A stretch of 64,000 nt of DNA from a virus. Both the position numbers and the translations under genes were made by a program. Shown piece after piece: positions 1 to 64,000 of this stretch (position 1 is the stretch's first letter; each line of letters begins with the position of its first letter). The notes beneath the pieces are model-generated. The model saw only the letters and a program-made list of their open reading frames with translations. It did not search any database and was not told the DNA's origin. Location: positions 84,570-148,569 of the IMG/VR virus record IMGVR_UViG_3300036939_000023; one strand, 5' to 3'.

Positions 1-120
1 AGTAAATAGTTCTTTATTATCTAATTCTTTACTAACTACTAATTTAATATCATAATTGTAATTAGTATCTAATGTAAAACTAGGTACTACAAATACATCA
101 TAATCTTCACTACTATTCAT
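1..120 (-). CDS. Unknown protein, amino-terminal part only
   Basis: These are the first 40 codons of a leftward gene that runs off the left edge. The product starts MNSSEDYDVFVVP and has an acidic amino terminus. The ATG at 120 is supported by a TATAATTAT box whose -10 ends 21 bases upstream, the same spacing as at other genes here. No family is recognised. Confidence 0.6.
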   Translation of the reverse strand, partial: MNSSEDYDVFVVPSFTLDTNYNYDIKLVVSKELDNKELFT

Positions 121-137
121 TGACTAGTTTAGTTAAG

Positions 138-146
138 ATAATTATA
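138..146 (-). promoter_or_regulatory. TATAATTAT promoter box
   Basis: Read leftward this is TATAATTATCT, preceded by ACA. Its TATAAT ends 21 bases before the ATG at 120. The box at 905-913 has the same flanks. There is no clear -35. Confidence 0.6.
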
Positions 147-154
147 TGTATTAG

Positions 155-886
155 TTATTTAGCTAACTTAGTTACTTGTTCTTTAAGCTCTACTGCTAAT
201 TGTCTAAGTACGTTATAACTAGTACCAAAATTAACAATGGACTTATCTACTGGTACACCTAATTCTTCACTAAAACCAACAATAGCTTTAATTACTTTAA
301 CATGAGGAGCTTCATCTAATACTTTACCTATTAAGTGTCTTGTAAACAATCTATATCCATAGCCACAGAATCTAGCACCACACTTTACCTCTGCTCTAGC
401 TAAATTATCTGTTACATCTCTACTATCTGGATTAATTACACTATTCATGCTATTATCCATTAAGGGAAAATCTAAAGCAGTAGTTCTTAATCCAGTTTCT
501 AAATCGATAACATAAGGTTTTACTACTACTCCTCTATAGCCATAGGTAATCTCATTATTAAGTTCTTGTATCCTAGTGTTTAACTTTTTCTTTTCTTTCC
601 ATGCGTCTTTACTATCAGGTACATTATTTAAAGCTTCAATAGCTTCTTGTTTTTGCTTAGTTAAAAACTCTTTATCACTAACTGTAGATTTAATATAAAA
701 TAAGTTGTTACCTTCATCTGTTAATTCATACTGAATACTATAGTTAGGATAATGTTGTTTAAAGCCTACATAAAATGCATGTACATCTAAATAATCAAAA
801 TTATTTTGAGTTTTAGTATGAAAAATGAAATCTGGATCATTATAAGCTGCAAAGTACTTATCTTCAGGTACAAAAAAGTATGTCAT
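155..886 (-). CDS. Probable single-strand annealing protein (DUF1071/Sak-like)
   Basis: This 243-residue protein has, in its carboxy half, the pattern FPLMDNSMNSV, then a DxxDNLARAEVKCGARFCGYG stretch. That resembles the LPVMDxxN and NxAxxRCLxKAxAxxGLG blocks of DUF1071, a group of phage recombinases related to Sak and ERF. Such proteins bind single-stranded DNA and anneal complementary strands during phage recombination. The middle (about residues 75-115) is lysine and glutamate rich and probably helical. The start at 886 lies 22 bases from a promoter box. The family match is from motif memory only, so the protein could be a divergent relative or an unrelated DNA-binding protein. Confidence 0.5.
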   Translation of the reverse strand: MTYFFVPEDKYFAAYNDPDFIFHTKTQNNFDYLDVHAFYVGFKQHYPNYSIQYELTDEGNNLFYIKSTVSDKEFLTKQKQEAIEALNNVPDSKDAWKEKKKLNTRIQELNNEITYGYRGVVVKPYVIDLETGLRTTALDFPLMDNSMNSVINPDSRDVTDNLARAEVKCGARFCGYGYRLFTRHLIGKVLDEAPHVKVIKAIVGFSEELGVPVDKSIVNFGTSYNVLRQLAVELKEQVTKLAK

Positions 887-904
887 TTAATCATTTAGTA
901 ATAG

Positions 905-913
905 ATAATTATA
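905..913 (-). promoter_or_regulatory. TATAATTAT promoter box
   Basis: Leftward ACATATAATTATCT box. The -10 ends 22 bases before the ATG at 886. Confidence 0.6.
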
Positions 914-921
914 TGTACTAC

Positions 922-1080
922 TTAGTTACTTATTAAACTATCTAAATAACTAATTTCAATACCACATTTGTTACAATACTTTACTGCTGCATCATACATC
1001 TGTTTAGTATGTACTTCATCATTGTTATTTCTGTAAATCTTAATTACTTGAATATACCAATTTAAGTTAGTTAATGACAT
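922..1080 (-). CDS. Small unknown protein with a CxxC pair
   Basis: This 52-codon reading frame starts inside the 3' end of the Rnl2 gene, overlapping it by 14 bases, and is probably translated from the same transcript. The product is MSLTNLNWYIQVIKIYRNNN followed by a segment with YCNKCGI, a single CxxC pair. It is too short to assign. It ends just before the promoter box of the next gene, consistent with being the last gene of the RNA-repair operon. Confidence 0.55.
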   Translation of the reverse strand: MSLTNLNWYIQVIKIYRNNNDEVHTKQMYDAAVKYCNKCGIEISYLDSLISN

Positions 1081-2035
1081 TTAACCACACACTTCTAATA
1101 GTGTTACTACATAACTTATTTAACTGCTTATTTACATTCTTGCTAATCACTAACTGATTGTCTTTACTATAATCTTCAATAACATCTTTAATATATAATC
1201 CTAACACTTTACCAAAGTCATTACTAGTTAACTCTCCTAACTTACTAGTTACTGAGTAAACTCTACTTTCTGTAATTAGTTCAGTTAGTTTAGTTAATAC
1301 TATATTCTCTTCTTCTGTTAATGTAACTATTTTAGCTGGAGGTCTACCTTTGTTACTACTTTCTTTAAATTCTGGAGACTTGCATTTAATAATTACTCTA
1401 TCTCCAGTTCTTAATGTTAAGTAGTTAACTGGTTTAATTACATAACCTTCTTCATTATTAACTTCTAATTTCTTATAATCATTATTTAGTAGATTAGGTA
1501 TTAGTGAGTTAAAGGTTAAGTTGTTAGTGCAGTAAGTTAAAGAGTCTTGTAAATTACCTCTAAAATGTTCTGGCGCTAACTTTAGCTTAGTATAATAAGT
1601 TAGTACTTTTAAGACTTTATAGTTAATATAATTAAGGTTAACTATATTATCTTCTATCCAAGTAACTAAGATATCAAAAACAATAAATTCTCTGCCACTA
1701 CAGTATTTAACTCTATTGTTAATACCATCTCCAATTAACTCTCCATATACTTGAATTTGTTCTATCGGAGATTCATCATTAAATACTTTAAATAAATATC
1801 TAATATCTTGACTGTATTTATCTATTACAGGTTTACAATTAAAGAATGTACTATCAACTATTTGTGTTCTACTTGCTACTTGTACTTCATTACCATCACA
1901 AATAAAACTAAAGTTAGCTCCATCTAATTTACTAGTTACTACAAATTCTTCATTACCATAACCATGTTCAATGATACTGTTAATGTACTTTTCTCTGTAA
2001 CTGTTCTCAATACTGCTGTACTTAGTAAATTGCAT
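1067..2035 (-). CDS. rnl2: RNA ligase, T4 Rnl2 type
   Basis: This 322-residue ATP-dependent RNA ligase is of the T4 gp24.1 (Rnl2) family and seals breaks with 3'-OH and 5'-phosphate ends. All nucleotidyl-transferase motifs can be seen in order: motif I VTSKLDGANFSF with the lysine that becomes adenylated (about residue 37), an ASRT element, motif III VYGELIGDGI, motif IIIa REFIVFDILV, motif IV NEEGYVIKP and motif V VIIKCKSPEFKE. The length is close to T4 Rnl2 (334). It follows the kinase/phosphatase gene across a TAA-TT-ATG junction and so completes an RNA-repair operon with both an Rnl1- and an Rnl2-type ligase. Confidence 0.92.
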   Translation of the reverse strand: MQFTKYSSIENSYREKYINSIIEHGYGNEEFVVTSKLDGANFSFICDGNEVQVASRTQIVDSTFFNCKPVIDKYSQDIRYLFKVFNDESPIEQIQVYGELIGDGINNRVKYCSGREFIVFDILVTWIEDNIVNLNYINYKVLKVLTYYTKLKLAPEHFRGNLQDSLTYCTNNLTFNSLIPNLLNNDYKKLEVNNEEGYVIKPVNYLTLRTGDRVIIKCKSPEFKESSNKGRPPAKIVTLTEEENIVLTKLTELITESRVYSVTSKLGELTSNDFGKVLGLYIKDVIEDYSKDNQLVISKNVNKQLNKLCSNTIRSVWLNVIN

Positions 2036-2037
2036 AA

Positions 2038-2895
2038 TTAAAACTCGTATTCTCTACCTACTTTAAATACAAATAAACCTAACTTATTCCAACAGTTTCT
2101 AATTACACTAGGTCTGTCATCTAATACAAATTTAACATTGTAGTAAGGTTCAATATGTTGATAATATAATTCTTCTTTAATTACATAATCTTTTCTACTA
2201 TCTCCAGTAGCTCTCATTAGTAATAAACCATTAGGAGCTTTATTGTTAATTAAGAATGTTCTAGTAGGTTCTTCATATTTCTGTTCTCTACCAGTTAAAT
2301 AAATTATTGTGCAATCATTACTATATCTATTAAGTACATCTAATACTTCATTGCAAACATCATCTTTATCACAAGTAGAACAATCAAAGTAACTTCTACC
2401 ATGATTGTTTAAAGCTAAAGTGCCATCTAAATCTACTAAGATACAATTAGCTTTATTACTATCTATTTTTCTACTAACTGGTTTACAAACAAAGTCATAA
2501 TACTGTTTTAAAATTACATCTTTACCTACACTATTTAATCTCTGCAAATCTTGTTTAATACAAGTTTCTATAGATACATCTAAAAATGACTTAATCTCTA
2601 CTGTTGCTTTATCTTTTACTAATTGTCTAATACGTTCTTCATGTTTAGGTGCTAAATTAGTGTCTGCAACTATAATATTTTTACTTTCTTCAATAGCTGC
2701 TAATATAATTGCATCTCTTATTTTAAGTACAAAATTTTCATTTCCTTTACTATATTTGCCATTATCTAACATTAGACGTAAATCATCTTTGCATACAATT
2801 TTAGTATTTGAATGTTGTTTAATGTATTCTTTAGCCCAATAACTTTTACCACTACCACTAAGTCCTATAGTTAAAATTACAGTTGGGTTGTCCAT
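2038..2895 (-). CDS. pnk: Polynucleotide 5'-kinase/3'-phosphatase
   Basis: This 285-residue protein has the T4 Pnkp architecture. The amino-terminal kinase has the P-loop GLSGSGKS (about residues 11-18). The carboxy-terminal HAD phosphatase carries LVDLDGTLALN with the catalytic DxDGT (about residues 154-158). T4 Pnkp is 301 residues. The enzyme converts 2',3'-cyclic phosphate/5'-OH ends, as left by anticodon nucleases, into ligatable ends. The gene overlaps the end of the Rnl1 gene by 19 bases and sits 2 bases before the Rnl2 gene, so the three are almost certainly co-translated for tRNA repair. Confidence 0.93.
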   Translation of the reverse strand: MDNPTVILTIGLSGSGKSYWAKEYIKQHSNTKIVCKDDLRLMLDNGKYSKGNENFVLKIRDAIILAAIEESKNIIVADTNLAPKHEERIRQLVKDKATVEIKSFLDVSIETCIKQDLQRLNSVGKDVILKQYYDFVCKPVSRKIDSNKANCILVDLDGTLALNNHGRSYFDCSTCDKDDVCNEVLDVLNRYSNDCTIIYLTGREQKYEEPTRTFLINNKAPNGLLLMRATGDSRKDYVIKEELYYQHIEPYYNVKFVLDDRPSVIRNCWNKLGLFVFKVGREYEF

Positions 2896-3974
2896 TGATA
2901 TAACTTCTTAATATCTAAATCTAATAAAAACTGTTCTACTGTACTAACTCTATTTAAGTACAAATTAAATAAACAATTACTATAAAAATAGTCTTTAACA
3001 CTTAATGCAAATTCTTTTCTATCTGTTATCTGTTTAGTTGTTATCCAAGTGTAGTTAATAGTTTCTACTAACTTGTTGTACTTATTATTTAAATTAACTA
3101 TTTCTTCTTCTAGTTCATTAAAGTAAGTTAATAGTTCTTCCGTTTCATTTCTTCTAATAACATCTAATAATGCATAAGGTGTATTAGTATTACTACGAAT
3201 ATGATGTAGAGCTACATATTCTTCACTCTTAATCTTAATCCTGTTAAAGTTACTATCAACTACTACAAGTCCTTCTAACTGATTACCTTTAGTAGTACTT
3301 AAGTAATCTAGTATTTGTTGTATATTAGTTAATTTATATTGTTTAACTATTTCATAATTAAGACAGCTAGCTAATCCAGCTAATGACATAACAGCAATTT
3401 CTACATAATCACTTAATCTTCTAGCACCTAATAACACTAATTTAGGCTTTTTATATTCAACAACTACTTTATTGTAAATACTGCATAATTCAAATATAAA
3501 AGTATAATTATTATTACTTATAAAATGTGTAGGTAACTTATAATCTAACTGATTAAAGACTCTCCAAAACAATTGTTCAAAAGTAAAGTCATAACCATTA
3601 ACTTCACCACCTGCATCTGCTTTACCACTAGTAGCTATAAGCCATTCTGAGCGGTAATAGAATAGTTGTACAAGACTTCCATCTAACTTCTCCTGAACAA
3701 CTGCTGTAGACCAATCTATAACCTTCTCAGCTTCATTCTGTCCATAGTTATAAAATCGTTTAAATGGATAACTAATTACTTTCCAATCATCATCTTCATC
3801 TAAAATAATTCCTCTACATTCTTGTACTACTGGATGATAAGTAGGTGACTTAATTTGATCATATTTAAGTAATACTAAATTAGGATATTTGCTATGTCTA
3901 TTATGTTTAATACCTAATTCAGTTTCTAACTGTTCTAGTGAATTATTACTTAAGTAGCTTTGTATTTCTAACAT
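2877..3974 (-). CDS. rnlA: RNA ligase, T4 Rnl1 type (tRNA repair)
   Basis: This 365-residue ligase resembles T4 gp63 (374 residues), which reseals tRNA cut in the anticodon loop. Visible motifs are RGIILDE (about 54-60), motif I VVQEKLDGSLVQLF with the nucleophilic lysine (about residue 94), a SGK element after motif I, the IFELCSIYNKVVVEY segment (motifs III/IIIa), motif IV LEGLVVV and motif V RIKIKSEEYV. It is the first gene of the operon, with kinase/phosphatase and Rnl2 downstream. In T4 this pair defeats the PrrC anticodon nuclease, so a similar counter-defence role is inferred here. Confidence 0.92.
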   Translation of the reverse strand: MLEIQSYLSNNSLEQLETELGIKHNRHSKYPNLVLLKYDQIKSPTYHPVVQECRGIILDEDDDWKVISYPFKRFYNYGQNEAEKVIDWSTAVVQEKLDGSLVQLFYYRSEWLIATSGKADAGGEVNGYDFTFEQLFWRVFNQLDYKLPTHFISNNNYTFIFELCSIYNKVVVEYKKPKLVLLGARRLSDYVEIAVMSLAGLASCLNYEIVKQYKLTNIQQILDYLSTTKGNQLEGLVVVDSNFNRIKIKSEEYVALHHIRSNTNTPYALLDVIRRNETEELLTYFNELEEEIVNLNNKYNKLVETINYTWITTKQITDRKEFALSVKDYFYSNCLFNLYLNRVSTVEQFLLDLDIKKLYQWTTQL

Positions 3975-4063
3975 ATTCTAATTCTTAGATGTATTAAGCT
4001 GTAAGGCATCTAAAACAGTCTTTGATATAAAACTATCTTAAATGCCTCCTAAAAGCTTATAGG

Positions 4064-4570
4064 TCAATTTGGCAAAATACTAATAAAGAACCAAATAGCA
4101 ATAAGAAACATCCAACCTAATAAATCAAACCACCAACCTAACCAACTTAAATTTCTCCACCTCATATATAAGTTTAAGTTAGTAGGTTTTTTAACATATT
4201 CAACTCCTTCACTGCCTTTACCAATAAATCGTTCATTAAGTTTAAGACTTAAATTACTAATAGCTACTGGATCTGTAACGTTATCACTTTCATTAATTGA
4301 AGTAATAATTCTATTACTATAAAAATTACTTAACTCACAATAAGGATTAGTTTTAATAAAAATACAAGTATTCCCTTTAGTTAAATGATTGTTTTCCATC
4401 CAAGTCTTAACGTGATTAAATTGTTGGATAGCTTCTTTAGGTGTACTATCTACTGCATAACTAATAGGTGCTGAATAGTTATTATGAATACTAATATTTG
4501 TTACAACAATACTACCCCAATTAATAATAAAAGGAACTGTTGCAACTGCTAATGCTAGTAATTTTTTCAT
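4064..4570 (-). CDS. Membrane or envelope protein, unknown
   Basis: The 168-residue product has a signal-like amino terminus (MKKLLALAVATVPFIINWG, about residues 1-24) and a strongly hydrophobic carboxy end rich in tryptophan (about 142-167). It probably has two membrane anchors with an exported middle that carries two cysteines (NTCIFIKTNPYC). A hydrophobic -10 region (TATATAAT around 4600) and an AAAGGA ribosome site precede the ATG. Lysis or superinfection exclusion would fit such a topology, but nothing identifies it. Confidence 0.65.
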   Translation of the reverse strand: MKKLLALAVATVPFIINWGSIVVTNISIHNNYSAPISYAVDSTPKEAIQQFNHVKTWMENNHLTKGNTCIFIKTNPYCELSNFYSNRIITSINESDNVTDPVAISNLSLKLNERFIGKGSEGVEYVKKPTNLNLYMRWRNLSWLGWWFDLLGWMFLIAIWFFISILPN

Positions 4571-4677
4571 TGTTATATCCTTTAAGCTAACTGTTAATTA
4601 TATATTGAGCTACAAGACACCTAAACTATCATCAAGTACAAATCTACCTTCAAGCAGCTTAAGTGTCTTTAAATCTA

Positions 4678-4899
4678 CTACAGCTTCATTTGACGAATAC
4701 TAATTACTTCATCTTTGTGAAAGATAAAGATACCTAGATGTTCAGTAAATACTACTATGTAATCTACTAACTTAATGTAGAAGGCATACTGTAATTTAAG
4801 TACACTACCATCTTCATAAGTTAAAGTTACACGACTATTAAAGTCTTTGTAAGTTAAGTAACTATCAATAACTTTAGCTGCTTTTTCAATCTTCTTCAT
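4678..4899 (-). CDS. Unknown 73-residue protein
   Basis: The product begins with a lysine-rich helix (MKKIEKAAKVIDSYLTY) followed by beta-type segments. No family is recognised. Between this gene and the next, arms AAGACAC (4615-4621) and GTGTCTT (4665-4671) could form a long-loop hairpin without a U-run. Confidence 0.55.
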   Translation of the reverse strand: MKKIEKAAKVIDSYLTYKDFNSRVTLTYEDGSVLKLQYAFYIKLVDYIVVFTEHLGIFIFHKDEVISIRQMKL

Positions 4900-4908
4900 C
4901 GTTCAATC

Positions 4909-5205
4909 CTAATTACTACAACTACTCGTAATCACTCGTTGATTAACAGTTACTACTTCTTTAGTAGATACCTTTACTAACTGTTCTTCATATTTAATCC
5001 AATTAGCTAAGTAAATAATTAAGTTATCTACACTTCTAATTTATTCATGGTAAGGTAATCTCTTATATTTACCGATAAACAATTCTTCAACTAAATACCA
5101 AGAAGCTAATCTAGATAAAGAAGCATCTAGAATATTAGTAATTACTGCATATAAATTAGTTAATGTTAAATACAATAATCTTAGAGTATCTAGTACATAT
5201 AACAT
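4909..5205 (-). pseudogene. Unknown protein interrupted by an in-frame TAA
   Basis: Starting at ATG 5205, a 54-codon frame ends at TAA (5041-5043), then continues open in the same frame for 43 more codons to a TAG at 4909. The two parts read as one protein: a hydrophobic helical first half (MLYVLDTLRLLYLTLTNLY) and a charged second half (IRSVDNLIIYLANWIKYEEQ). The upstream gene joins by TAA-TT-ATG. It may be a recent nonsense mutation, a sequencing error, or a short gene with a fossil tail. If the stop is real only the first 54 residues (5041-5205) are made. Confidence 0.5.
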
Positions 5206-5207
5206 AA

Positions 5208-5738
5208 TTAATTCCAATGTAAGTCTAATGATTTAATAGCTGTGTATAACCAACACTCTTTAGTTGTTGTAGTACCTATTCTCTTACCTTCTTTAAATCT
5301 AACTAAGTCTTTAAGTATTCCTCTTACACTATTACTGTTGTCTAAGTATTCATGATACTTAAATAAACCGCTAGGTAATAATCGTAACTTAGCATCTTTA
5401 TACTCAATTAAGTCTTCTACTGACTGTCTTAGTAAATTACCATGTGGACTAGGAGCTAAATATAATGTACTAAACCCATTAACTTCCTTATCAAATGAAT
5501 AAGTTACTTTATCTTTACTTAAGTCATACTCACAATCATCAGCTAAATATTGTACATAATCCTCTAACTTAAATAAACAGAAATTAGGTTTAGCAAAGGT
5601 TAGTGTTTCTCTTAAAAAATGCCTATAGTAATCATCTTGTTTATTTACACTGAATACTAACTTAACTCCAATATCATGCTTACGTTTATGTATTTTAAGT
5701 GCATGTATTTTAGTTATATTTAAATCTAATTTTTTCAT
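5208..5738 (-). CDS. Unknown protein, paralogue of the 24707-25048 product
   Basis: The 176-residue product starts MKKLDLNITKIHALK. I place the start at 5738 because the promoter box at 5756-5764 lies 21 bases upstream, and a start at 5753 would fall too close to the box. Residues around VKLVFSVNKQDDYYRHF and the carboxy end (SNSVRGILKDLVRF ... ECWLYTAIKSLDLHW) match the protein encoded at 24707-25048 in order. The function is unknown. Confidence 0.65.
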   Translation of the reverse strand: MKKLDLNITKIHALKIHKRKHDIGVKLVFSVNKQDDYYRHFLRETLTFAKPNFCLFKLEDYVQYLADDCEYDLSKDKVTYSFDKEVNGFSTLYLAPSPHGNLLRQSVEDLIEYKDAKLRLLPSGLFKYHEYLDNSNSVRGILKDLVRFKEGKRIGTTTTKECWLYTAIKSLDLHWN

Positions 5739-5755
5739 TATCTCTAAACTCACTA

Positions 5756-5764
5756 ATAATTATA
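5756..5764 (-). promoter_or_regulatory. TATAATTAT promoter box
   Basis: Leftward AATATAATTATTAG. The -10 ends 21 bases before the ATG at 5738, which decides that start. Confidence 0.55.
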
Positions 5765-5772
5765 TTTATTAA

Positions 5773-5877
5773 TTATTCTTGTATTAACTGATTAACATAC
5801 TTAACTGGAATACTAAACTTATACTTCTTATACTTAACAAATACTTTATTGCACTTAGGATAAAAAGTTAACTTCAT
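5773..5877 (-). CDS. Very small basic protein
   Basis: A 34-codon frame (MKLTFYPKCNKVFVKYKKYK ...) lies between a coiled-coil gene 5 bases away and the promoter box at 5756. It is lysine and tyrosine rich. Coding status rests on tight packing and codon use only. Confidence 0.4.
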   Translation of the reverse strand: MKLTFYPKCNKVFVKYKKYKFSIPVKYVNQLIQE

Positions 5878-5882
5878 AACAA

Positions 5883-6107
5883 CTAATCCTTATGTACTAT
5901 TGCTTTAACTTGATTGATACTATGCTCTAGTTCTTTAGTGTAATTATTTAAGTTACTTAATTCTATCTCTTTATTAAATAATTTATTACTACATCTATCT
6001 AGTTCAGCTTCTACTGCTATTAGTAACTGCTCTTGATTATGTAACTTTAATTCTAGTTGCTTAATTGTGTTAACTAAACAGAACTTACTCTTAAGGTAAT
6101 TAATCAT
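5883..6107 (-). CDS. Coiled-coil protein
   Basis: This 74-residue protein is predicted to be almost all coiled coil (heptads from about residue 15 to 70, IKQLELKLHNQEQLLIAVEA). Its start overlaps the end of the next coiled-coil gene by 8 bases. The shared layout (short amino-terminal segment, then coil) suggests the two neighbours are paired or duplicated. Confidence 0.6.
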   Translation of the reverse strand: MINYLKSKFCLVNTIKQLELKLHNQEQLLIAVEAELDRCSNKLFNKEIELSNLNNYTKELEHSINQVKAIVHKD

Positions 6108-6471
6108 AATTATGTAAATCTTTAGCTAATTGATTTATGTTATCTAACACAAAACATTTAAGGTTATCTAACTTTTGTTCTTTGAAATAAATATCTTCTT
6201 CTAATTGAGTAATTTTAATTAATAAGTTATCTACTTGTGATCTAGTTTCTTGTAATTCTTGTACTAAATCATTGTTACGTTCATCAGCTACTTCTAAGTT
6301 AGCTTTTAACCTATCTTGATTTAGAATTTGCTGTCTTAGTTGTATCACTTCAGATTCTAAATTTTGAAGTTCAATACTTTGCTGCTCAAGTATTTCATTA
6401 TTATATTTTTGTATTCTCTTTAGTTCCTCAATATAATCACTAACACCTAACAACTTAAGTAGTAGTTTCAT
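6100..6471 (-). CDS. Coiled-coil protein
   Basis: This 123-residue protein has continuous heptads from about residue 20 to 105 (LESEVIQLRQQILNQDRLK ... ITQLEEDIYFKEQKL). It is a partner or paralogue of the protein encoded immediately downstream. It may have a structural or scaffolding role; no family is recognised. Confidence 0.65.
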   Translation of the reverse strand: MKLLLKLLGVSDYIEELKRIQKYNNEILEQQSIELQNLESEVIQLRQQILNQDRLKANLEVADERNNDLVQELQETRSQVDNLLIKITQLEEDIYFKEQKLDNLKCFVLDNINQLAKDLHNYD

Positions 6472-6521
6472 TTCTTATCCTTGCATAATTAGTAGTAATA
6501 AAGATAAATGTATTAATTAAG

Positions 6522-6899
6522 TTAACTACAATAATCTAATTTTATTAGTTCTACTCTTCTTTTACCTGCATTTGTTAATCCATTACTATCCCAGCAATTA
6601 TCTGTATCATGTAGAACTTGTAATTCACTTAAAAATAATCTACCTAATTCTTTAATTTCATCTGGCACTAATTCATATACAACATCTGCATCTACTGATC
6701 TGTTATGTATACTTAAGCTAGTTTGATAATCAATATTTAATACTCTACCTATTGCACATCTTCTGCCATCTTTAGTACAGTACTCACAATAGTTATGTCC
6801 ATCTTTATCTGTTGTTAATGCACGTCTACTAGTATCTTCAGAATAGTAGTTAACTGTCTCATTAAGAAACTCTAATCTTCTTTGTTGAATAGTTTTCAT
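6522..6899 (-). CDS. Conserved phage protein with CAIGR motif, unknown function
   Basis: The 125-residue product starts RRLEFLNETVNYY within its first 20 residues and has a cysteine-containing core YCEYCTKDGRRCAIGRVL. The pattern 'RR..FL......Y' followed by 'C.Y......CAIGR' recurs in small early proteins of many phages without a known function. It ends with a helical segment and GLTNAGKRRVELI. It is one base from the downstream gene. Confidence 0.65.
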   Translation of the reverse strand: MKTIQQRRLEFLNETVNYYSEDTSRRALTTDKDGHNYCEYCTKDGRRCAIGRVLNIDYQTSLSIHNRSVDADVVYELVPDEIKELGRLFLSELQVLHDTDNCWDSNGLTNAGKRRVELIKLDYCS

Positions 6900-7112
6900 T
6901 TACTTATTCCTAAGTTGTTTTCTAACTTCTAGTCCCTTCTTTAATTTCAACTCACATACTGTTGAACATATAACTGCAATTAACTCTGATTCTATTTCTA
7001 ATACATCATAACCATCTAAGTACTTATTCTTAATAAATAACTCAATACTAGTAGATAGTCTTTTAGTTTCTTCATCTACTACTACATAATCTTCTGAGTA
7101 AATACTGTTCAT
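6900..7112 (-). CDS. Unknown acidic 70-residue protein
   Basis: The short product begins MNSIYSEDYVVVDEETKRLS and has an acidic amino half and a basic tail (GLEVRKQLRNK). It overlaps the upstream gene by 4 bases (ATGA type), so it is probably co-translated. No family is recognised. Confidence 0.55.
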   Translation of the reverse strand: MNSIYSEDYVVVDEETKRLSTSIELFIKNKYLDGYDVLEIESELIAVICSTVCELKLKKGLEVRKQLRNK

Positions 7113-7390
7113 AATTGAATAAACTTTATTGAATCTGGTACTAAATCTAAATCATTAAAACATAATTCAAACTTATTTTTTACTTCATCTTCTGTTACCT
7201 CATAAGCTTGAAGTATCTTATACCCCACTTTCTTTTGGAATCTAAGAACATCAGTAGTACTTAATTTATTTAAACTACTACCTGCATTTTCAGGATAATA
7301 ATAACTATCATCGATTCTTACTAGATAATTATCAAATTCTAGTGGAATTGTAAATACAAAGTACTTTTTATGACAATGTTCAAATATCAT
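7109..7390 (-). CDS. Unknown 93-residue protein
   Basis: The product starts MIFEHCHKKYFVFTIPLEFD and contains SSLNKLSTTDVLRFQKKVG. It overlaps its neighbours on both sides by 4 bases, which supports the frame. No family is recognised. Confidence 0.55.
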   Translation of the reverse strand: MIFEHCHKKYFVFTIPLEFDNYLVRIDDSYYYPENAGSSLNKLSTTDVLRFQKKVGYKILQAYEVTEDEVKNKFELCFNDLDLVPDSIKFIQL

Positions 7391-7536
7391 CTAAATACTC
7401 CAATGTATCTATCAATAAAAAATCTTCTATAGTAACAGTAGTAATGTCTTTCAATTAACTGTTTACTACTAATACCATAATAAGCAGCTATTAGTTGTTT
7501 AGTAAATACAGCTAATGCTCTGTACTTATATATCAT
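7387..7536 (-). CDS. Small basic protein
   Basis: A 49-codon frame (MIYKYRALAVFTKQLIAAYY ... HYYCYYRRFFIDRYIGVFR) fills the space between two other genes and overlaps each by 4 bases (ATGA type). It is tyrosine and arginine rich. The exact fit between its neighbours is the main evidence. Confidence 0.55.
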   Translation of the reverse strand: MIYKYRALAVFTKQLIAAYYGISSKQLIERHYYCYYRRFFIDRYIGVFR

Positions 7537-7823
7537 CGTATCTGTACTTTGTCTACTAAACTCTTAAACTTACTATAATTACTACAACTACCTTTAATCC
7601 AGTCTTTTACTGTATCACTACAATTGCTGAATATATTGTCAACTGTATCAAATCCATTCTTATAGCTATGTAATTGTGATAATGATAACTCTGTGTCTAC
7701 ATAATCACTGTAATTGTAGTTACTTGTTAGTCTTACTTTATTTAACTGTAAGTAATCATTAGGTAAGTAAAAGTTGTCATAGATGTTACGTTGAGGATTA
7801 TACCAAGTTACTGTAAAATTCAT
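7533..7823 (-). CDS. Unknown 96-residue protein
   Basis: The start is taken as the ATG at 7823 (MNFTVTWYNPQRNIYDNFYL) instead of a TTG two codons earlier. Tyrosine and serine rich, mixed alpha/beta. No family is recognised. Confidence 0.55.
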   Translation of the reverse strand: MNFTVTWYNPQRNIYDNFYLPNDYLQLNKVRLTSNYNYSDYVDTELSLSQLHSYKNGFDTVDNIFSNCSDTVKDWIKGSCSNYSKFKSLVDKVQIR

Positions 7824-7884
7824 AATCAATAAAATACTACTGAGCTAGTACCAATTAAGATAACTAGCTCATTTACAGTTAGTA

Positions 7885-8328
7885 TTATAGCTTCATTGTT
7901 GAAATAGCTTTAGTAATACTATTGTGTTCTAGTGGAGTTAAAGATTCAATATTACTAATTGCTACTCTAATACCTAAGTTCTTATCAAACTTATCTTTAT
8001 CACTACACTTAGATAATCCTTTACCTAAGCAAGTTAAGTAACCTAATTTAGTTCTTAATTTAATTTTCTTTGGATTTGAAAAATCATTTACTTCTACATC
8101 TAACAAAGGTAAATTATTAATGGAATATAAATATACTTCACAACTATTAGGATGCTTCTCTAATCTATTAGTAACTACTGGGTATTGTATTAACTCAATT
8201 TCTTCAGTATATTCATTTAGTACTTTTTTGTACTCGTAATAAGTATGTTTTCTACTAACTACACTTTTAAGTACTTGATATCTAATTAAGTACTTATCAC
8301 TACCAACTTCAACAATTAAACTGTTCAT
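7885..8328 (-). CDS. Unknown 147-residue protein
   Basis: The product starts MNSLIVEVGSDKYLIRYQVL and is mostly beta-type sequence, with a charged centre and the segment LGYLTCLGKGLSKCSDKDKF. It lies 3 bases from the next gene. No family is recognised. Confidence 0.55.
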   Translation of the reverse strand: MNSLIVEVGSDKYLIRYQVLKSVVSRKHTYYEYKKVLNEYTEEIELIQYPVVTNRLEKHPNSCEVYLYSINNLPLLDVEVNDFSNPKKIKLRTKLGYLTCLGKGLSKCSDKDKFDKNLGIRVAISNIESLTPLEHNSITKAISTMKL

Positions 8329-8331
8329 AAT

Positions 8332-8496
8332 CTAATCCTTATTTAGTACCGTTAGTTCTCTATACTTGTAACCACTACTTGTACTGTTTAATTGTTCTAC
8401 TAATTCTTTAACATAATTCAAATCATCATAAATGTAAAAGTTATCTATTAACTTACTGTTAAATCTTTCTTGATAAATAATGTAGTACTGAGGCAT
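8332..8496 (-). CDS. Unknown 54-residue protein
   Basis: The frame starts MPQYYIIYQERFNSKLIDNF at 8496, with AGGAG and 7-8 bases of spacing upstream. The leader upstream contains CTCCTGAAGC that could pair with this AGGAG, so the ribosome site may be masked. No family is recognised. Confidence 0.55.
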   Translation of the reverse strand: MPQYYIIYQERFNSKLIDNFYIYDDLNYVKELVEQLNSTSSGYKYRELTVLNKD

Positions 8497-8562
8497 CTAG
8501 AATCTCCTACAACTGCTCTAAACTACAACAATGACTATTTGTATTCAGTAGCTTCAGGAGCC

Positions 8563-8763
8563 TTACAGTAATCTTCTAACTGCTACTAAATCTGCATCTG
8601 TTACTGGTTTCTTACACTGTATTAATGTAAAAATATCTCCATTAACATTATTATTACTAACTACATAACCTACAGCAGTTAATCTGTCGTACTGTGGTTT
8701 ATTTACCTGGTAATTTTGTACTCTGATATGTTGTTTGTTTTGAGGACACCTGATAATCTTCAT
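8563..8763 (-). CDS. Unknown 66-residue protein
   Basis: The product MKIIRCPQNKQHIRVQNYQV... has a short basic amino half and ends PVTDADLVAVRRLL. Its start overlaps the previous gene's stop by 4 bases. No family is recognised. Confidence 0.55.
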   Translation of the reverse strand: MKIIRCPQNKQHIRVQNYQVNKPQYDRLTAVGYVVSNNNVNGDIFTLIQCKKPVTDADLVAVRRLL

Positions 8764-9038
8764 ATACTTAATAACAGTGAAGGAACATCTAAAATAACTT
8801 TATCATCACTCTGAGGAATTAACTTTAAGTATTGATGTGAACTAATCTTAGTAGTACAGTTAGCTACATTATCTACAATTTCATAATACTTACTGAACCT
8901 AAGATAAGCTGCATAATCTAGTTGTTGTTCCTTACAATCTTCAGGTATATCTTTAAATGTAACTGTTAACTTAGTGTTCATAAAGTTACGTTCAGCAATA
9001 TAGATTTCACCTGTTTCAGTAATTATTTGATAGTACAT
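8760..9038 (-). CDS. Unknown 92-residue protein
   Basis: The product starts MYYQIITETGEIYIAERNFM. The start at 9038 lies 20 bases from the promoter box at 9055-9063. No family is recognised. Confidence 0.55.
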   Translation of the reverse strand: MYYQIITETGEIYIAERNFMNTKLTVTFKDIPEDCKEQQLDYAAYLRFSKYYEIVDNVANCTTKISSHQYLKLIPQSDDKVILDVPSLLLSI

Positions 9039-9054
9039 AATTTTAACCCTATTA

Positions 9055-9063
9055 ATAATTATA
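9055..9063 (-). promoter_or_regulatory. TATAATTAT promoter box
   Basis: Leftward AATATAATTATTAAT. The -10 ends 20 bases before the ATG at 9038. Confidence 0.55.
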
Positions 9064-9073
9064 TTTGTTATTA

Positions 9074-9493
9074 CTACAGTGGTGTATTTACTTCTTTTTG
9101 CTCAACTACTTCAGTATTAATAGTTTCAGTATTCTTCTTACTTTTACGTAACTTAAAATCATCTGTTTTAACTAATTCTTTAGTCTGCATTTTAATTAAC
9201 TTCTCTAAATCTTCTATTTCCGGTTCTTCACTAAGTTCACCTAACAATGAATGGATAGGTAACTCTACTTTGTTGTAAATTGTACTTAGTAGGAAATGTA
9301 ACCACTGTAAATTATCTGTACTATTATTGCTGTAGTTATTAAATATATCTTTAAGCTCATTTAGTAACTTATCTGTTTTGTTAGTTCTTTTAGCTTTTAC
9401 TTGTTGTTCTAGTTGTTGTTTTTCTTGTTGTACTTTAATAAATGCAGCTTCAAGTTCTTCTCTAGTTAAATTTGACCAATCAAAAGTAGACAT
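9074..9493 (-). CDS. Glutamine- and lysine-rich helical protein
   Basis: The 139-residue product starts MSTFDWSNLTREELEAAFIK, followed by a glutamine-rich helix (QQEKQQLEQQVKAKR) and further acidic helices. A TATATT -10 (about 9515-9520) lies 22 bases upstream of the ATG. The function is unknown; the coil could mediate oligomerisation. Confidence 0.6.
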   Translation of the reverse strand: MSTFDWSNLTREELEAAFIKVQQEKQQLEQQVKAKRTNKTDKLLNELKDIFNNYSNNSTDNLQWLHFLLSTIYNKVELPIHSLLGELSEEPEIEDLEKLIKMQTKELVKTDDFKLRKSKKNTETINTEVVEQKEVNTPL

Positions 9494-9531
9494 AGTTTAA
9501 TTAAATAATAAATAAATATACTAAGTATTCG

Positions 9532-9798
9532 TTAATATTTAACTCTTAAGTTATGTGACTGTAACATATTTACAATTACTGCTTTTACTTTATTACCAGT
9601 AAATGTATCAGGATAATTTAGATTATAGGAATTACTTTGTGAACTTTCACTTAATCTAAATCCAGGTTTATTTTGTATTAACATTAAGTCATTCAATACA
9701 GTAATATCAGGTGTTCTACTAAATGTGATAATAATAAATGCACTAGTTGTTATTACTGCTACATCATAATCAGCTACTAAGCTATCTGTCCAATTCAT
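9532..9798 (-). CDS. Unknown 88-residue protein
   Basis: Start taken as ATG 9798 (MNWTDSLVADYDVAVITTS), which follows the previous stop as TAA-TT-ATG. The product has hydrophobic beta-type segments (AVITTSAFIIITFS). No family is recognised. Confidence 0.55.
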   Translation of the reverse strand: MNWTDSLVADYDVAVITTSAFIIITFSRTPDITVLNDLMLIQNKPGFRLSESSQSNSYNLNYPDTFTGNKVKAVIVNMLQSHNLRVKY

Positions 9799-9800
9799 AA

Positions 9801-10457
9801 TTACCAACTTAATTGCTTATTTTCAATATTCCAGTAGTAGTCTTTGTTTCTGTACTTAAACTGTATTGTGTTGTCATTAAAACTATAAGTTGTACCTCTA
9901 GGTATACTAATGAAGTCTTTAATACAATTCCAAGTATCTGGAGGTAATGTTGTACTTGTATCTAATACAATATCTCCTAATAAACTACAACTGCTAAATA
10001 CAAATTCTTCAGTAAAATAACTATCTTCAGTATTGTATTTTTTTCCACTTTTAAAGTACTCTACTACTAATTTTGCATTAATAGTAAAAGTACTAATGTT
10101 ACTGTCAAATACATCTATTTCTCTAATGATGTTTAAGTGGAGTTCTTGTACTGATTTAATACTAAAGTAAAAGTGATACTTACGTACTAAGTGAAGTTTA
10201 ATTTTTTCAATTAATCTACTAATAAAATATCTTTTACAACTAATTTCAGCTAACCTAGTATTAGGTTTAAAAGTTACAACAATAGGTACTTTATCTTCTA
10301 CTGTTAGTAATTCATTGTTTTTATAGTTGTATTGCTTACTAATTAACTTAACTGTATGATATTCGTTAGTTTCAGGCAGTAAAAATTCAATGTCTTGTAT
10401 TCTTGCACTATCAATAAATAGTACTTGAGGTAATGGCTTTAAAATCTGAGTCTGCAT
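9801..10457 (-). CDS. Unknown 218-residue protein
   Basis: The product starts MQTQILKPLPQVLFIDSARI. It is a mixed protein with many aromatic and basic residues and ends YRNKDYYWNIENKQLSW. TATACT lies about 25 bases upstream of the start. No family is recognised. Confidence 0.6.
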   Translation of the reverse strand: MQTQILKPLPQVLFIDSARIQDIEFLLPETNEYHTVKLISKQYNYKNNELLTVEDKVPIVVTFKPNTRLAEISCKRYFISRLIEKIKLHLVRKYHFYFSIKSVQELHLNIIREIDVFDSNISTFTINAKLVVEYFKSGKKYNTEDSYFTEEFVFSSCSLLGDIVLDTSTTLPPDTWNCIKDFISIPRGTTYSFNDNTIQFKYRNKDYYWNIENKQLSW

Positions 10458-10493
10458 TTGAATAAAAATATAAGAATAAGTATAGTATTTATT

Positions 10494-11204
10494 TTAAATA
10501 GTTAGATTTAATGTAGATACTAAAGCTTGTTCCAAATAACAATATTGACTTGGTTCATACACAACCCTATTACCTATTTTAGTAGGTTCTACATTCTTAC
10601 CAATTCTAAGAAATGAACTAGCTCTTTTTCTAAATGTATTAAGTTGTGTAGTATCTAAATTAATTCCTTTAGCTCTTAACCATTCATCAGCAGTTACATA
10701 TCCAGCAGATTCATAGTTATCTTCCATCCCTGCTACAACCACTGAATAGCATCCTGGATTTGTTTCTCCACTCTTGAATAGCTTTTTTTGCTCACTAGCT
10801 AAGGCATCTAACTGTTTTTGTTGATTTACTAACAATGTAGTAATAGTTTCTTGTAATTTGTCTAATTGGGATAAAGAACTATTAGGTGAAATGTATCCTC
10901 CTTCTTTTCTAATGCTAGGTAATACTTCTTTAGTAATCCATCTCTTAAAGTCTTTTGCTGATTCTAGTTTTGATCTCAAAATTAAAGAATATAAACCAGA
11001 TTCGTTAATGAATACTAGATTTCTACTTGATGCGGCAAAATACCGGGTGAGCTTATCTTCTTCTTCTACATGTGTTCTCACAGCATCAGAAGTATCTGAA
11101 TAGCCTAAAATAGTTGCTACATCAGCTCCAGAAAACCATAATTCACTTTCAATCTCTAATGTTCTAACTTCTTTATCGTTATACTTAAATACTGCTAAAT
11201 CCAT
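10494..11204 (-). CDS. BRO-N domain DNA-binding regulator (antirepressor-like)
   Basis: The 236-residue product has an amino-terminal BRO-N domain (MDLAVFKYNDKEVRTL through WITKEVLPSIRKEGGYI, about residues 1-100), with the typical WFSGADVATILGYSDTSDAV helix. Next come a glutamine-rich coiled linker and a distinct carboxy-terminal domain (TADEWLRAKGIN ... IGNRVVYEPSQY) that probably also binds DNA. BRO-N proteins are DNA-binding regulators, often antirepressors, in phages and large viruses. ATG 11204 is chosen because a start at 11237 would add a hydrophobic stretch foreign to the family. A perfect 18-base palindrome lies just upstream and could be its own operator. Confidence 0.85.
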   Translation of the reverse strand: MDLAVFKYNDKEVRTLEIESELWFSGADVATILGYSDTSDAVRTHVEEEDKLTRYFAASSRNLVFINESGLYSLILRSKLESAKDFKRWITKEVLPSIRKEGGYISPNSSLSQLDKLQETITTLLVNQQKQLDALASEQKKLFKSGETNPGCYSVVVAGMEDNYESAGYVTADEWLRAKGINLDTTQLNTFRKRASSFLRIGKNVEPTKIGNRVVYEPSQYCYLEQALVSTLNLTI

Positions 11205-11252
11205 TGTTAGTAAAAATAAAAGATAAATATACTGCATAAGTAAATATACCTA

Positions 11253-11270
11253 AATGCAAAATTTTGCATT
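11253..11270. promoter_or_regulatory. Perfect 18-base palindrome, candidate operator
   Basis: AATGCAAAATTTTGCATT is self-complementary over 18 bases. It lies immediately upstream of TATATT -10-like elements for the BRO-N gene, where it would overlap the -35 region. It contains ATGCAA-N4-TTGCAT, as does the palindrome at 37989-38004. Confidence 0.55.
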
Positions 11271-11335
11271 GACTAAAACGCTGAAACTCTTATCTTGTAG
11301 TAGATGCAGCCTGTGATTTAGACGCTTATATAAGC

Positions 11336-11536
11336 TTACTTAACCTCAAAGTAGTTTTTAGTTACTAATCCACTAGGTAACTTATTTGTACCTATTGTTC
11401 CACCTAACATTTGTTCTACTGTACCGGAAACTTCAGTAATTCTTATAATTAAATCAATATTATTAATCTTTACAACTATACCTGTACAGTCGTAGCCTTG
11501 TTCTTTAAATGTTACTTTAGATCCAATATCTGTCAT
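11336..11536 (-). CDS. Small probable beta-barrel protein
   Basis: The 66-residue product (MTDIGSKVTFKEQGYDCTGI...) looks like a short SH3-like beta barrel. Several neighbours (12425, 14686, 19963, 20335) have the same 'G-x-K/T-V' opening. The function is unknown. Just beyond its stop is a 12-base palindrome, GCTTATATAAGC (11324-11335). Confidence 0.5.
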   Translation of the reverse strand: MTDIGSKVTFKEQGYDCTGIVVKINNIDLIIRITEVSGTVEQMLGGTIGTNKLPSGLVTKNYFEVK

Positions 11537-11540
11537 TGTT

Positions 11541-11948
11541 TTAACCTAAATTACTTATAAATCTTCTACTCTTAAACTCTACAAACTTATCTACTTTAAT
11601 TGAGGTAATTTTATATTCATCAACAACTCCTATTTGTAATAACTTCTCTAACTTGTAATTACTAATACCAAAATACTTAGCAGCTTCTTTTCTAGTTCTA
11701 AATTCTTTAACTAAATTACCTTCTGTATCATACAAATATACTTTCTTACCCCCTTTAGTATTACTGTACTTAAATAATCTAATGTATTTGGTAGTAGTAA
11801 ATCTATAACCATTACACTGTTTGTGGTGATTATTTAGTGCAATAGATATGTTAGGTTGTTTAGCATTAGTAAATTCAGTAGCTTCAGTAATACTACTAAA
11901 TTCTCTAATATAGTTACCTTCTAAGTCATAACAGTAAACGGTTTTCAT
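11541..11948 (-). CDS. Protein with two NUMOD1-like DNA-binding repeats
   Basis: This 135-residue product contains two copies of a NUMOD1-type unit: VYCYDLEGNYIREFSSITEA (about 3-22) and KVYLYDTEGNLVKEFRTRKE (about 70-89), the second followed by AAKYFGIS. NUMOD1 units usually sit at the DNA-binding end of homing endonucleases. No nuclease domain is present, so it is either an orphan DNA-binding protein or the remnant of a homing endonuclease. Confidence 0.75.
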   Translation of the reverse strand: MKTVYCYDLEGNYIREFSSITEATEFTNAKQPNISIALNNHHKQCNGYRFTTTKYIRLFKYSNTKGGKKVYLYDTEGNLVKEFRTRKEAAKYFGISNYKLEKLLQIGVVDEYKITSIKVDKFVEFKSRRFISNLG

Positions 11949-11990
11949 TGTTCTAATAAATGTAGTGTTGACAGTAGATGCACCTAATTA

Positions 11991-12413
11991 TCAGTAACCT
12001 AGTTTTTCATTTGAAGTGCTTTTAATATTATTGTCTTTCATCAATTTTTTAATATGTTCTGGTAGATCTTCCTCATCTACAACTTCCATTTGAGATACAA
12101 ATTCTTCAACTTCTTCATCTGAAATATCTGGAGTTGCAATATGTTCTTCACTATACTCAAAACCAGTTAATTTGTTTTTAAGTTCAATGTTACAAGCAGC
12201 TCTTAATGTTTCTGTTCTCCAGGTAGGTTTACTATTGCTTTCTTTAGTAGCTTCTGATAATACAGCTTCAATCTTTTCTTTAATGATATAGCTTAAAGGG
12301 GTTTTCATATCATCATCAGCACCTTTAACTAATGCAACAATATCACTAAATTCTAAAAAATAGCTTAATACTAAAGCTTCTTCGTATGTTAGTTTGATAG
12401 TTACTTTCTTCAT
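11991..12413 (-). CDS. Unknown acidic 140-residue protein
   Basis: The product starts MKKVTIKLTYEEALVLSYFL and ends with an acidic region (SDEEVEEFVSQMEVVDEEDL) before a basic tail. The ATG is preceded by AGGAG in good spacing. No family is recognised. Confidence 0.6.
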   Translation of the reverse strand: MKKVTIKLTYEEALVLSYFLEFSDIVALVKGADDDMKTPLSYIIKEKIEAVLSEATKESNSKPTWRTETLRAACNIELKNKLTGFEYSEEHIATPDISDEEVEEFVSQMEVVDEEDLPEHIKKLMKDNNIKSTSNEKLGY

Positions 12414-12424
12414 TTTTAATCTCC

Positions 12425-12622
12425 TTATTTAATGTCTCTATCTGTAATCCACAAACAACTTAAATCAGGTAGTTGTATTAAATATGGATGTATGTTATTT
12501 TTGTCAACTTTAATTATTTCAACTAAAGTATCTTCAGTCCATCCATGTTGAATTAAGCTACTATAACTTAATCTACTTCTACTAGTAACTAATATAACTT
12601 TGTCACCTACTTGTTTCATCAT
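12425..12622 (-). CDS. Small probable beta-barrel protein
   Basis: The 65-residue product MMKQVGDKVILVTSRSRLSY... opens with the 'VGDKV' pattern of small SH3-like barrels. It overlaps the upstream gene by 20 bases. The function is unknown. Confidence 0.5.
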   Translation of the reverse strand: MMKQVGDKVILVTSRSRLSYSSLIQHGWTEDTLVEIIKVDKNNIHPYLIQLPDLSCLWITDRDIK

Positions 12623-12830
12623 CAGGTAATTGCAGTACTACATATTCATTGTTATACCAATAACTAATTGTATTCTTATCAAAATTCATATCTACATCTA
12701 ATGCAAATAAATTATCGTTAGTTAATACATCATCTGTTAAATCACTAATATCTAATACATCTGCAACTAACTGAATATTATGTTTCTTACAGATGTAGTG
12801 GTAATCAATTAAAAACTGTTTAATGTTCAT
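12603..12830 (-). CDS. Unknown acidic 75-residue protein
   Basis: MNIKQFLIDYHYICKKHNIQ... is followed by an aspartate-rich segment (DVLDISDLTDDVLTNDN). The start overlaps the previous stop by one base. No family is recognised. Confidence 0.55.
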   Translation of the reverse strand: MNIKQFLIDYHYICKKHNIQLVADVLDISDLTDDVLTNDNLFALDVDMNFDKNTISYWYNNEYVVLQLPDDETSR

Positions 12831-13231
12831 TAGTATTTAATATGTTTATCCAATTGCTCTTTAACTGTTGCTAGTATCTCTTTTTTAGTTTCAGTAACAC
12901 TACAGAAATCTCTAAAGTCATTATTGTAAATAAGCATTAGTAGTGATAACGATGTTTTATTAATTAGTATTCTTCTAGTACTACTAAGTGCTAATTCATG
13001 TTCATCTAAAATACAACCTAACTTGGTAAATAACTGTTTGTATTGTTTAGTTACTGAGTAAATTTTAGGTGAATTAGATTTAGGTATTGATTCATTTAAG
13101 AACACAAAGTAACTAGCATAAGGAACAGTGTAATATAACCGTTCAGTAGGTACACAAGGAAATTCATCTAACTTAAGCTCTAACTTAGCACTAATAGAAT
13201 TGATGTCACCTTTAATAATGGCTTGTAGCAT
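12830..13231 (-). CDS. Unknown 133-residue protein
   Basis: The product starts MLQAIIKGDINSISAKLELK. Most of it looks folded, with a basic segment SSTRRILINKTSLS. An AAGG ribosome site lies about 11 bases upstream of the ATG. No family is recognised. Confidence 0.55.
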   Translation of the reverse strand: MLQAIIKGDINSISAKLELKLDEFPCVPTERLYYTVPYASYFVFLNESIPKSNSPKIYSVTKQYKQLFTKLGCILDEHELALSSTRRILINKTSLSLLMLIYNNDFRDFCSVTETKKEILATVKEQLDKHIKY

Positions 13232-13299
13232 GTGTTTCTAACCTTTTGATGTGTTTGTATGTTAGTTGTAATTAAAGCTGTTGTAGAGCCTTCTAGTAG

Positions 13300-13542
13300 T
13301 CAATCAGCAAGTATTAGTGATACTTTATCTATTGGATTTTCAACTAAATATTCAATCAGCCATTTAAGTGCAAGTTTAGCACTCACCGGGTTATCACTAA
13401 AATCATACATCGTATCTTCCATGTAATTATTATTGGATTGTAAGTACCAATAATCCATACTCAGCACTAATTTGTCAGTAGTTTCTAAAATATTTATTAC
13501 TTCTTTAATATCGTAAAGTTCAGTTGTTCCTTGTAATATCAT
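13300..13542 (-). CDS. Unknown acidic 80-residue protein
   Basis: MILQGTTELYDIKEVINILE..., an acidic product that overlaps the upstream gene by 23 bases. No family is recognised. Confidence 0.5.
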   Translation of the reverse strand: MILQGTTELYDIKEVINILETTDKLVLSMDYWYLQSNNNYMEDTMYDFSDNPVSAKLALKWLIEYLVENPIDKVSLILAD

Positions 13543-13765
13543 ATTTAGCTAATTCTTTATTGACTAAATCTAATTGTTCTTGTAACTCAGATTGCTTATC
13601 TAATAATAGTTTTAATGTATTTCCTCTAATTTCTCCTTTAGCTTCAGTTAGAAAATGAATCAATCTATTTACTTCTACTTCATCTAAATAAACTACATTA
13701 TTATCAAACTCTATTAGAACTTTAGTTAATTCTACAGATACTTTTATACCTCCAATAACTTCCAT
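13520..13765 (-). CDS. Helical unknown protein
   Basis: Start taken at ATG 13765 (MEVIGGIKVSVELTKVLIEF), because AGGAG sits 7 bases upstream; a TTG two codons earlier has almost no spacing. The carboxy half is a coil (LLLDKQSELQEQLDLVNKEL). The leader TAGGAGCTTgGAG-ATG matches the one at 18144. No family is recognised. Confidence 0.55.
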   Translation of the reverse strand: MEVIGGIKVSVELTKVLIEFDNNVVYLDEVEVNRLIHFLTEAKGEIRGNTLKLLLDKQSELQEQLDLVNKELAKYDITRNN

Positions 13766-13804
13766 CTCCAAGCTCCTATAGCTACTGTTTGTACTGAAAA
13801 TAAA

Positions 13805-13832
13805 CTCTAGTACCTTTTATTAGATACTAGAG
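13805..13832 (-). terminator. Hairpin terminator
   Basis: Arms CTCTAGTA and TACTAGAG (8 base pairs) with a 12-base loop, followed leftward by TTTATTTTC. It ends the 13857-14417 transcript. Confidence 0.65.
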
Positions 13833-13856
13833 CTTACAAGTCATTTAAATGCAGCC

Positions 13857-14417
13857 TTAGCCTACTTTTCTCATTGGTCTTTGAATCAATTGATTACCTA
13901 TTTTAACTAAATTGTCTTCACTTTGTTCAGTAGCTTTGCTTCTAACCTGTTTAGGTACAGCAGTAGTAGGTATTTTAAAGAAATCACTTGGCTGTTCATA
14001 CTTAAAGTTAGTAAAATAGCCTCTTTTAATTATTAGTGAAGTATCTTTGTATTCAGTTTTACTTAAATACAAGTAATCAGTTTTTAAGAACTTCTCTGCA
14101 ATTTCAGTATTTAACATAAAAACTTGTAACAACTTGCCTTCACACATACTAGGTTTCTGTTCAAAACTTCCATACTTAGTCCTTAATTCACTACTAAGAA
14201 ACAAAAACTTATTACGCTCTAACCATTCTTTATTGTTGGTTTGTATGTTATTAGGTTTCATCAGAAATAGTCCCCACTGAGTATCAAACTGTTTAATCTG
14301 AACATAAGTTCTTGCAGTTATATGTGTATTGTGATAACCTAACTTACTTGGACTTACAAATTTAGTACCATCAGAAAAGAAGTAGCCTTTATCTGTGACA
14401 TAAAGTAATTGAGACAT
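13857..14417 (-). CDS. Unknown 186-residue protein
   Basis: The product starts MSQLLYVTDKGYFFSDGTKF and contains ITARTYVQIKQFDTQWGLF and a basic tail (QRPMRKVG). A strong hairpin terminator follows. The size and folded look suggest an enzyme or DNA-binding protein, but no family is recognised. Confidence 0.6.
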   Translation of the reverse strand: MSQLLYVTDKGYFFSDGTKFVSPSKLGYHNTHITARTYVQIKQFDTQWGLFLMKPNNIQTNNKEWLERNKFLFLSSELRTKYGSFEQKPSMCEGKLLQVFMLNTEIAEKFLKTDYLYLSKTEYKDTSLIIKRGYFTNFKYEQPSDFFKIPTTAVPKQVRSKATEQSEDNLVKIGNQLIQRPMRKVG

Positions 14418-14488
14418 GAGTAAAATCCAATTATTAACTAAACAGCTTTATAATCTTTAACGTCTTAAGCTGCTAACAAGACAAGTCC

Positions 14489-14689
14489 TTATTTACCTGA
14501 ACTAATTGGAATATTTCTAAATAACAAAAAACTTAAGGTATTCAGCCAACAAGATTGATGAAACGTTAATTCTTGTAGTTGTAAATACTGAGCTACTGAG
14601 TTATTCCAACTAATTTGTATTAACCAACTAAGCACGAAAAATACAACAACAATTACTGGTATTGCAATTAGTAACCATGCTGACTTCAT
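14489..14689 (-). CDS. Small membrane protein
   Basis: This 66-residue product has one long hydrophobic segment (residues 4-26, LLIAIPVIVVVFFVLSWLI) after a short basic start. A second, weaker hydrophobic region follows. It could be a holin-like or host-membrane protein. It overlaps the upstream gene by 4 bases. Confidence 0.55.
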   Translation of the reverse strand: MKSAWLLIAIPVIVVVFFVLSWLIQISWNNSVAQYLQLQELTFHQSCWLNTLSFLLFRNIPISSGK

Positions 14690-14919
14690 ATAATCTCCTT
14701 CAAATTACTTCTATCTAACACAATACAGTTATTACCAAAACCTAATCTACGGGCTTCTGTTTGTCCTAATCTAGTACTAGTTAATACTCTAACTACTACA
14801 TCTTTATCATTTAAAAACTGTAATACTATTGCTGTTTTATTTTGAGTTAGTGCATTAACAACTAAACTGTTATGTTCTTTATCACTAGCTACTATTAATA
14901 CTAAATCACCTATTTTCAT
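14686..14919 (-). CDS. Small probable beta-barrel protein
   Basis: ATG 14919 (MKIGDLVLIVASDKEHN) is preferred over 14943; it follows the previous stop as TAG-TT-ATG. The 'KIGDLVLI' opening suggests an SH3-like barrel. The function is unknown. Confidence 0.5.
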   Translation of the reverse strand: MKIGDLVLIVASDKEHNSLVVNALTQNKTAIVLQFLNDKDVVVRVLTSTRLGQTEARRLGFGNNCIVLDRSNLKEII

Positions 14920-14921
14920 AA

Positions 14922-15164
14922 CTAAAATGGTAGTTGTTGCCAAAAACTTTTATCTTCAGGTTTTAGTAAACCTACAATTGCATTTTTACCAATATAAGTA
15001 TATTCTTTAGTACTATTTTTAAACTGTACTTTAATACCTACTTTCTTACCATCAGTAAATAATTTACAACTAACGATATTGTCATAAGTATTTAACTTAC
15101 TAACAAGTTGTTTCCAAAGTATTAATGGATCAGTATTTTCTTTATTCACTAAATTAAATTGCAT
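14922..15164 (-). CDS. Unknown 80-residue protein
   Basis: The product starts MQFNLVNKENTDPLILWKQL and is basic and mixed. Its start faces the divergent cyclase gene across about 40 bases. No family is recognised. Confidence 0.55.
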   Translation of the reverse strand: MQFNLVNKENTDPLILWKQLVSKLNTYDNIVSCKLFTDGKKVGIKVQFKNSTKEYTYIGKNAIVGLLKPEDKSFWQQLPF

Positions 15165-15203
15165 AGTTATACTGTAACTGTTTAACTAAATGTACTACTG
15201 AAT

Positions 15204-15764
15204 ATGTTGATTTACAAATACTTAAGTGACAATTTAATTGATATCTTTCATAGTTCAAATAACCCCCTAATATCTTCTACTAAATGTACTAAAACAATTA
15301 TGTTTGTTGATAAACGTAATTTCACTAAAGACACTCAATCACTATCATTAGAAAACTTACTAATACAACTCAACGAACATATTGAGAAAGTTAGTATAAT
15401 TATCAAACCTTATGGAGGTAAGATTGATAAATTTTTAGGTGATGGCATACTTATATTATTTGATAGTAGTAAGTTTGCAGTAGAAGCAGCCATTAAATTA
15501 GTACAACAAATACCTAATATTGGAGTAGGTATTGATTGTGGTGAAGTACTCTATGGAACTATTGGTAATCCTAATAGTGAAAGATTGGATTGGAGTGTAA
15601 TTGGAGTACCAGTAAATAGAGCTTTTAGAATAGAAGGATTAACCTCTAAACTAAAAACTCCTATTCTTTATACTGAAACAGTTAGTCATAATTATCCTAG
15701 TAGCTATTTAGGATTATATGAACTAAAAGGTTTCAGTTTAACTAAGCTGTTCTATCCTCAATAA
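15204..15764 (+). CDS. Class III nucleotidyl (adenylate/guanylate) cyclase
   Basis: The 186-residue product is nearly a bare cyclase homology domain from residue 33. In order: TIMFVDKRNFT with the first metal-binding aspartate, GGKIDKFLGDGILILF with the second (G-D-G), the GVGIDCGEVLYGTIG block, and SVIGVPVNRAFRIEGL with the transition-state Asn and Arg (NRAFR). The lysine in IDKF and the serine before VIG sit at base-specifying positions and are nearest to adenylate-type, but pyrimidine specificity cannot be excluded. A usual Asp in the GDxVN position is valine. It is the only rightward gene in 37 kb and overlaps the next convergent gene by 23 bases. TATACT (15168-15173) is its -10 candidate. 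Inference: an acquired gene that makes a cyclic nucleotide in the infected cell. Confidence 0.85.
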   Translation: MLIYKYLSDNLIDIFHSSNNPLISSTKCTKTIMFVDKRNFTKDTQSLSLENLLIQLNEHIEKVSIIIKPYGGKIDKFLGDGILILFDSSKFAVEAAIKLVQQIPNIGVGIDCGEVLYGTIGNPNSERLDWSVIGVPVNRAFRIEGLTSKLKTPILYTETVSHNYPSSYLGLYELKGFSLTKLFYPQ

Positions 15765-16266
15765 GTTTAATTAGTTCTTCAGGTATAGTTAGCTTAGATA
15801 CTTCATTAGATAATGAAATAAAATACTCATCAGCAATACTACCTACTATTTCTAGTTCTTTCCAATTAAATTCTTCAGTACCTTCATGAGGACAATAAAA
15901 ATTAAGTTTCCATTCTACTGTGTAGTTATACATACCTAGTTCAGGTAGATAATCGTTTTCATCTTTGTACTTACCTTGTTGTATTTGTTTAATTCTAAAA
16001 GCACAATAATTAGAGCAATAAATAATTTCTCCTATTGCAGGAATTAAATTAGTTACTACACCAATTTCAGGGTCATTATATTCTTGAGCTGTAAATTTAA
16101 CTACATCTCCTTCGTAAATTAATCTATTATTCTTATCAGTAACACCAAGACATTGTTGAACTATGTAATCTTGAAAAATTATAGGTGAGCTTAATACATA
16201 AGCTAAATCAGTATTGGTATATTCTTTTCCTACATTATTCCAAATTCTAAATTGAAATCTGTTCAT
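15742..16266 (-). CDS. YopX-like protein
   Basis: The 174-residue product starts MNRFQFRIWNNVGKEY and carries QCLGVTDKNNRLIYEGDVVKF, the signature of the phage YopX family (usual form QYTGLKDKNGKEIYEGDIV). The carboxy end holds WKELEIVGSIADEYFIS, also typical. YopX proteins form ring-like assemblies and their role is unknown. The end overlaps the convergent cyclase gene. Confidence 0.8.
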   Translation of the reverse strand: MNRFQFRIWNNVGKEYTNTDLAYVLSSPIIFQDYIVQQCLGVTDKNNRLIYEGDVVKFTAQEYNDPEIGVVTNLIPAIGEIIYCSNYCAFRIKQIQQGKYKDENDYLPELGMYNYTVEWKLNFYCPHEGTEEFNWKELEIVGSIADEYFISLSNEVSKLTIPEELIKLIEDRTA

Positions 16267-16436
16267 TTTCTTACTCTCCTTTTCTTAATTCTGTAACAGT
16301 ATTCAGGAGCATTATTTCTGTACTCTCTTAATCTTTGTCTAGCTTCTTTGTAACTAGATTCACAGGTAGTTACTTCCCAACAGTTGTAGTAGTAACCTTC
16401 AATGTTATATTCATCAACTGTTTTTCTGATGTACAT
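16263..16436 (-). CDS. Small basic phage protein
   Basis: A 57-codon frame (MYIRKTVDEYNIEGYYYNCW ... EARQRLREYRNNAPEYCYRI) starts in a TAATG overlap with the upstream gene and ends 4 bases into the YopX gene. The 'W..V...E...EA..RL.EYR.N.P' pattern recurs in small phage proteins of unknown function. Confidence 0.65.
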   Translation of the reverse strand: MYIRKTVDEYNIEGYYYNCWEVTTCESSYKEARQRLREYRNNAPEYCYRIKKRRVRK

Positions 16437-17137
16437 TAGTAAATACCTTCAGTTACATCAAAACTAAGCTCTGATAAATCAATGTTAGTTTTTACATGAA
16501 TACTAGTAAGGATTCTAGCTACTTCTTTCATATCGCAAGCATCTTTAGCTTTCTTATATCTTTTTCTTAATAACTTGTTTTCTTCATGTACTTTGTCAAT
16601 AAACTCCAGTAAATCTTCTTCACTATTAGTATTCCAAACAATACTAAGATACTGACTACCTTTACCTACAGTCTCATTAGCCACATGTTTGAACATATGA
16701 CATCTTCTCTTAAGCTTCATTAGCTTATCTTGAATGTACTTAGTAGTTTTTACATTTGGATTATCTATGTAATGTATTGCATCTATTACTATTAAATTGT
16801 TGTTATAAATAAATACAAAATCACCTAATAAATGATCTTGTAACTCTTGGTAGTTAACATTATTAATGTCTAGTACTAATCTACGTACTTGTTTGTTATT
16901 TACTGATACTAATACTTCTGTACCATAAGAAGCTATTAGTGTATCTAGTACATTTTTGTGATTAGTTACTAACTTAACATTATTTTTGTTATGAATATCT
17001 TTTTTGTTATTTAGGTAAATCTGATATAGTTTTTTACTACCTAAATTAACTATTTGTAACTCATTGTTTTTATGAGCATAATTAATGTAATCTTGTAACT
17101 GATTCTCTCCAACGTAACTGTTTGTTGAAATGTACAT
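16436..17137 (-). CDS. Unknown 233-residue protein
   Basis: The product starts MYISTNSYVGENQLQDYINY. It has a beta-rich first half and a basic coiled segment near residues 185-210 (EENKLLRKRYKKAKDACDMK). A GAGGTTAGA ribosome site lies just upstream. It is large for this block, so possibly enzymatic, but no family is recognised. Confidence 0.6.
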   Translation of the reverse strand: MYISTNSYVGENQLQDYINYAHKNNELQIVNLGSKKLYQIYLNNKKDIHNKNNVKLVTNHKNVLDTLIASYGTEVLVSVNNKQVRRLVLDINNVNYQELQDHLLGDFVFIYNNNLIVIDAIHYIDNPNVKTTKYIQDKLMKLKRRCHMFKHVANETVGKGSQYLSIVWNTNSEEDLLEFIDKVHEENKLLRKRYKKAKDACDMKEVARILTSIHVKTNIDLSELSFDVTEGIY

Positions 17138-17167
17138 TGATCTAACCTCTTGTAATCAAAAGAAAAT

Positions 17168-17200
17168 AATAGTTACTACTTGCTTAAGGTAATAACTATT
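17168..17200 (-). terminator. Hairpin terminator
   Basis: Arms AATAGTTAcTAC and GTAaTAACTATT (11 pairs, one mismatch), followed leftward by ATTTTCTTTTG. Confidence 0.6.
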
Positions 17201-17235
17201 ACTAAATTATATGCAAAAAACTATTTCTAGCTAAT

Positions 17236-17268
17236 GTCTTATATCTGAAATAGTAAGTAATATAAGAC
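17236..17268 (-). terminator. Hairpin after the 17280-17564 gene
   Basis: Perfect 9-pair arms GTCTTATAT and ATATAAGAC; a TTTTTT run follows about 15 bases later. It is either a weak terminator or an RNA-stabilising hairpin. Confidence 0.45.
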
Positions 17269-17279
17269 AATTACTATAA

Positions 17280-17564
17280 TTAATCACACTCAAACAACAT
17301 ATCTAGTTTGATTTTGTTCAGAGTAGTTTTAACTGAGCTTATATCTTCTTTGCTTCTACTTTTAACATATTTATCAAATAATTCTCCATTAGTATCTATT
17401 GCATGATCAAACACATCTACTAAGTTATCTGCATATTCATCGTTATTTAAAAAACAAATCGCAAATTCTTTAATCTTTACTTCTTTACTATTAGAAGGAG
17501 TTAATGTAGCTAGGAAAAGTAAGTAATCAGTAAAATTGTTGAAATCAGTTTCATTCTCAAACAT
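17280..17564 (-). CDS. Unknown acidic 94-residue protein
   Basis: MFENETDFNNFTDYLLFLAT... is acidic and helical, with SRSKEDISSVKTTLNKIKLD near the end. AGGAG lies 9-10 bases before the ATG, directly after the U-run of the hairpin at 17584-17613, so hairpin read-through may control it. No family is recognised. Confidence 0.55.
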   Translation of the reverse strand: MFENETDFNNFTDYLLFLATLTPSNSKEVKIKEFAICFLNNDEYADNLVDVFDHAIDTNGELFDKYVKSRSKEDISSVKTTLNKIKLDMLFECD

Positions 17565-17583
17565 ATCTAATCTCCTAAAAAAC

Positions 17584-17613
17584 TACTGGTAGCTAACTTA
17601 ATAACTACCAGTA
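17584..17613 (-). terminator. Hairpin terminator in front of a gene
   Basis: Perfect 9-pair arms TACTGGTAG and CTACCAGTA followed leftward by GTTTTTTAGGAG. It separates 17707-17916 from 17280-17564 and runs straight into the downstream ribosome site, as in attenuators. Confidence 0.65.
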
Positions 17614-17649
17614 CAAAACAAATGGTGAAAAGTGCTACTTATTTGTTTA

Positions 17650-17664
17650 TTCCGCTACGCTACA
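17650..17664. repeat. GC-rich word TTCCGCTACGCTACA
   Basis: This GC-rich word is alien to the AT-rich surroundings. Near-identical words are common dispersed repeats in filamentous cyanobacterial genomes (from memory), so it may mark past contact with host DNA. Confidence 0.35.
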
Positions 17665-17706
17665 TTTACTACGTATCAGTGACGTTAAGTAACAACCGTC
17701 AAGTAG

Positions 17707-17916
17707 TTAATATTCAGTAGAACTATAATCTATCTCAGTAACTAAATCAGGATAAATATTGTAATTATTATCCTTAAGAAAATCTAGTGCTGATAGATAG
17801 TTGTTAGGTGTGATTGAAGCTATGAAATCAATAAGTTCATGTTCATCATTCTCTATTGATGCAAGAATAGTATCTGAAGCAAAGTCAACTACTAACTGGT
17901 ATGATTGCTGAGACAT
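17707..17916 (-). CDS. Unknown acidic 69-residue protein
   Basis: MSQQSYQLVVDFASDTILAS... is acidic, followed by a terminator hairpin. No family is recognised. Confidence 0.55.
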   Translation of the reverse strand: MSQQSYQLVVDFASDTILASIENDEHELIDFIASITPNNYLSALDFLKDNNYNIYPDLVTEIDYSSTEY

Positions 17917-17931
17917 AGTTATAAGCTCTTA

Positions 17932-18144
17932 TTAATCTATTACTTCAATCAACTTAATTTCTAGTCTATAAAATCCAGATTTAATACCCTGTCTAGTTAC
18001 ATAATCTGCTACATCTTCTAAACTTAGGTAGTTATTACAATAATCCGTTTCTTCTTCAACTAATCTAAATTTACTATCTCCATCCCAATCTGTTTCTAGC
18101 AATACTACTTCTTCTACAGTAATCAATTCTTTTCTAATCTTCAT
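17932..18144 (-). CDS. Unknown 70-residue protein
   Basis: Start at ATG 18144 (MKIRKELITVEEVVLLETDW), which has TAGGAG 8 bases upstream; the leader TAGGAGCTTAGAG-ATG nearly equals that at 13765. The product resembles the one encoded at 19578-19772 in ending with LEDVADYVTRQGIKSGFYRL against EQDLLRILRNLDQGVYKLEI. The two may be related small proteins of unknown function. Confidence 0.55.
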   Translation of the reverse strand: MKIRKELITVEEVVLLETDWDGDSKFRLVEEETDYCNNYLSLEDVADYVTRQGIKSGFYRLEIKLIEVID

Positions 18145-18185
18145 CTCTAAGCTCCTACAAGACTTCAAATGTATCAAAACAACAA

Positions 18186-18214
18186 AAGGTACCTGAAGCT
18201 GTTACAAGTACCTT
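18186..18214 (-). terminator. Hairpin terminator
   Basis: Arms AAGGTAC and GTACCTT plus an extra pair beyond a mismatch, followed leftward by TTTGTTGTTTTG. It ends the 18224-18448 transcript. Confidence 0.6.
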
Positions 18215-18223
18215 AAAGCTCAA

Positions 18224-18448
18224 TTAAACTTCTACTGTGTAACCTGGATTAGCTTTAAACACTTCTGTTAATTCTTCATAATCTGCTATCAAAATTGCAA
18301 GTAGTTCTAACATGTCTCCTTGATCTTGTGTTAACTGTTCTTCAGGTATCTCCATTAACTTATCTACTTCAGCTAATAACCTAATTTTCTCCTCAATAGA
18401 TTTGATAGGTTTAGGAACTATTTGAGTGAATAATTCAATGTAGTTCAT
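18224..18448 (-). CDS. Unknown acidic 74-residue protein
   Basis: MNYIELFTQIVPKPIKSIEE... is a leucine-rich helical protein followed by a terminator. No family is recognised. Confidence 0.55.
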   Translation of the reverse strand: MNYIELFTQIVPKPIKSIEEKIRLLAEVDKLMEIPEEQLTQDQGDMLELLAILIADYEELTEVFKANPGYTVEV

Positions 18449-18524
18449 ATTCTAATCCTCAAAATTGTACTAGAGCAAACTGTGTAGTCTAATAAGTATT
18501 TCTACCTACTAAACTACAAACAAC

Positions 18525-18611
18525 TTATGTATCTAGTAATTCAGCTAGTACATAACCTATTGCAAAACCAACACATCCATGTATCATTGTTAGTATAATT
18601 AGTTCAAACAT
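18525..18611 (-). CDS. Single-span membrane peptide, 28 residues
   Basis: MFELIILTMIHGCVGFAIGY followed by VLAELLDT. It is nearly all hydrophobic. A strong AAGGAG at 6 bases from the ATG supports translation. A similar peptide is encoded at 20542-20637. It could be a membrane-active or host-interacting peptide. Confidence 0.5.
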   Translation of the reverse strand: MFELIILTMIHGCVGFAIGYVLAELLDT

Positions 18612-18809
18612 TTAGTTCTCCTTATTTAATCCAAACCACTCAATCCAGTAATCTACATCTTTGCTGCCAAATTGTTTTAAGAAATCAATAATTTCAGCTT
18701 TAGTACAATTAGAATGTAGCTTCTCATAAGCTGCTATTACTCCTTCAACAAAACCTTCATCTTTAGCGTTAAGAACTGCAATTGCTTGATATTGCATTGG
18801 ACTTGACAT
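18612..18809 (-). CDS. Unknown 65-residue protein
   Basis: ATG 18809 (MSSPMQYQAIAVLNAKDEGF) follows the previous stop as TAA-TT-ATG. It is helical and contains KAEIIDFLKQFGSKDVDYWI. No family is recognised. Confidence 0.55.
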   Translation of the reverse strand: MSSPMQYQAIAVLNAKDEGFVEGVIAAYEKLHSNCTKAEIIDFLKQFGSKDVDYWIEWFGLNKEN

Positions 18810-18811
18810 AA

Positions 18812-19141
18812 TTATCCCCAATAACGTCCTTCAAAAATATAACCTTCAGTAACAGATATTATTTTATAAGACAATCTATTACGTGTTATATAATTTTGTA
18901 ATTCTTGTTTACTAAAAGCAAACGCTCTAGTATAATTATTACCTTCAGTATCTACTAATTTAGCTAAAATGCCATACTTAGGATACAATCCAACATCATT
19001 ACATTCATGGTATAGATTACCTAACTTAGCTTGTGATACAAATCCACCTAATTCAGTAAACATTGAATTAGTGTTTAATTGAATACTTACAGATGTACCT
19101 AATTGCTTAAGTTGCTTTTTCAATTCTTTCCAATCCGACAT
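18812..19141 (-). CDS. Unknown 109-residue protein
   Basis: MSDWKELKKQLKQLGTSVSI... has a short basic helix and then a beta-rich domain ending EGYIFEGRYWG. AAGGAG is well spaced before the ATG. No family is recognised. Confidence 0.6.
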   Translation of the reverse strand: MSDWKELKKQLKQLGTSVSIQLNTNSMFTELGGFVSQAKLGNLYHECNDVGLYPKYGILAKLVDTEGNNYTRAFAFSKQELQNYITRNRLSYKIISVTEGYIFEGRYWG

Positions 19142-19191
19142 TTAGTTCTCCTTTACTTAAATACTAACCAAAATACAATGAAATTAAAAAT

Positions 19192-19210
19192 CAATTAATA
19201 CAAATAATTG
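19192..19210 (-). terminator. Hairpin terminator
   Basis: Arms CAATTA and TAATTG with a 7-base loop, followed leftward by ATTTTTAATTT. It follows the 19217-19489 gene. Confidence 0.45.
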
Positions 19211-19216
19211 TAGTAA

Positions 19217-19489
19217 TCATTCTTTAATTCCACTATTATGCTTTTCAAAATAAACAAGAACTCTTTTACTATCATTATCCTGAATACAACATTCTCTACC
19301 ATCTAAGTGACCATTAAACATATTCCATCCACCTCTTCTAACAAATTTACTTGTTACTTTTAACGTAGCAGTAGGAAACGTTGAATAAACAGGTAAACTG
19401 TCTCCATCAACTGTATCTATTATTACTTTGAAAGTTCCTAAAGTAATTGGAACATCAGCAGATACTACACAGGAATATTTAGGTTTCAT
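19217..19489 (-). CDS. Unknown 90-residue protein
   Basis: MKPKYSCVVSADVPITLGTF... is a beta-rich protein with FVRRGGWNMFNGHLDGRECC in its second half. AAGGAG precedes it. No family is recognised. Confidence 0.55.
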   Translation of the reverse strand: MKPKYSCVVSADVPITLGTFKVIIDTVDGDSLPVYSTFPTATLKVTSKFVRRGGWNMFNGHLDGRECCIQDNDSKRVLVYFEKHNSGIKE

Positions 19490-19577
19490 TTTAATTACTC
19501 CTTAAAAGTTCAGTACCATAATCCAACAAATCTCATCTAATCAATACTCTTGTTTATAACTAATAGGTAGACATAAT

Positions 19578-19772
19578 TTACTGGTTCCTAATCTCTAATT
19601 TGTAAACACCTTGATCTAGATTTCTTAAAATCCTAAGTAAATCCTGTTCAGTAAGTTCATTAGACCATTCATCGAATACTCTATTAGTAGCAGTAATAGT
19701 AAGATCACAAACATCACATTGTACATCATCTATTACCTTAGATAATCTTATCTCTATCCAATCTTTTTTCAT
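19578..19772 (-). CDS. Unknown 64-residue protein
   Basis: MKKDWIEIRLSKVIDDVQCD... contains CDVCDLTITATN with a CxxC and ends GVYKLEIRNQ. It is possibly related to the 17932-18144 product. No family is recognised. Confidence 0.5.
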   Translation of the reverse strand: MKKDWIEIRLSKVIDDVQCDVCDLTITATNRVFDEWSNELTEQDLLRILRNLDQGVYKLEIRNQ

Positions 19773-19774
19773 TA

Positions 19775-19963
19775 TTAACTCCTATTACCTAGTAAAACTT
19801 CGGTGCCTAATAACCAATACTTTTCTTGTAAGTCAAATTCTTTTCCATATTCAACAGGTAAACTTAATGGAATATCTAACATTAAATTACCTATTGTTAC
19901 TGTCATGTACTTGAACTTCAACTTACTGCTTAATTTCTTGTATTTCTCATGAAATTTAATCAT
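19775..19963 (-). CDS. Unknown 62-residue protein
   Basis: MIKFHEKYKKLSSKLKFKYM... is basic in its amino half. Its start overlaps the previous stop by one base. No family is recognised. Confidence 0.5.
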   Translation of the reverse strand: MIKFHEKYKKLSSKLKFKYMTVTIGNLMLDIPLSLPVEYGKEFDLQEKYWLLGTEVLLGNRS

Positions 19964-20172
19964 TAGTCAGTTACTAGATAAAGATCAATCCAACCTATTG
20001 CATCTAATGGTTTATCTATTTCTTTTAGTTTTACTGATACTCCACTAGCACAAAAATCTCCAATAATAACTTGTTCTACAGTTACCCAATAAGGTTTATT
20101 ATTTTTATTAGGATAGGTAGTATGTACTTTCTGGCCTGGTTTAAGTAGTTTAATTCTGTCTAACTTATTCAT
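19963..20172 (-). CDS. Small probable beta-barrel protein
   Basis: MNKLDRIKLLKPGQKVHTTY... has a KPGQKV turn then beta-type segments, like SH3 or KOW-type barrels. It overlaps the upstream gene by 8 bases. The function is unknown. Confidence 0.5.
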   Translation of the reverse strand: MNKLDRIKLLKPGQKVHTTYPNKNNKPYWVTVEQVIIGDFCASGVSVKLKEIDKPLDAIGWIDLYLVTD

Positions 20173-20335
20173 CTAATTTAACTCCATTAGCTTCAAGTAA
20201 ATCAACTATTTTAAATGCAATACTAGTACACCAAGCTCTAGTAGCATATCTAGTACACCATTGAAAGTTAGTCTGAATAATATCTCTAATTTCTAGAACT
20301 AACTTATCTTTCTTAGTAGTTGCTTTAGTTTCCAT
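20165..20335 (-). CDS. Unknown 56-residue protein
   Basis: ATG 20335 (METKATTKKDKLVLEIRDII) is chosen because it forms a TAATG overlap with the previous gene. It is helical with WCTRYATRAWCTS in the middle. No family is recognised. Confidence 0.55.
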   Translation of the reverse strand: METKATTKKDKLVLEIRDIIQTNFQWCTRYATRAWCTSIAFKIVDLLEANGVKLDE

Positions 20336-20538
20336 TATTGTTCTAACCAATATACATCTGAGTTGATTTGTTTACCAGTAATTAAATCAAATTTAAATGT
20401 TCTAGATACATCTAGAAACAACTTAAGTTCAATTATATTCGTTACTTTGTCTACTACGGCTTTATGAGTTAACTTAGTATTTTTACTACTAAGTGTACAA
20501 ACTGTAACCGTATCTCCTACTTTTAAATTAGTAAACAT
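20335..20538 (-). CDS. Small probable beta-barrel protein
   Basis: MFTNLKVGDTVTVCTLSSKN..., with the 'KVGDTV' opening shared by several small genes here. The function is unknown. Confidence 0.5.
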   Translation of the reverse strand: MFTNLKVGDTVTVCTLSSKNTKLTHKAVVDKVTNIIELKLFLDVSRTFKFDLITGKQINSDVYWLEQ

Positions 20539-20541
20539 TGC

Positions 20542-20637
20542 CTAATTCCAATACTTAGCTACTAGTAATCCAATTACACAACCTAATGCAACAGCTATGC
20601 TTTCAACTACTCCAGGTTTACTAAGTGTTTCTAACAT
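20542..20637 (-). CDS. Single-span membrane peptide, 31 residues
   Basis: MLETLSKPGVVESIAVALGC followed by VIGLLVAKYWN. One membrane segment. Its ATG directly follows the TAA of the preceding gene, whose last codons supply a GAGG ribosome site. Compare the peptide at 18525-18611. Confidence 0.5.
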   Translation of the reverse strand: MLETLSKPGVVESIAVALGCVIGLLVAKYWN

Positions 20638-20817
20638 TTATACCTCAACTAATTTATCTTTTCTAACACTACGGTAAATATTGTTAGCATCTTTAGTAAT
20701 GCAAATGCTGTCTTTTTCAGCTTCAATAGTTACTAAATACTCACCTTCTGTAGTAACTAATTTGTACTGTTTCATCACAAATAAAATAAAGTGCTTAATT
20801 CTTCTAACTTTGAACAT
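20638..20817 (-). CDS. Unknown small protein (59 residues)
   Basis: Start taken at ATG 20817, which makes a TAATG overlap with the previous stop; an inner ATG at 20775 (MKQYKLVTTEGEYLVTIEAE) would give 45 residues and looks like a natural beginning. No ribosome site decides between them. No family is recognised. Confidence 0.45.
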   Translation of the reverse strand: MFKVRRIKHFILFVMKQYKLVTTEGEYLVTIEAEKDSICITKDANNIYRSVRKDKLVEV

Positions 20818-21116
20818 TATTCTAAGTCCGCTAACTGTTTTTGTAGTTCTGATATTTGAGCTTTAATTTTATTCTTAGTACCAATTACACCATTACCCCC
20901 ATGATGATGTTTTTTTAATCTCTTTTTTAAATGTAGTAACTTATCTAGTAAATTACAGTATTCTTGATAAGTAAGTGTAAAGCTATATTCAGCTAATATA
21001 GTTACTTTACTAGTATTAGGATCTACTGTAATTTTTAAGTTTTTATGTTCAAATACGGTTTCTGTTTGAAATCTGTTAGGTAAATTATAATGTTGTTTGA
21101 ATGGTTCTAAGTTCAT
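20817..21116 (-). CDS. Basic helical protein, unknown
   Basis: ATG 21116 (MNLEPFKQHYNLPNRFQTET) is chosen because it makes an ATGA overlap with the upstream gene; a TTG at 21128 is the alternative. A lysine/histidine-rich stretch (LHLKKRLKKHHHGGNG) precedes a carboxy-terminal coil. It might bind nucleic acid; no family is recognised. Confidence 0.55.
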   Translation of the reverse strand: MNLEPFKQHYNLPNRFQTETVFEHKNLKITVDPNTSKVTILAEYSFTLTYQEYCNLLDKLLHLKKRLKKHHHGGNGVIGTKNKIKAQISELQKQLADLE

Positions 21117-21241
21117 ACCCTTACCCAATTTAAAGTAAATACTTGTTCTTGATTTAATTGTGATAGTTCTTGTAACAGTTCATCTAAACTATAAAGAACT
21201 TTGTCACTTAAGCTACCATTGATGATTAGTTTGTATTTCAT
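21113..21241 (-). CDS. Unknown 42-residue protein behind a hairpin
   Basis: MKYKLIINGSLSDKVLYSLD followed by ELLQELSQLNQ. The ATG comes about ten bases after the hairpin at 21252-21280 and lacks an exposed ribosome site; an AGGTGG lies inside the hairpin. Translation may depend on opening of that hairpin. Confidence 0.5.
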   Translation of the reverse strand: MKYKLIINGSLSDKVLYSLDELLQELSQLNQEQVFTLNWVRV

Positions 21242-21251
21242 GATAAAAGAA

Positions 21252-21280
21252 AGGTACCACCTGATTTACAAATGGTACCT
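21252..21280 (-). terminator. Hairpin terminator or attenuator
   Basis: Perfect 8-pair arms AGGTACCA and TGGTACCT, 13-base loop, followed leftward by TTCTTTTATC and then the ATG of the next gene. Confidence 0.6.
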
Positions 21281-21290
21281 AATGAGTTTG

Positions 21291-21683
21291 TTAGTTAAAA
21301 TCTTTGCTGTACTCTTTCTTGAAATCAAAGTAGTTGACTACTGTAGAATGATTATCTTTCGGTAGTAACTTCTTTAATAGCTTATGACGCATTTGTTGCG
21401 ATGATGTAAGAAGTAGTAAATCCCCTACTGACAATTCAGTTACAGCTCTGTATTGATAAGCAGTAGGATTAGCTGACAACTCAATAGGAAATAAAGAAAT
21501 CCTCCATGTATCATCATTGCTTCTAATTAAATATAAAAACAGTTTGTCGTTTTTACATTTCTGCCAATATGTTTCATTAGTAGATAATTTAGCTAAAGCT
21601 TCCTTAAGTAAAAAATCTACTAAAAGTAAATGTTCTTTACTTTGATTATTTAAATCATCCAAATTGATTGATATATCGTACAT
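21291..21683 (-). CDS. Unknown 130-residue protein
   Basis: MYDISINLDDLNNQSKEHLL... contains RISLFPIELSANPTAYQYRA and a basic carboxy end. A terminator follows. No family is recognised. Confidence 0.6.
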   Translation of the reverse strand: MYDISINLDDLNNQSKEHLLLVDFLLKEALAKLSTNETYWQKCKNDKLFLYLIRSNDDTWRISLFPIELSANPTAYQYRAVTELSVGDLLLLTSSQQMRHKLLKKLLPKDNHSTVVNYFDFKKEYSKDFN

Positions 21684-21718
21684 GATAAGCTCCTTACAAA
21701 CTGCTGATTAGGTTTGAG

Positions 21719-21871
21719 TTAATTGAGTGTGTTCTTTTGGTAAATGCCCAATTGAACTTCATACCAATGCTTAGTTACAGGATCAGCTTTGGTATATCTA
21801 TCACTAGCCAAGAATTGCTTAAGACGTTCTGGACTAGCTTTAATTATGTCTACTGGAATATGCACATCCAT
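21719..21871 (-). CDS. Unknown 50-residue protein
   Basis: MDVHIPVDIIKASPERLKQF followed by LASDRYTKADPVTKHWYEVQ. A strong AAGGAG 7 bases before the ATG supports it. It may be a small DNA- or protein-binding helix pair; no family is recognised. Confidence 0.6.
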   Translation of the reverse strand: MDVHIPVDIIKASPERLKQFLASDRYTKADPVTKHWYEVQLGIYQKNTLN

Positions 21872-21949
21872 TGTTGTTCTCCTTAATTATTTGTACTGTA
21901 TTTAACCCTATTTTAATTAGGTAACTCAACAGTACAGTAGTTAAAGAAA

Positions 21950-22153
21950 CTATCTTCTATATTCTCCTTCACTAGCTATACGTATTTCTATGCACATTGG
22001 ACATTCACTTAGTCCAGTTAGTTCGTTAACTATTAAATCTTCTAATCTACTTATTGGACTACAACAGTAGGGACAATCTAAATTAGTAAATAACTTACTT
22101 GTTCTTGTTTCAGCTTCAGTTGGTGAATAGCTTTGATTGGTTTGAATTTCCAT
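21950..22153 (-). CDS. Zinc-ribbon-like small protein
   Basis: ATG 22153 (MEIQTNQSYSPTEAETRTSK) is chosen over a TTG three codons earlier; AGGAG lies 11 bases upstream. The product has CPYC and CPMC pairs 24 residues apart, forming a likely zinc ribbon. It could be a transcription or nucleic-acid accessory protein. Confidence 0.6.
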   Translation of the reverse strand: MEIQTNQSYSPTEAETRTSKLFTNLDCPYCCSPISRLEDLIVNELTGLSECPMCIEIRIASEGEYRR

Positions 22154-22189
22154 GATGATCAAATCTCCTGAGTATAAAGAACTTGCTTA

Positions 22190-22489
22190 TTAGATAGTTT
22201 CTACACTATCTTCAATAGCTTCAATAACTAAGTAATCATTAATTAGATCCTTAGTACTTAAATATAATTGTTGTTGAGTTAATTTATCTTTAGTAACCCA
22301 ACACTTACTAATAACTACTTCTACTAATTGCTCTATATCTAGTTCTTTGTTTCTACTAATAAAGTTCTGTATTTTATCTAAATTTTCATCTAACTTATTC
22401 TCCTCTCTTACTAATTGTTTTAGTAATTTAGCTTCTAGATCTTTATACTTGCTAATATCTTTTCTGTAGTCTGTTGCATACTTGATCAT
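22190..22489 (-). CDS. Helical unknown protein
   Basis: MIKYATDYRKDISKYKDLEA... is a predominantly helical, charged 99-residue protein (LLKQLVREENKLDENLDKIQ). No family is recognised. Confidence 0.55.
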   Translation of the reverse strand: MIKYATDYRKDISKYKDLEAKLLKQLVREENKLDENLDKIQNFISRNKELDIEQLVEVVISKCWVTKDKLTQQQLYLSTKDLINDYLVIEAIEDSVETI

Positions 22490-22551
22490 AACAATTACCC
22501 ATAATATTTACTTCCATACTAAGGTTCTAAGCTCACACAGTCAACAAAAAA

Positions 22552-22581
22552 CTACTGAACAACACTTAGGTCATTCAGTAG
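22552..22581 (-). terminator. Strong hairpin terminator
   Basis: Perfect 8-pair arms CTACTGAA and TTCAGTAG, 14-base loop, followed leftward by TTTTTTGTTG. It ends the 22604-22909 transcript. Confidence 0.75.
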
Positions 22582-22603
22582 CTATTGTCTCTTTAAATCG
22601 ATT

Positions 22604-22909
22604 CTAGGTACCAGTAGCTTCTGTATCGTATTCTGGATTTATATTTAATGAAATTGTTTCTTCTTTAATTAACTTTTCTCCATCTTTTATTGATACTTTA
22701 ATCGTATGCTTATCATAAGTAGCCACTACTTCATAAGTCTTACTAGTTAACTCAAATGGGTTATCTTCAGTAGCTACATTAACAGTTAATGAATAACTAA
22801 CTACTAATGAAGTTTGTTGTAACTTAGCTTCCTTAGGTAATTGCTTCTTAACTAAATACTCTACTTGCTCTAATAATGTTAGGTTACTGAAATTCTTATT
22901 ACGTGGCAT
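22604..22909 (-). CDS. Unknown 101-residue protein
   Basis: MPRNKNFSNLTLLEQVEYLV... has an amino-terminal helix then a beta-rich domain (YSLTVNVATEDNPFELTSKT). GGAG precedes it and a strong terminator follows. No family is recognised. Confidence 0.6.
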   Translation of the reverse strand: MPRNKNFSNLTLLEQVEYLVKKQLPKEAKLQQTSLVVSYSLTVNVATEDNPFELTSKTYEVVATYDKHTIKVSIKDGEKLIKEETISLNINPEYDTEATGT

Positions 22910-22924
22910 ATTAAATCTCCTTAA

Positions 22925-23152
22925 TTAAACAGTTGTTAGGTACTTTTCAATTTGATTCTTACATTCTTCTACTTTCTGCCAATGACCTAAGTCTAGGACT
23001 ATTGAACTTGCATTCTTATCAGATACAGAATCTATTAAGACTTCTCTAATGTAGTCACATTTAGTTCTCAATGATTGTTTTTGATTTAATGTAAGCTTAG
23101 GAGTAACAAAAATAACTCCATACTCAGTAGTTTTTAAAATGTAGTTACGCAT
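22925..23152 (-). CDS. Unknown 75-residue protein
   Basis: MRNYILKTTEYGVIFVTPKL... is a mixed protein with an acidic carboxy half. No family is recognised. An IR of CATACTG/CAGTATG lies downstream of the next gene (about 23173-23205). Confidence 0.55.
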   Translation of the reverse strand: MRNYILKTTEYGVIFVTPKLTLNQKQSLRTKCDYIREVLIDSVSDKNASSIVLDLGHWQKVEECKNQIEKYLTTV

Positions 23153-23279
23153 TTAAATCTCCTAATTTAACTACAACATACTGCTGCTTACTAACACAAT
23201 AAACAACAGTATGCACGATCTTAGTTTTTACACTAATATTTTTAGCAACTACTAATGCATCTTTGAAAGTTGAGTACAA

Positions 23280-24155
23280 TTACATTAATCCTTGTAACTG
23301 CTTAAGAGCTAAGTTTTTACTACGAGCTTCTACTTCAACATAAGGTACTTCATTTAAGAAATCAGGGAATAAATTAATGTAATCACTGTGTCTTCTGTCA
23401 TGCAACCCCGTAGTTCCATTACTAATATGTGTTGTAACTAAACTACTATCTTCCCAAGTATTTACAGCTTTCTCATAAGCAACTTCCATATAACCATTGC
23501 TATAATTGCTTAATTTGTTCATGCATAAGTGATGGTGAAAATCAAATAATACAGGAACTCCAGTAGCTTCATATACTTGAATCAAATGTTCTACTGAGTA
23601 ACTATTTTCATCATTCTCAAATGTAAGTCTGTTCTTAATGTTAGTTGGTAAGTTGTTAACTACTTTAATAAGTTGTTGTATTCTATTACCTTTGCCGCCA
23701 TGAATGTTTATCAAGTTATATCGTGTTTGAGATAACTTCATGTAATCAAAAGTTAATGCATGATAATGTAAATTCTGAATACTATTATTAACAGTTTCTA
23801 CAGTGTCACTACTAAGTACATTAAATTGGTCGGGATGAACTGTAATTCTTACTTTATATTTCTTAGCTAACTTACCTACAGTTTCTAACTCATCTTTAAA
23901 TTCATGAAATAAACTAACACCTATTTCATCTACTCCTAACATTGGAAACAAATTACTAGTTACTCGATACATTCCAATACTACTATTTTTGCAGTATTGT
24001 ATTGCAGCTTTAAATGTTTCTATGTTGTTACTGTAAATCCTCTCTAATGACTTTTCTTTATCATTGTAACTAAGACTGTCGTAACGTTTTTTAGTGATTG
24101 TGTTGTACTTGATAGTGCCTTCTGCATCTAAACAACAAAGACCTAAAGTTACCAT
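23280..24155 (-). CDS. uvsE: UV-damage endonuclease, UvsE/UVDE family
   Basis: The 291-residue product has the TIM-barrel UVDE signature. Visible parts are LGLCCLDAEGTIKYNTITKK at the amino end, then MYRVTSNLFPMLG, KYKVRITVHPDQFNVLSS, NIHGGKGNR, RLTFENDE, PVLFDFHHHLC and the final YVEVEARSKNLALKQL. Histidines and acidic residues in these blocks coordinate metals. The enzyme nicks DNA 5' of UV photoproducts and starts repair independently of the host. The length is near the usual 290-310. A phage of sunlit water would benefit. A tRNA gene starts about 90 bases further upstream. Confidence 0.93.
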   Translation of the reverse strand: MVTLGLCCLDAEGTIKYNTITKKRYDSLSYNDKEKSLERIYSNNIETFKAAIQYCKNSSIGMYRVTSNLFPMLGVDEIGVSLFHEFKDELETVGKLAKKYKVRITVHPDQFNVLSSDTVETVNNSIQNLHYHALTFDYMKLSQTRYNLINIHGGKGNRIQQLIKVVNNLPTNIKNRLTFENDENSYSVEHLIQVYEATGVPVLFDFHHHLCMNKLSNYSNGYMEVAYEKAVNTWEDSSLVTTHISNGTTGLHDRRHSDYINLFPDFLNEVPYVEVEARSKNLALKQLQGLM

Positions 24156-24175
24156 AACTACTCCTAATTTAGAAA

Positions 24176-24248
24176 TAGCTCGTATTGGAATTGAACCAAT
24201 ATCTTCTTAGTTATGAGCTAAGTGCATTAACCATTATGCTAACGAGCT
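24176..24248 (-). tRNA. tRNA with CAU anticodon (Met or AUA-reading Ile)
   Basis: Read leftward from 24248 it folds as a full cloverleaf: acceptor AGCTCGT/ACGAGCT (7 pairs), D arm GCAT...ATGC, anticodon arm CTTAG-CTCATAA-CTAAG with anticodon CAT, and T arm ATTGG-TTCAATT-CCAAT. The discriminator is A and no CCA is encoded. A1-T72 pairing and the lack of GGG/CCC in the anticodon stem argue against an initiator tRNA. It may be elongator Met or the lysidine-modified Ile that reads AUA, a codon used often in these AT-rich genes. Confidence 0.92.
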
Positions 24249-24257
24249 GTTGAACTA

Positions 24258-24266
24258 ATAATTATA
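24258..24266 (-). promoter_or_regulatory. tRNA promoter, TATAATTAT with TTGTCA
   Basis: Leftward TTGTCA, 15 bases, then TATAATTAT. The -10 ends 13 bases before the tRNA 5' end. This is the one copy with a -35-like element. It shows that the motif works as a promoter independently of any start codon. Confidence 0.65.
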
Positions 24267-24345
24267 GCTCAGTATTTTTCTTGACAAACTTAATACTAAG
24301 TTCTACCTTATACCCTAGTGCATCTAGGCTTTATCTTTAGTCATT

Positions 24346-24534
24346 TTAAATCTCCTGTAATATTGCATTAACAAACAATTTACTACTGTAGCTATTACTT
24401 TTCTTGTAGTTTAAGTATTGTTCTGCATCTTCTTTACTTAATTTTATCTTAGTAGCTTGTTTAACTGACTTCGTAACTTTACTGTCATTGTTATCACAGT
24501 AATATTTACCTTCAGCTAATTTAATAATATACAT
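24346..24534 (-). CDS. Unknown 62-residue protein
   Basis: MYIIKLAEGKYYCDNNDSKV... is a basic protein resembling small phage proteins that open with the same MYIIK..GKYY pattern, with a helical SKEDAEQYLNYKK segment. Its ATG overlaps the previous stop by one base. The function is unknown. Confidence 0.55.
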   Translation of the reverse strand: MYIIKLAEGKYYCDNNDSKVTKSVKQATKIKLSKEDAEQYLNYKKSNSYSSKLFVNAILQEI

Positions 24535-24716
24535 TATTTTTTAATCCAAACTAGTACTGTATTCAAAGGATTATAAGTATAACTAGCTGCTATGTGATAA
24601 TTACTATTTGGTGGAAAATCATCTTCAGTTGTCATGTCTTGAATATAATAATTAGAGTATTTAATTTTAATGTATTCTAGTAACTTTGCTTTAGTTTCAA
24701 AATGCATTAGTGCCAA
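24534..24716 (-). CDS. Unknown 60-residue protein
   Basis: MALMHFETKAKLLEYIKIKY... contains ASYTYNPLNTVLVWIKK at the end. It overlaps the upstream gene by 10 bases. No family is recognised. Confidence 0.5.
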   Translation of the reverse strand: MALMHFETKAKLLEYIKIKYSNYYIQDMTTEDDFPPNSNYHIAASYTYNPLNTVLVWIKK

Positions 24717-25048
24717 AATCCAATTAATGTTTTAATTAATCTGTAAATTCTACATTCAATATCAAACATACTTTTAGGTTTAATATTGTTCTGTAGTTCT
24801 TTAATATCTTCAATTACACCTAAAACAGTATTGCAATTTTCTAAATAACCAAAGTATAAGTATTTAACTGTATTTTCTGTGTGATCAATTATACTTAAAT
24901 GTTGATTTATTACATCGTCAGTTAATGAATTAAAACAGCTTATGTAATCATTATGTTTGTTTACTTCAAAAATAAATGCTAGTTCAATATAAGTTTCAGT
25001 AGATTGTGAAGGAACTACTTTGTAATCTAACTTAAGTACTGATGTCAT
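24707..25048 (-). CDS. Unknown protein, paralogue of the 5208-5738 product
   Basis: The 113-residue product starts MTSVLKLDYKVVPSQSTETY. AFIFEVNKHNDYISCF and NCNTVLGVIEDIKELQ ... CRIYRLIKTLIGFW line up in order with VFSVNKQDDYYRHF and NSNSVRGILKDLVRF ... CWLYTAIKSLDLHW of the larger paralogue. The shorter protein lacks the middle segment. The function is unknown. Confidence 0.6.
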   Translation of the reverse strand: MTSVLKLDYKVVPSQSTETYIELAFIFEVNKHNDYISCFNSLTDDVINQHLSIIDHTENTVKYLYFGYLENCNTVLGVIEDIKELQNNIKPKSMFDIECRIYRLIKTLIGFWH

Positions 25049-25081
25049 GTCTGTGGTACCTGTATGAGCTTTGAAGACACA

Positions 25082-25121
25082 GTAACCTCCTTAATGATGA
25101 AATGTACACTAAAGAGGTTAC
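25082..25121 (-). other. Hairpin GTAACCTC/GAGGTTAC
   Basis: Perfect 8-pair arms with a 24-base loop in the leader of the 24707-25048 gene. One arm (GAGGTTAC, read rightward) is the start of the repeat at 25111. Confidence 0.5.
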
Positions 25122-25144
25122 GTAGGTTGTAGAGGATTCTAGAA
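25111..25144 (-). repeat. 3' element, copy 1
   Basis: A 34-base element that follows the stop of 25145-25396. Read leftward it is (G/C)TCTARAATC(C/G)TCTACAA(C/T)CTACGTAACCTCTTT and recurs at 25443-25476. It holds AACCTCT, complementary to the GAGGTT ribosome sites used by several genes. Confidence 0.6.
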
Positions 25145-25396
25145 CTAATTGAAGGTATAAGGTAATCTGGTTATCTGTTGGTAACTGTTATTTAAATTAC
25201 CTTTAAATTCAATGCCTGTTTGTTTTCCCCATCTGTCATCATTGTAAACTTTCACACTAATTTCACTATCCTTAAGATTAGGAAAGTCCTGTTTAGCTAT
25301 TTGTTTTAACTTGTTAATGTATTCAATTGAATGGCAGTAAGTATTTGACTTAATAATGCAATAACCCTCTGGTGTTTGATACTTTTTAATATCCAT
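25145..25396 (-). CDS. Unknown 83-residue protein
   Basis: MDIKKYQTPEGYCIIKSNTY... contains VKVYNDDRWGKQTGIEFKGN and is basic, alpha/beta. The 3' element copy 1 follows at its stop. No family is recognised. Confidence 0.55.
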   Translation of the reverse strand: MDIKKYQTPEGYCIIKSNTYCHSIEYINKLKQIAKQDFPNLKDSEISVKVYNDDRWGKQTGIEFKGNLNNSYQQITRLPYTFN

Positions 25397-25442
25397 GTAT
25401 GCTCCTATTAAATAAGCTCAAGCTCACATTCAATTTTAATCA

Positions 25443-25476
25443 AAAGAGGTTACGTAGATTGTAGACGATTTTAGAG
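25443..25476 (-). repeat. 3' element, copy 2
   Basis: The second copy of the element at 25111-25144, with about four differences, again starting at a stop codon (that of 25471-25737). This copy lacks the pairing partner of copy 1. Confidence 0.6.
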
Positions 25477-25737
25477 CTGTTCTAGTTCAGTTAATTCTTG
25501 TTTAAGTTTATTTAACTCAGCTTCCTTAATAAGTAATTCTTGCTTAAGCTGTTTAATTCTGTTGTACTTCTTTTTAGATTCAGCTACTTTAGCTAATTCA
25601 ATTGTTTGCTGAAATTTTTTTAAATACCTTTCGGCAACTTCAATTGAAATATAAATTTGATAATCATCATCTTCATCTTCTATTGCAATCCATCTGTTCT
25701 GGTATAGATTTTGTTCATCTACTACTGAAAATTGCAT
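25471..25737 (-). CDS. Coiled-coil unknown protein
   Basis: MQFSVVDEQNLYQNRWIAIE... (88 residues) has a short folded amino half and a coil from about residue 30 on (IKQLKQELLIKEAELNKLKQ). No family is recognised. Confidence 0.6.
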   Translation of the reverse strand: MQFSVVDEQNLYQNRWIAIEDEDDDYQIYISIEVAERYLKKFQQTIELAKVAESKKKYNRIKQLKQELLIKEAELNKLKQELTELEQL

Positions 25738-25817
25738 GAGTTTAATCTCCTATGTTAATAACGAGCTACAAAATAAGCTCAATAGGTAGTTGCACTTAAT
25801 ACAACTAACCTTTCAAC

Positions 25818-26081
25818 TTATAAATGAGTACGACTGAACATAATCATTCTAGTTAATTCCCAGTAATCTTCTTTACTTGAAATATCCAAATACTCACTTA
25901 ATAGTTGGTGTAAATTTTCATCAAATAAATCTACCACCATATCCCAACTAGATAACTTACACCGTTCTTTAATCAAATACTGAACATAAACACTAGTAGG
26001 TGTGAATAAAATAGTATAATCATTTACTTTCATTATCTGAGTCAAGTATCTACCAGCTTTATTTATTCTTGGATATTGCAT
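25818..26081 (-). CDS. Unknown 87-residue protein
   Basis: MQYPRINKAGRYLTQIMKVN... contains TILFTPTSVYVQYLIKERCK and an acidic carboxy half. Two small stem-loops (GAGCT/AGCTC) lie downstream without a U-run. No family is recognised. Confidence 0.55.
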   Translation of the reverse strand: MQYPRINKAGRYLTQIMKVNDYTILFTPTSVYVQYLIKERCKLSSWDMVVDLFDENLHQLLSEYLDISSKEDYWELTRMIMFSRTHL

Positions 26082-26199
26082 TAGTAAATCTCCTTAAACG
26101 AAGTAGTGAGTTTACGAATATAAGCTCAAGCTAGTTCAATAAGCTTTAACTTAAAGAACTAGTTTCAGATTATTTAATTGTTAACTTGCTAGTACACTT

Positions 26200-26568
26200 C
26201 TAGCTGTATTTACTAATTAAGTCTCTGATTTTAGCAGTCTCATTGTACTCAGCATAAGACTGTTTAAGCTCACATTCAATTTTACTCAAGTGGTTAATGT
26301 CATCTTCAATTTGTTCTGCTGTGTAATGGTTATTTAGCCATAAATATCCTAAACTATCTGGGGATAAAATAGTTTGTTCAAACCACCTCGGAAACTTCAC
26401 TCGAATACCATACTTAACACCACTTAATTCACGTAAATGCACTAACTCATGTTTTAGTAAAGGTAACTGTAAATACACAGTAAAAATATTTGAGTATTTA
26501 TTAGCTATTACTTCAGCTAATTGCTTAATCAGTTGTTCTCTTTCATTCTTCAGTGTTTTAGCAGACAT
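26200..26568 (-). CDS. Unknown 122-residue helical protein
   Basis: MSAKTLKNEREQLIKQLAEV... is helical with LKHELVHLRELSGVKYG, whose HELVH resembles a zinc-protease HExxH only loosely (HELVH fits H-E-x-x-H). It is otherwise unassigned. The ribosome site TATTTGAGG is supplied by the double-hairpin leader at 26577-26640. A metalloprotease role is possible but weakly supported. Confidence 0.55.
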   Translation of the reverse strand: MSAKTLKNEREQLIKQLAEVIANKYSNIFTVYLQLPLLKHELVHLRELSGVKYGIRVKFPRWFEQTILSPDSLGYLWLNNHYTAEQIEDDINHLSKIECELKQSYAEYNETAKIRDLISKYS

Positions 26569-26576
26569 TGAATTAT

Positions 26577-26640
26577 CCTCAAATAAACAACAGAGTATTT
26601 ATTACTCTAGCTAGCTAATCAGTTGTTACTAAATAGCTAG
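26577..26640 (-). repeat. Double-hairpin leader, copy 1
   Basis: Leftward: CTAGCTA ... TAGCTAG hairpin, then AGAGTA ... TACTCT hairpin, then TATTTGAGG before the ATG at 26568. The same order recurs at 33774-33838. Confidence 0.6.
26592..26608 (-). terminator. Short hairpin, possible terminator
   Basis: Arms AGAGTA and TACTCT, 5-base loop, followed leftward by GTTGTTTATTT. It is the second hairpin of the double-hairpin leader. Confidence 0.4.
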
Positions 26641-26648
26641 TACAGTAA

Positions 26649-26828
26649 TTATTTATATTTTAATAAACGATGTAACCATAAAGGTTTAGTCCACTTACAT
26701 ATTTGAAAATCAATCCCTAATATTTGTTCTAGTTTGTATGTGATTAGTTGATAATTTTTGACTGTATTATTTTTCCATAACCAACAATCTAATTTACTAA
26801 TCCAGTTATATCTTTTATTCTGTTTCAT
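26649..26828 (-). CDS. Basic tryptophan-rich unknown protein
   Basis: A 59-codon frame, MKQNKRYNWISKLDCWLWKN ... WTKPLWLHRLLKYK, lies between the ribbon-helix-helix gene and the double-hairpin leader. It has five tryptophans and a basic overall charge. No family is recognised. Confidence 0.55.
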   Translation of the reverse strand: MKQNKRYNWISKLDCWLWKNNTVKNYQLITYKLEQILGIDFQICKWTKPLWLHRLLKYK

Positions 26829-26834
26829 ATCTGA

Positions 26835-27026
26835 TCACCTAAATAAAATCTCAGTTACTTCTCCAGACTTATGTAATACTAAAATTTTACTTCCATCCTT
26901 TCTTTTACTGTAGATATCTGCTTCAGTAGCAATAGCTTTTCTTATTGCTTCTTCAATACTAATGTTTTGTGCAATAGCTAATCCTTCAAGTACAGATAAT
27001 GCATCATCAGATAATTTGATTTTCAT
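26835..27026 (-). CDS. Ribbon-helix-helix (CopG/Arc-like) DNA-binding protein
   Basis: ATG 27026 (MKIKLSDDALSVLEGLAIAQ) follows GAG at 7 bases; the earlier start at 27038 is less likely. The first 35 residues show a short beta strand (MKIKLS) followed by two helices with NISIEEAIRKAI, the classical ribbon-helix-helix pattern; the rest is a short tail with a KDGSKILVLHKSGEVTEI hairpin common in cyanobacterial members. It is co-transcribed with 27045-27380, which has an inverted repeat 41 bases in front; autoregulation is a natural inference. Confidence 0.75.
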   Translation of the reverse strand: MKIKLSDDALSVLEGLAIAQNISIEEAIRKAIATEADIYSKRKDGSKILVLHKSGEVTEILFR

Positions 27027-27044
27027 AGTTAATCTCAAAAAAAA

Positions 27045-27380
27045 TTACACATCAAACATTGATAAGTCTAAACCAGCTTCTACTAACATTTCTAATTCTT
27101 CTTTAGTTACTGGTCTTGGTTCAGTATTTCGTGAATAATTAATTTCACCATTAGCATCTCTAGTTCTGTTAACAATACGAGAAAAGTAATCGTCAGTAGT
27201 TTCTATATCAATAGTTACTCTGTTAGCATTAATTAGAGATTCGTATAATTTATGTAATTTAATACCTCTTTCTTTAGTATTAGTATTTAGATGATGCAAA
27301 TTTATTGTTAATCCTTCTCTTACACTTAAGTAATTAACAAAGTTTTTCATTGTTCTTTCAGCTCTTTCTAAGTTATCCAT
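27045..27380 (-). CDS. Unknown 111-residue protein in the RHH operon
   Basis: MDNLERAERTMKNFVNYLSV... has an alpha/beta mix with RGIKLHKLYESLINANRVTI and an acidic end. It is 18 bases from the ribbon-helix-helix gene and the first gene after the inverted repeat at 27421-27439. No family is recognised; a toxin-like or regulator-partner role is only a possibility. Confidence 0.55.
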   Translation of the reverse strand: MDNLERAERTMKNFVNYLSVREGLTINLHHLNTNTKERGIKLHKLYESLINANRVTIDIETTDDYFSRIVNRTRDANGEINYSRNTEPRPVTKEELEMLVEAGLDLSMFDV

Positions 27381-27420
27381 AAAACTACTCTGAGTGAAAA
27401 TTAGAACTACCTACCACAAA

Positions 27421-27439
27421 ATACTACAAACTGTAATAT
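27421..27439. promoter_or_regulatory. Inverted repeat, candidate operator (copy 1)
   Basis: ATACTACA-AAC-TGTAATAT, one mismatch from perfect 8-base arms. It lies 41 bases upstream of the ATG at 27380 and overlaps a TATATT -10 candidate. The perfect copy is at 30945-30963. Confidence 0.55.
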
Positions 27440-27482
27440 AACTACAGCTTATAGTTAATTGTTATTGTATAAGGTTATCTTA

Positions 27483-27734
27483 CTAATCAATAGGCACATA
27501 AAAACTAATTAATGTAGCTCTTTTATTCATTGTTGGAAAAATCTCATATTTGTTATTAATAGATAAATATGCTTCAAAACCTAATCCATTATTGTTGTTG
27601 TAAAAAATTCTTAGCGGATAACCATTTTTATCAAATCTTCCATTATTGCTAAATGTGCCTTTAACTTTTTTGTATTCTTTGTAGTGTTTTAATCTACTAA
27701 ATACTTGAGTAGCTATCTTCTTATTGATATTCAT
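27483..27734 (-). CDS. Unknown 83-residue basic protein
   Basis: MNINKKIATQVFSRLKHYKE... contains GRFDKNGYPLRIFYNNNNGL, a basic alpha/beta protein. No family is recognised. Confidence 0.55.
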   Translation of the reverse strand: MNINKKIATQVFSRLKHYKEYKKVKGTFSNNGRFDKNGYPLRIFYNNNNGLGFEAYLSINNKYEIFPTMNKRATLISFYVPID

Positions 27735-27788
27735 GGCTATAATGCTCTACAAGACTAAATGACCTATCTATCATGAAGCAAAAGAAAA

Positions 27789-27812
27789 CCCTCCAGAACA
27801 GCTTCCAGAGGG
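27789..27812 (-). terminator. Hairpin terminator
   Basis: Arms CCCTC and GAGGG followed leftward by TTTTCTTTTG. It follows the frame at 27840-28048. AATCTAACCTCTAC precedes the hairpin, as at 31065. Confidence 0.6.
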
Positions 27813-27839
27813 CGTAGAGGTTAGATTTGATTATCTTAA

Positions 27840-28048
27840 CTATTCTCCAAACTTATTAGTACCGTCTATTAGGTGGCAAGTAGCATAATTGTAAATACTA
27901 TTGAACACCCTTTCAGCTTTATCTTTAACTTCAATAATTTCTCCTGTCCTTAGAGTAATAACTAAGCATTTAGTTTTCTCACCTACTAAAGTGAACTTAA
28001 TAATAGATGAATAAAAAACAAAAGAACTATCATCTATTTGAATAACAT
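27840..28048 (-). pseudogene. Unknown gene with a frameshift right at its start
   Basis: AGGAG and an ATG at 28048 are well placed, but that frame stops after four codons. The next frame is open for 68 codons (IQIDDSSFVFYSSIIKFTLV ... LRTGEIIEVKDKAERVFNSI) down to TAG at 27840 and contains no ATG, GTG or TTG near its beginning. One added G after the ATG would give MVIQIDDSSF... Either a base was lost, the sequence has an error, or translation begins at ATT 28043. A proper terminator follows. Confidence 0.5.
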
Positions 28049-28081
28049 GCCTTCAATCTCCTAAATTGTTTACTGTAGTTT

Positions 28082-28615
28082 TTAAAGGTTAGCTGTACTA
28101 CCAAACCATCGGTAACTTTTCTGCCAATAACTCTTTCTACTTAAATATTCCTTATAAGCTATCTCTGCATCACTAAAACTATTTGCAACATAAAAAGTAC
28201 CATTACTACTACCATATTTTTCTTTTAAATCTTCATTACCTTTAGTAAATGCTAAATGTGGTAATGTTAATTCTTCATACTTAAACTTTAATTCATAAAA
28301 CAAGTACTTACAAATAACTAATAACTGTCTACTATTACTGTAGTTATTAGGCTGTTCATACTTAATATCATAAATATCAAGTAAAGCTTCAAGATGTAAT
28401 AATCCCCACTTAAAATTACTTTTACTTAAGTTAATCCATAAACTACTTTGATGTTTAGGATTGAATTGCTGTATTGGACTATAATGATTCTGTTCTAGTA
28501 GACTTACAGCTAACATCTGACTAGTTTCAATTATCATCTTTCCTTGTAATTTAGGATAATTTAAATTCTTAGCACTACTTACAGGATTTTTATCAGTAAA
28601 GAATGTATTAACCAT
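28082..28615 (-). CDS. Conserved phage protein, 'NP...KMI.E..QML' family
   Basis: The 177-residue product has FFTDKNPVSSAKNLNYPKLQ, GKMIIETSQMLAVSLL, HQSSLWINLSKSNFKWGLLH and the carboxy end AYKEYLSRKSYWQKSYRW. This pattern recurs in a phage family sometimes annotated as related to pyrimidine-dimer DNA glycosylases. The annotation is uncertain and no catalytic residue was confirmed by me. It overlaps the next gene by one base. Confidence 0.65.
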   Translation of the reverse strand: MVNTFFTDKNPVSSAKNLNYPKLQGKMIIETSQMLAVSLLEQNHYSPIQQFNPKHQSSLWINLSKSNFKWGLLHLEALLDIYDIKYEQPNNYSNSRQLLVICKYLFYELKFKYEELTLPHLAFTKGNEDLKEKYGSSNGTFYVANSFSDAEIAYKEYLSRKSYWQKSYRWFGSTANL

Positions 28616-28965
28616 TACTTTTCTATCTTTCTTATCTCTGTAATAGTAACTAATGAATTAAAGTACCTAAAATACTTGTTAAATTGATACTTTTTAACTA
28701 AATTTTCACTATCATCTAACCAAATATCTGTTAAAAACTCATAAAAACTGTCATCAAAGCTATAAATTAGCTCATAATCACTAAAAATTGTACTTTTGTG
28801 TTGATTTAAATAACTACCTTTACTATCAGATGATAAAAATTTAGTAAAATTAGTCTTTGTAATGTTGTTGTAACAGTATAAGTTAGTTTTTAATACTAAA
28901 TATAACTGTTTTTTGTTGTGAATAGCTAAATTTACAAACTCAGAATCTAACAAATATAGAATCAT
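28615..28965 (-). CDS. Unknown 116-residue protein
   Basis: MILYLLDSEFVNLAIHNKKQ... is rich in tyrosine, phenylalanine and aspartate (DDSFYEFLTDIWLDDSENLV). No family is recognised. Confidence 0.55.
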   Translation of the reverse strand: MILYLLDSEFVNLAIHNKKQLYLVLKTNLYCYNNITKTNFTKFLSSDSKGSYLNQHKSTIFSDYELIYSFDDSFYEFLTDIWLDDSENLVKKYQFNKYFRYFNSLVTITEIRKIEK

Positions 28966-29045
28966 AATACCTACTACTAGATTTGCACTAGTATCTCCTA
29001 AAATATGAAATTAGTTGCATTACTTATGCTAAGTAGGCTAGTTAA

Positions 29046-29684
29046 TTAAAGGTAATTATAACCCTTAATCTCTTGTAGCTCATTTATATTTACTTTTATT
29101 CTGTTATCTCTTTTATCTCTTACCTCAACTACTACAGGAGTTATTATCTCAACCGTAGTCACTTGCATCTTTAATCCTCTTCTAACTAAAAAATAAGGCG
29201 CATTAATTTTTATCTCACTAACTGCTGTCTGATATTCAAACTGCTGTACATTGTTTCTTAATTCCTTCTCTTGTTTATCTCTAAGTACTATTGGATAAGT
29301 CTTGTAAATGTAAGGCTTCATACGTTTATTAGGTCTTACATCAAACTTTTGTCCTATCACTTCTTTAACTTCTGGTATTTGTTTAATTACCCTTAAGAAG
29401 TCGTTAAAATCATTAACATCACATTGCTTTATTTTCAGAAATATGTAATCAGAGTAAGGAAGTTGTAGTAACTGTTTATCTTCATTAAAGTTTCTTGGTA
29501 ATCCTAATCCTTCAATAAAATATCTTAAGCTGAAATCTGCATTGATTTTATTGTTGCTTAGTAGATAGTTTTTGTTGGGATAATTATCTTTCTCTAAATA
29601 CATTTTTATTAGATTCAGTATCTTTTCCTCTTGTTTGTACAGCACAGAAAAACAATACCAACCAGCCTTGATTGTATCAGACAT
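29046..29684 (-). CDS. NusG-like transcription factor candidate
   Basis: ATG 29684 (MSDTIKAGWYCFSVLYKQEE) is preceded by GGAG at 6 bases. The first 120 residues resemble an NGN domain: WYCFSVLYKQEEKILNLIKM at the start and LPYSDYIFLKIK ... IKQIPEVKEVIGQ, matching the usual 'PGYVFV...I....GV..F.G' part. The carboxy end (LKMQVTTVEIITPVVVEVRD) could be a KOW-type barrel. NusG-type proteins bind RNA polymerase and act on pausing and termination, sensible for a phage with many hairpin terminators. The match is from pattern only. Confidence 0.5.
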   Translation of the reverse strand: MSDTIKAGWYCFSVLYKQEEKILNLIKMYLEKDNYPNKNYLLSNNKINADFSLRYFIEGLGLPRNFNEDKQLLQLPYSDYIFLKIKQCDVNDFNDFLRVIKQIPEVKEVIGQKFDVRPNKRMKPYIYKTYPIVLRDKQEKELRNNVQQFEYQTAVSEIKINAPYFLVRRGLKMQVTTVEIITPVVVEVRDKRDNRIKVNINELQEIKGYNYL

Positions 29685-29686
29685 AA

Positions 29687-30472
29687 TTAACTCCAAAGAT
29701 CAATGTATTCAATATGAGCGTATTGAAAATTAACAAAATCTACTTTTCTGGCACAACCTAGTACTGAATTATAAGCTTCTAGTAAATTACAGTACTTATC
29801 TTCCTCAGTTGTTAGTAAATATTTATCTCCTTTAATATCTAAAATTACATTAATAGTTAAGTAATTGTTACTACATAAGTTAACTATTTGTTTAGGTTGA
29901 TAGTAACAATTATGTAATTTGATAATCTTTAAGGACTTAACACTATCAATGTTAGATAGATAAGATTTATTAGTTATTGCAGTTAGTAAGATATCTCCTA
30001 ACTGTAAATTAACTATCTCAGTGTTCTCTAACTCATCTTCAATTGTTAATACATTAGTTGAATTAGTTGTTAACTGTTTAGTAATAACTAACTTACCTTT
30101 ATTACTTAAGACACTTAAATCAACTACAAATTTATCGGTAAATAAAATATCGGCAAACACATTACTTTTGTCTTTGTTATTATCTCTAGTTAACTTCCAA
30201 AAATAATGACTATAATTTCTTTTAAAACAATCTAAGTCAAATGCAATATTTACAGTAATTGGATCAGTGAAATCCGCAAATTCAACTACCCATGATTTTT
30301 CTGATAACTGATCTACTACATTTCCGTTAGCTTCAAATTTAGCTAACTTATCAGCTACTAATTCTAATGCTTGTTGAAGGTATAATCTTTGCTCTTGTTT
30401 AACTGGCTGTGGATGGCAACTAGGATTATAGTAACTGGCAGTATGAATGTAATAGAGAGGATAATTGTACAT
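29687..30472 (-). CDS. Unknown 261-residue protein
   Basis: The product starts MYNYPLYYIHTASYYNPSCH and is beta-rich with lysine-rich loops. It joins the NusG-like gene as TAA-TT-ATG, so the two are probably co-translated. No family is recognised. Confidence 0.6.
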   Translation of the reverse strand: MYNYPLYYIHTASYYNPSCHPQPVKQEQRLYLQQALELVADKLAKFEANGNVVDQLSEKSWVVEFADFTDPITVNIAFDLDCFKRNYSHYFWKLTRDNNKDKSNVFADILFTDKFVVDLSVLSNKGKLVITKQLTTNSTNVLTIEDELENTEIVNLQLGDILLTAITNKSYLSNIDSVKSLKIIKLHNCYYQPKQIVNLCSNNYLTINVILDIKGDKYLLTTEEDKYCNLLEAYNSVLGCARKVDFVNFQYAHIEYIDLWS

Positions 30473-30544
30473 CTGAGTGACACCTAGAATGAGCTACAAC
30501 AAACAAAAACTACTTCAATGGTAAATAGGCCATTAAAGCAAAAA

Positions 30545-30566
30545 CTACCCTGAGAGGTCAAGGTAG
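30545..30566 (-). terminator. Hairpin terminator
   Basis: Arms CTACC and GGTAG followed leftward by TTTTTGCTTT. A second hairpin (AATGG/CCATT) and another TTTTTG run follow immediately, giving a tandem pair. Confidence 0.55.
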
Positions 30567-30594
30567 CTTTAAGTAGTATTTAGCTGTTAGGAAT

Positions 30595-30831
30595 TTATAG
30601 GCTGTTTAAGTCCGGACAGTAATAGTTGAGCATGGAATCATACCATTCATTTATTAGATAAATAGAATCGTTAGGGATATCTATTCTAACTTTATTGTCC
30701 TCAAACACTATTTGTTCTATTACAGATTGTTTAATTATCTGTAAGCTAACTACTTGCTTAGTATCTGCATCTATACAAAGTAGTTTAATAGACTCAGAAT
30801 CGATGAACATCTTGCTTGTTAATTGCTTCAT
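30595..30831 (-). CDS. Unknown 78-residue protein
   Basis: MKQLTSKMFIDSESIKLLCI... has beta-type segments and the ending NEWYDSMLNYYCPDLNSL. AGGAG precedes it and the inverted repeat at 30945-30963 lies about 114 bases upstream. No family is recognised. Confidence 0.6.
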   Translation of the reverse strand: MKQLTSKMFIDSESIKLLCIDADTKQVVSLQIIKQSVIEQIVFEDNKVRIDIPNDSIYLINEWYDSMLNYYCPDLNSL

Positions 30832-30944
30832 TTTCTAATCTCCTGAGTATTAGTTAAGCTATAAGGTTAAGTTGCTTAACTTGTTCTTTAACCTCAAAAA
30901 AATTACAGCACCTATTAAAAAACAAGCATTAGTTATACTACAAC

Positions 30945-30963
30945 ATACTACAAACTGTAGTAT
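30945..30963. promoter_or_regulatory. Inverted repeat, candidate operator (copy 2)
   Basis: ATACTACA-AAC-TGTAGTAT, perfect 8-base arms with a 3-base centre. Leftward of it TGTAGTAT occurs once more, ending in TATAAC, a possible -10. Compare 27421-27439. Confidence 0.6.
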
Positions 30964-31064
30964 AAGTACTGCTTATCTATAATATAAGTTTTAGTTATTA
31001 GCTTCTATATTGTCATGTAAGCTCTGAAGTTAGGTAAATGATGGATTGTACTTATACATAAGAA

Positions 31065-31094
31065 AAGACCCCTACAACTGAATGCAGAGGTCTT
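31065..31094 (-). terminator. Hairpin terminator
   Basis: Arms AAGACC(C)CT and AG(A)GGTCTT followed leftward by TTCTTATGT. It ends the 31145-33208 transcript and is preceded by AATCTAACCTCTAC. Confidence 0.65.
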
Positions 31095-31144
31095 AATAAA
31101 CGAGTAGAGGTTAGATTCTGTTTTATTTACCAGTAACTAATCGT

Positions 31145-33208
31145 TTAATTAGTTTTAGAAATTGACGGCGATTCATGTTTGCTTCTTTTAACTACTATTG
31201 GATTATTCTTGAGTAGTGGTATCTCTAGTTCTAGTGTAGTGAAGATTCTAGTCCAGTCCAGTTGCCTTGGTTCTATTCTGCATCCACTAGTTAATATAAT
31301 ACCTAACTCATGTAAAGCTAATACAATCTCATGAGGTAAGCCTAGATCATAAGCAGCTATTTGTTGCTCGTATTTTACTTTCTCATCAATTAAACCTCTG
31401 AGTTCTTTAGCTATATCTTCTTCCTTAACCACAGTTACAGCCAAACCATTATCATCTGTAATTACTCTTTCATTAAGTAAATGAAACTGTTGTGTTTTAT
31501 TGTCTTCTCTTTGTTTTCTCAGTTCTTTAATTTTGCTTGATAGCTTCTCAATATGACGTTTGAAGCTTAACATTTTACGCTCTAAGTCATCAGTCATGAA
31601 GCCACTATTTAATTTAGTAACTCTAGGACTGTAAAAAGTTAATATATCTACATTTGATCTTGCAGATTTTATCCATATCTGTCCTACTTCAGTAGCTATT
31701 GAAGTTTGCCTCTCAACATAAACAATATTAGCTAGCACGTCTTTAAAGCTAGAATGTGGCTTAGCTTTATTGTTGCTCTCTAAATAAAATAGCCTCAGTT
31801 CGTAGTTATTGGTTTCAGCTAGCTTTATGTAGTTTGCCCCCTTACCTCCTTTATTTGTATTTTTAACACTTTTAGGTCTACCACTAGAGCCAAGCATATT
31901 AGAGTGCTTGACTTCCACTCTCTCAATAACCTTAATCTTGTTAGCTTCCATATACTGGGAAGGTTTTTTACCGCTAGAATCGTTGGCTACCTTAAAAGTG
32001 GTATCATTGGTCATTCTTATTTTGTTATTTAATCTTCTGCTATCAATCTCCTCAACCAATACATAGCTACCGAAGTTATCAGCATTAAGTCTTAGTCCAC
32101 CTGCAACTATTCTCATCCAGTCATTAGAGATGTTAAAACTGGTACGTTTGAGAATATGTGAAATAACTACTAATTTCCAGTAACCACAAAAAGCAGCGTA
32201 TCTGGTATAGCCACTCATATCTACTTCAATGTCTAGTAATTTAAATAACTCTCCTAACTTAATCTGAACATAAACATCAGTTACGGGAATTACTCTCTCA
32301 TCAACTCTAGTTAATACAACGGCTTTTTTGTTATGGCTTCTACCTTTTATATCAACGTGTGGATCGTCAAATAGTTTAATTTTTCTTTCAAACTTACCAG
32401 TAACCTTATCAGACTTACTAAAAGCTTCTCTAACTGACTCAATAACCTGTCTGCTGTAATTACGTCTTAAGCCTGTCAGGAAGTCTTCTAGATGTCTCTC
32501 AGGAAACTCTAAATAAATGACCCTAACCCAATCTTTAAATGTTTTGATACTCTTACTGGAATAATTGCCAGTATTTTGTTGTTTAAAGTTAGCAATACCT
32601 AGAATCAATTGGTTGGCTTTATTAGTTTCTCTCGGTAGTTGTATTGACTTATAAGCTACCTTACCTGTCTCTAACTGCTTGTCAGTAAGTACTTGTTGTT
32701 CTTTAAGTGAGAAGAAGTAGTTAGCTAAGTTAACCCAATCAAAAGTAAACAATTCTCGGACATCCTCCATTACTTGATTAACTGATTTAAAAGCAACTTC
32801 ATAATTAGATGTCTTTGTGATAATAAAAACATCCTGCAACAATTCAGAATATAGTAGTGCTTTATTGTTAGCTGGAAACTTTATATCCGTTACTTGGTAA
32901 GTTCTGTAAAACCAAAGTTTATTGGACAGAATGAAATCAATAAATGAATCAGCCGTGTAGTTAGGCTCTAAAAGGATTGTAGGTGCCTTAGATACCTCAG
33001 TGATACATTCATCTTTAACAACAGCTTCATCGGTTACAGAAGCTTCTAGAGCAGACTTAATGTTATTTAGTAGTTGCTGCCATGTTTCAGTTTTACTCCA
33101 ATTACCGGAGATAGTAGCCGCCTGGGGTAGTACCTTAGCTTCACTAGCAGAAATAGAAGATAAATTGAGTAGTTGACAGATTTCAGCTTTGATTGAGTTA
33201 ATAGACAT
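31145..33208 (-). CDS. Large unknown protein, 687 residues
   Basis: ATG 33208 (MSINSIKAEICQLLNLSSIS) has AGG at 10 bases and fits a leader shared with its neighbours; the start at 33250 is less likely. The first 55 residues form a helical domain (ASEAKVLPQAATISGNWSKT then a tryptophan-rich helix), the centre is basic, and a coiled coil lies near residues 545-575 (KRHIEKLSSKIKELRKQRED). The ending is basic. It is the largest protein of a less AT-rich six-gene block. No catalytic motif was found; a DNA-binding or replication role is only a guess. Confidence 0.65.
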   Translation of the reverse strand: MSINSIKAEICQLLNLSSISASEAKVLPQAATISGNWSKTETWQQLLNNIKSALEASVTDEAVVKDECITEVSKAPTILLEPNYTADSFIDFILSNKLWFYRTYQVTDIKFPANNKALLYSELLQDVFIITKTSNYEVAFKSVNQVMEDVRELFTFDWVNLANYFFSLKEQQVLTDKQLETGKVAYKSIQLPRETNKANQLILGIANFKQQNTGNYSSKSIKTFKDWVRVIYLEFPERHLEDFLTGLRRNYSRQVIESVREAFSKSDKVTGKFERKIKLFDDPHVDIKGRSHNKKAVVLTRVDERVIPVTDVYVQIKLGELFKLLDIEVDMSGYTRYAAFCGYWKLVVISHILKRTSFNISNDWMRIVAGGLRLNADNFGSYVLVEEIDSRRLNNKIRMTNDTTFKVANDSSGKKPSQYMEANKIKVIERVEVKHSNMLGSSGRPKSVKNTNKGGKGANYIKLAETNNYELRLFYLESNNKAKPHSSFKDVLANIVYVERQTSIATEVGQIWIKSARSNVDILTFYSPRVTKLNSGFMTDDLERKMLSFKRHIEKLSSKIKELRKQREDNKTQQFHLLNERVITDDNGLAVTVVKEEDIAKELRGLIDEKVKYEQQIAAYDLGLPHEIVLALHELGIILTSGCRIEPRQLDWTRIFTTLELEIPLLKNNPIVVKRSKHESPSISKTN

Positions 33209-33289
33209 TGATTTAAACCTGAGTAGTGTTAGTTGAGTATAATTACTCAATATCCCTTACAGTCACTAACTAAAAGGGATAGTCAATAA

Positions 33290-33766
33290 TTAAATCTCAG
33301 TAGTTACTTCTACATTATTAAAGTAATTATCAACTTGATCAATGATTGAGTCTACTAGTTGCTGATACGTTACATTGCTCTGATAAATACTATTACCCCA
33401 TTTACTCATGGGTCTTGAGAAACATTTACCTCCTGGATTAGTAATAATATGGCTGAGGCTAGTTACTTCATGACCTGAAAACTCAGAAGACTTTTCAACT
33501 AACAGCTTATTCAACTTCATCTTTAACAAACTAAGAATCCTTTGTGCATCAAAGTAATACTTACTATGACAATCGCAGTAAGCTTGATGTAATTTTTCCT
33601 CTAACTGATAACTTAGACTCTCCTTAATTTTTATTTGAGAAACATAATCACACAATTCATTGTAAGGGGACTCGATGATTTCCAATCCTAGACTAATCAA
33701 GTATTGCTTATCGATAGGTTTTAATTGAGTTAAAGCATACTGTCTGGAAATATTAACTGTAATCAT
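33290..33766 (-). CDS. Unknown 158-residue protein
   Basis: MITVNISRQYALTQLKPIDK... is helical with LEEKLHQAYCDCHSKYYFDA and a histidine-rich centre. The leader is the double-hairpin element at 33774-33838. No family is recognised. Confidence 0.6.
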   Translation of the reverse strand: MITVNISRQYALTQLKPIDKQYLISLGLEIIESPYNELCDYVSQIKIKESLSYQLEEKLHQAYCDCHSKYYFDAQRILSLLKMKLNKLLVEKSSEFSGHEVTSLSHIITNPGGKCFSRPMSKWGNSIYQSNVTYQQLVDSIIDQVDNYFNNVEVTTEI

Positions 33767-33773
33767 GATCTAA

Positions 33774-33838
33774 CCTCAAATAGTTGTATTAGAGTAATTA
33801 ACTCTATCTAGCTAACAGTCTTTAAACTAATAGCTAGA
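33774..33838 (-). repeat. Double-hairpin leader, copy 2
   Basis: Leftward: TCTAGCTA ... TAGCTAGA hairpin (8 pairs), TAGAGT ... ACTCTA hairpin, then TATTTGAGGTTAGATC-ATG. It is the same order of elements as at 26577-26640, with differences in the loops. Confidence 0.6.
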
Positions 33839-33847
33839 GACAATTAA

Positions 33848-34798
33848 TTAAGCTTGCGGCTGTTCTGTTGTCTCTGTTGTTTCTGTTTTTGGTTCAGTAA
33901 TTACCCAATCTTTCTTTCTGAGATAAGCAAGTATCTGTGGCTTAGCTTTCAGGTTTTTAGAAGCATGTTCCCAAACAGTTACAGACTTCTCTTTGATTAC
34001 AGACAGTAGAGAATCATAGTTTAAGTCTTTAAGTTCCTGTTCAGTAATCCAAGGTTCAGTAGGGATATCGTTGTTAATCTCAGTAGCTACGGCTTCTATT
34101 GTTGTAACTTCTGGATCAGTTGGCGGTACATAAACAGTTGAGCTAATTTGTTGAAGTTCTCGTTTAACTGCTTTCTCAAGTGCTGGAATATTGACACCTA
34201 ACATTTTTAATTCAACGTCAACAACCTCTCGTAATTTGTTCTCGAAATTAGAGATAATTTGATCCCTTACATCAGCTTCAAAGAAACCCCAACTGATATC
34301 CTTGATAACTTCAGTAACTAACTTGATCCACTGATCTCCTGTGATAATTCTCAACTCTGGTGCTGAAATCAAGTTAACTGTTGATGCTTCACCTTTAGTC
34401 AAACTCATTGCTCTCATGCCTAAGCACAAAATAAATAGTTGATTGTTGCCAAGCTTAGTTAACTGATTAATGAGTGAACGATAAAGGACTTTACTATCAT
34501 CCATGAAAAACACTTTCAACAACTTCTCGAATTTGGCATCCCCTGTTATAGCAAGCCCGGTTTCATTGCTCAATTGAATGTCAGAGATTTTTTTACCATC
34601 CTTTACTACCTGGTAAGTAAAGCCAGTATCCGTCTCAATGCTGAACGGGTATTTCTCAGCTAGTGCCATATCAGGAGTTGTTTTAATGTTCTTTGCACTC
34701 AAGTTGAAGGGGAAGATAGTACGTTTTTCTTGTAGTGCTAAAACATCCGTTGCGGCTAGTTCATCAATTTGAGGAAGGAGAAATTTGATATTAGACAT
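33848..34798 (-). CDS. Unknown 316-residue protein
   Basis: MSNIKFLLPQIDELAATDVL... has a beta-rich amino half (SIETDTGFTYQVVKDGKKIS), a helical centre and an acidic, threonine-rich tail (TEPKTETTETTEQPQA). The start has the AAGGATT leader of this block. No family is recognised; an abundant structural or single-strand-binding-like role would fit the acidic tail but is unproven. Confidence 0.6.
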   Translation of the reverse strand: MSNIKFLLPQIDELAATDVLALQEKRTIFPFNLSAKNIKTTPDMALAEKYPFSIETDTGFTYQVVKDGKKISDIQLSNETGLAITGDAKFEKLLKVFFMDDSKVLYRSLINQLTKLGNNQLFILCLGMRAMSLTKGEASTVNLISAPELRIITGDQWIKLVTEVIKDISWGFFEADVRDQIISNFENKLREVVDVELKMLGVNIPALEKAVKRELQQISSTVYVPPTDPEVTTIEAVATEINNDIPTEPWITEQELKDLNYDSLLSVIKEKSVTVWEHASKNLKAKPQILAYLRKKDWVITEPKTETTETTEQPQA

Positions 34799-34884
34799 TT
34801 GACTTGAATCCTTAATGAGTAATGGTTGATTGTTCGTAACTATTTTAGGTTTTAGCTTTTGCCTAGTTACCCACCTTAGCTAAG

Positions 34885-35160
34885 TTAGATGTCGTAGTCT
34901 TCTAGAATCTGTTGATATTCTTCCTTGGAAATGACTATCCAGTTAACTTCACCTAATGGCCTAGTTTCACCCGTGATCAAGTTGGTTGCTATTGTTTCTT
35001 TGTCCCCCTGACCATACTTATTGTTTAATAACCTTTGCTGATTATCCCAAGTCCACTCAGGGGATATGTACCTATAAAAATGAAAACAATCAAAGTAGTG
35101 ATGGTATTTAACTAAGTTCCCTTTCGGCGCATTAATGTGTTTGTGTCCTAGTAGCTTCAT
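34885..35160 (-). CDS. Unknown 91-residue protein
   Basis: ATG 35160 (MKLLGHKHINAPKGNLVKYH) is chosen because AAGGA lies 8 bases upstream, in the leader ACTCATTAAGGATTGAATCA. It contains LITGETRPLGEVNWIVIS. No family is recognised. Confidence 0.55.
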   Translation of the reverse strand: MKLLGHKHINAPKGNLVKYHHYFDCFHFYRYISPEWTWDNQQRLLNNKYGQGDKETIATNLITGETRPLGEVNWIVISKEEYQQILEDYDI

Positions 35161-35228
35161 TGATTCAATCCTTAATGAGTGTTTGAGGTAATCCAGATTT
35201 TTAAGGTTCAACTGCCAACCTAATTTAA

Positions 35229-35903
35229 TTAACGACTCTCTAGTTCAGTTCTTATGGCTTGCAGTTGATTAATTAAGTAAGTGATGTCATTGAGATTCAT
35301 TTGGTCTAAGGGAAGTTCTATTTTTTGCCTACCGCCTAATCGTTTATCTTCACCGTTAATCCTTAAGACTTCTCTATCTAGTGGATCTTTATCTAGCTTG
35401 GCGGTTAGTATTGACTCTGGCATTTCTTTAACTACTGTCTCTTCTGGTGGATAAGGATTGCCTAAGAAGCAAATCTCCTCTAATTCCTTGAGCTTGACGT
35501 ATTTCTGACTACGAATAATCTTAACGGTGTTAACCTTGCCGCTATTAGTTCGGATTGGCTCTACTAAATAATAACCACCTTCAAGTTTTAGGTAGACTTC
35601 ACAATCTTCTTTAGGATAAGTATCTTGACCCCAGACAAATTTAGTACCAAGGGGGAGATATTCTTTAGTATCCTCATCTACTTGAGCTAGGCTTGGTTCC
35701 TCTATCTGCTGTTCTTGAATAAATGCTTCTACCATTGCGAGTGACTTACGGAAAGCAAATAACCTGCCTTTAGTTTCTGCTATCTCTCGACTACAGTTAG
35801 TAGTATATTTATCAGCTTCTAACTTGTTAAGCTTATTCTCTTCTTTGAGAATTGTAGCCTTAAGCTCTTTAACTAACTCGTCAGTTGATGGGATGAAGTA
35901 CAT
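35229..35903 (-). CDS. Unknown 224-residue protein
   Basis: MYFIPSTDELVKELKATILK... has an amino-terminal coil (LKATILKEENKLNKLEADKY), a middle beta domain and a carboxy-terminal helix (LNDITYLINQLQAIRTELES). The ACTCATTAGGTTAAATCAA leader precedes it. No family is recognised. Confidence 0.6.
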   Translation of the reverse strand: MYFIPSTDELVKELKATILKEENKLNKLEADKYTTNCSREIAETKGRLFAFRKSLAMVEAFIQEQQIEEPSLAQVDEDTKEYLPLGTKFVWGQDTYPKEDCEVYLKLEGGYYLVEPIRTNSGKVNTVKIIRSQKYVKLKELEEICFLGNPYPPEETVVKEMPESILTAKLDKDPLDREVLRINGEDKRLGGRQKIELPLDQMNLNDITYLINQLQAIRTELESR

Positions 35904-35980
35904 TTGATTTAACCTAATGAGTGTTGGCGAGTAGCTGCTTTAACCTTTACTTGCAGCTAGTAGTTTTATAGGTCAAACAC

Positions 35981-37342
35981 TTAAGCTAACTGCAATCGGT
36001 TCTCATGGTTAAGCCTCAATAGCTTAATGTAGTCATTGATACTAGGTAATGGCTGATTGATGTAACTGCTAGTCATGAAGTAGATAATAGTGAACCAAGC
36101 GGAATGTACTAAACTTCTTACCTCACTGACATTTTCGTTTAACCCCAGTAGGTATAGATAACACTCCATTAAGTAAGTCCACTCAGTTAGTGATGTAAAC
36201 AGTTGAAGCTTAGGTGTTAGCTGAAACGTAAGGACATTACTAAAATCAATGTGTTCTATTTCTTCCTTTGTAAATAAGGGTTGCTCAACTTCAAAGTTCC
36301 CAGTTCCTTGATTAAAACTAATGGCTTCTTCCTTGGGTAAGTAACAATTAAGCTGACTGACTAACACTCGACTAGCAAAGTAATCTTTAAGTAGTTGCCT
36401 GAATTCTGATTTATTGTGATAATCAAATTCAATTTTAATTACCTTGCCGTTAAGGGAGTAAATTTCATTCTGTGCTATTGCTCCAACTTCAAAGTCAAAA
36501 CTTCCGCTAAGTAATTCATAGTCACTACAATCAACTAACCGCTTAGGATTCCAGTTTAAATCGTAAGTGAATAGCTCATCAGCTTGAGAATGTACTATCA
36601 CATAACGAACTGTACTAAGCATTAATGAATGTTCGGGTGTTGCGTAATCTTCAGACTCGGTTAAGTTGTAGTGCTGCATTAGTTGCTGCTTAATGTTTAC
36701 TGGGTTAACTTCAAGTACTCGATAGAAGCTTCCTGGGAACATTAATTCAGCCGTAAGCTTATCGGTGTAAAGACTATTGATTAATTCCTCTTCAGTTACC
36801 TCTTGTAAGTCTAAGAAAGTGTAATCATCCTTAATTACAACTTGAGGATGTTCAGTAACTACTACTAAGTAACTAACCTCTACTGAAGAATTTTTAGTTA
36901 CCTCTGTAACCCCACCACACTGACTCCCTAAATTCTCATTTACCCCCTCCGCCTCAATATCTAAAATAACTTCCAAGTCTTCCTTAACATATTGCTCAGT
37001 AGCTTCAATCGTTAACTGATTATCTAGTGTCAACTTAATAACACCGATAACCGAGTAACCTTCATAAAGTTCGATGTAAGTATGACCTAACTGTATCTTG
37101 CTGTAATCATCTTTGATTAGGTCAAAAGCTTGATTAAGTAACAAGTAGTCGGGAACTAACTTAACTAGTAAAGTGTTCCAACTATAGGTCTCTGTGTAGT
37201 TAAGAAATGACCATGCTTCCATTACTTCAGCTAATTTTGAATTTCTTTTGGCAACTGTTTTTAAATCCGCTAAGGACTTAATTGGATAATCTAACAAGTA
37301 AGTCAGATTCTTTTTAACTTCTGCGATTGTGTAATTAATCAT
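35981..37342 (-). CDS. Unknown 453-residue protein
   Basis: MINYTIAEVKKNLTYLLDYP... is acidic, with many valine-rich beta segments and a glutamate-rich linker near residues 150-160. GAGGTTAGA precedes the ATG. It is the first gene of the leftward block after the central gap. No family is recognised. Confidence 0.65.
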   Translation of the reverse strand: MINYTIAEVKKNLTYLLDYPIKSLADLKTVAKRNSKLAEVMEAWSFLNYTETYSWNTLLVKLVPDYLLLNQAFDLIKDDYSKIQLGHTYIELYEGYSVIGVIKLTLDNQLTIEATEQYVKEDLEVILDIEAEGVNENLGSQCGGVTEVTKNSSVEVSYLVVVTEHPQVVIKDDYTFLDLQEVTEEELINSLYTDKLTAELMFPGSFYRVLEVNPVNIKQQLMQHYNLTESEDYATPEHSLMLSTVRYVIVHSQADELFTYDLNWNPKRLVDCSDYELLSGSFDFEVGAIAQNEIYSLNGKVIKIEFDYHNKSEFRQLLKDYFASRVLVSQLNCYLPKEEAISFNQGTGNFEVEQPLFTKEEIEHIDFSNVLTFQLTPKLQLFTSLTEWTYLMECYLYLLGLNENVSEVRSLVHSAWFTIIYFMTSSYINQPLPSINDYIKLLRLNHENRLQLA

Positions 37343-38116
37343 CGTTCTAACCTCTGTAACTTGGTGAGTAAGCTTAACTAATACAACTTATTTTAGTAAG
37401 CTCTAGTTAGTTGGCTTCGTATCGTTCGTAACCTCTCTAGAGTAGTTAACTGTAAAACCTTAATCTCTTAAGTAAGACTTAGTTAACTGAAGTAGTCTTA
37501 ATCATTTAACTTAACTGCCTAAACTGTTTTAGCTTAATGCAGTAAAAATCTTGAATTAGTGCTTAGTTGTTTAAGCGTCCACCTAAATGGGCTTTAACTT
37601 TAGGCTATGGCAGATAACTCCTTAATCGTGCGAGAACTAGGTTCAGCTCTTTAGTTGTTTCTCTGTTTTCTCTGACTCTTTAACTATTACATTTATTCCA
37701 GCTATCGACAACCTTAATTACTGTTTCCTTTATGCAACAACTTATACGACAACTAATGTTACATAACTGATTATGATTTGACAGTTTGGTGTTTATGCTG
37801 TAACCTCTTCCTTTTATTTATGTTTGAGCTTTAACGTTGATTGGCTGTAATAGATACTTTGTTCTAAAGTCTTCTCAGTAATGGCTATAAGGTTGTTTAA
37901 GCTTAGCTGTACTAACTACATAGGCAATCTAGCGTTAAGAACATTGTAAGGGTTATGGAAGGTTTTAGGTATATGCAATTTAGTGATTATGCAATTAGTT
38001 GCATAGGGTAGGTGTAATTTAGGCTGCTTAATACCTTAAACAATAGCTAAAGCAAATTTAACTAAAACAACTAGAATACTAAAATAGAATCATGTGTAGT
38101 AACTAAAATAGCAAGT
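37343..38116. other. 774-base non-coding gap between leftward and mixed blocks
   Basis: No frame of useful length with a ribosome site was found. It separates the leftward block from the terminase end of the genome and is richer in G and C than the flanks. It contains GTAACCTCTCTAGAG near 37420, direct and inverted ATGCAA repeats at 37973-38004, and the divergent start regions of 35981-37342 and 38117-38803. A replication origin or a packaging start site next to the small terminase would both fit. Confidence 0.6.
37989..38004. promoter_or_regulatory. Inverted repeat ATGCAA-TTAG-TTGCAT
   Basis: Perfect 6-base arms with a 4-base centre. A direct copy, ATGCAATT, lies at 37973-37980. The arms and spacing equal those inside the palindrome at 11253-11270. 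The repeat is 113 bases in front of the 38117 gene. Confidence 0.55.
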
Positions 38117-38803
38117 ATGGTAAACACTGAAAAAGAACAGCCTAAAGAATACTTTAAACGAAAAATACAAGAAGAAGACATTAAAGCTATTAAACATAGT
38201 TTTATCAATGGAGAAATGATTGATGGAAAAAAGGTTTATCCAACTTTAACTGAATTAGTAAATAGATACAATAACGATCATAAAGATAATCCAATTAGTT
38301 ATAAATGGATAGCTACATATTCATCTAATGAAAAATGGGGTAAACAAAAAACATTATTACTAAATAGAACTAAAGAACAAAAAAGTGAGCAAGAACTACG
38401 TGAACTACTTAGTGTTAGTAGCACATTAGAAGCAACAGTATTAGATAACGTTAATAAAACACATAAACTAATTAGCTTGTATTTAGAGCAATACAGAGAC
38501 TACTTTGGTGATGATTATGACAGTGAATACAAAAACTTAGACATTGAAGATCTAGCAGATATTAACATTAAAGATGTAATAGGTATTGCTGGAGCTACTG
38601 AAAAACTGTTAGGTATTCAACGTAAAGTATTAGGTGAAGAAGACTTTGCAACTAGTATTTATCAAGAAATTAAAGCATTAGAAAAAGATAGTGTTAGTAA
38701 CAAAGATGAAGATGTACTTAAAGAACTTAAACAACAAATTAGTGAATTAGAAAGAGAACGTAAAAAAGTAGAAGCTTTAAATAAAAATAAACAAAACAGT
38801 TAG
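38117..38803 (+). CDS. terS: Probable small terminase subunit
   Basis: The 228-residue product has an amino-terminal helix-turn-helix region (TLTELVNRYN ... SYKWIATYSSNEKWGKQKT, about residues 45-80) like that of many small terminases, where HTH plus a W..Q/K segment recognises the packaging site. Next are a helical middle that may oligomerise and a carboxy-terminal coil (LKELKQQISELERERKKVEA). It follows the central gap and precedes late genes, but the large terminase is 13 kb away. Assignment is by architecture only; it could be another DNA-binding regulator. Confidence 0.5.
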   Translation: MVNTEKEQPKEYFKRKIQEEDIKAIKHSFINGEMIDGKKVYPTLTELVNRYNNDHKDNPISYKWIATYSSNEKWGKQKTLLLNRTKEQKSEQELRELLSVSSTLEATVLDNVNKTHKLISLYLEQYRDYFGDDYDSEYKNLDIEDLADINIKDVIGIAGATEKLLGIQRKVLGEEDFATSIYQEIKALEKDSVSNKDEDVLKELKQQISELERERKKVEALNKNKQNS

Positions 38804-38817
38804 TTATAACAATGTAA

Positions 38818-38823
38818 TATAAT
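38818..38823 (+). promoter_or_regulatory. Promoter -10, AATATAATAAC
   Basis: TATAAT within TAATATAATAAC, the same 12 bases as at 56503-56514. It lies 35 bases before the ATG at 38858. Confidence 0.5.
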
Positions 38824-38857
38824 AACAGATTAGAGTTATTGAATTAAGGACAAATTT

Positions 38858-38986
38858 ATGAGTAAAATGAGTAGTTGGAGATTTAAAGAAACTAGTAAAG
38901 ATAAGAACAAACCTAAACTAAAGCAAATGAAGCAGAAAAGAAAACAATTTAATACATTAAGGAAAAAACTAAAAACGGCACTTTAA
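38858..38986 (+). CDS. Small very basic protein
   Basis: A 42-codon frame (MSKMSSWRFKETSKDKNKPK ... LRKKLKTAL), about one-third lysine and arginine. AAGGA lies 7 bases before the ATG, and a promoter and a terminator frame it as its own transcript. It may bind DNA or be a packaged basic peptide; similar short 'SSWRFKE' peptides occur in phages. Confidence 0.65.
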   Translation: MSKMSSWRFKETSKDKNKPKLKQMKQKRKQFNTLRKKLKTAL

Positions 38987-39031
38987 ATTTGTTATAACAA
39001 TATACTTATTACTACAACTTAAATCTAAACT

Positions 39032-39060
39032 AACTACTTAAATTAATAAGTAGTTTTTTA
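39032..39060 (+). terminator. Strong hairpin terminator
   Basis: Arms AACTACTTA and TAAGTAGTT (9 pairs), 6-base loop, then TTTTTA. It ends the 38858 transcript and faces the convergent gene at 39058. Confidence 0.75.
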
Positions 39061-39312
39061 TGTGCTAATAACTTGTTTATCAATTTGTAATTCAATATTA
39101 TCTTTACTAACTATACTACTACTACTAATTGTTATTTCCTTATCTACTGCTAATTCCATTAACTTATTAACAGTTACTTTTAATGCATCTTCACTGTTTA
39201 ACTTAAGAATTACTGGTTCTTCAATAACTTCTACTACATTAACAGTAATACCATTATCTTCTAACTTACTAATTAATTCTTCCATTGCATTAACTACTTT
39301 CTTCTTATTCAT
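39058..39312 (-). CDS. Unknown 84-residue protein
   Basis: MNKKKVVNAMEELISKLEDN... has an amino-terminal helix then beta segments (VNVVEVIEEPVILKLNSEDA). It lies one base from the stop of the adhesin-like gene upstream and is co-transcribed with it. No family is recognised. Confidence 0.6.
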   Translation of the reverse strand: MNKKKVVNAMEELISKLEDNGITVNVVEVIEEPVILKLNSEDALKVTVNKLMELAVDKEITISSSSIVSKDNIELQIDKQVIST

Positions 39313-39313
39313 T

Positions 39314-40384
39314 TTATTTTAAATAAACCTTACTAACTATTCTAGTACCTACACTTAAATTACTAACATTTAATCTAATAAACTTACTACTACAATTACT
39401 ATTAATAACTACTACACCATTAGCTGTAACTGTTACTACATTATCTCTTGTACTACCTACTAAATTAGTATAAGTAATTGGTAATAAGTACCAAGTAGTT
39501 TCATCTAAACTTCCCATTAAACTTAAATTAACAGTACCACTTAAATTAGTAACGTTAGCTACATAACTAATAGTATTGTAAGTAATAGTATCTAATGTAC
39601 TAGTATTAGTATTAGTTGTTATTACATTTTCAGTAACTACTTTAGGTACAACTCTATTTACATCATTAACATTAAGTATAATAGTGTTAAGGTCATTTAA
39701 GTTACCTACGTTAAAACTAGTATTCTTAATTGTTAATGCATTAAATAAACTACTTAAGTTATTAACATCTATAGCGTTAGTAACTTTAACATTAATTGGT
39801 ATAGTACTATCTAACTTAGTATTAAGTGTGCTACTAGTTATTTCACTAAGGTTGTTAATTTTAGTACTGTTATTTAAATTAGTAACTTCTACTTTATTAT
39901 CAGCTAATTTAACAGTAAGTATACTATTTACTAAATCTAATAGGTTATTAACTTTAAATTCTTTATTAGTAATAGTTGGTGTTAATAGTTTATTTACTGT
40001 TACATCATCTAATTTAGTAGTTAATAATATATCTCTTAATGTACTTAAGTTATCTACTAATATCTTATTGTCTTTTAAGTTAACGTTAATATCATTAGTA
40101 ACTTTAGTGTTAAGTGTATTAGTAATTAATTCATTAAGATTACTAATATTGACAGTATTACTTAATGTATTTAATTTAGTTGCAATAGTAGTTAATACAG
40201 TAGTGTAATCTGGTAACTCAGTAATATTTGTATTAGTATAATTAGTTAGTGTAATTAAGTACCACAGTGTAACTATTACTTTAGCTTCTTGATTTAATGT
40301 AAAGAAAGTATCTTCATCTATATTTGTTAGATCAAATGTGTTTAAGTAATGTTGTAATAACTTAGTAGTATCTATATTGTTCAT
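39314..40384 (-). CDS. Repetitive fibre-like virion protein (adhesin family 1)
   Basis: The 356-residue product is threonine, asparagine and leucine rich. The first 50 residues form a helix unit with a segment reading 'LNQEAKVIVTLWYLI'. The middle holds repeated 'NLNELITNTLNTK / NLLDLVNSILTVK' blocks of about 45 residues. The last 90 residues are a beta domain (GSLDETTWYLLPITYTNL ... KFIRLNVSNLS) closely matched by the end of the 55471-56433 product. These are features of a tail fibre or head decoration. A bidirectional promoter precedes it. Confidence 0.65.
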   Translation of the reverse strand: MNNIDTTKLLQHYLNTFDLTNIDEDTFFTLNQEAKVIVTLWYLITLTNYTNTNITELPDYTTVLTTIATKLNTLSNTVNISNLNELITNTLNTKVTNDINVNLKDNKILVDNLSTLRDILLTTKLDDVTVNKLLTPTITNKEFKVNNLLDLVNSILTVKLADNKVEVTNLNNSTKINNLSEITSSTLNTKLDSTIPINVKVTNAIDVNNLSSLFNALTIKNTSFNVGNLNDLNTIILNVNDVNRVVPKVVTENVITTNTNTSTLDTITYNTISYVANVTNLSGTVNLSLMGSLDETTWYLLPITYTNLVGSTRDNVVTVTANGVVVINSNCSSKFIRLNVSNLSVGTRIVSKVYLK

Positions 40385-40408
40385 AGTTATTTGTAATTAA
40401 TTGCTTAA

Positions 40409-40416
40409 ATTATAAT
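40409..40416. promoter_or_regulatory. Bidirectional promoter ATTATAAT
   Basis: The palindromic ATTATAAT gives TATAAT in both directions: 25 bases from the ATG at 40384 (leftward) and 27 from the ATG at 40443 (rightward). Confidence 0.6.
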
Positions 40417-40442
40417 ATTACTTAACTAATACAATTATAATT

Positions 40443-41114
40443 ATGTACTTATTACAACCTGTTACTGCTGAATTTAGAAGTGGACTAAATAAATTACTAT
40501 TACCAATTAAAAAGACTAAATTAGGTAAAGTAGTTAGAAATATAGTAGCTGGCGTTAAACGTAAATTTAAAGTTAAATATTATCTAAGAAGAACTAAAAG
40601 TGGTAAGACTATTACTGTTAATGTAGATAAAACTAATGTACCTAATACAGTAACTAAAGTAGCTACTAATTTAGAAACTAAACCTAAATTCTTAACATTA
40701 AGTATACCAGCAGATAAGTATAAAGGTGAGTATTTAATGAAAGGTAAAAGTTATAAGGCAGATGAATTATTTGATATAAATAGTTATAGATACGTTGGAG
40801 ATAAACCATTACTTACGGGTAAGAATGCAAAATCTAAATACAAAACTACTAAAACTAATAAAAGTGAATATGATACTAGATTATTAAATATAGATATTAG
40901 TAAAGCACCTAAAGAGTTAGTAGCTAAATTAGGTAAAGGAGCTAGTAGTATTGATAAATTAGATGCTTATAGAGAATTAGAAAGATTAGGTTTATTAAAT
41001 AAGAAAAATGTTAAAGCTACTAGAAGATATAAATTAGGTGCTGATGAAGATATTATCTCTCAAGGTTTTTATAAATCTAGTAGTAAATTAAGTAAATTTA
41101 GTAAAATGTCATAA
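40443..41114 (+). CDS. Basic virion-type protein with R.TK.G motif
   Basis: The 223-residue product is very lysine rich. FKVKYYLRRTKSGKTITVNV (about residues 39-58) is a known short motif of cyanobacterial phage and plasmid proteins. KGKSYKADELFDINSYRYVG resembles the DPW repeats of the 63243 product. It begins MYLL, as does the 59768 protein. The rest is helical and basic, consistent with a virion DNA-associated or ejected protein. The start lies 27 bases from the bidirectional promoter. Confidence 0.6.
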   Translation: MYLLQPVTAEFRSGLNKLLLPIKKTKLGKVVRNIVAGVKRKFKVKYYLRRTKSGKTITVNVDKTNVPNTVTKVATNLETKPKFLTLSIPADKYKGEYLMKGKSYKADELFDINSYRYVGDKPLLTGKNAKSKYKTTKTNKSEYDTRLLNIDISKAPKELVAKLGKGASSIDKLDAYRELERLGLLNKKNVKATRRYKLGADEDIISQGFYKSSSKLSKFSKMS

Positions 41115-41128
41115 CAATATAACAGCTA

Positions 41129-41365
41129 CTAATTATCTTTTATTTCCATTAATTTAAAAGCAAACTTAGCCGCTTCTTCATTACTATCTAATATTAAGTA
41201 GCATCTAACATATCTATTACTAGCATCAGTAGCATCATAATCAGTAAAATTAAGTTCTACTTGAAATGCAGTTTTAGTTGAGTACAGTAGTTCTAGTACT
41301 TCAAATAATTGTTGTTTATTATTTAGTTCTAATTTGATATTGTTATGTTCAATGCTAAACTTCAT
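41129..41365 (-). CDS. Unknown 78-residue protein
   Basis: MKFSIEHNNIKLELNNKQQL... is a small alpha/beta protein with LEVLELLYSTKTAFQVELNF-like segments. It lies 2 bases from the upstream gene. No family is recognised. Confidence 0.6.
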   Translation of the reverse strand: MKFSIEHNNIKLELNNKQQLFEVLELLYSTKTAFQVELNFTDYDATDASNRYVRCYLILDSNEEAAKFAFKLMEIKDN

Positions 41366-41367
41366 AC

Positions 41368-41829
41368 TTAAACTTTGTTGTCTATAAAATTAATGAAATA
41401 AATTATATCTGCATCTGATGTAAATTCAGTATAAATAGCTTTACATTCAGTTTTACTTATCTCTTCATAACCAGTACATAATCTTACTGTATCTAACCAA
41501 GCACTATAAATACTTGTACCGTAATCTAACCATTCACTAATAAACTGATAAATCAAACAATAAGTAAAACCTAATGTATCGGTAGTACTGTAGTCATAAG
41601 TAGATACTAAGTTTTGTCTGTATCTAGTACAATACTTAAGTACATCTAATATCTTTGATCCTAATAAAACACTATATTCTTCACAATAAGTAGTTAGATC
41701 TAATACATGATCTACTAAAAATGCTAATCTCTTATCTGATTCAGTAGTTTTATCTTGTTCATTTAATCTCCATGATCTAACTTCTAAGTATTCTTTGTAC
41801 TGTTGTTCTAGTAGCTGTTGAATCTGCAT
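41368..41829 (-). CDS. Unknown 153-residue helical protein
   Basis: ATG 41829 (MQIQQLLEQQYKEYLEVRSW) is preferred, since the start at 41871 would overlap the preceding small gene with a hydrophobic lead. It is mainly helical, with YRQNLVSTYDYSTTDTLGFT in the centre. No family is recognised. Confidence 0.6.
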   Translation of the reverse strand: MQIQQLLEQQYKEYLEVRSWRLNEQDKTTESDKRLAFLVDHVLDLTTYCEEYSVLLGSKILDVLKYCTRYRQNLVSTYDYSTTDTLGFTYCLIYQFISEWLDYGTSIYSAWLDTVRLCTGYEEISKTECKAIYTEFTSDADIIYFINFIDNKV

Positions 41830-41836
41830 ATTTGTA

Positions 41837-42010
41837 TTAATTAAAAATAGTATCTCTGTACTGATAAGCAATAGATGTCTTAAATAGTTCTACTTCTTCT
41901 TCAGTCATATTGTTTATGTTAAATGTGTAATCTAAATCATAGAAATATATGTATTCAATATCTTTATTACCTTTAGTGTAATTGTTGATTACTTCTTGTA
42001 TCTCATTCAT
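41837..42010 (-). CDS. Unknown acidic 57-residue protein
   Basis: A frame MNEIQEVINNYTKGNKDIEY ... NNMTEEEVELFKTSIAYQYR ends 7 bases before the ATG of the next gene. It is acidic and helical. No family is recognised. Confidence 0.5.
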   Translation of the reverse strand: MNEIQEVINNYTKGNKDIEYIYFYDLDYTFNINNMTEEEVELFKTSIAYQYRDTIFN

Positions 42011-42040
42011 AATCTTGTCTTAGTAACTAATGTAATTATA

Positions 42041-42277
42041 TTATTTAATTATCCAATAAGCTTTATTACTAACGTTGTAATGTCTACCTGTATTTAGCTC
42101 AGGTTTTAATATAAATAATACAGGATACTCAAATTCATTAAATTTAACTTTATAACAAGGTAATCTAGTATATTTATCTATTACTGGATATTCAATAATC
42201 TGTCCAGTAGCTACTGTTCTATCGTAAGTATATAATGTAACTAATTTACCTAGCATCATAACCTGCCATAATTGCAT
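42041..42277 (-). CDS. Small probable beta-barrel protein
   Basis: The 78-residue product MQLWQVMMLGKLVTLYTYDR... has beta-type segments (TGQIIEYPVIDKYTRLPCYK). It overlaps the upstream gene by 32 bases. The function is unknown. Confidence 0.5.
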   Translation of the reverse strand: MQLWQVMMLGKLVTLYTYDRTVATGQIIEYPVIDKYTRLPCYKVKFNEFEYPVLFILKPELNTGRHYNVSNKAYWIIK

Positions 42278-42590
42278 TACTAAACCAACTAATCATAAGT
42301 TCTTCATCTAACTGAATACCACTATTTATTACTTTCATAAATTCTTTAGCCCAAATAGTTGCATCAACACTATGCGGTAGCTCATCTTTTAAGTAAACGA
42401 AATAGTGATTACTAAGTACTAAGTAACCGTAACTATAACCTAAGTCTTGTGCAGCTTGTTGTACTAAACCTTTAGCTAATTGTTTATCTAATATTTTAAC
42501 TACTATTGTATTTTCATCTAATACCTTAATTAGTTCTGCTAATTCGTTATTACACCAACCAGAAAAGTTTTTAATTTTAACTAATATCAT
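42246..42590 (-). CDS. Unknown 114-residue protein
   Basis: MILVKIKNFSGWCNNELAEL... contains SGIQLDEELMISWFSNAIMA. The start lies 24 bases from the promoter box at 42611-42619. No family is recognised. Confidence 0.6.
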   Translation of the reverse strand: MILVKIKNFSGWCNNELAELIKVLDENTIVVKILDKQLAKGLVQQAAQDLGYSYGYLVLSNHYFVYLKDELPHSVDATIWAKEFMKVINSGIQLDEELMISWFSNAIMAGYDAR

Positions 42591-42610
42591 AATTTGTATT
42601 AATCACTAAT

Positions 42611-42619
42611 ATAATTATA
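42611..42619 (-). promoter_or_regulatory. TATAATTAT promoter box
   Basis: The leftward -10 ends 24 bases before the ATG at 42590. Confidence 0.55.
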
Positions 42620-42832
42620 ACAAAGTTCTCCAGATAGCTTTCGTCACATACACAAGTGGAGAACTAAGTGGAGCACATTAAAACCTATATGTAGTAAGAC
42701 TTTCAGTAGTTTTTCGTCACTTCTCCAGATAGTTTTGTAGTTATTAGTAATATTTTCACTATTTTTATCTAACGTGTTTAGCAATAAGTTCAGTATTTTT
42801 ATTACTTAGTAATATTTTATCTGTACTTGTGC

Positions 42833-42838
42833 TATAAT
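42833..42838 (+). promoter_or_regulatory. Promoter -10 for the helicase gene
   Basis: GCTATAATAAATAC; TATAAT ends 29 bases before the ATG at 42867. The 60 bases before it carry no gene. Confidence 0.5.
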
Positions 42839-42866
42839 AAATACAGTAGTTAAATAACAGATAAAG

Positions 42867-44675
42867 ATGACAACTTTAATTCAAGCTCCAGTAGATGCAG
42901 TATACTTAGCAGATTTCTTAACTGAACTACCAGTAGGAATAGTAAATAAAAAAGGTTGTGGAGTAGGTGGTAGCTATATTGCAATAACTTCAGAACAGAA
43001 CTACATTATTGCAGTACCTACTATTGAACTAATTAAAAACAAACAGTACCAACATTCTAATATTATTGGTGTTTATGGTAACTATAAGTTCAGTACATTT
43101 AAAACAGAACTATCAGATAAGTTACAACTAAATGCTGTAATTAAGATAATGGTTACTTATGATAGTTTACCTAAAGTATTAAATTGGCTTATACAACTAA
43201 ATCAAGATCCTTATAACAATTACAGATTACTAGTTGATGAGTATCACAAAATACTTAGTGATTATGCATTTAGAGATATTGCAATAGATAATTTACTAAA
43301 AGAATCATTAAAGTTTAGTTATTGTACATACTTAAGTGCTACTCCAATAGAACCAAGATTTACTCCTAAACTATTACAGCAACTTCCTTATACTGAAATA
43401 GTTTGGACAGCTACTAGAAAAGTTACATTAGATAGAGAAAAGACTACTAAACCCTATGCATCAGTAGTTAATATTATTCGTAAATACAAAGCAAGTAATT
43501 ACAAATTAAAAATGTATGGTTATGTAAGTTCAGAAGCTTACTTCTTTGTTAATAGTGTAAAAGGTATTGCAGAGATAATTAGAAAAGCTAATCTTAAACC
43601 AGATGAAGTAAAGATTATATGTGCAGATAATGATAGAAATCAAGATATTTTAAATAATATTAATCCTGAATATGAATTTGAAATTAGTAATGTGCATAAA
43701 CCAAACAAGCCATTTACATTCGTTACATCTAAATCTTTCTTAGGTGTTGATTTTTATAGTGATAGTGGAATTATTTATGTAGTTAGTAATGTTAACAGAA
43801 AAACTACATTATTAGATATTAGTACTGATTTATACCAAATAGCTGGTAGAATTAGAAACTTAAATAATCCATTTAAAAATAGAATTTGTCATATTTACAA
43901 TACTGGTGCTTATGAGATGTCACCAGAAGAATTTAAAGAATTAGTTGCTACTAAAATTGAAGCTACTAATGAAAAGATTGAAGTCTTTAATAACTTAATG
44001 AATGATAAACAACGTAAAGCATTACTTAAATGTTTTGAAACTAAATTTGAAGATTACTATTCTTATTACAATGTTGAAACTGGATTATTAGAATTTAATG
44101 AGTTACAACAGCTAAATGAAGAATTTAATTATTATATTGTTAATGACATTTATACTAATGGATTAACATTAAGAGATGCTTATATTAAAGCTGGTTTTGA
44201 TATTACATCTACTCAAAATTATAATAGTTTTGTTGAAGAAGATAACAACACATTAAGTACATTAACTAAACAATCCTTTAAAGATGTAATTAAAGAATAT
44301 GTAGATTGCATTGACAATAACGAAATTGAAAGAGCTAATGAGTTAGAGCAGTTAGAACCTGAGATTAAAGAATTAGTTAGTAAGTTAGGTACTAGCAGAA
44401 TTAGAGGACTTAGTTACAACAAATCTAAAATATTAGAAGAAGCTTATAACAACTGTGATGAAGTAGTTGATGTTATTGAAGAAGAAGTTAAAACTAAATA
44501 CGTTAGTGGCAATTTCTATTCATCTAAGCAAGTAAAACAGGATTTGCAGAAATTATATAAAATGTTCGATATTACTAAGAAAGCTAAAGCTACAGATGTT
44601 ACCGAATACATTAATATAAAGAATACCATTAAAAGTATTAATGGTAAAAAAGTAGCTGGCTTTGTAGTAGAGTAA
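42867..44675 (+). CDS. SF2 helicase-like protein with a GxGGS P-loop
   Basis: The 602-residue product follows superfamily 2 order: motif I region KKGCGVGGSYIAI (about residues 30-42), motif II LLVDEYHKIL (DEYH, about 120-129), motif III TYLSATPI, and a carboxy-terminal motif VI DLYQIAGRIRN. The Walker A is GCGVGGS with no lysine in the GKT/S position. Variants of the form GxGGT/S occur in some phage and mobile-element helicases, from memory. The last 250 residues are helical and acidic. It probably unwinds or remodels nucleic acid; whether it binds ATP in the usual way is open. Confidence 0.7.
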   Translation: MTTLIQAPVDAVYLADFLTELPVGIVNKKGCGVGGSYIAITSEQNYIIAVPTIELIKNKQYQHSNIIGVYGNYKFSTFKTELSDKLQLNAVIKIMVTYDSLPKVLNWLIQLNQDPYNNYRLLVDEYHKILSDYAFRDIAIDNLLKESLKFSYCTYLSATPIEPRFTPKLLQQLPYTEIVWTATRKVTLDREKTTKPYASVVNIIRKYKASNYKLKMYGYVSSEAYFFVNSVKGIAEIIRKANLKPDEVKIICADNDRNQDILNNINPEYEFEISNVHKPNKPFTFVTSKSFLGVDFYSDSGIIYVVSNVNRKTTLLDISTDLYQIAGRIRNLNNPFKNRICHIYNTGAYEMSPEEFKELVATKIEATNEKIEVFNNLMNDKQRKALLKCFETKFEDYYSYYNVETGLLEFNELQQLNEEFNYYIVNDIYTNGLTLRDAYIKAGFDITSTQNYNSFVEEDNNTLSTLTKQSFKDVIKEYVDCIDNNEIERANELEQLEPEIKELVSKLGTSRIRGLSYNKSKILEEAYNNCDEVVDVIEEEVKTKYVSGNFYSSKQVKQDLQKLYKMFDITKKAKATDVTEYINIKNTIKSINGKKVAGFVVE

Positions 44676-44681
44676 TATTTT

Positions 44682-44725
44682 TACTGTAATTACCTAATCT
44701 GTTTTAGAATAATTACAGTATTTTT
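44682..44725 (+). terminator. Hairpin terminator
   Basis: Arms TACTGTAATTA and TAATTACAGTA (11 pairs), then TTTTTATTA, directly after the helicase stop. Confidence 0.75.
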
Positions 44726-44796
44726 ATTACCTTAACTTTTTTGTTTCAATAACTTATCTTATTACTCAGAATTAAAAAAAGTTAGGATATTAATAA

Positions 44797-44819
44797 ACCT
44801 AGTACAACTAATACTAGGT
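44797..44819 (-). terminator. Hairpin terminator
   Basis: Perfect arms ACCTAGTA and TACTAGGT, 7-base loop, followed leftward by TTTATTAA. It ends the 44830 transcript. Further on, TAACTTTTTT (44733) can pair with AAAAAAGTTA (44775) as a long-loop stem. Confidence 0.6.
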
Positions 44820-44829
44820 ACTTTTGTAT

Positions 44830-45093
44830 TTATTGCTTATAAGAAAACTCTAGTTCTATAGTAATAAATTTATCGTAATTATTATAAATAGCTTTATGTA
44901 TAATTATTAATTTATAATCCATTACTTCTAAATAATGCAATATATCTTTAAGTAAGTCATTGTAAATTGTATGAGTAAAAGTAACTTTATTAGAACTACT
45001 CATGTTGTCCATAAGTTTAGTTCTTGTATAACTATTGTGTCTAACATAGTCATATATAGCAAAAGTATTATCTGAAGTATGTACTTTAATCAT
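44830..45093 (-). CDS. Unknown 87-residue protein
   Basis: MIKVHTSDNTFAIYDYVRHN... contains LLKDILHYLEVMDYKLIIIH. The start is 23 bases from the box at 45113-45121. It is divergent from the small membrane protein gene. No family is recognised. Confidence 0.6.
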   Translation of the reverse strand: MIKVHTSDNTFAIYDYVRHNSYTRTKLMDNMSSSNKVTFTHTIYNDLLKDILHYLEVMDYKLIIIHKAIYNNYDKFITIELEFSYKQ

Positions 45094-45112
45094 TAATTTA
45101 ATAAAATAGTAG

Positions 45113-45123
45113 ATAATTATAAT
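45113..45123. promoter_or_regulatory. Bidirectional promoter ATAATTATAAT
   Basis: Leftward TATAATTAT ends 23 bases before the ATG at 45093; rightward TATAAT (45118-45123) ends 27 before the ATG at 45150. Confidence 0.6.
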
Positions 45124-45149
45124 AAAGTTATTTAGTTATATTTTATCTT

Positions 45150-45410
45150 ATGAATACAATAAAACGTTACCTACTTCTAAAGTTTAGTAAACCAGAACTA
45201 GATTACTTCAGCACAGTGCTAGGACTTACAGCAACTATATTTACTGTACTAACAACTAATGAAGTTATCAGTAAACAGCTAGGTACAACAGTTGCAGGTA
45301 TTAGTGCAGCACTTGTTTCAGTACTTATCAATCAACCAGCTAGTCATGCTCCATTAACTGAAGCTACCGAGGACAACTTATTAGAAGAAGAAAAAGAACG
45401 AGGTAGTTAA
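45150..45410 (+). CDS. Small membrane protein, holin-like candidate
   Basis: The 86-residue product has two hydrophobic segments (about 20-38, STVLGLTATIFTVLT, and 44-61, GTTVAGISAALVSVLI) with a short turn, a basic start and an acidic tail (EDNLLEEEKERG). This is a holin-like layout, but no lysis enzyme was seen nearby. The TIR-like pseudogene follows 79 bases downstream on the same strand, so it could also be a partner of that protein. Confidence 0.6.
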   Translation: MNTIKRYLLLKFSKPELDYFSTVLGLTATIFTVLTTNEVISKQLGTTVAGISAALVSVLINQPASHAPLTEATEDNLLEEEKERGS

Positions 45411-45488
45411 TGAAATTAAAACAGACTGAAGATGAATTACAGAATAACAACTAACATAGCGGAATGAAATGAAGCCAAACTAATAAAT

Positions 45489-46009
45489 ATGAAACTCTTC
45501 ATCAGCTATAGTCACAAAGACAGTGAAATAGTATTACCAGTAGTTACTGAATTAGATAAACATTTTGATTGTTGGGAACGTAGTTGTTGCTAGCTAGCTT
45601 TATCTTTCTTCATAAGACAAGCTTACGAAACATAGATAAAGATATACCAGCAGGTAACAAATGGAGATTAGAAATAACCAAAGCTATCAGTAAATGTAAA
45701 GCAGTACTATATTTTGTTAGTAACAACAGTATCAATAGTACTGAATGTGCTATTGAATTAGAATTAGCTACTAAATTAAATAAGAAAATTATACCAATAA
45801 TACTAGAAGATTGTAATTTAACTAAAGAGATAAACGAAGTAACGAGTGCAAATCTTAAACGAGTAAATGAGTTACAGTGGATTTACTTAGAAGATATTTA
45901 TAAGTTGTTTAATGTACTAAAAAATAAACCATTAACAGTAATAGAATTAACAGTTTTATTTAATAGTCTTATGTTGTTAATTATTATGGCATTAACACTA
46001 ATTAACTAA
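45489..46009 (+). pseudogene. TIR domain-TM protein, broken by about 56 extra bases
   Basis: ATG 45489 opens the TIR start MKLFISYSHKDSEIVLPVVT ... DKHFDCW (29 residues), then frame 1 stops at TAG 45591. After about 56 bases (45576-45631) the second frame continues as IDKDIPAGNKWRLEITKAIS, with the TIR core KAVLYFVSNNSINSTECAIE carrying the catalytic-type glutamate (E in CAIE) and IIPIILEDC. A hydrophobic helix ends the protein (about the last 25 residues). The reassembled protein would be a 150-residue TIR-TM effector. The second frame could start at TTG 45584. The TIR domain is in pieces unless the frames are joined. Confidence 0.75.
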
Positions 46010-46044
46010 GTAGCGGTAAGTTAGTTATCATCACTAACAGGAAG

Positions 46045-46215
46045 CTAATGTATTCTTCTATTAGTGTTGTTATCGTTAAGTGCTAATTTTCTACCTAACT
46101 TACAACTACAGTAAAGAATATGATGTTCTGAATTACATGCATTAGTACAGTAACCAATGTCGTAACAGTTAGTACAGTTATATAATGTAGTTTTATTTTT
46201 AGTAAGAGTTTTCAT
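46045..46215 (-). CDS. Cysteine-rich zinc-finger-like small protein
   Basis: ATG 46215 (MKTLTKNKTTLYNCTNCYDI) is chosen from the promoter: TATACT ends 25 bases upstream; the longer frame from 46260 overlaps the promoter. It has C..C....C...C......H...C.C (CTNC, CTNAC, HHILYCSC), a likely zinc site. The function is unknown. Confidence 0.6.
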   Translation of the reverse strand: MKTLTKNKTTLYNCTNCYDIGYCTNACNSEHHILYCSCKLGRKLALNDNNTNRRIH

Positions 46216-46239
46216 AATTGTGATTAGTTTATTATGTTT

Positions 46240-46247
46240 AGTATAAT
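46240..46247. promoter_or_regulatory. Bidirectional promoter AGTATAAT
   Basis: Leftward TATACT is 25 bases from the ATG at 46215; rightward TATAAT ends 16 bases before the ATG at 46263. Confidence 0.55.
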
Positions 46248-46262
46248 TTAAACAAAACAATA

Positions 46263-47426
46263 ATGGTAAGTAAGCTAGATATAACTAATGCATTTAATAG
46301 TGTATTTGATAATGATAAACAATATCATCAGTTAAGTGATATAGAGAAATTATATGCTTTACTAGTATTAGTAATCGACAATGGTATAAGTACAGGTAAC
46401 AATGGAGGAACAACAGACTTGGTAGACATTATAAGATTAAGAGATAAAACTACTGAAACTAATCAACTAGTAATTACATCTGACGGTAAGATTGGTATTA
46501 GTAATAGTGATTATGCTAAAACTACTGATATTAGTACAGTAGTAACTAAATTAAATGACATATTAACTGAGTTAGCTAAAAAAGCTGATTTAGATGAAAT
46601 ACAAGAAGTTAGTTTAACTACTATTCCATTAGCTACAAATGCAGCAACAGAAGCTAATCAAACTACTACAAATACATCGTTATCTAGTATAAACACAAAG
46701 TTAACAACTGTAAATACTAGAGCATTAACTAGTACAGATATAGTAAGTGCAGTACAAAGTGGTAATTGGAGTATAACAAATGTTACAGGTACAGTTGCAT
46801 TACCTACTAATGCTGCTACAGAAACCACATTAGCTACTTTAAGTGGAAAGCTACCTAGTGTTTTAGCTAGTGATAGATTAAAAGTAACTACAGTATTTGA
46901 TACTGCTCAACCAGTAAGTGTTAATAATTTTCCTACTACACAAGCTGCTACTAATGTATTATTAAGATCTACAGCTACAATTACAAGACCTGCTGATACT
47001 ACAGCTTATGCAGCTAATGATGTAATAGCAGCTTTAACTACAGCAGCTACACCAATTACATTTACCAATAGTGTTGCTAGTAATGGTATAGGTTATTTGG
47101 TAGGAGCTAAATTAACTAGAACAAATACAGTAAGTCAGTTACTACGATTTAGATTATATTTATATGCTACTCAACCAACAGGACAAAATGACAATGCTGC
47201 TTTTCTACTAAATTTTTCAGAAAGATTAGGACGTACTTACATAGATTTTACAGCTTGGCAATTTCCAGCAGGTTCAGATTCTCAAGAAAGTATGTCATTT
47301 ATAGGTGCTTCCATTCCATTAGTAATTCCTACAGGAACTACTGTTTGGGGAATATTAGTAGCTTTAGATTCCTTTACTCCTATTGCATCCGAACAATTTG
47401 CAATTGAATTAATGGTAGAATCCTAA
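46263..47426 (+). CDS. Tail fibre or head-decoration-like protein (adhesin family 2)
   Basis: The 387-residue product has an amino-terminal helical unit (LDITNAFNSVFDNDKQYHQL ... EKLYALLVLVIDNG) like the starts of the 39314 and 55471 products. Next come a threonine/alanine/asparagine-rich coil and a carboxy-terminal beta domain from about 235 (TATITRPADTTAYAANDVIA ... LLRFRLYLYATQP) that is common in phage tail and decoration proteins. It leads the SGNH spike gene by 4 bases, so the two probably assemble together. Confidence 0.65.
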   Translation: MVSKLDITNAFNSVFDNDKQYHQLSDIEKLYALLVLVIDNGISTGNNGGTTDLVDIIRLRDKTTETNQLVITSDGKIGISNSDYAKTTDISTVVTKLNDILTELAKKADLDEIQEVSLTTIPLATNAATEANQTTTNTSLSSINTKLTTVNTRALTSTDIVSAVQSGNWSITNVTGTVALPTNAATETTLATLSGKLPSVLASDRLKVTTVFDTAQPVSVNNFPTTQAATNVLLRSTATITRPADTTAYAANDVIAALTTAATPITFTNSVASNGIGYLVGAKLTRTNTVSQLLRFRLYLYATQPTGQNDNAAFLLNFSERLGRTYIDFTAWQFPAGSDSQESMSFIGASIPLVIPTGTTVWGILVALDSFTPIASEQFAIELMVES

Positions 47427-47430
47427 TTTA

Positions 47431-49365
47431 ATGAAACAAAAACAAGATAGAATTCTAAAACATATTTTAATAGCTGGACAATCCTTATCCATAGGATTTA
47501 GTAGTGGTAGTACTAATCTAACAACTTTTCAGCCTTATAGAAACCAAATGTTTTTTGGTGGAGTAGTAGATTTAGATGGTGATGGCCAAACGTTACCATT
47601 AGTTTCAACTAAAGATAATGTAGAAACTATTGCTCCTAGTATGGCAAATATGTTAACTGAACTTACTGGAGATAGTTTTTTAGTATCTGCTCATGGTCAA
47701 AGTGGTGCTCCATATCAAACTATAGGTAAACGAGGTTCAAGTAGTGGAGCTGTTTATCAGAATGGTATGACACAAATTAGACGTGCTAGAGAAATAGCGG
47801 CTGGTACTGGTAGGTATTTGTCTACTCCAATAGTATGTCTAATTCATGGTGAAGCTGATGACACTTTTGCTAATTCGTATTATGTTGAAGATATTAAGAC
47901 AATGTACGATGATTACAATGGAGATCAGCCATCAAGAGGTACTGAACCTTTAACAATGTTTTTCTGTCAAATGAGTAGTTGGACAGAAGTAACTAAAACT
48001 GCTGAACCTACAACGCCTATTGCTCAACTTAAAGCACACGAGAAATATGCACCTAGAATTAATTTAGTTTGTCCTAAATATCACTTAACGTATTCTGATG
48101 GTATTCACTTAAATGTTGCAGGTCAGAAAATGTTAGGAGAATATTATGCTCATGTTATTTTTCATGTTTTATATAAAAAACAATCTTGGAGTCCTTTAAG
48201 ACCTTTAACTATTAATAGTGTTGGAGATAACGATACTGGAATTTATACAACTACTGCTACTTTTCATGTACCAGATAAAGGTAATTTAGTATTAGATACT
48301 ACTTTAGTAAGTAATCCTGGTAATTTTGGTTTTGAATTAGTTAATAAGAATAAAGTAGCATTAACTATTACAAATGTATCGGTTAGTGGTCAAACAGTTA
48401 CAATAACTTCTAGTGGAGGTATTCCAGCTAGATTAAGATATGCTTATACTGGAATTCCTGATAATAGTGCAGGTGCTACTACTGGCCCTAGAGGTAACTT
48501 AAGAAGTGATACAAGATGTTTATCTCGACAAGGTAATACTAATTTATTTCATTGGTGTGTACATTTCGATAAAGTAGTTACGAATACAACTCCAGCACCT
48601 TTAATAACAACACCTAGTACTACGAACTTATTAGCTTGGTGGGATGCTACACAAGGAATAACACCTAATACAGCAATTACGCCTAATAGAGCTTCAAATT
48701 GGGCTACTCGTCAACAATCAGGTGGTACAGCATTTAACTTAGTTCAAGCAAGTCAAGGAAGTCAATTAGAAATTACACCTAATGGATTAAATGGATTACA
48801 AACATTACGTTGTAGTGGAAGCAATCGTAGTATGATATGTGATTTTGGAAGTAGTATTGCTTTTACTGGATGTGATGTTTTTATGGTATTTCGTTATCTA
48901 CCTACTGCTGGTACTAATGCTGCTGCTTTAAGTTTTAATTTAATAGGCAATGATTCTAGTACTGCCAATGGTTTTATTCCTGCAAAATTAACTGGAGTAT
49001 TTTCTACTCAAACTGCTCCGTTATTTGACTGGAAAACATCTACTGGAGTAACATATTCAAGAATAATTAGAGGTAACTGGTATATTTATAATGTAAGAGC
49101 ATCAACTAGTGGATCTAGTGTACTACGTGAGTTATGGTTAAATGGTTTTTATTCAGGTAGAAATACAGCTAGTTCTCAAACAGCAACTATTAGTGTTGAT
49201 CGAATGGTATTAAATGCTCAAGTAATTTCTGGAGCAGTTACTAATCAGTCTTTAATAGAAATAGCAGCATTACTAGTTTACACACAACGTTTAGCTCAAA
49301 CTGATTGGATCCAAACTTATAATTATTTATTTGACACTTATCAAATAGCAGAAGAAATTAGTTAA
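47431..49365 (+). CDS. SGNH-hydrolase tail spike with LamG-like lectin domain
   Basis: The 644-residue product has an SGNH/GDSL esterase domain in residues 10-260: block I ILIAGQSLSIGFSSGS with the nucleophilic serine, HGQSGAPYQTIG, VCLIHGEADD and block V YSDGIHLN with Asp and His. A beta domain follows, and from about 395 a jelly-roll carbohydrate-binding-like domain (NLLAWWDATQGI ... DVFMVFRYLP ... VRASTSGS). It probably de-acetylates host surface polysaccharide during adsorption. The stop overlaps the convergent membrane gene by 4 bases. Confidence 0.75.
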   Translation: MKQKQDRILKHILIAGQSLSIGFSSGSTNLTTFQPYRNQMFFGGVVDLDGDGQTLPLVSTKDNVETIAPSMANMLTELTGDSFLVSAHGQSGAPYQTIGKRGSSSGAVYQNGMTQIRRAREIAAGTGRYLSTPIVCLIHGEADDTFANSYYVEDIKTMYDDYNGDQPSRGTEPLTMFFCQMSSWTEVTKTAEPTTPIAQLKAHEKYAPRINLVCPKYHLTYSDGIHLNVAGQKMLGEYYAHVIFHVLYKKQSWSPLRPLTINSVGDNDTGIYTTTATFHVPDKGNLVLDTTLVSNPGNFGFELVNKNKVALTITNVSVSGQTVTITSSGGIPARLRYAYTGIPDNSAGATTGPRGNLRSDTRCLSRQGNTNLFHWCVHFDKVVTNTTPAPLITTPSTTNLLAWWDATQGITPNTAITPNRASNWATRQQSGGTAFNLVQASQGSQLEITPNGLNGLQTLRCSGSNRSMICDFGSSIAFTGCDVFMVFRYLPTAGTNAAALSFNLIGNDSSTANGFIPAKLTGVFSTQTAPLFDWKTSTGVTYSRIIRGNWYIYNVRASTSGSSVLRELWLNGFYSGRNTASSQTATISVDRMVLNAQVISGAVTNQSLIEIAALLVYTQRLAQTDWIQTYNYLFDTYQIAEEIS

Positions 49366-50030
49366 CTTAAATAATATGGAGATACAACAGCTTCGATAGT
49401 ATCAATAAGCTCATTAAGTTTATCTGTAATTATTGAGTTATCTACTTCAGTATTAAAGTCTAAGTAAACAGCACCTACTTCATTACCATTACTGTCATAA
49501 ATTAATTTAGCATAAGCACTTACAATATTCTGTTTGTTCATCCATTGCTGCATTCGTTTGGTTAAATGATAATTACGTTTATAAACAATATGATAACCAT
49601 TATTGTTACGCATATTTTGTATCTCAGCATCTAGTATTCTAATATCTAAATCAGTAAAGTTTTCTCTTAATACTTCATAACCATTAATAGCTACTTGATA
49701 TTGAATACTGTACTTAGTGAAATAACCATAATCATCTTTATCATGAAATAGTACTAATAAGCTTTTAAAGCTCTTGCTAATAACATTTAAACTACCTAAT
49801 GCTGATAGGATTTTGGTACTATCTTCAACAGTAATTTCTAACTTATTTTTCTTAGTTTCCAGCTTTCTATCTATTTTATTTAGTTTAGGTAATACTTTTT
49901 CTTTAATAGTATAAGTAAGTACAAAAGTAATAACTAAAATAATTGCAGTAAATAAATCATTCATGTAATTATCTAATACTCTAGTTAAAAAGTTAGGAGG
50001 TTCTTTAACTTCATAATTATATTGAGACAT
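49362..50030 (-). CDS. Membrane-anchored sensor-like protein
   Basis: The 222-residue product has one membrane segment (about 26-46, FTAIILVITFVLTYTI), a charged coil (KLNKIDRKLETKKNKLEITV) and a carboxy-terminal alpha/beta domain with SVAKLIYDSNGNEVGAVYLDF-type beta hairpin that is GAF/PAS-like in look (YAKLIYDSNGNEVGAVYLDF). The gene sits next to a PAS-coil-TM gene on the same strand. The fold is a guess from shape; the membrane anchor and coil are clear. Confidence 0.55.
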   Translation of the reverse strand: MSQYNYEVKEPPNFLTRVLDNYMNDLFTAIILVITFVLTYTIKEKVLPKLNKIDRKLETKKNKLEITVEDSTKILSALGSLNVISKSFKSLLVLFHDKDDYGYFTKYSIQYQVAINGYEVLRENFTDLDIRILDAEIQNMRNNNGYHIVYKRNYHLTKRMQQWMNKQNIVSAYAKLIYDSNGNEVGAVYLDFNTEVDNSIITDKLNELIDTIEAVVSPYYLS

Positions 50031-50042
50031 AGTACTTTAGGA

Positions 50043-50051
50043 ATAATTATA
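50043..50051 (-). promoter_or_regulatory. TATAATTAT promoter box
   Basis: Leftward AATATAATTATTCC. The -10 ends 16 bases before the ATG at 50030. Confidence 0.55.
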
Positions 50052-50079
50052 TTGATGTACTTCATTATAGCTAGTAGTA

Positions 50080-51309
50080 TTAAATAAGTTTTTCTACGTT
50101 ATCTATTATCTTCTTAATAAACTTACTATCAACACTGTGACTAACATAAGTAAATAACACACTAATTACTAAACCAAATAACAATATCTGTTTAGCTGTC
50201 AAGTTCTTAAAGAAGAGTAGAAAATTGATACTAGATTGTATGTTTGATATTTTACTATCTAAATCATCAATACGTAATCTATTGTTAGTAAAGTTTCTTA
50301 AGTCTTCTTCTTGATTTTGTTTTAATTTAGCTAATTCACTAACTAAACTATTATCACTTGTATAAACTTTTTCGTATAATATTTTTACTTGTTCTTCTAT
50401 TCTGTTAAGTAAAAGTTCTAATTGTATTAATTCTTTTTCATTACAGCTTTTGTTACTAAGTGTATTAAATAAGTTATTAATATTAGTATCATTATTGTTA
50501 TTAGTTTTATCTAGTAACTCTTGATACTGTTGTTCTTTAAGGTACAGTAGTTCTTTAGTTTCATTGAGTAAATTAAGTTGTTCTAGTAATTCAGTAATAT
50601 CTTCATAAGTATAAAGAATAGCAATAATAAAGTCTTTGATAATAATTGGTATCTTATTAGCTCTTACATGTATCTTCTTACCTTCAGGAGCTATTAAATG
50701 TGTCTCAACTATATTAACTAGTGGTTTCTTAGTACTTGTGATTATGTTGTCACAGTATTTGTAATAACTAATAGTATTGCTAGTAAAATCTAATGAAGTA
50801 AATACAGGTTCATCAACAGCTAAATATGGAGACAATGAATTATTACTACCTAAGTACTTACCTGTATAATCTTTCCAGTAAATATAGATAGGTAAGTTAT
50901 CAATAATTCTATCTGCTGTTGGTTCTAGTACTGATGAAGTTAAGTAGTTATCTTTAAAACCTACAATAATGTATTCATTAGTTTCTACTTCTTTACCAAA
51001 TAACATTAATGAAATAGTATCACTAACAGTTTTAGTAATATTGTTTTGTTTAATAGTTAATGAAATAGTGTTATTGTATTCTTGTTTTTTACCTAAATGT
51101 GTTAAGTACATTAGTAATGAGATATCACTATACGTACTTAATGCTAATGAGTCTAAGAAGCCTACATCTTTGTCAGTAAATATAGTTGAATCTAAATTAA
51201 ATAAATCAGCGTAGTATGCATTAACAGCTAAGTAAGTATATGTATTTGAAGTAGCTGTATATTTTATGTGAATACAAATACAAGGTAGTCCAAATGTATT
51301 AGTTAACAT
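50080..51309 (-). CDS. PAS-like sensor with coiled coil and carboxy-terminal TM anchor
   Basis: The 409-residue product has a PAS-like domain at about 135-245 (NLPIYIYWKDYTGKYLGSNN then IIIKDFIIAILYTYEDITEL); the latter is the usual PAS end. The first 125 residues may be a second, divergent PAS. A long coiled coil covers about 245-375 (ELLEQLNLLNETKELLYLKE ...). A membrane segment lies near 380-398 (ILLFGLVISVLFTYVS). No kinase, cyclase or phosphodiesterase domain is present. TATAAT (51333-51338) lies 24 bases upstream of the ATG. A signalling gene in a phage late region is unusual. Confidence 0.65.
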   Translation of the reverse strand: MLTNTFGLPCICIHIKYTATSNTYTYLAVNAYYADLFNLDSTIFTDKDVGFLDSLALSTYSDISLLMYLTHLGKKQEYNNTISLTIKQNNITKTVSDTISLMLFGKEVETNEYIIVGFKDNYLTSSVLEPTADRIIDNLPIYIYWKDYTGKYLGSNNSLSPYLAVDEPVFTSLDFTSNTISYYKYCDNIITSTKKPLVNIVETHLIAPEGKKIHVRANKIPIIIKDFIIAILYTYEDITELLEQLNLLNETKELLYLKEQQYQELLDKTNNNNDTNINNLFNTLSNKSCNEKELIQLELLLNRIEEQVKILYEKVYTSDNSLVSELAKLKQNQEEDLRNFTNNRLRIDDLDSKISNIQSSINFLLFFKNLTAKQILLFGLVISVLFTYVSHSVDSKFIKKIIDNVEKLI

Positions 51310-51332
51310 AATAGATAAGTATATGAATATCT

Positions 51333-51338
51333 ATTATA
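51333..51338 (-). promoter_or_regulatory. Promoter -10 for the PAS gene
   Basis: Leftward TTAATATAATAG; TATAAT ends 24 bases before the ATG at 51309. Confidence 0.5.
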
Positions 51339-51382
51339 TTAAATTGTGTTGTTAAAATGGTTGTATAGTTATAGAAACAAAT

Positions 51383-52195
51383 ATGCAGTTAGATAAAAAT
51401 ATTACAAAAGAAGCTGGTATTTATAGAATCTTAAATACAGTTAATGGTAAATTCTATATTGGTAGTTCAGTAAATATTAGAGAACGATGCTATAGACATT
51501 TAAGTGGACTTAGAAAAAACACTCATGATAATACATATTTACAAAAAGCTTTTAATAAATATACTGAAGAAGCTTTTGTGTTTGAAGTATTAGAAATAAT
51601 ACCTAAAGAAGAATTTATAGATAACAAGTATTTAATAGATATTGAACAATTATGGTTAGATACTTATATGACTTATTTAAGAAGCAATGGATACAATATC
51701 TGTCAATTTGCTCAAAGTTGGCAAGGTAATAAACATAGTGTAGAAACTATCCAAAAACTTAAAAACAGAGTTGTTACAGAAGAACATAGAAAAAATATTT
51801 CCTTGAGTAAGAAAGGTATAAAAAATCCAAAAACAGCTTTATCAAATTCTGACTATCATGAGTTTTATGATCCTGAAGGAAACTTACATCAATTTTATAA
51901 TCTAAAACAGTTTTGCAGAGATAAAAAATTAGAGCAAGCTGCAATGCAAAGAGTAGAAAAACAGAAACAAACTAACCATAAAGGTTGGACTACTAAAGAA
52001 ACTAGACAACAATATTTAGATTATATTGCTAAATACCCCTTACCTCCTTTTTATGTAATATCTCCAGAAGGTATTGAATATGAAGTATGGAGTCCAGCTA
52101 ATTTTGCTAAAGAACATGGATTATTTCAATCTGCTTTTGACAGATTAATACGTAACAAACAGAGTCATCATAGAAACTGGAAAGTTAAAAGTTAA
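51383..52195 (+). CDS. GIY-YIG homing endonuclease with NUMOD-type repeats
   Basis: The 270-residue product begins with a GIY-YIG nuclease domain (about 11-95): GIYRILNTVNGKFYIGSSVN with the GIY and YIG signatures, an arginine-containing helix (RERCYRHLSG), and a glutamate late in the domain. Next are KHSVETIQKLKNR (NUMOD3-like) and two similar DNA-binding units (FYDPEGNLHQFYNLKQFCRD and ISPEGIEYEVWSPANFAKEH). It stops in a TAATGG overlap with the terminase gene. Homing endonucleases often sit next to terminase genes. Confidence 0.85.
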   Translation: MQLDKNITKEAGIYRILNTVNGKFYIGSSVNIRERCYRHLSGLRKNTHDNTYLQKAFNKYTEEAFVFEVLEIIPKEEFIDNKYLIDIEQLWLDTYMTYLRSNGYNICQFAQSWQGNKHSVETIQKLKNRVVTEEHRKNISLSKKGIKNPKTALSNSDYHEFYDPEGNLHQFYNLKQFCRDKKLEQAAMQRVEKQKQTNHKGWTTKETRQQYLDYIAKYPLPPFYVISPEGIEYEVWSPANFAKEHGLFQSAFDRLIRNKQSHHRNWKVKS

Positions 52196-53748
52196 TGGCT
52201 AGAAAATCAACTATTGCAGAATTACAAAAGAAAGTAGAAGAAGAACGTTATAAGCTATGTGAGAACAACTTCTACTTCTTTCTAAAGACTTGTTGGAAGT
52301 TTATGGATACTTCTACCTTTATTGATTCTTGGCACGTTCAGATGCTCTGTGACCACCTACAGGCTCAATATGAAGGAGTACCTGAACTTAAGAAGTTATG
52401 TATTAATATTCATCCTAGATTAAGTAAAAGTCTTATTTGTTCTGTTGCTTATCCATGTTGGTTATGGCTTAAGAATCCAGCAGAAGAGATAATGATTGTT
52501 TCACATACTATTGATTTAATATATCAATTTAACACTAGTGCTAGAAACTTACTTAAATCTACTTGGTTTAGTACTTACTGGATAGAAGAAAAGAAAGTAT
52601 TTGAATTTAGTAAAGATTTTGATACTAAGAAGCAGTTTAATAATTCAAAAGGTGGACGTAAGTTTGGTACTAGTCCTGGAAGTAAAATTATTGGTAAGGG
52701 AGCAAATCAGTTTATATTAGATGACGTTAATGATAGAAGTGAAGCTTTTAGTCCAGCAGAATTACAGAAAAAGAATGAGTTTTATTTAGGAACGCTTAAA
52801 AATCGAGCTAACAGCATTAATTCTAAATGGCTCAATATACAACAACGAATACATCCTAATGATTTTACTGGATGGCTAATGGAGCATGAACAACATGACT
52901 GGACATTTTTAGTTTTACCTGCTGAATATACTAAAAAACATATTGCATTTAAATCACCTATTGGAGTTAATGATCCAAGAACTAAAGAAGGTGAAGTAAT
53001 TTGTCCTGATAGATTTCCCTCTGATTATTACTACTCTATTAAATCAGATCCATTTATTTGGAGTAGTATGTACCAGCAAGATCCACAACAGTTAGGTGGT
53101 AATGTAATTAAGCAAGAATGGATCAAATTTTACAATGAAAGTATTGAAGTAACTTATTTTGATGAATTAGTAATTAGTGTTGATTTAGCTGCTGAAGTTA
53201 CTGAAGAAACTGATTATAGTGTTTTTGCAGTTTTTGGTAAAAAAGAAAATAAGATATATCTAATAGATTTACTAAGAGCTAAATTAGAATTTGCAGATCA
53301 AGTTAAATCCTTATTAAGCTTAACTAAGAAGTATCCAGGTACAGCAGTATTAATTGAAATGAAGTCTAATGGTAATGCTTTATATGATACTTTTAAACGT
53401 TTAATACCTAAAGTAATAGCATCTACTCCAAGTAATCAAATTAGTAAATTACATCGTGTTTATGCAACAGTGCCTAGTTATGTAGCGGGTAATATTTATA
53501 TGCCAAGTGTTGAATTACAGTACTGGATGCAAGATGTACTAGACGAATTATTGGCTTATCCAAAGAGTTTAAAAAATGATGTAACTGATGCAATTACTCA
53601 AGCTATTAATTACTATTCAACTTTTTCTCCTGAAACTGTTACTTACATTCCTAAAACTAAGAAGAACTTATATACTTCAACTGTCGAGGATTTAAAAGTT
53701 ACACTACGTTATGGTATTACTGAAAATCCTACTCACATATGGCGTTAA
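52195..53748 (+). CDS. terL: Large terminase subunit
   Basis: The 517-residue product is the DNA-packaging motor. The amino-terminal ATPase has a divergent Walker A, HPRLSKSL, and Walker B with catalytic acid, QFILDDVND. The carboxy-terminal RNase H-like nuclease shows VISVDLAAE, VLIEMKSNG and the final DVTDAITQAI with acidic residues in place. It belongs to the phage terminase group with psiM2-like nuclease. The length is normal. It is translationally coupled to the homing endonuclease gene upstream. Confidence 0.93.
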   Translation: MARKSTIAELQKKVEEERYKLCENNFYFFLKTCWKFMDTSTFIDSWHVQMLCDHLQAQYEGVPELKKLCINIHPRLSKSLICSVAYPCWLWLKNPAEEIMIVSHTIDLIYQFNTSARNLLKSTWFSTYWIEEKKVFEFSKDFDTKKQFNNSKGGRKFGTSPGSKIIGKGANQFILDDVNDRSEAFSPAELQKKNEFYLGTLKNRANSINSKWLNIQQRIHPNDFTGWLMEHEQHDWTFLVLPAEYTKKHIAFKSPIGVNDPRTKEGEVICPDRFPSDYYYSIKSDPFIWSSMYQQDPQQLGGNVIKQEWIKFYNESIEVTYFDELVISVDLAAEVTEETDYSVFAVFGKKENKIYLIDLLRAKLEFADQVKSLLSLTKKYPGTAVLIEMKSNGNALYDTFKRLIPKVIASTPSNQISKLHRVYATVPSYVAGNIYMPSVELQYWMQDVLDELLAYPKSLKNDVTDAITQAINYYSTFSPETVTYIPKTKKNLYTSTVEDLKVTLRYGITENPTHIWR

Positions 53749-53852
53749 CTAAACATAAACTATAAGGCATCTGTAAGCCTCTACAACAGCTTCTATGTTC
53801 ATTAAGGTATAAACTATCATTAAATACATAATTAAGCTCTAAATCAATATAA
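53749..53852. other. Short intergenic region after terL
   Basis: Contains TAAGGCATCTGTAAGCC, which partly repeats the AAGGCATCT region near 3995, and TATAAACTAT as a weak -10 for the spike gene. No gene was seen. Confidence 0.3.
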
Positions 53853-55478
53853 ATGTTAAATACAATTATTTCTGATAATTTTACTAGAAACAATGGAACA
53901 GTTGGTAATGGATGGATTGGAAACAACTGGTTAATCAGTAGTAATAAGTTAACTACTAATGCTGCATTAACAGATGTACTAACTAGAAATGATAAATACT
54001 TAGATTTAGAATTAGAAGCTACTATAACTAATACTAATGGAGTTAATGTACTAATTAGTAGATATAATATTGCAACTGGTGATTGTTATTATGCAGGTAC
54101 AGTTAAAACCTCTGCAAACACTTATAACGTAATTATTGGTAGATATTTTAATAACTTAACTTCAGTAGCTACATTAGTAACAGATACATTAACAACTAAT
54201 GCTAGTACTTTAAAACTAAGATTTAAAACAGTTAATAGTAATAGTACTAATTTAACATTAACAATACTAGATAATAACACTGTACTTAAAACAGTTACTA
54301 CTAATGACAGTACCGCAGTTCTACAACAAAGTAATAATTATGGTATAAGATTTGGTGCCGTTAATGCTAATGAAGTTGCTTCTATTAGTAACTTAACTAT
54401 TAGTAATATTACATTTAATAGTATTAAACCTAACAACAGTAAATTAGTGTTTAGTCCTTACAACTGGTTAATTGATGAAACTAAAGCAATTAGTAATTGT
54501 AATGGTAGTTACTTAAAGTTTAAATTTACTGGTACTAGTATTGAATTTAAGTTTGATATTAGTAATTACAGTACACAATTTCCTAAATTTAAATATGTAC
54601 TAGATAATAAGACTACTTCTACTATTACAGTAAATACTAATAACTTAGTAATTAACAATTTAACTGATAGTGAACATGAATTCTTTGGTTATATTGATTA
54701 TTTAGAAACTACTATTGATAGATGGAATACTCCAATTAGTAGCTTAATACTTAAAGAAATAGTATTAGATGATAATAGAGAATTACTGACAGTTACTAAG
54801 TATGCTACTAATACATTATTGTTAGGAGATAGTATTACTGAAGATACTGTTAGTTTTAGTAACAGTTATAGTTATTATTTATTAACTTCATTACCTACTG
54901 AATTAGGAGTAATTGCCTTTAGTGGATTAGGATTTGCAATAGCTCCTAGTGGTAATAATGTACCTACTGCTAACACTGTAATTGATAACTACTACAATAA
55001 CAAAACTAGATTAGTAGGTAATAAATTAAATCCAATACCTAATACTGTAATAGTTAACTTAGGTACTAATGATGGTTTTAATAATGTAAACACTAACACT
55101 ATAAAAATAGCAATAGAATCATTAATTACTAAGTTAATTAGTTATGGTAATAAAGATACTAAAGTTATATTTTTAATACCTTTTGGCGGTTATTGCAAAA
55201 CTGAAATTACACAATTAGCTAATAAGTACAAATTAGAAACAATAGATTTAAATGAATATGTTGGTTTAGATAATACTGGAAACAGTTTTAAAAGTACTGA
55301 TGGTGTACATCCTAATACTACACATTCTGCATATTTAGGTAGTAAAGTTACTAGTAAACTACTTAATGTTATTAATAGGAATAAGTTATTAGAGATATTA
55401 AAAAGTGAAAGAATTAACTTAAGATTTGATGATAATATACCTACTAAGTTAGTCAATAGATACTTAAATACTATTTAA
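53853..55478 (+). CDS. SGNH-hydrolase tail spike with amino-terminal lectin-like domain
   Basis: The 541-residue product has a beta-sandwich domain (IISDNFTRNNGTVGNGWIGN, about 5-190). The second half is a GDSL/SGNH esterase: block I TLLLGDSITED, block II region GLGFAIAPSGN, block III VIVNLGTNDGFN and block V STDGVHPN with Asp and His. It is a polysaccharide or polymer deacetylase by analogy with other phage spikes. Domain order is opposite to that of the 47431 spike, so the two probably target different surface structures. Confidence 0.78.
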   Translation: MLNTIISDNFTRNNGTVGNGWIGNNWLISSNKLTTNAALTDVLTRNDKYLDLELEATITNTNGVNVLISRYNIATGDCYYAGTVKTSANTYNVIIGRYFNNLTSVATLVTDTLTTNASTLKLRFKTVNSNSTNLTLTILDNNTVLKTVTTNDSTAVLQQSNNYGIRFGAVNANEVASISNLTISNITFNSIKPNNSKLVFSPYNWLIDETKAISNCNGSYLKFKFTGTSIEFKFDISNYSTQFPKFKYVLDNKTTSTITVNTNNLVINNLTDSEHEFFGYIDYLETTIDRWNTPISSLILKEIVLDDNRELLTVTKYATNTLLLGDSITEDTVSFSNSYSYYLLTSLPTELGVIAFSGLGFAIAPSGNNVPTANTVIDNYYNNKTRLVGNKLNPIPNTVIVNLGTNDGFNNVNTNTIKIAIESLITKLISYGNKDTKVIFLIPFGGYCKTEITQLANKYKLETIDLNEYVGLDNTGNSFKSTDGVHPNTTHSAYLGSKVTSKLLNVINRNKLLEILKSERINLRFDDNIPTKLVNRYLNTI

Positions 55479-56433
55479 CATAAAGTTGACCATTAACTTT
55501 AGCAGTAACAATATTAGCAACAGTTAATCTTATGTATCGTGTCAATATTTCAGTACTAAATAAGTAAGTACCATTGTTTGGAATGGTATAAACATGATTA
55601 CTATTACCACTTAGATTTGAATATTTTAGTGGTACAGTAGTCCAGTTAGTACCATCAATACTACCTTCAACTTTAGTAGGTAAGTTATTAGTACTCATAC
55701 CAGTAACTACTACTAAATAACTAGCTACATTTAAACTACCTACTTCTCTAGCTGGTGTACTTAATGTTTGTGCAGTACCACTAGTATTGCTTAATAATGT
55801 ACTATAAGTAATTGGTGTACTATGAATATTTACATCTAAGTTTTGTAATTTAAATGCTAAATAATCTAATGATGTTGTATCAATTTTATAGTTATTACTA
55901 AGTAAGCTGCTAAGTAAGTTATTAGTATCTACTAAGTTAAGTTTATCTATTACAGTATCTAATTTACTGTTGTAATCTATTGGTACTAATTCATCTAACT
56001 TAAGTAAAATATTGTTTAGGTTATTAGTGTAATTAGTAATATCATTAACACTATTATTTAATGTGGTTAAATTAGATGTATAATCTATTGTAGTTAAGGT
56101 ATTTAATTTAGTAGTTAATTCATTAAGCTTAGTAATTATTGTATTAATACTAATTACATTATCTAACTCATTAAGATCTAATGCTAATGTGTCAATATTT
56201 TCAATAACTATTTTGTCTTTAAGTTTTACTTCTAAATTTGTTAATGTTGTTTTTAATTGATTTAATGTATGTGGAGTTAAGCTACTTAAATGGTTATTAG
56301 TATAACTACACCAAAGTATTGCAATAACTTTTTGTTCATAACTTAGTTTATTAAAATCACTAATAGTTAAATCATTAATACTATAAAGTTCTGAAATAGC
56401 TTCTAGTATCTTATTTGTCTTGGTATATGCCAT
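55471..56433 (-). CDS. Repetitive fibre-like virion protein (adhesin family 1)
   Basis: The 320-residue product parallels the 39314 protein: an amino-terminal helix unit (SDFNKLSYEQKVIAILWCSY), a coil-like centre of leucine/asparagine/threonine repeats (LNELTTKLNTLTTIDYTSNL) and the same carboxy-terminal beta domain (GSIDGTNWTTVPLKYSNLSG ... RYIRLTVANI). It overlaps the SGNH spike end by 8 bases on the opposite strand, so it may decorate or trimerise with that spike. Confidence 0.65.
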   Translation of the reverse strand: MAYTKTNKILEAISELYSINDLTISDFNKLSYEQKVIAILWCSYTNNHLSSLTPHTLNQLKTTLTNLEVKLKDKIVIENIDTLALDLNELDNVISINTIITKLNELTTKLNTLTTIDYTSNLTTLNNSVNDITNYTNNLNNILLKLDELVPIDYNSKLDTVIDKLNLVDTNNLLSSLLSNNYKIDTTSLDYLAFKLQNLDVNIHSTPITYSTLLSNTSGTAQTLSTPAREVGSLNVASYLVVVTGMSTNNLPTKVEGSIDGTNWTTVPLKYSNLSGNSNHVYTIPNNGTYLFSTEILTRYIRLTVANIVTAKVNGQLYVK

Positions 56434-56502
56434 TTACTTATTAGGGAATACAATAAGTAAATTATACGGTTATTTTTACTTGCATTAGTGTTTAGTGTTA
56501 TT

Positions 56503-56514
56503 TAATATAATAAC
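56503..56514 (+). promoter_or_regulatory. Promoter -10, TAATATAATAAC
   Basis: The same 12 bases as at the 38858 promoter. TATAAT ends 29 bases before the ATG at 56540, followed by AAGGAG. Confidence 0.55.
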
Positions 56515-56539
56515 TAAGTTTAATTAAGGAGTGGTATAT

Positions 56540-56854
56540 ATGTTAACGAAAATGTTTAATGATTTAGCTTATTTAACTAACTACAATTACTACAAAGAAT
56601 ATAGTGAAGTTAGTATTAAGGATAATGTATTAGTAGCTAAAGTGTTAATGCCTAATACTGTTAAAGAAGATATTAAAGTTGCATTAACAGATAAGTTACT
56701 TAAAGTATTTAAAGAAGGTAGATTAGCTTATTACTTAGATGTAGATAAGTATAAATTTAATAAGGATAAATGTAGTTGTAAGTATGAAGGAGAGATGTTG
56801 TATATTACTTTACCATTGTTAGTTGAAGAAGAGTTTGTTATTAAGTTAGAGTAA
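56540..56854 (+). CDS. Small heat-shock protein, Hsp20 family
   Basis: ATG 56540 (MLTKMFNDLAYLTNYNYYKE) is chosen because AAGGAG sits 8 bases upstream; a GTG at 56531 is inside that ribosome site. The 104-residue product shows an alpha-crystallin pattern: EVSIKDNVLVAKVLMPNTVK then EDIKVALTDKLLKVFKEG, followed by GEMLYITLPLLVEEEFVIKL with the usual G-x-L-x-I-x-L-P. Hsp20 chaperones hold unfolding proteins; many cyanophages carry one. The carboxy-terminal extension is short. Confidence 0.8.
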   Translation: MLTKMFNDLAYLTNYNYYKEYSEVSIKDNVLVAKVLMPNTVKEDIKVALTDKLLKVFKEGRLAYYLDVDKYKFNKDKCSCKYEGEMLYITLPLLVEEEFVIKLE

Positions 56855-57145
56855 CTGCTCTAAGTACAATTGTTTAGATTTGAGTAAGTATTCTTGTTCT
56901 ACTTCTGTAATATCATTATCTAATTCTTGTTTAGATGTATTGAAATATTCACTAAAATCTTCTAAGTAACTGTTATAGTAATTAGTATGTTTCAGTTTTA
57001 CTCCAACTGCTAATAGTACAATGTCTAATACATCGGTAGTTAATTTACTACATAATAAATCAACTTCTTTATTATTTAGATATAATTCTATAAACTCATC
57101 AATATAAAAGTTTATGTCATCTGCAAAGTTTTGAGGTACAAACAT
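56846..57145 (-). CDS. Unknown acidic 99-residue protein
   Basis: MFVPQNFADDINFYIDEFIE... is acidic and helical. It converges on the Hsp20 gene with a 9-base overlap. No family is recognised. Confidence 0.6.
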   Translation of the reverse strand: MFVPQNFADDINFYIDEFIELYLNNKEVDLLCSKLTTDVLDIVLLAVGVKLKHTNYYNSYLEDFSEYFNTSKQELDNDITEVEQEYLLKSKQLYLEQLL

Positions 57146-57147
57146 AG

Positions 57148-57486
57148 TTAAATAGTTTTAGCAATAGTAGGTTTACCATTATGTTCTATTGTTTTTTCAA
57201 ATTCTTTATGTAAGATATCGTTAATAAATATTTGTTCAGTAATGTTGCAGCTATAATTTGTTTCAGTTATAGCTGTAATTTCTTTATTAGTATATCTAAC
57301 TAACTTCCAATTAAATAATGTACTGAAGCTAACAGTAGTAACAATAGTTTCAGTTCTTACATAATAGTAGTTATCTAATGTAGCTAGTTCATAACGAATA
57401 CTTTGTTTATAATCTAATTCGTTAGAGCTAACATCTTTACCTAATACCGTGTTAGTTGCATTATCAACATAAGTAATAGTATTCAT
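57148..57486 (-). CDS. Unknown 112-residue protein
   Basis: MNTITYVDNATNTVLGKDVS... is a beta-rich protein with TETIVTTVSFSTLFNWKLVR. It overlaps the upstream gene by 4 bases. No family is recognised. Confidence 0.6.
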   Translation of the reverse strand: MNTITYVDNATNTVLGKDVSSNELDYKQSIRYELATLDNYYYVRTETIVTTVSFSTLFNWKLVRYTNKEITAITETNYSCNITEQIFINDILHKEFEKTIEHNGKPTIAKTI

Positions 57487-57650
57487 TTATAACAATAACG
57501 ATAACCTAGTTTAAAAAATAGTACTTTAATATCTTCATCTAGTACTACATTAGTAATAGCATCACAATTAGAGCCAACTAAATCTAAGTCAGCTAAGTTG
57601 TTAGTAGTTTTAAGATGTAGTAGATAATCTAGTAACTGTTGTGCATTCAT
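57483..57650 (-). CDS. Unknown 55-residue protein
   Basis: ATG 57650 (MNAQQLLDYLLHLKTTNNLA) is used; a TTG at 57683 would lie closer to a TATAATTAA box near 57700-57705 and cannot be excluded. No family is recognised. Confidence 0.5.
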   Translation of the reverse strand: MNAQQLLDYLLHLKTTNNLADLDLVGSNCDAITNVVLDEDIKVLFFKLGYRYCYK

Positions 57651-57713
57651 AACAATAAAGAATAGTGAAGTGTAACGGAACAAAATAACAATATGATTAA
57701 TTATATTAACTAC

Positions 57714-57785
57714 TTAAGCTAAATAACTATTATCTGTTTCGTAAATAGTATCTAACAAGTAATCCTTAACGTCAAATAACCTCAT
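57714..57785 (-). CDS. Tiny frame after the protease gene
   Basis: A 23-codon frame MRLFDVKDYLLDTIYETDNS... begins inside the end of the ClpP-like gene and fills the gap. It is weakly supported. Confidence 0.3.
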   Translation of the reverse strand: MRLFDVKDYLLDTIYETDNSYLA

Positions 57786-58287
57786 CTACTATTTTTAACT
57801 CTTTAGCTTCAGTAGCACTTAAGTACTTATCTGTTACTAACCAATCTTTAGTAATTGTATTAGTTTTAGTGTTATAAATTTCTACTAAATACTTCATTAA
57901 ATTATCTGCATGTTCAATACAAGCTTTAGCATTACTGTACTTATGAGTATGACTATTACTTAATTCATGAAAAGCTAATGTACTATACTTATGCATTAAT
58001 GTTTTGTGTTTAGTAAATGCAAATAATGTACCTCCTGAACCTACAAATCCAGTAATATGAATAATTAGTTCTAAGTTAATATTTTGAAGAACATCGTATA
58101 TCTTTAAGCTATCTTCAACAGATCCACCATAACTAGTAACATATAAATCTACTTTTTTATCTGTACTATTTTTCTTAGCAGTTTCTAATTTATGTAGTTC
58201 TTGTGCTAATTCATCAATACTAAATAAATCAATATCCCCAACAAAATAAACTTTATTATCTACAACTGTTAATTTGTAATCTTCCAT
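57772..58287 (-). CDS. ClpP-like serine protease
   Basis: The 171-residue product has the ClpP fold pattern. DLYVTSYGGSVEDSLKIYDV is the GGS substrate-binding loop. GFVGSGGTLFAFTKHK carries the catalytic serine (G-S-G-G). LAFHELSN carries the catalytic histidine in place of the usual MIHQP. Near the end, TDKYLSATEAKELKIVDEVI fits the aspartate region. In a virion gene cluster it probably acts as the head-maturation protease; a role in host protein turnover is the alternative. It joins the next upstream gene as TAA-TT-ATG. Confidence 0.82.
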   Translation of the reverse strand: MEDYKLTVVDNKVYFVGDIDLFSIDELAQELHKLETAKKNSTDKKVDLYVTSYGGSVEDSLKIYDVLQNINLELIIHITGFVGSGGTLFAFTKHKTLMHKYSTLAFHELSNSHTHKYSNAKACIEHADNLMKYLVEIYNTKTNTITKDWLVTDKYLSATEAKELKIVDEVI

Positions 58288-58289
58288 AA

Positions 58290-58508
58290 TTAAAACATCA
58301 AATTATCTTTAGTAATAGTAAAACTTTCACATTCCTTACTTCCTACATAAGGCATTCCGACAGTAACAATTACCTTATCTAAGTCTATTTCTTTATCTGC
58401 TCTAAGTAGTACATTTAATACTTCTTTAGCTGTTAGTTTATCTTTACTTTCATATTCAGCATGAAAACAATCTTTATCTTTATAATAAGAAGCAAATTTA
58501 ATATCCAT
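58290..58508 (-). CDS. Unknown 72-residue protein
   Basis: MDIKFASYYKDKDCFHAEYE... is an alpha/beta protein with GMPYVGSKECESFTITKDNL. It lies in the run of TAA-TT-ATG-linked genes with the protease. No family is recognised. Confidence 0.6.
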   Translation of the reverse strand: MDIKFASYYKDKDCFHAEYESKDKLTAKEVLNVLLRADKEIDLDKVIVTVGMPYVGSKECESFTITKDNLMF

Positions 58509-58510
58509 AA

Positions 58511-58771
58511 TTAACCTTCACTAACAAAACTAAGTATTTCATAAGGATAAAAACTAGAATTAGTAGTAAGCAATCCAATTCCAGTATCTCTAGTCATTGT
58601 ATTTAACTCATCCCAAGTATTAGTAACAATATAAGATCTACCTCCAAAAGTATATAAATTAGGTACTGCTTCACCTTCATCACACATAACTAAAGTATCT
58701 AAGTCTTCTTCTTTAATATTCAACTTGTTGTATAGTTCTACTGGAATACTTTCTGAATTTAGTATGAACAT
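58511..58771 (-). CDS. Unknown 86-residue protein
   Basis: MFILNSESIPVELYNKLNIK... is acidic. It is the first gene of the protease operon; the TATAATTAT box lies 21 bases upstream of the ATG. No family is recognised. Confidence 0.6.
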   Translation of the reverse strand: MFILNSESIPVELYNKLNIKEEDLDTLVMCDEGEAVPNLYTFGGRSYIVTNTWDELNTMTRDTGIGLLTTNSSFYPYEILSFVSEG

Positions 58772-58788
58772 GTACTAATTTAATAAAA

Positions 58789-58797
58789 ATAATTATA
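58789..58797 (-). promoter_or_regulatory. TATAATTAT promoter box
   Basis: The leftward -10 ends 21 bases before the ATG at 58771 and would drive the protease operon. Confidence 0.6.
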
Positions 58798-58805
58798 CCA
58801 AGGTA

Positions 58806-59192
58806 TTAAGTTAATAGTGATTTACGTTTATCCACTAATGCTAATCTTTTAAGCTCTAATTCTTCAGTGTTAGTTGTATTAAGTAAATCTACTATTTCAA
58901 TATCTAATAAGCTTTTATCAACATAAACAAATTCTGTTAATTCATTAATAGTACAAACACTAATACTTAATTCGGGATAATCACTATCTAATACGATAAT
59001 AGTAGCTACTTCAATATCACTAACTTTAGTAGCCTTAAATTCAATTATCTTAGCTAACCTAAATTGACTATCATTAAATACTTTAGGTAATTTAACTAAG
59101 ATAAAACTATCTACTATAAAACTGTAATTAGTATTAATTAACATTCTTTTATCTTCCGGAAATAAATCAAATTCATAATGTAATTTACTCAT
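58806..59192 (-). CDS. Unknown 128-residue protein
   Basis: MSKLHYEFDLFPEDKRMLIN... is a beta-rich domain (ATIIVLDSDYPELSISVCTI) with a helical charged end (NTEELELKRLALVDKRKSLL). No family is recognised. Confidence 0.6.
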   Translation of the reverse strand: MSKLHYEFDLFPEDKRMLINTNYSFIVDSFILVKLPKVFNDSQFRLAKIIEFKATKVSDIEVATIIVLDSDYPELSISVCTINELTEFVYVDKSLLDIEIVDLLNTTNTEELELKRLALVDKRKSLLT

Positions 59193-59212
59193 GCAATTTT
59201 AAATAGTTAAAG

Positions 59213-59221
59213 ATAATTATA
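59213..59221 (-). promoter_or_regulatory. TATAATTAT promoter box
   Basis: Leftward CTATAATTATCTTT. The -10 ends 24 bases before the ATG at 59192. Confidence 0.6.
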
Positions 59222-59231
59222 GTTACGTTAA

Positions 59232-59564
59232 TTACTCTCGTTCTAGTGTTACTTGATTTACTGGAATATCACGATAACTAGCATCATACTTACGAGCATA
59301 ATTAAGTTTAGGCATTACTCGTGCTGGTGAGTTAATACGTTCACCTTCAGGATGTTGTGGGTTAGTATAAGTAGTTGCTTTACGAACATAACTTTCAAAA
59401 ATACCAATTGGTGTAATAACTCTATCTCCATCTTTCTGATGAATCATAATCATATCCCAAACAGCATCATAAGCAACTTCACATTGAGCTTTAGTTAATT
59501 TAACTCCTGCAAGTTCTGTTAGGTTCTGAATGTCGTTAATTTGTTGTTGTTTTAAAATGTTCAT
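59232..59564 (-). CDS. HU/IHF-family DNA-binding protein
   Basis: The 110-residue product has an amino-terminal helix pair and the HU beta-arm block IGIFESYVRKATTYTNPQHP then EGERINSPARVMPKLNYARK, which fits the family pattern 'GxFxxxxRxAR..NP.TGE.I..PA...P.F..'. HU-type proteins bend and compact DNA and may act in packaging or late transcription. A divergent promoter region lies at 59590-59606. Confidence 0.75.
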   Translation of the reverse strand: MNILKQQQINDIQNLTELAGVKLTKAQCEVAYDAVWDMIMIHQKDGDRVITPIGIFESYVRKATTYTNPQHPEGERINSPARVMPKLNYARKYDASYRDIPVNQVTLERE

Positions 59565-59607
59565 GTTTTTCTAGTAAAATGTAATTTAAGTATACTCCTT
59601 AATTATA

Positions 59608-59766
59608 GTGACAAATTTGTATTTAGCAAGAGTAATTGAACAAATTAAACAAATAAATGAAGATGTAATAATAGAAGTAGTTGATGATGTTATCACAGTA
59701 ACAAATGGTACTGAAGATATTTACAGTTATTTGTTATTATTATTTGGTAAAGTTATAGTCAAATAA
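59608..59766 (+). CDS. Unknown 52-residue acidic protein
   Basis: A frame from GTG 59608 (TTG 59617 is possible) reads VTNLYLARVIEQIKQINEDV then IIEVVDDVITVTNGTEDIYS. It ends one base before the next ATG, which suggests co-translation. Start and promoter are uncertain; TATACT lies 12 bases upstream. No family is recognised. Confidence 0.5.
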   Translation: MTNLYLARVIEQIKQINEDVIIEVVDDVITVTNGTEDIYSYLLLLFGKVIVK

Positions 59767-59767
59767 A

Positions 59768-60646
59768 ATGTATTTACTAAATCAGTTTGGGTTTTTTGGT
59801 AAGGAAAAGAAAAATAATTTATTACCTAAACTTGGTAGTAAGTTAGGAGGTATTGCTTATGGTGCTAAAAGACAAGTACAAGGAGCTAAAGAAGGATTAA
59901 AAATAGGAATAAATTTAGGTAAAAAAGAATTTAAACGTAGTGGAGATAGTAAAATTAAAAATCCAGTTAAAGTTGCTAGTAAGGCTGGATTACAGATAGG
60001 TAGCAAATTAGGTAAAGCAGTAGGTACTGTTGAAGGAAGAGTTAAAGGTTATAAAAAAGGAAAAGAATTACAAGACAAATTACCTAAATTTAGTTCTAAT
60101 TTATTAATACAATTTGCAAAAAAGAAAAAAACAAATGTAGCTAAAGATGTTGCAGTAGGAGGAGTTATAGGTACTGGTACAGTAGGTGTGGGTACTGGAG
60201 CATATTATTTGAATAATATACGTAGGAGTAAAAAAGGATTAAAAGATAGTTATAAATTAGTAGATATTGGAAGAAAAGGCATGAAAGAAAATCATCCAGA
60301 TAAAATAGCTAAAATATTTGATGATCCAAAATTACAAGAAACAGCAGAAACAGCAGTTAAAAAAGAATTTCAAAAATATAACAACTTAAAAGATATAGGA
60401 CAAAAAGGTATAGATGAATTTGAACCTAAATATTCTAAATCCTATAAAAATATAATTAAAGATGATGCTATATCTACTGGTAAGCGTATTAAATCTAAAG
60501 TAGGTAAAGGAGTTAGTTTACTTAAAGCTAATAAAAGTAAAGCTGCATTAGGATTAGGAGCATTAGCAACTGGAGCTGCAATAGCTAATAAGTTACGTAA
60601 ATCTAGAGCTGATAAAGGTAAACTTAGAGGTAAATATACTAAATAA
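59768..60646 (+). CDS. Basic membrane-penetrating virion protein candidate
   Basis: The 292-residue product is very lysine rich and begins MYLLNQFGFFGKEKKNNLLP. Glycine-rich hydrophobic stretches stand near 127-150 (AVGGVIGTGTVGVGTGAYYL) and 256-276 (ALGLGALATGAAIANKL), and GSKLGG/AGLQIGSKLG units in the first 100 residues resemble glycine zippers. Such proteins are often ejected and line a channel through the host envelope. The gene overlaps the minor head gene by one base. A function as ejected internal protein is inference. Confidence 0.6.
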   Translation: MYLLNQFGFFGKEKKNNLLPKLGSKLGGIAYGAKRQVQGAKEGLKIGINLGKKEFKRSGDSKIKNPVKVASKAGLQIGSKLGKAVGTVEGRVKGYKKGKELQDKLPKFSSNLLIQFAKKKKTNVAKDVAVGGVIGTGTVGVGTGAYYLNNIRRSKKGLKDSYKLVDIGRKGMKENHPDKIAKIFDDPKLQETAETAVKKEFQKYNNLKDIGQKGIDEFEPKYSKSYKNIIKDDAISTGKRIKSKVGKGVSLLKANKSKAALGLGALATGAAIANKLRKSRADKGKLRGKYTK

Positions 60647-63291
60647 TGACAACTTATGACTTAAATAATTTAGTTAGTTTTAATAGTAAGTTAGAAGACT
60701 ATTTTACTAACACTACTACTAAAGCTGTTAATGTTATTTATGAAAACTTCTTAAGTAAAAATATTAGTAAGCTTAAGAGTAAAGATAAAAGTGTACTAAA
60801 AGATATTGCTAAATTAAATATCAATTATGTATTAGTTGATAACTTAAACTTCTTATGGAATAGTGGATTTAACACTAACACTAATAACTTTAGTACTAAT
60901 GTGTTAACTAGTTTTGCTAGTGTTAATAAAACTAATGTAGATAAGAATAAGAAGCTAACTAAAACAATTAGTAAAGAAGATAAAAAGATAGCTAGAGATA
61001 TACGTAAAAGAGATATTGAAGAAAAACGTAAAACACTAAAAGTATTAAATCAAGATATACTTACTAGTGATTTTGGACAAACTTATTTACAAGAACGTAA
61101 TAAAGAAATAGCACGTAACTTTACTAACACTTATCAAGAGAAGATATTTAATAGTATTAACAACTATTTAAATCAACGACTAAGTATTACTAGAGAAAAG
61201 AACTTAATTAACCATTTAAGCTTTAAACGATTAAGTGATTTAACATCAGAAGAAAAAGCTGAATATATTAATGAGTATAATAATTTAGCAGATATTTATG
61301 GATTAAGTGTTGAAAGTTTAGCTACTTATGATTCATTAAAATTTAGTCCTAAAGAACGTATTAGAAGAATAGCTAAAACTGAGTTAAGTGCAGCTTATAA
61401 CTTAGCTAGATATGACGAATTAGTTAGTCAAGGTTACACACAATTTCAAGTAAAGAATAGTGGTAGACCTGATTGTGTTTTATGTAAAAGCAAACATAAC
61501 ACGATAATCACACTAACTGAAATAAATAATATAGATAAAGGATTTACTGATTTTAGAGGTATTGATACTAGAAAAGATAAGAATGCCCCTGAAAATACAA
61601 AATTACTGTTTCCTCCATTTCATCCAGGATGCAGAGATTATTTAGTAGGTATTAGTAAAAAACAACCTAAAGATTCAGTATTAGATAAGTTACAACAAGC
61701 TAGTAATATCTATAACAAAGTTAGTACTATTAACTCAGTAATTGGTTTAGGTAATAGTTTAGCTACTAAATTTTTAGGATTACAAACTGCTAAGAAACAA
61801 CAAGAAGAAGATAATTTACTTAAATTGATTATTGCTAGTGGAAGTATTATGTCAATGTCAATGATGTATTACTTTTTTACTACTACTAAATTAGGTACTG
61901 AAATAGTTGAAAATGTAGTAGATAAAGCTAAAGTAAAAGCTTCTGATATGCTGCTAGAAGGCTCTGTAAAGGTCATTGAATCTACTGCTGATACATTACA
62001 AGATAAATTAAAAGAAGCTGTTTTAAACAAAGATTACATTCAAAGTAGCTTATATGAAACTGGTTACAAACCTCCAACTACTGATACATTATCTCAACAT
62101 TTAAATAAACAACAACGAACAGTAATCAATGAGCAATTAGCTAATGATATTCAAAAATATATTACTAAATCTGATTTACAAGAGTTACTACGTTCTGTAA
62201 TTATTGATAGTGCGGGTATTACTAAATTAAGTGAGTTAGGTAATAGTGATTTTGAGCAAGCTAAATTAAGTGAGTTAGAGATACTACTTAACGCATTAAT
62301 TGTTAACAACAAAACTACTAATAAACAAAAACTATTACAACTAATTTATAAAGAAGAAGCTAAAGTAGTTGCTAAAATACCACTAAACATTAAACAACCA
62401 GATTTAGTACTAATACAAAAAACTGAAAACAAGTTAGTAACTAGTACCACTAAATTAGAAAGATTAGGTACTAACATTACTAAACTAAACAATGAAGTTA
62501 AAAAGAATAAGACCAACTACTTAAAAGATATTGAAACACTAAGAGAATTAGATAGTGAACTAACAGAACAACTAATTGGTATTGAAAGAATTAATAGTGA
62601 ATATAATCAGTTATTAGAAACTACTACTGATAGTAACTTAAGCAAGTATTTAGTAGATAAGATAGCTGAAAACAATAATAAAACCAGTGAATTAAGAAAC
62701 AAGCTTAATAACATTAGTAGTGATTTATATGGTAGTAAATTAGATAATGTAGATCTATCTCTTAAAGATGATTTAGTAACTAGTATCAGAGATAAAGGTA
62801 ATAAGTACTTAGACTTTAGGAACACTAGAACTAGTAAAATTAAAAGTATTAATAAAACATTAGATAATTACAAAGCTGATACTAAATTAGACAAACTAAA
62901 TGTTGAATATATTGATAACAAATTAGCACAGTTAGATATATTAGAACTAGAACTTAATGATTTAAATAAAGATAGTTTAGTGTTAGATAGTATATTAGGT
63001 GATTATGCAATACTTAGTAGAATAGATAATGATACTAAAGATTTAGGTTATACATTTAATAATTACTTAAATACTGCTAGCAAACGTAACAAACAAATAG
63101 CTAATGTAGATAACTTTAAAGAAACTAGTTTAACTAATACTGCTACTAATTTAGATAGTTATAAAAGAAAGCTTATTAAGGCTAAAGCTAAACTACTTAA
63201 TAATGAAGAGATAATTGAGTTTAGTAAATATAGTAAAACATTATGCCATTTAAAGTTAAAGAACATTTTAGAAAAACTAAGAAAGGTTTAA
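60646..63291 (+). CDS. Minor head protein with Mu F domain and long tail domain
   Basis: The 881-residue product has a Mu F/SPP1 gp7-like core at about 230-345: IRRIAKTELSAAYNLARYDE, QVKNSGRPDCVLCKSKHNT and FPPFHPGCRDYLVGI, with CxxC and H/C residues. The amino third is helical. A hydrophobic segment lies near 390-410 (LIIASGSIMSMSMMYYFF) and the last 450 residues are a long charged coiled region rich in asparagine and leucine. The family links portal and capsid; the normal length is 300-550, so the carboxy extension is unusual and may be an ejected or scaffolding part. Confidence 0.78.
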   Translation: MTTYDLNNLVSFNSKLEDYFTNTTTKAVNVIYENFLSKNISKLKSKDKSVLKDIAKLNINYVLVDNLNFLWNSGFNTNTNNFSTNVLTSFASVNKTNVDKNKKLTKTISKEDKKIARDIRKRDIEEKRKTLKVLNQDILTSDFGQTYLQERNKEIARNFTNTYQEKIFNSINNYLNQRLSITREKNLINHLSFKRLSDLTSEEKAEYINEYNNLADIYGLSVESLATYDSLKFSPKERIRRIAKTELSAAYNLARYDELVSQGYTQFQVKNSGRPDCVLCKSKHNTIITLTEINNIDKGFTDFRGIDTRKDKNAPENTKLLFPPFHPGCRDYLVGISKKQPKDSVLDKLQQASNIYNKVSTINSVIGLGNSLATKFLGLQTAKKQQEEDNLLKLIIASGSIMSMSMMYYFFTTTKLGTEIVENVVDKAKVKASDMLLEGSVKVIESTADTLQDKLKEAVLNKDYIQSSLYETGYKPPTTDTLSQHLNKQQRTVINEQLANDIQKYITKSDLQELLRSVIIDSAGITKLSELGNSDFEQAKLSELEILLNALIVNNKTTNKQKLLQLIYKEEAKVVAKIPLNIKQPDLVLIQKTENKLVTSTTKLERLGTNITKLNNEVKKNKTNYLKDIETLRELDSELTEQLIGIERINSEYNQLLETTTDSNLSKYLVDKIAENNNKTSELRNKLNNISSDLYGSKLDNVDLSLKDDLVTSIRDKGNKYLDFRNTRTSKIKSINKTLDNYKADTKLDKLNVEYIDNKLAQLDILELELNDLNKDSLVLDSILGDYAILSRIDNDTKDLGYTFNNYLNTASKRNKQIANVDNFKETSLTNTATNLDSYKRKLIKAKAKLLNNEEIIEFSKYSKTLCHLKLKNILEKLRKV

Positions 63292-64000
63292 CTAGAGTAA
63301 AAGAAACTAGTAGAAAAGATAGAGCTAAGAAATTAGGATTAACAGTAGGAGCTTTAACTACAGTAGGTTTAGCTGCATTAGCCTTAAAGAATAAGTCACT
63401 ATTAAAGACAGCAACTAAAATATCAAGTAAAGCTGATGATGTAGCTGCTAGTAAAGCTAAAGATATTACAAATTTAGTAACACCTAAGAAATTAACTACA
63501 GGTAAAACTTATAATACGTTACCTGATCCGTGGCTAGAAGGCTCTACAACAGCTAGTAAATCTAATAAAGCATTAACTACAGCTAAGAAAGAAACTAAGC
63601 TTTTAACAGGTAGTAAGTACAAAGCAGAAGATATAGCAGACCCTTGGGATAGTTCAGTAAAACCTAAACCTAAATTAAAAAATAAAACTAAAAAAACTAA
63701 TCAATTATTATTATCAGAAGGTAAATATAAGTCTGAAAATATAAGTGATCCGTGGGACGATGAAATAATTAGTGGTACTAATAAAGTATTAACTGTTGAT
63801 AAACGAGTTATCACGAGTAGATCAAGTAAACAAAAACCCTTACTATTAAAACCTGGTAGACCTGAATATGAAGCTCCAACAGTACCTAGCAGAATTAGTA
63901 ATCGAAGAGATAAAGATTTAGCTGGTGAGATTAGAAGTCAAAGAACATTAATAGCTAGAGAACCTAAAGATATAGTAGAAGCTAATAAGAAACTAGAATT
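63243..64000 (+). CDS. Basic virion protein with 36-residue DPW repeats (runs off the edge)
   Basis: This frame overlaps the minor head gene by 49 bases and continues past the right edge; 252 residues are visible. It starts MPFKVKEHFRKTKKGLTRVK (the R.TK.G motif), has a hydrophobic segment near 31-48 and three repeats with tyrosines at residues 90, 126 and 162, exactly 36 apart. Cores are GKTYNTLPDPW, GSKYKAEDIADPW and EGKYKSENISDPW. Linkers are lysine rich. A similar GKSYKADELFD lies in the 40443 product. It is probably a virion-associated binding protein. Confidence 0.65.
   Translation, partial: MPFKVKEHFRKTKKGLTRVKETSRKDRAKKLGLTVGALTTVGLAALALKNKSLLKTATKISSKADDVAASKAKDITNLVTPKKLTTGKTYNTLPDPWLEGSTTASKSNKALTTAKKETKLLTGSKYKAEDIADPWDSSVKPKPKLKNKTKKTNQLLLSEGKYKSENISDPWDDEIISGTNKVLTVDKRVITSRSSKQKPLLLKPGRPEYEAPTVPSRISNRRDKDLAGEIRSQRTLIAREPKDIVEANKKLE

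Follow-up and report, generated by a model that had tools for sequence, protein, structure and literature searches.

Introduction

Class III nucleotidyl cyclases are already known from phages. Searching 50,697 phage records with two probes, we found them in Pelagibacter phage HTVC008M and in four Melnitz-type methylophages, tailed phages of about 140-150 kb whose CHASE2-type cyclases, like those of related contigs, are membrane sensors of 580-680 aa. The match of the HTVC008M protein to PHROG 35576 is full-length. The pelagiphage cyclases lie in a curli/FecR cluster (PMC9599517), and in Melnitz the gene order is csgF, csgG, a curlin-repeat gene and FecR genes, followed by the cyclase. At least 592 IMG/VR contigs carry cyclase relatives, and in the 80 contigs that were examined all complete cyclase ORFs encode at least 482 aa, the shorter ones being cut by contig ends. 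The same search of phage records also returned bacterial-looking contigs and one unverified faecal scaffold with cyclase matches. The records named "Acinetobacter phage MD-2021a" (CAKLQH020000011.1 and CAKLQF020000009.1) resemble bacterial chromosome contigs, and they look bacterial because mfd, hscA and hscB lie nearby in CAKLQH020000011.1.

Two groups of cellular enzymes are relevant for comparison. Lysine together with threonine or serine is the base-recognising pair of adenylate cyclases in the class III group to which CyaC and CyaB belong. Outside the marine picocyanobacteria (Prochlorococcus/Synechococcus), cyanobacteria widely possess cyclic AMP, class III cyclases and CRP-type receptors, and cyanobacterial cAMP works through CRP-type receptors to govern pili, motility and nutrient responses (PMC4284465). 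The PycC cyclases of Pycsar defence systems make pyrimidine cyclic nucleotides (cUMP or cCMP), and for Pycsar clades B, D and E the residues conferring specificity for UTP or CTP have been described (PMC11224242).

Here we analyse a cyclase gene from a different phage lineage than HTVC008M and Melnitz. Its product is likewise of class III and from a tailed phage, but it is only 186 aa long, consists of the catalytic core, lacks an N-terminal CHASE2 or transmembrane sensor, and is the most reduced form that we have seen. Its best viral fold match is an annotated transmembrane sensor protein (COG4252). No CsgG is encoded in the phage record, so that there is no curli context, unlike in Melnitz.

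Results

The phage and its likely host

The window, the whole stretch of 64,000 nucleotides that was analysed, is the end of a 148,569-base IMG/VR virus record. This record encodes a capsid protein (PF03864), portal, tape measure protein (2794 aa), terminase and DNA polymerase of a tailed phage, as well as a B12-type ribonucleotide reductase and RNA repair genes. The nearest isolates for both capsid and polymerase are the Pseudanabaena phages PA-SR01 and Pam2, at 29-36% identity, and both are also among the top terminase matches, again at 29-36%; Pam2, a siphovirus from freshwater, infects Pseudanabaena mucicola (PMC9382816). This kinship of capsid, polymerase and terminase makes a cyanobacterial host likely, and renders plausible the host that had been proposed from the sequence alone. 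The only near relative found is an IMG/VR contig of 6098 bases with a capsid 81% identical, which does not reach the cyclase region, and no terminase relatives were found in IMG/VR.

Several other features of the window are recorded here. An RNA repair cassette (1067-3974) encodes a T4 Rnl2-type ligase, a polynucleotide kinase/phosphatase and a T4 Rnl1-type ligase. A gene block of higher GC (0.32-0.37) at 31145-37342 departs furthest from the phage's usual codon use, and its four largest proteins tested (701, 453, 316 and 224 aa) have no Pfam match. Beside the terminase region, two leftward genes (50080-51309 and 49362-50030) encode proteins that lack a Pfam match and, judged by eye, contain hydrophobic segments; the longer one (50080-51309) looks, again by eye, like a PAS-like sensor. 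Of two tRNA genes with a CAT anticodon (24176-24248 and 28968-29038), one could belong to an Ile-type tRNA that was read as Met.

A lone rightward gene in a leftward block

The cyclase gene and its immediate surroundings are as follows.

15204-15764, + strand: stand-alone class III nucleotidyl cyclase, predicted adenylate cyclase; ATG start, 186 aa
14922-15164, - strand: divergent neighbour, unknown protein of 80 aa; sub-threshold Pfam match, Tsr0524-like (E 0.0013)
15742-16266, - strand: convergent neighbour, YopX-like phage protein; shares 23 bp with the cyclase gene
15145-15173, + strand: TTCACT-17-TATACT, a possible sigma-70-type promoter of the cyclase gene; not above chance

In a non-overlapping ORF prediction, the leftward gene run extends over record positions 63844-121911 (58 kb), of which 37 kb, window positions 1-37342, lie inside the window. 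The cyclase is the sole credible rightward gene of this block: its stop-free stretch of 192 codons is the longest on the + strand there (113 for the runner-up), and the one further + ORF predicted in the run has 61 codons, which upholds the earlier description of a lone gene on the opposite strand. The cyclase start is 39 bp from the divergent gene. A promoter scan of 3.5 kb gave nine sigma-70-type sites such as the one listed against 22 expected, none credible above chance, and no Rfam elements were found near the gene.

The GC content of the cyclase gene (0.287) and its GC3 (0.155) equal the means of the phage genes (0.288 and 0.157), and although only ten of the 88 codon scores are lower than its own, it falls within one standard deviation. 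This agreement in composition indicates that the gene belongs to the phage genome and argues against contamination; the earlier description of the gene as phage-encoded is supported.

An intact active site of the adenylate cyclase type

The protein matches Pfam Guanylate_cyc (PF00211) with 22.8 bits, over the curated cut-off of 21.9 (E 7.9e-5), and a PDB sequence search matched solved adenylate and guanylate cyclases with E-values down to 3e-15. We compared its active-site positions in a 37-row alignment and with 72 ordinary cyclases.

15309-15311, + strand: codon of metal-binding Asp36; invariant in the 37-row alignment and the 72 ordinary cyclases
15429-15431, + strand: codon of Lys76, a base-recognising residue of the adenine type; 66 of the 72 ordinary cyclases also have K here, Cya2 has E
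15441-15443, + strand: codon of metal-binding Asp80; invariant
15594-15596, + strand: codon of Ser131, the second base-recognising residue; 68 of the 72 ordinary cyclases have T or S here, Cya2 has G
15615-15617, + strand: codon of transition-state Asn138; invariant
15627-15629, + strand: codon of transition-state Arg142; conserved in 71 of 72
15204-15272, + strand: first 23 residues of the protein, with two short helices that lead into the catalytic domain; modelled at low pLDDT (64-66)
15459-15521, + strand: beta3-alpha3-beta4 segment, reduced to 20 residues where 74 other cyclases have 27-51

Each of the six active-site positions is thus filled, in the state found in ordinary adenylate cyclases, with K76 four residues before the second metal-binding aspartate and S131 seven before the asparagine. 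The class III assignment of the sequence-only reading and its intact active site both stand, through the Pfam and PDB matches and the aligned D36, D80, N138 and R142, and the check that it had proposed at the base-specifying positions points clearly to an adenylate cyclase. In an AlphaFold2 model (pLDDT 90.9, pTM 0.86) the core strands and helices are all present, and the best fold matches in the PDB are the photoactivated adenylate cyclases OaPAC, from a cyanobacterium, and bPAC, then CyaB, Cya2 and CyaC, with TM-scores up to 0.86 (OaPAC). The best matches by sequence, too, come from this set of adenylate cyclases plus the guanylate cyclase Cya2. The modelled catalytic fold is complete and closest to cyanobacterial and other bacterial adenylate cyclases.

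Compared with CyaB, CyaC, OaPAC and bPAC, with which it has in common the catalytic fold, the metal-binding Asp pair, the Asn/Arg pair and Lys with Thr/Ser, the phage protein has no N-terminal sensor, GAF, HAMP, BLUF or membrane domain. Its beta3-beta4 segment is shorter than in these enzymes and is the shortest among the 75 compared. Neither this short segment nor the catalytic-only architecture touches the active site. The N-terminal helices align with the linker that precedes the catalytic domain in bacterial multi-domain cyclases. This linker and the motifs RLD-F/W-S/T-V-IG and YG-N/T-IG are also found in alphaproteobacterial adenylate cyclases (Ruegeria, Sinorhizobium), a nearness that is partly a product of the search patterns used, but those enzymes have about 390 aa and an N-terminal domain that the phage cyclase lacks. 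Among the roughly 300 bacterial matches listed, about five sit in open frames of less than 230 codons, and the best identity to any of those listed is 45%.

Origin of the gene

The phage cyclase is on a long branch of the tree (3.32 changes per column) and has no supported neighbours. In the free tree it falls outside the viral CHASE2 clade; its inclusion in that clade is not rejected by the AU test (p 0.70). The length of the branch, together with the shortest beta3-beta4 segment of the 75, suggests fast or relaxed evolution. No close relatives were found by exact peptide patterns in IMG/VR or GTDB genomes, and the nearest isolate kin, PA-SR01 and Pam2, have no cyclase match at E-values up to 1. 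Because these kin show no match it is likely that the phage acquired the gene, as had been proposed from its orientation. A recent acquisition is not supported: since GC and GC3 are those of the phage, any acquisition was probably not recent.

Discussion

What might a phage gain from a cyclase of so few residues? We hold it to be rather probable that the protein is a stand-alone, near catalytic-only class III adenylate cyclase that raises host cAMP and acts through host receptors. From the intact adenylate-type active site onward we infer the following course. The protein would dimerise and, as an active homodimer with a preference for ATP in vitro, convert ATP into cAMP. It would be expressed during infection from its own promoter, opposite to the surrounding genes, and since sensor, response-regulator and membrane domains are all lacking, the timing of phage transcription probably determines how active it is. 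The cAMP produced would act on host CRP-type receptors and shift host physiology, in cyanobacteria pili, motility and nutrient-stress responses, and in this way affect the infection. Since the phage record yielded no cyclic-nucleotide-binding protein, host receptors are the likely target. The raising of cAMP in a cyanobacterial host, which had been suggested from the sequence alone, is the best remaining explanation.

The same product could be directed at host defences, by flooding or mis-setting CRP/CNB regulators or a nucleotide-sensing defence, or by lowering defence expression through CRP. The core is stand-alone and unregulated, it has no partner in the phage, and its gene lies among the small uncharacterised genes of the leftward block, a frequent place for accessory phage genes. 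All of this is consistent with counter-defence, but the analysis gives no example of a known defence system that cAMP blocks, and we consider this role unlikely, if the foremost of the alternatives.

Somewhat less probable again is that the cyclase is decaying or inactive and kept by chance. The long branch and the shortened alpha3-beta4 region would fit such decay, as would the failure to find conserved synteny: searches from two neighbouring genes found no syntenic relatives, so that conservation by selection has no support from synteny. However, no catalytic residue is missing, the fold is preserved throughout and neither a stop nor a frameshift interrupts the gene, despite a base composition that has become fully phage-like; under neutrality, part of this would probably have disappeared.

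It is very improbable that the protein is a pyrimidine cyclase of the Pycsar type, making cUMP or cCMP in inter-phage defence or linked to a TIR-TM protein, an option that had been raised from the sequence alone. PycC shares the class III fold and the metal-binding Asp pair with the phage cyclase, PADLOC PycC profiles match it (E 1.8e-9), and its union with two PycC-profile members is not rejected by the tree test (p 0.52; p 0.52-0.65 for grouping with PycC, with long branches). It reaches only 35 bits on the PycC profile, however, against 74-98 bits, two to three times as much, for five ordinary or viral cyclases used as controls (those of Sinorhizobium, Ruegeria, Leptolyngbya and Acinetobacter, and of phage HTVC008M), whereas strong members reach 244-341 bits on PycC profiles. 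The specificity sets compared were Y/D/R for clade B, F/R/Q for clade E, and F/K/F with a zinc ribbon for clade D. At these positions the phage protein has F34, K76, L78 and G81, as do ordinary adenylate cyclases, and a clade-B-like PycC control has Y, D and R where the phage cyclase has F, L and G. The pyrimidine-specifying residues are absent as a set, and so is a C-terminal cysteine cluster. The phage cyclase also differs from PycC in lacking a linked effector: a search of the phage record for a cNMP_binding (CNB) domain found none. On the strength of the profile control, the specificity residues and the missing effector we reject the Pycsar reading.

The same genome does carry a TIR gene, which had been proposed as a possible partner.

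45489-46009, + strand: split TIR-domain gene with a trailing hydrophobic stretch; TIR_2 profile; not considered a partner of the cyclase

The two halves of the TIR_2 profile (2-28 and 29-105) lie in different frames, at window positions 45498-45575 and 45632-45880, so the gene is broken, as had been described. It has no cyclic-nucleotide-binding domain and is 30 kb away, and the link between cyclase and TIR gene is abandoned.

As to the PycC profile PDLC00734 of PADLOC, it matches ordinary adenylate cyclases at 74-98 bits, and the strongest member that we found carries ordinary adenylate cyclase residues; for these reasons it may over-call Pycsar.

A guanylate cyclase is the least probable of all, for although the PDB sequence search ranks the cyanobacterial guanylate cyclase Cya2 first, this enzyme has Glu and Gly at the base positions, where guanylate cyclases have Glu with Gly or Cys and the phage protein has K76 and S131.

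We therefore return to cAMP made by a stand-alone adenylate cyclase. Phages are known to destroy or to sense nucleotide signals; to our knowledge, phage enzymes that make the cell's own second messenger have been little studied. It is possible, though we put it forward tentatively, that a lineage of cyanophages seizes the host cAMP/CRP pathway with a minimal, sensor-free adenylate cyclase, perhaps including the control of defence genes. If so, a host second messenger would be made directly by the phage, which may in this way rewire the host's own signalling during infection. Compared with the large membrane cyclases, a compact, soluble core such as this one, from a genome that is cyanophage-like, would lend itself more readily to expression and testing, and might reveal whether a phage profits from cAMP production as such.
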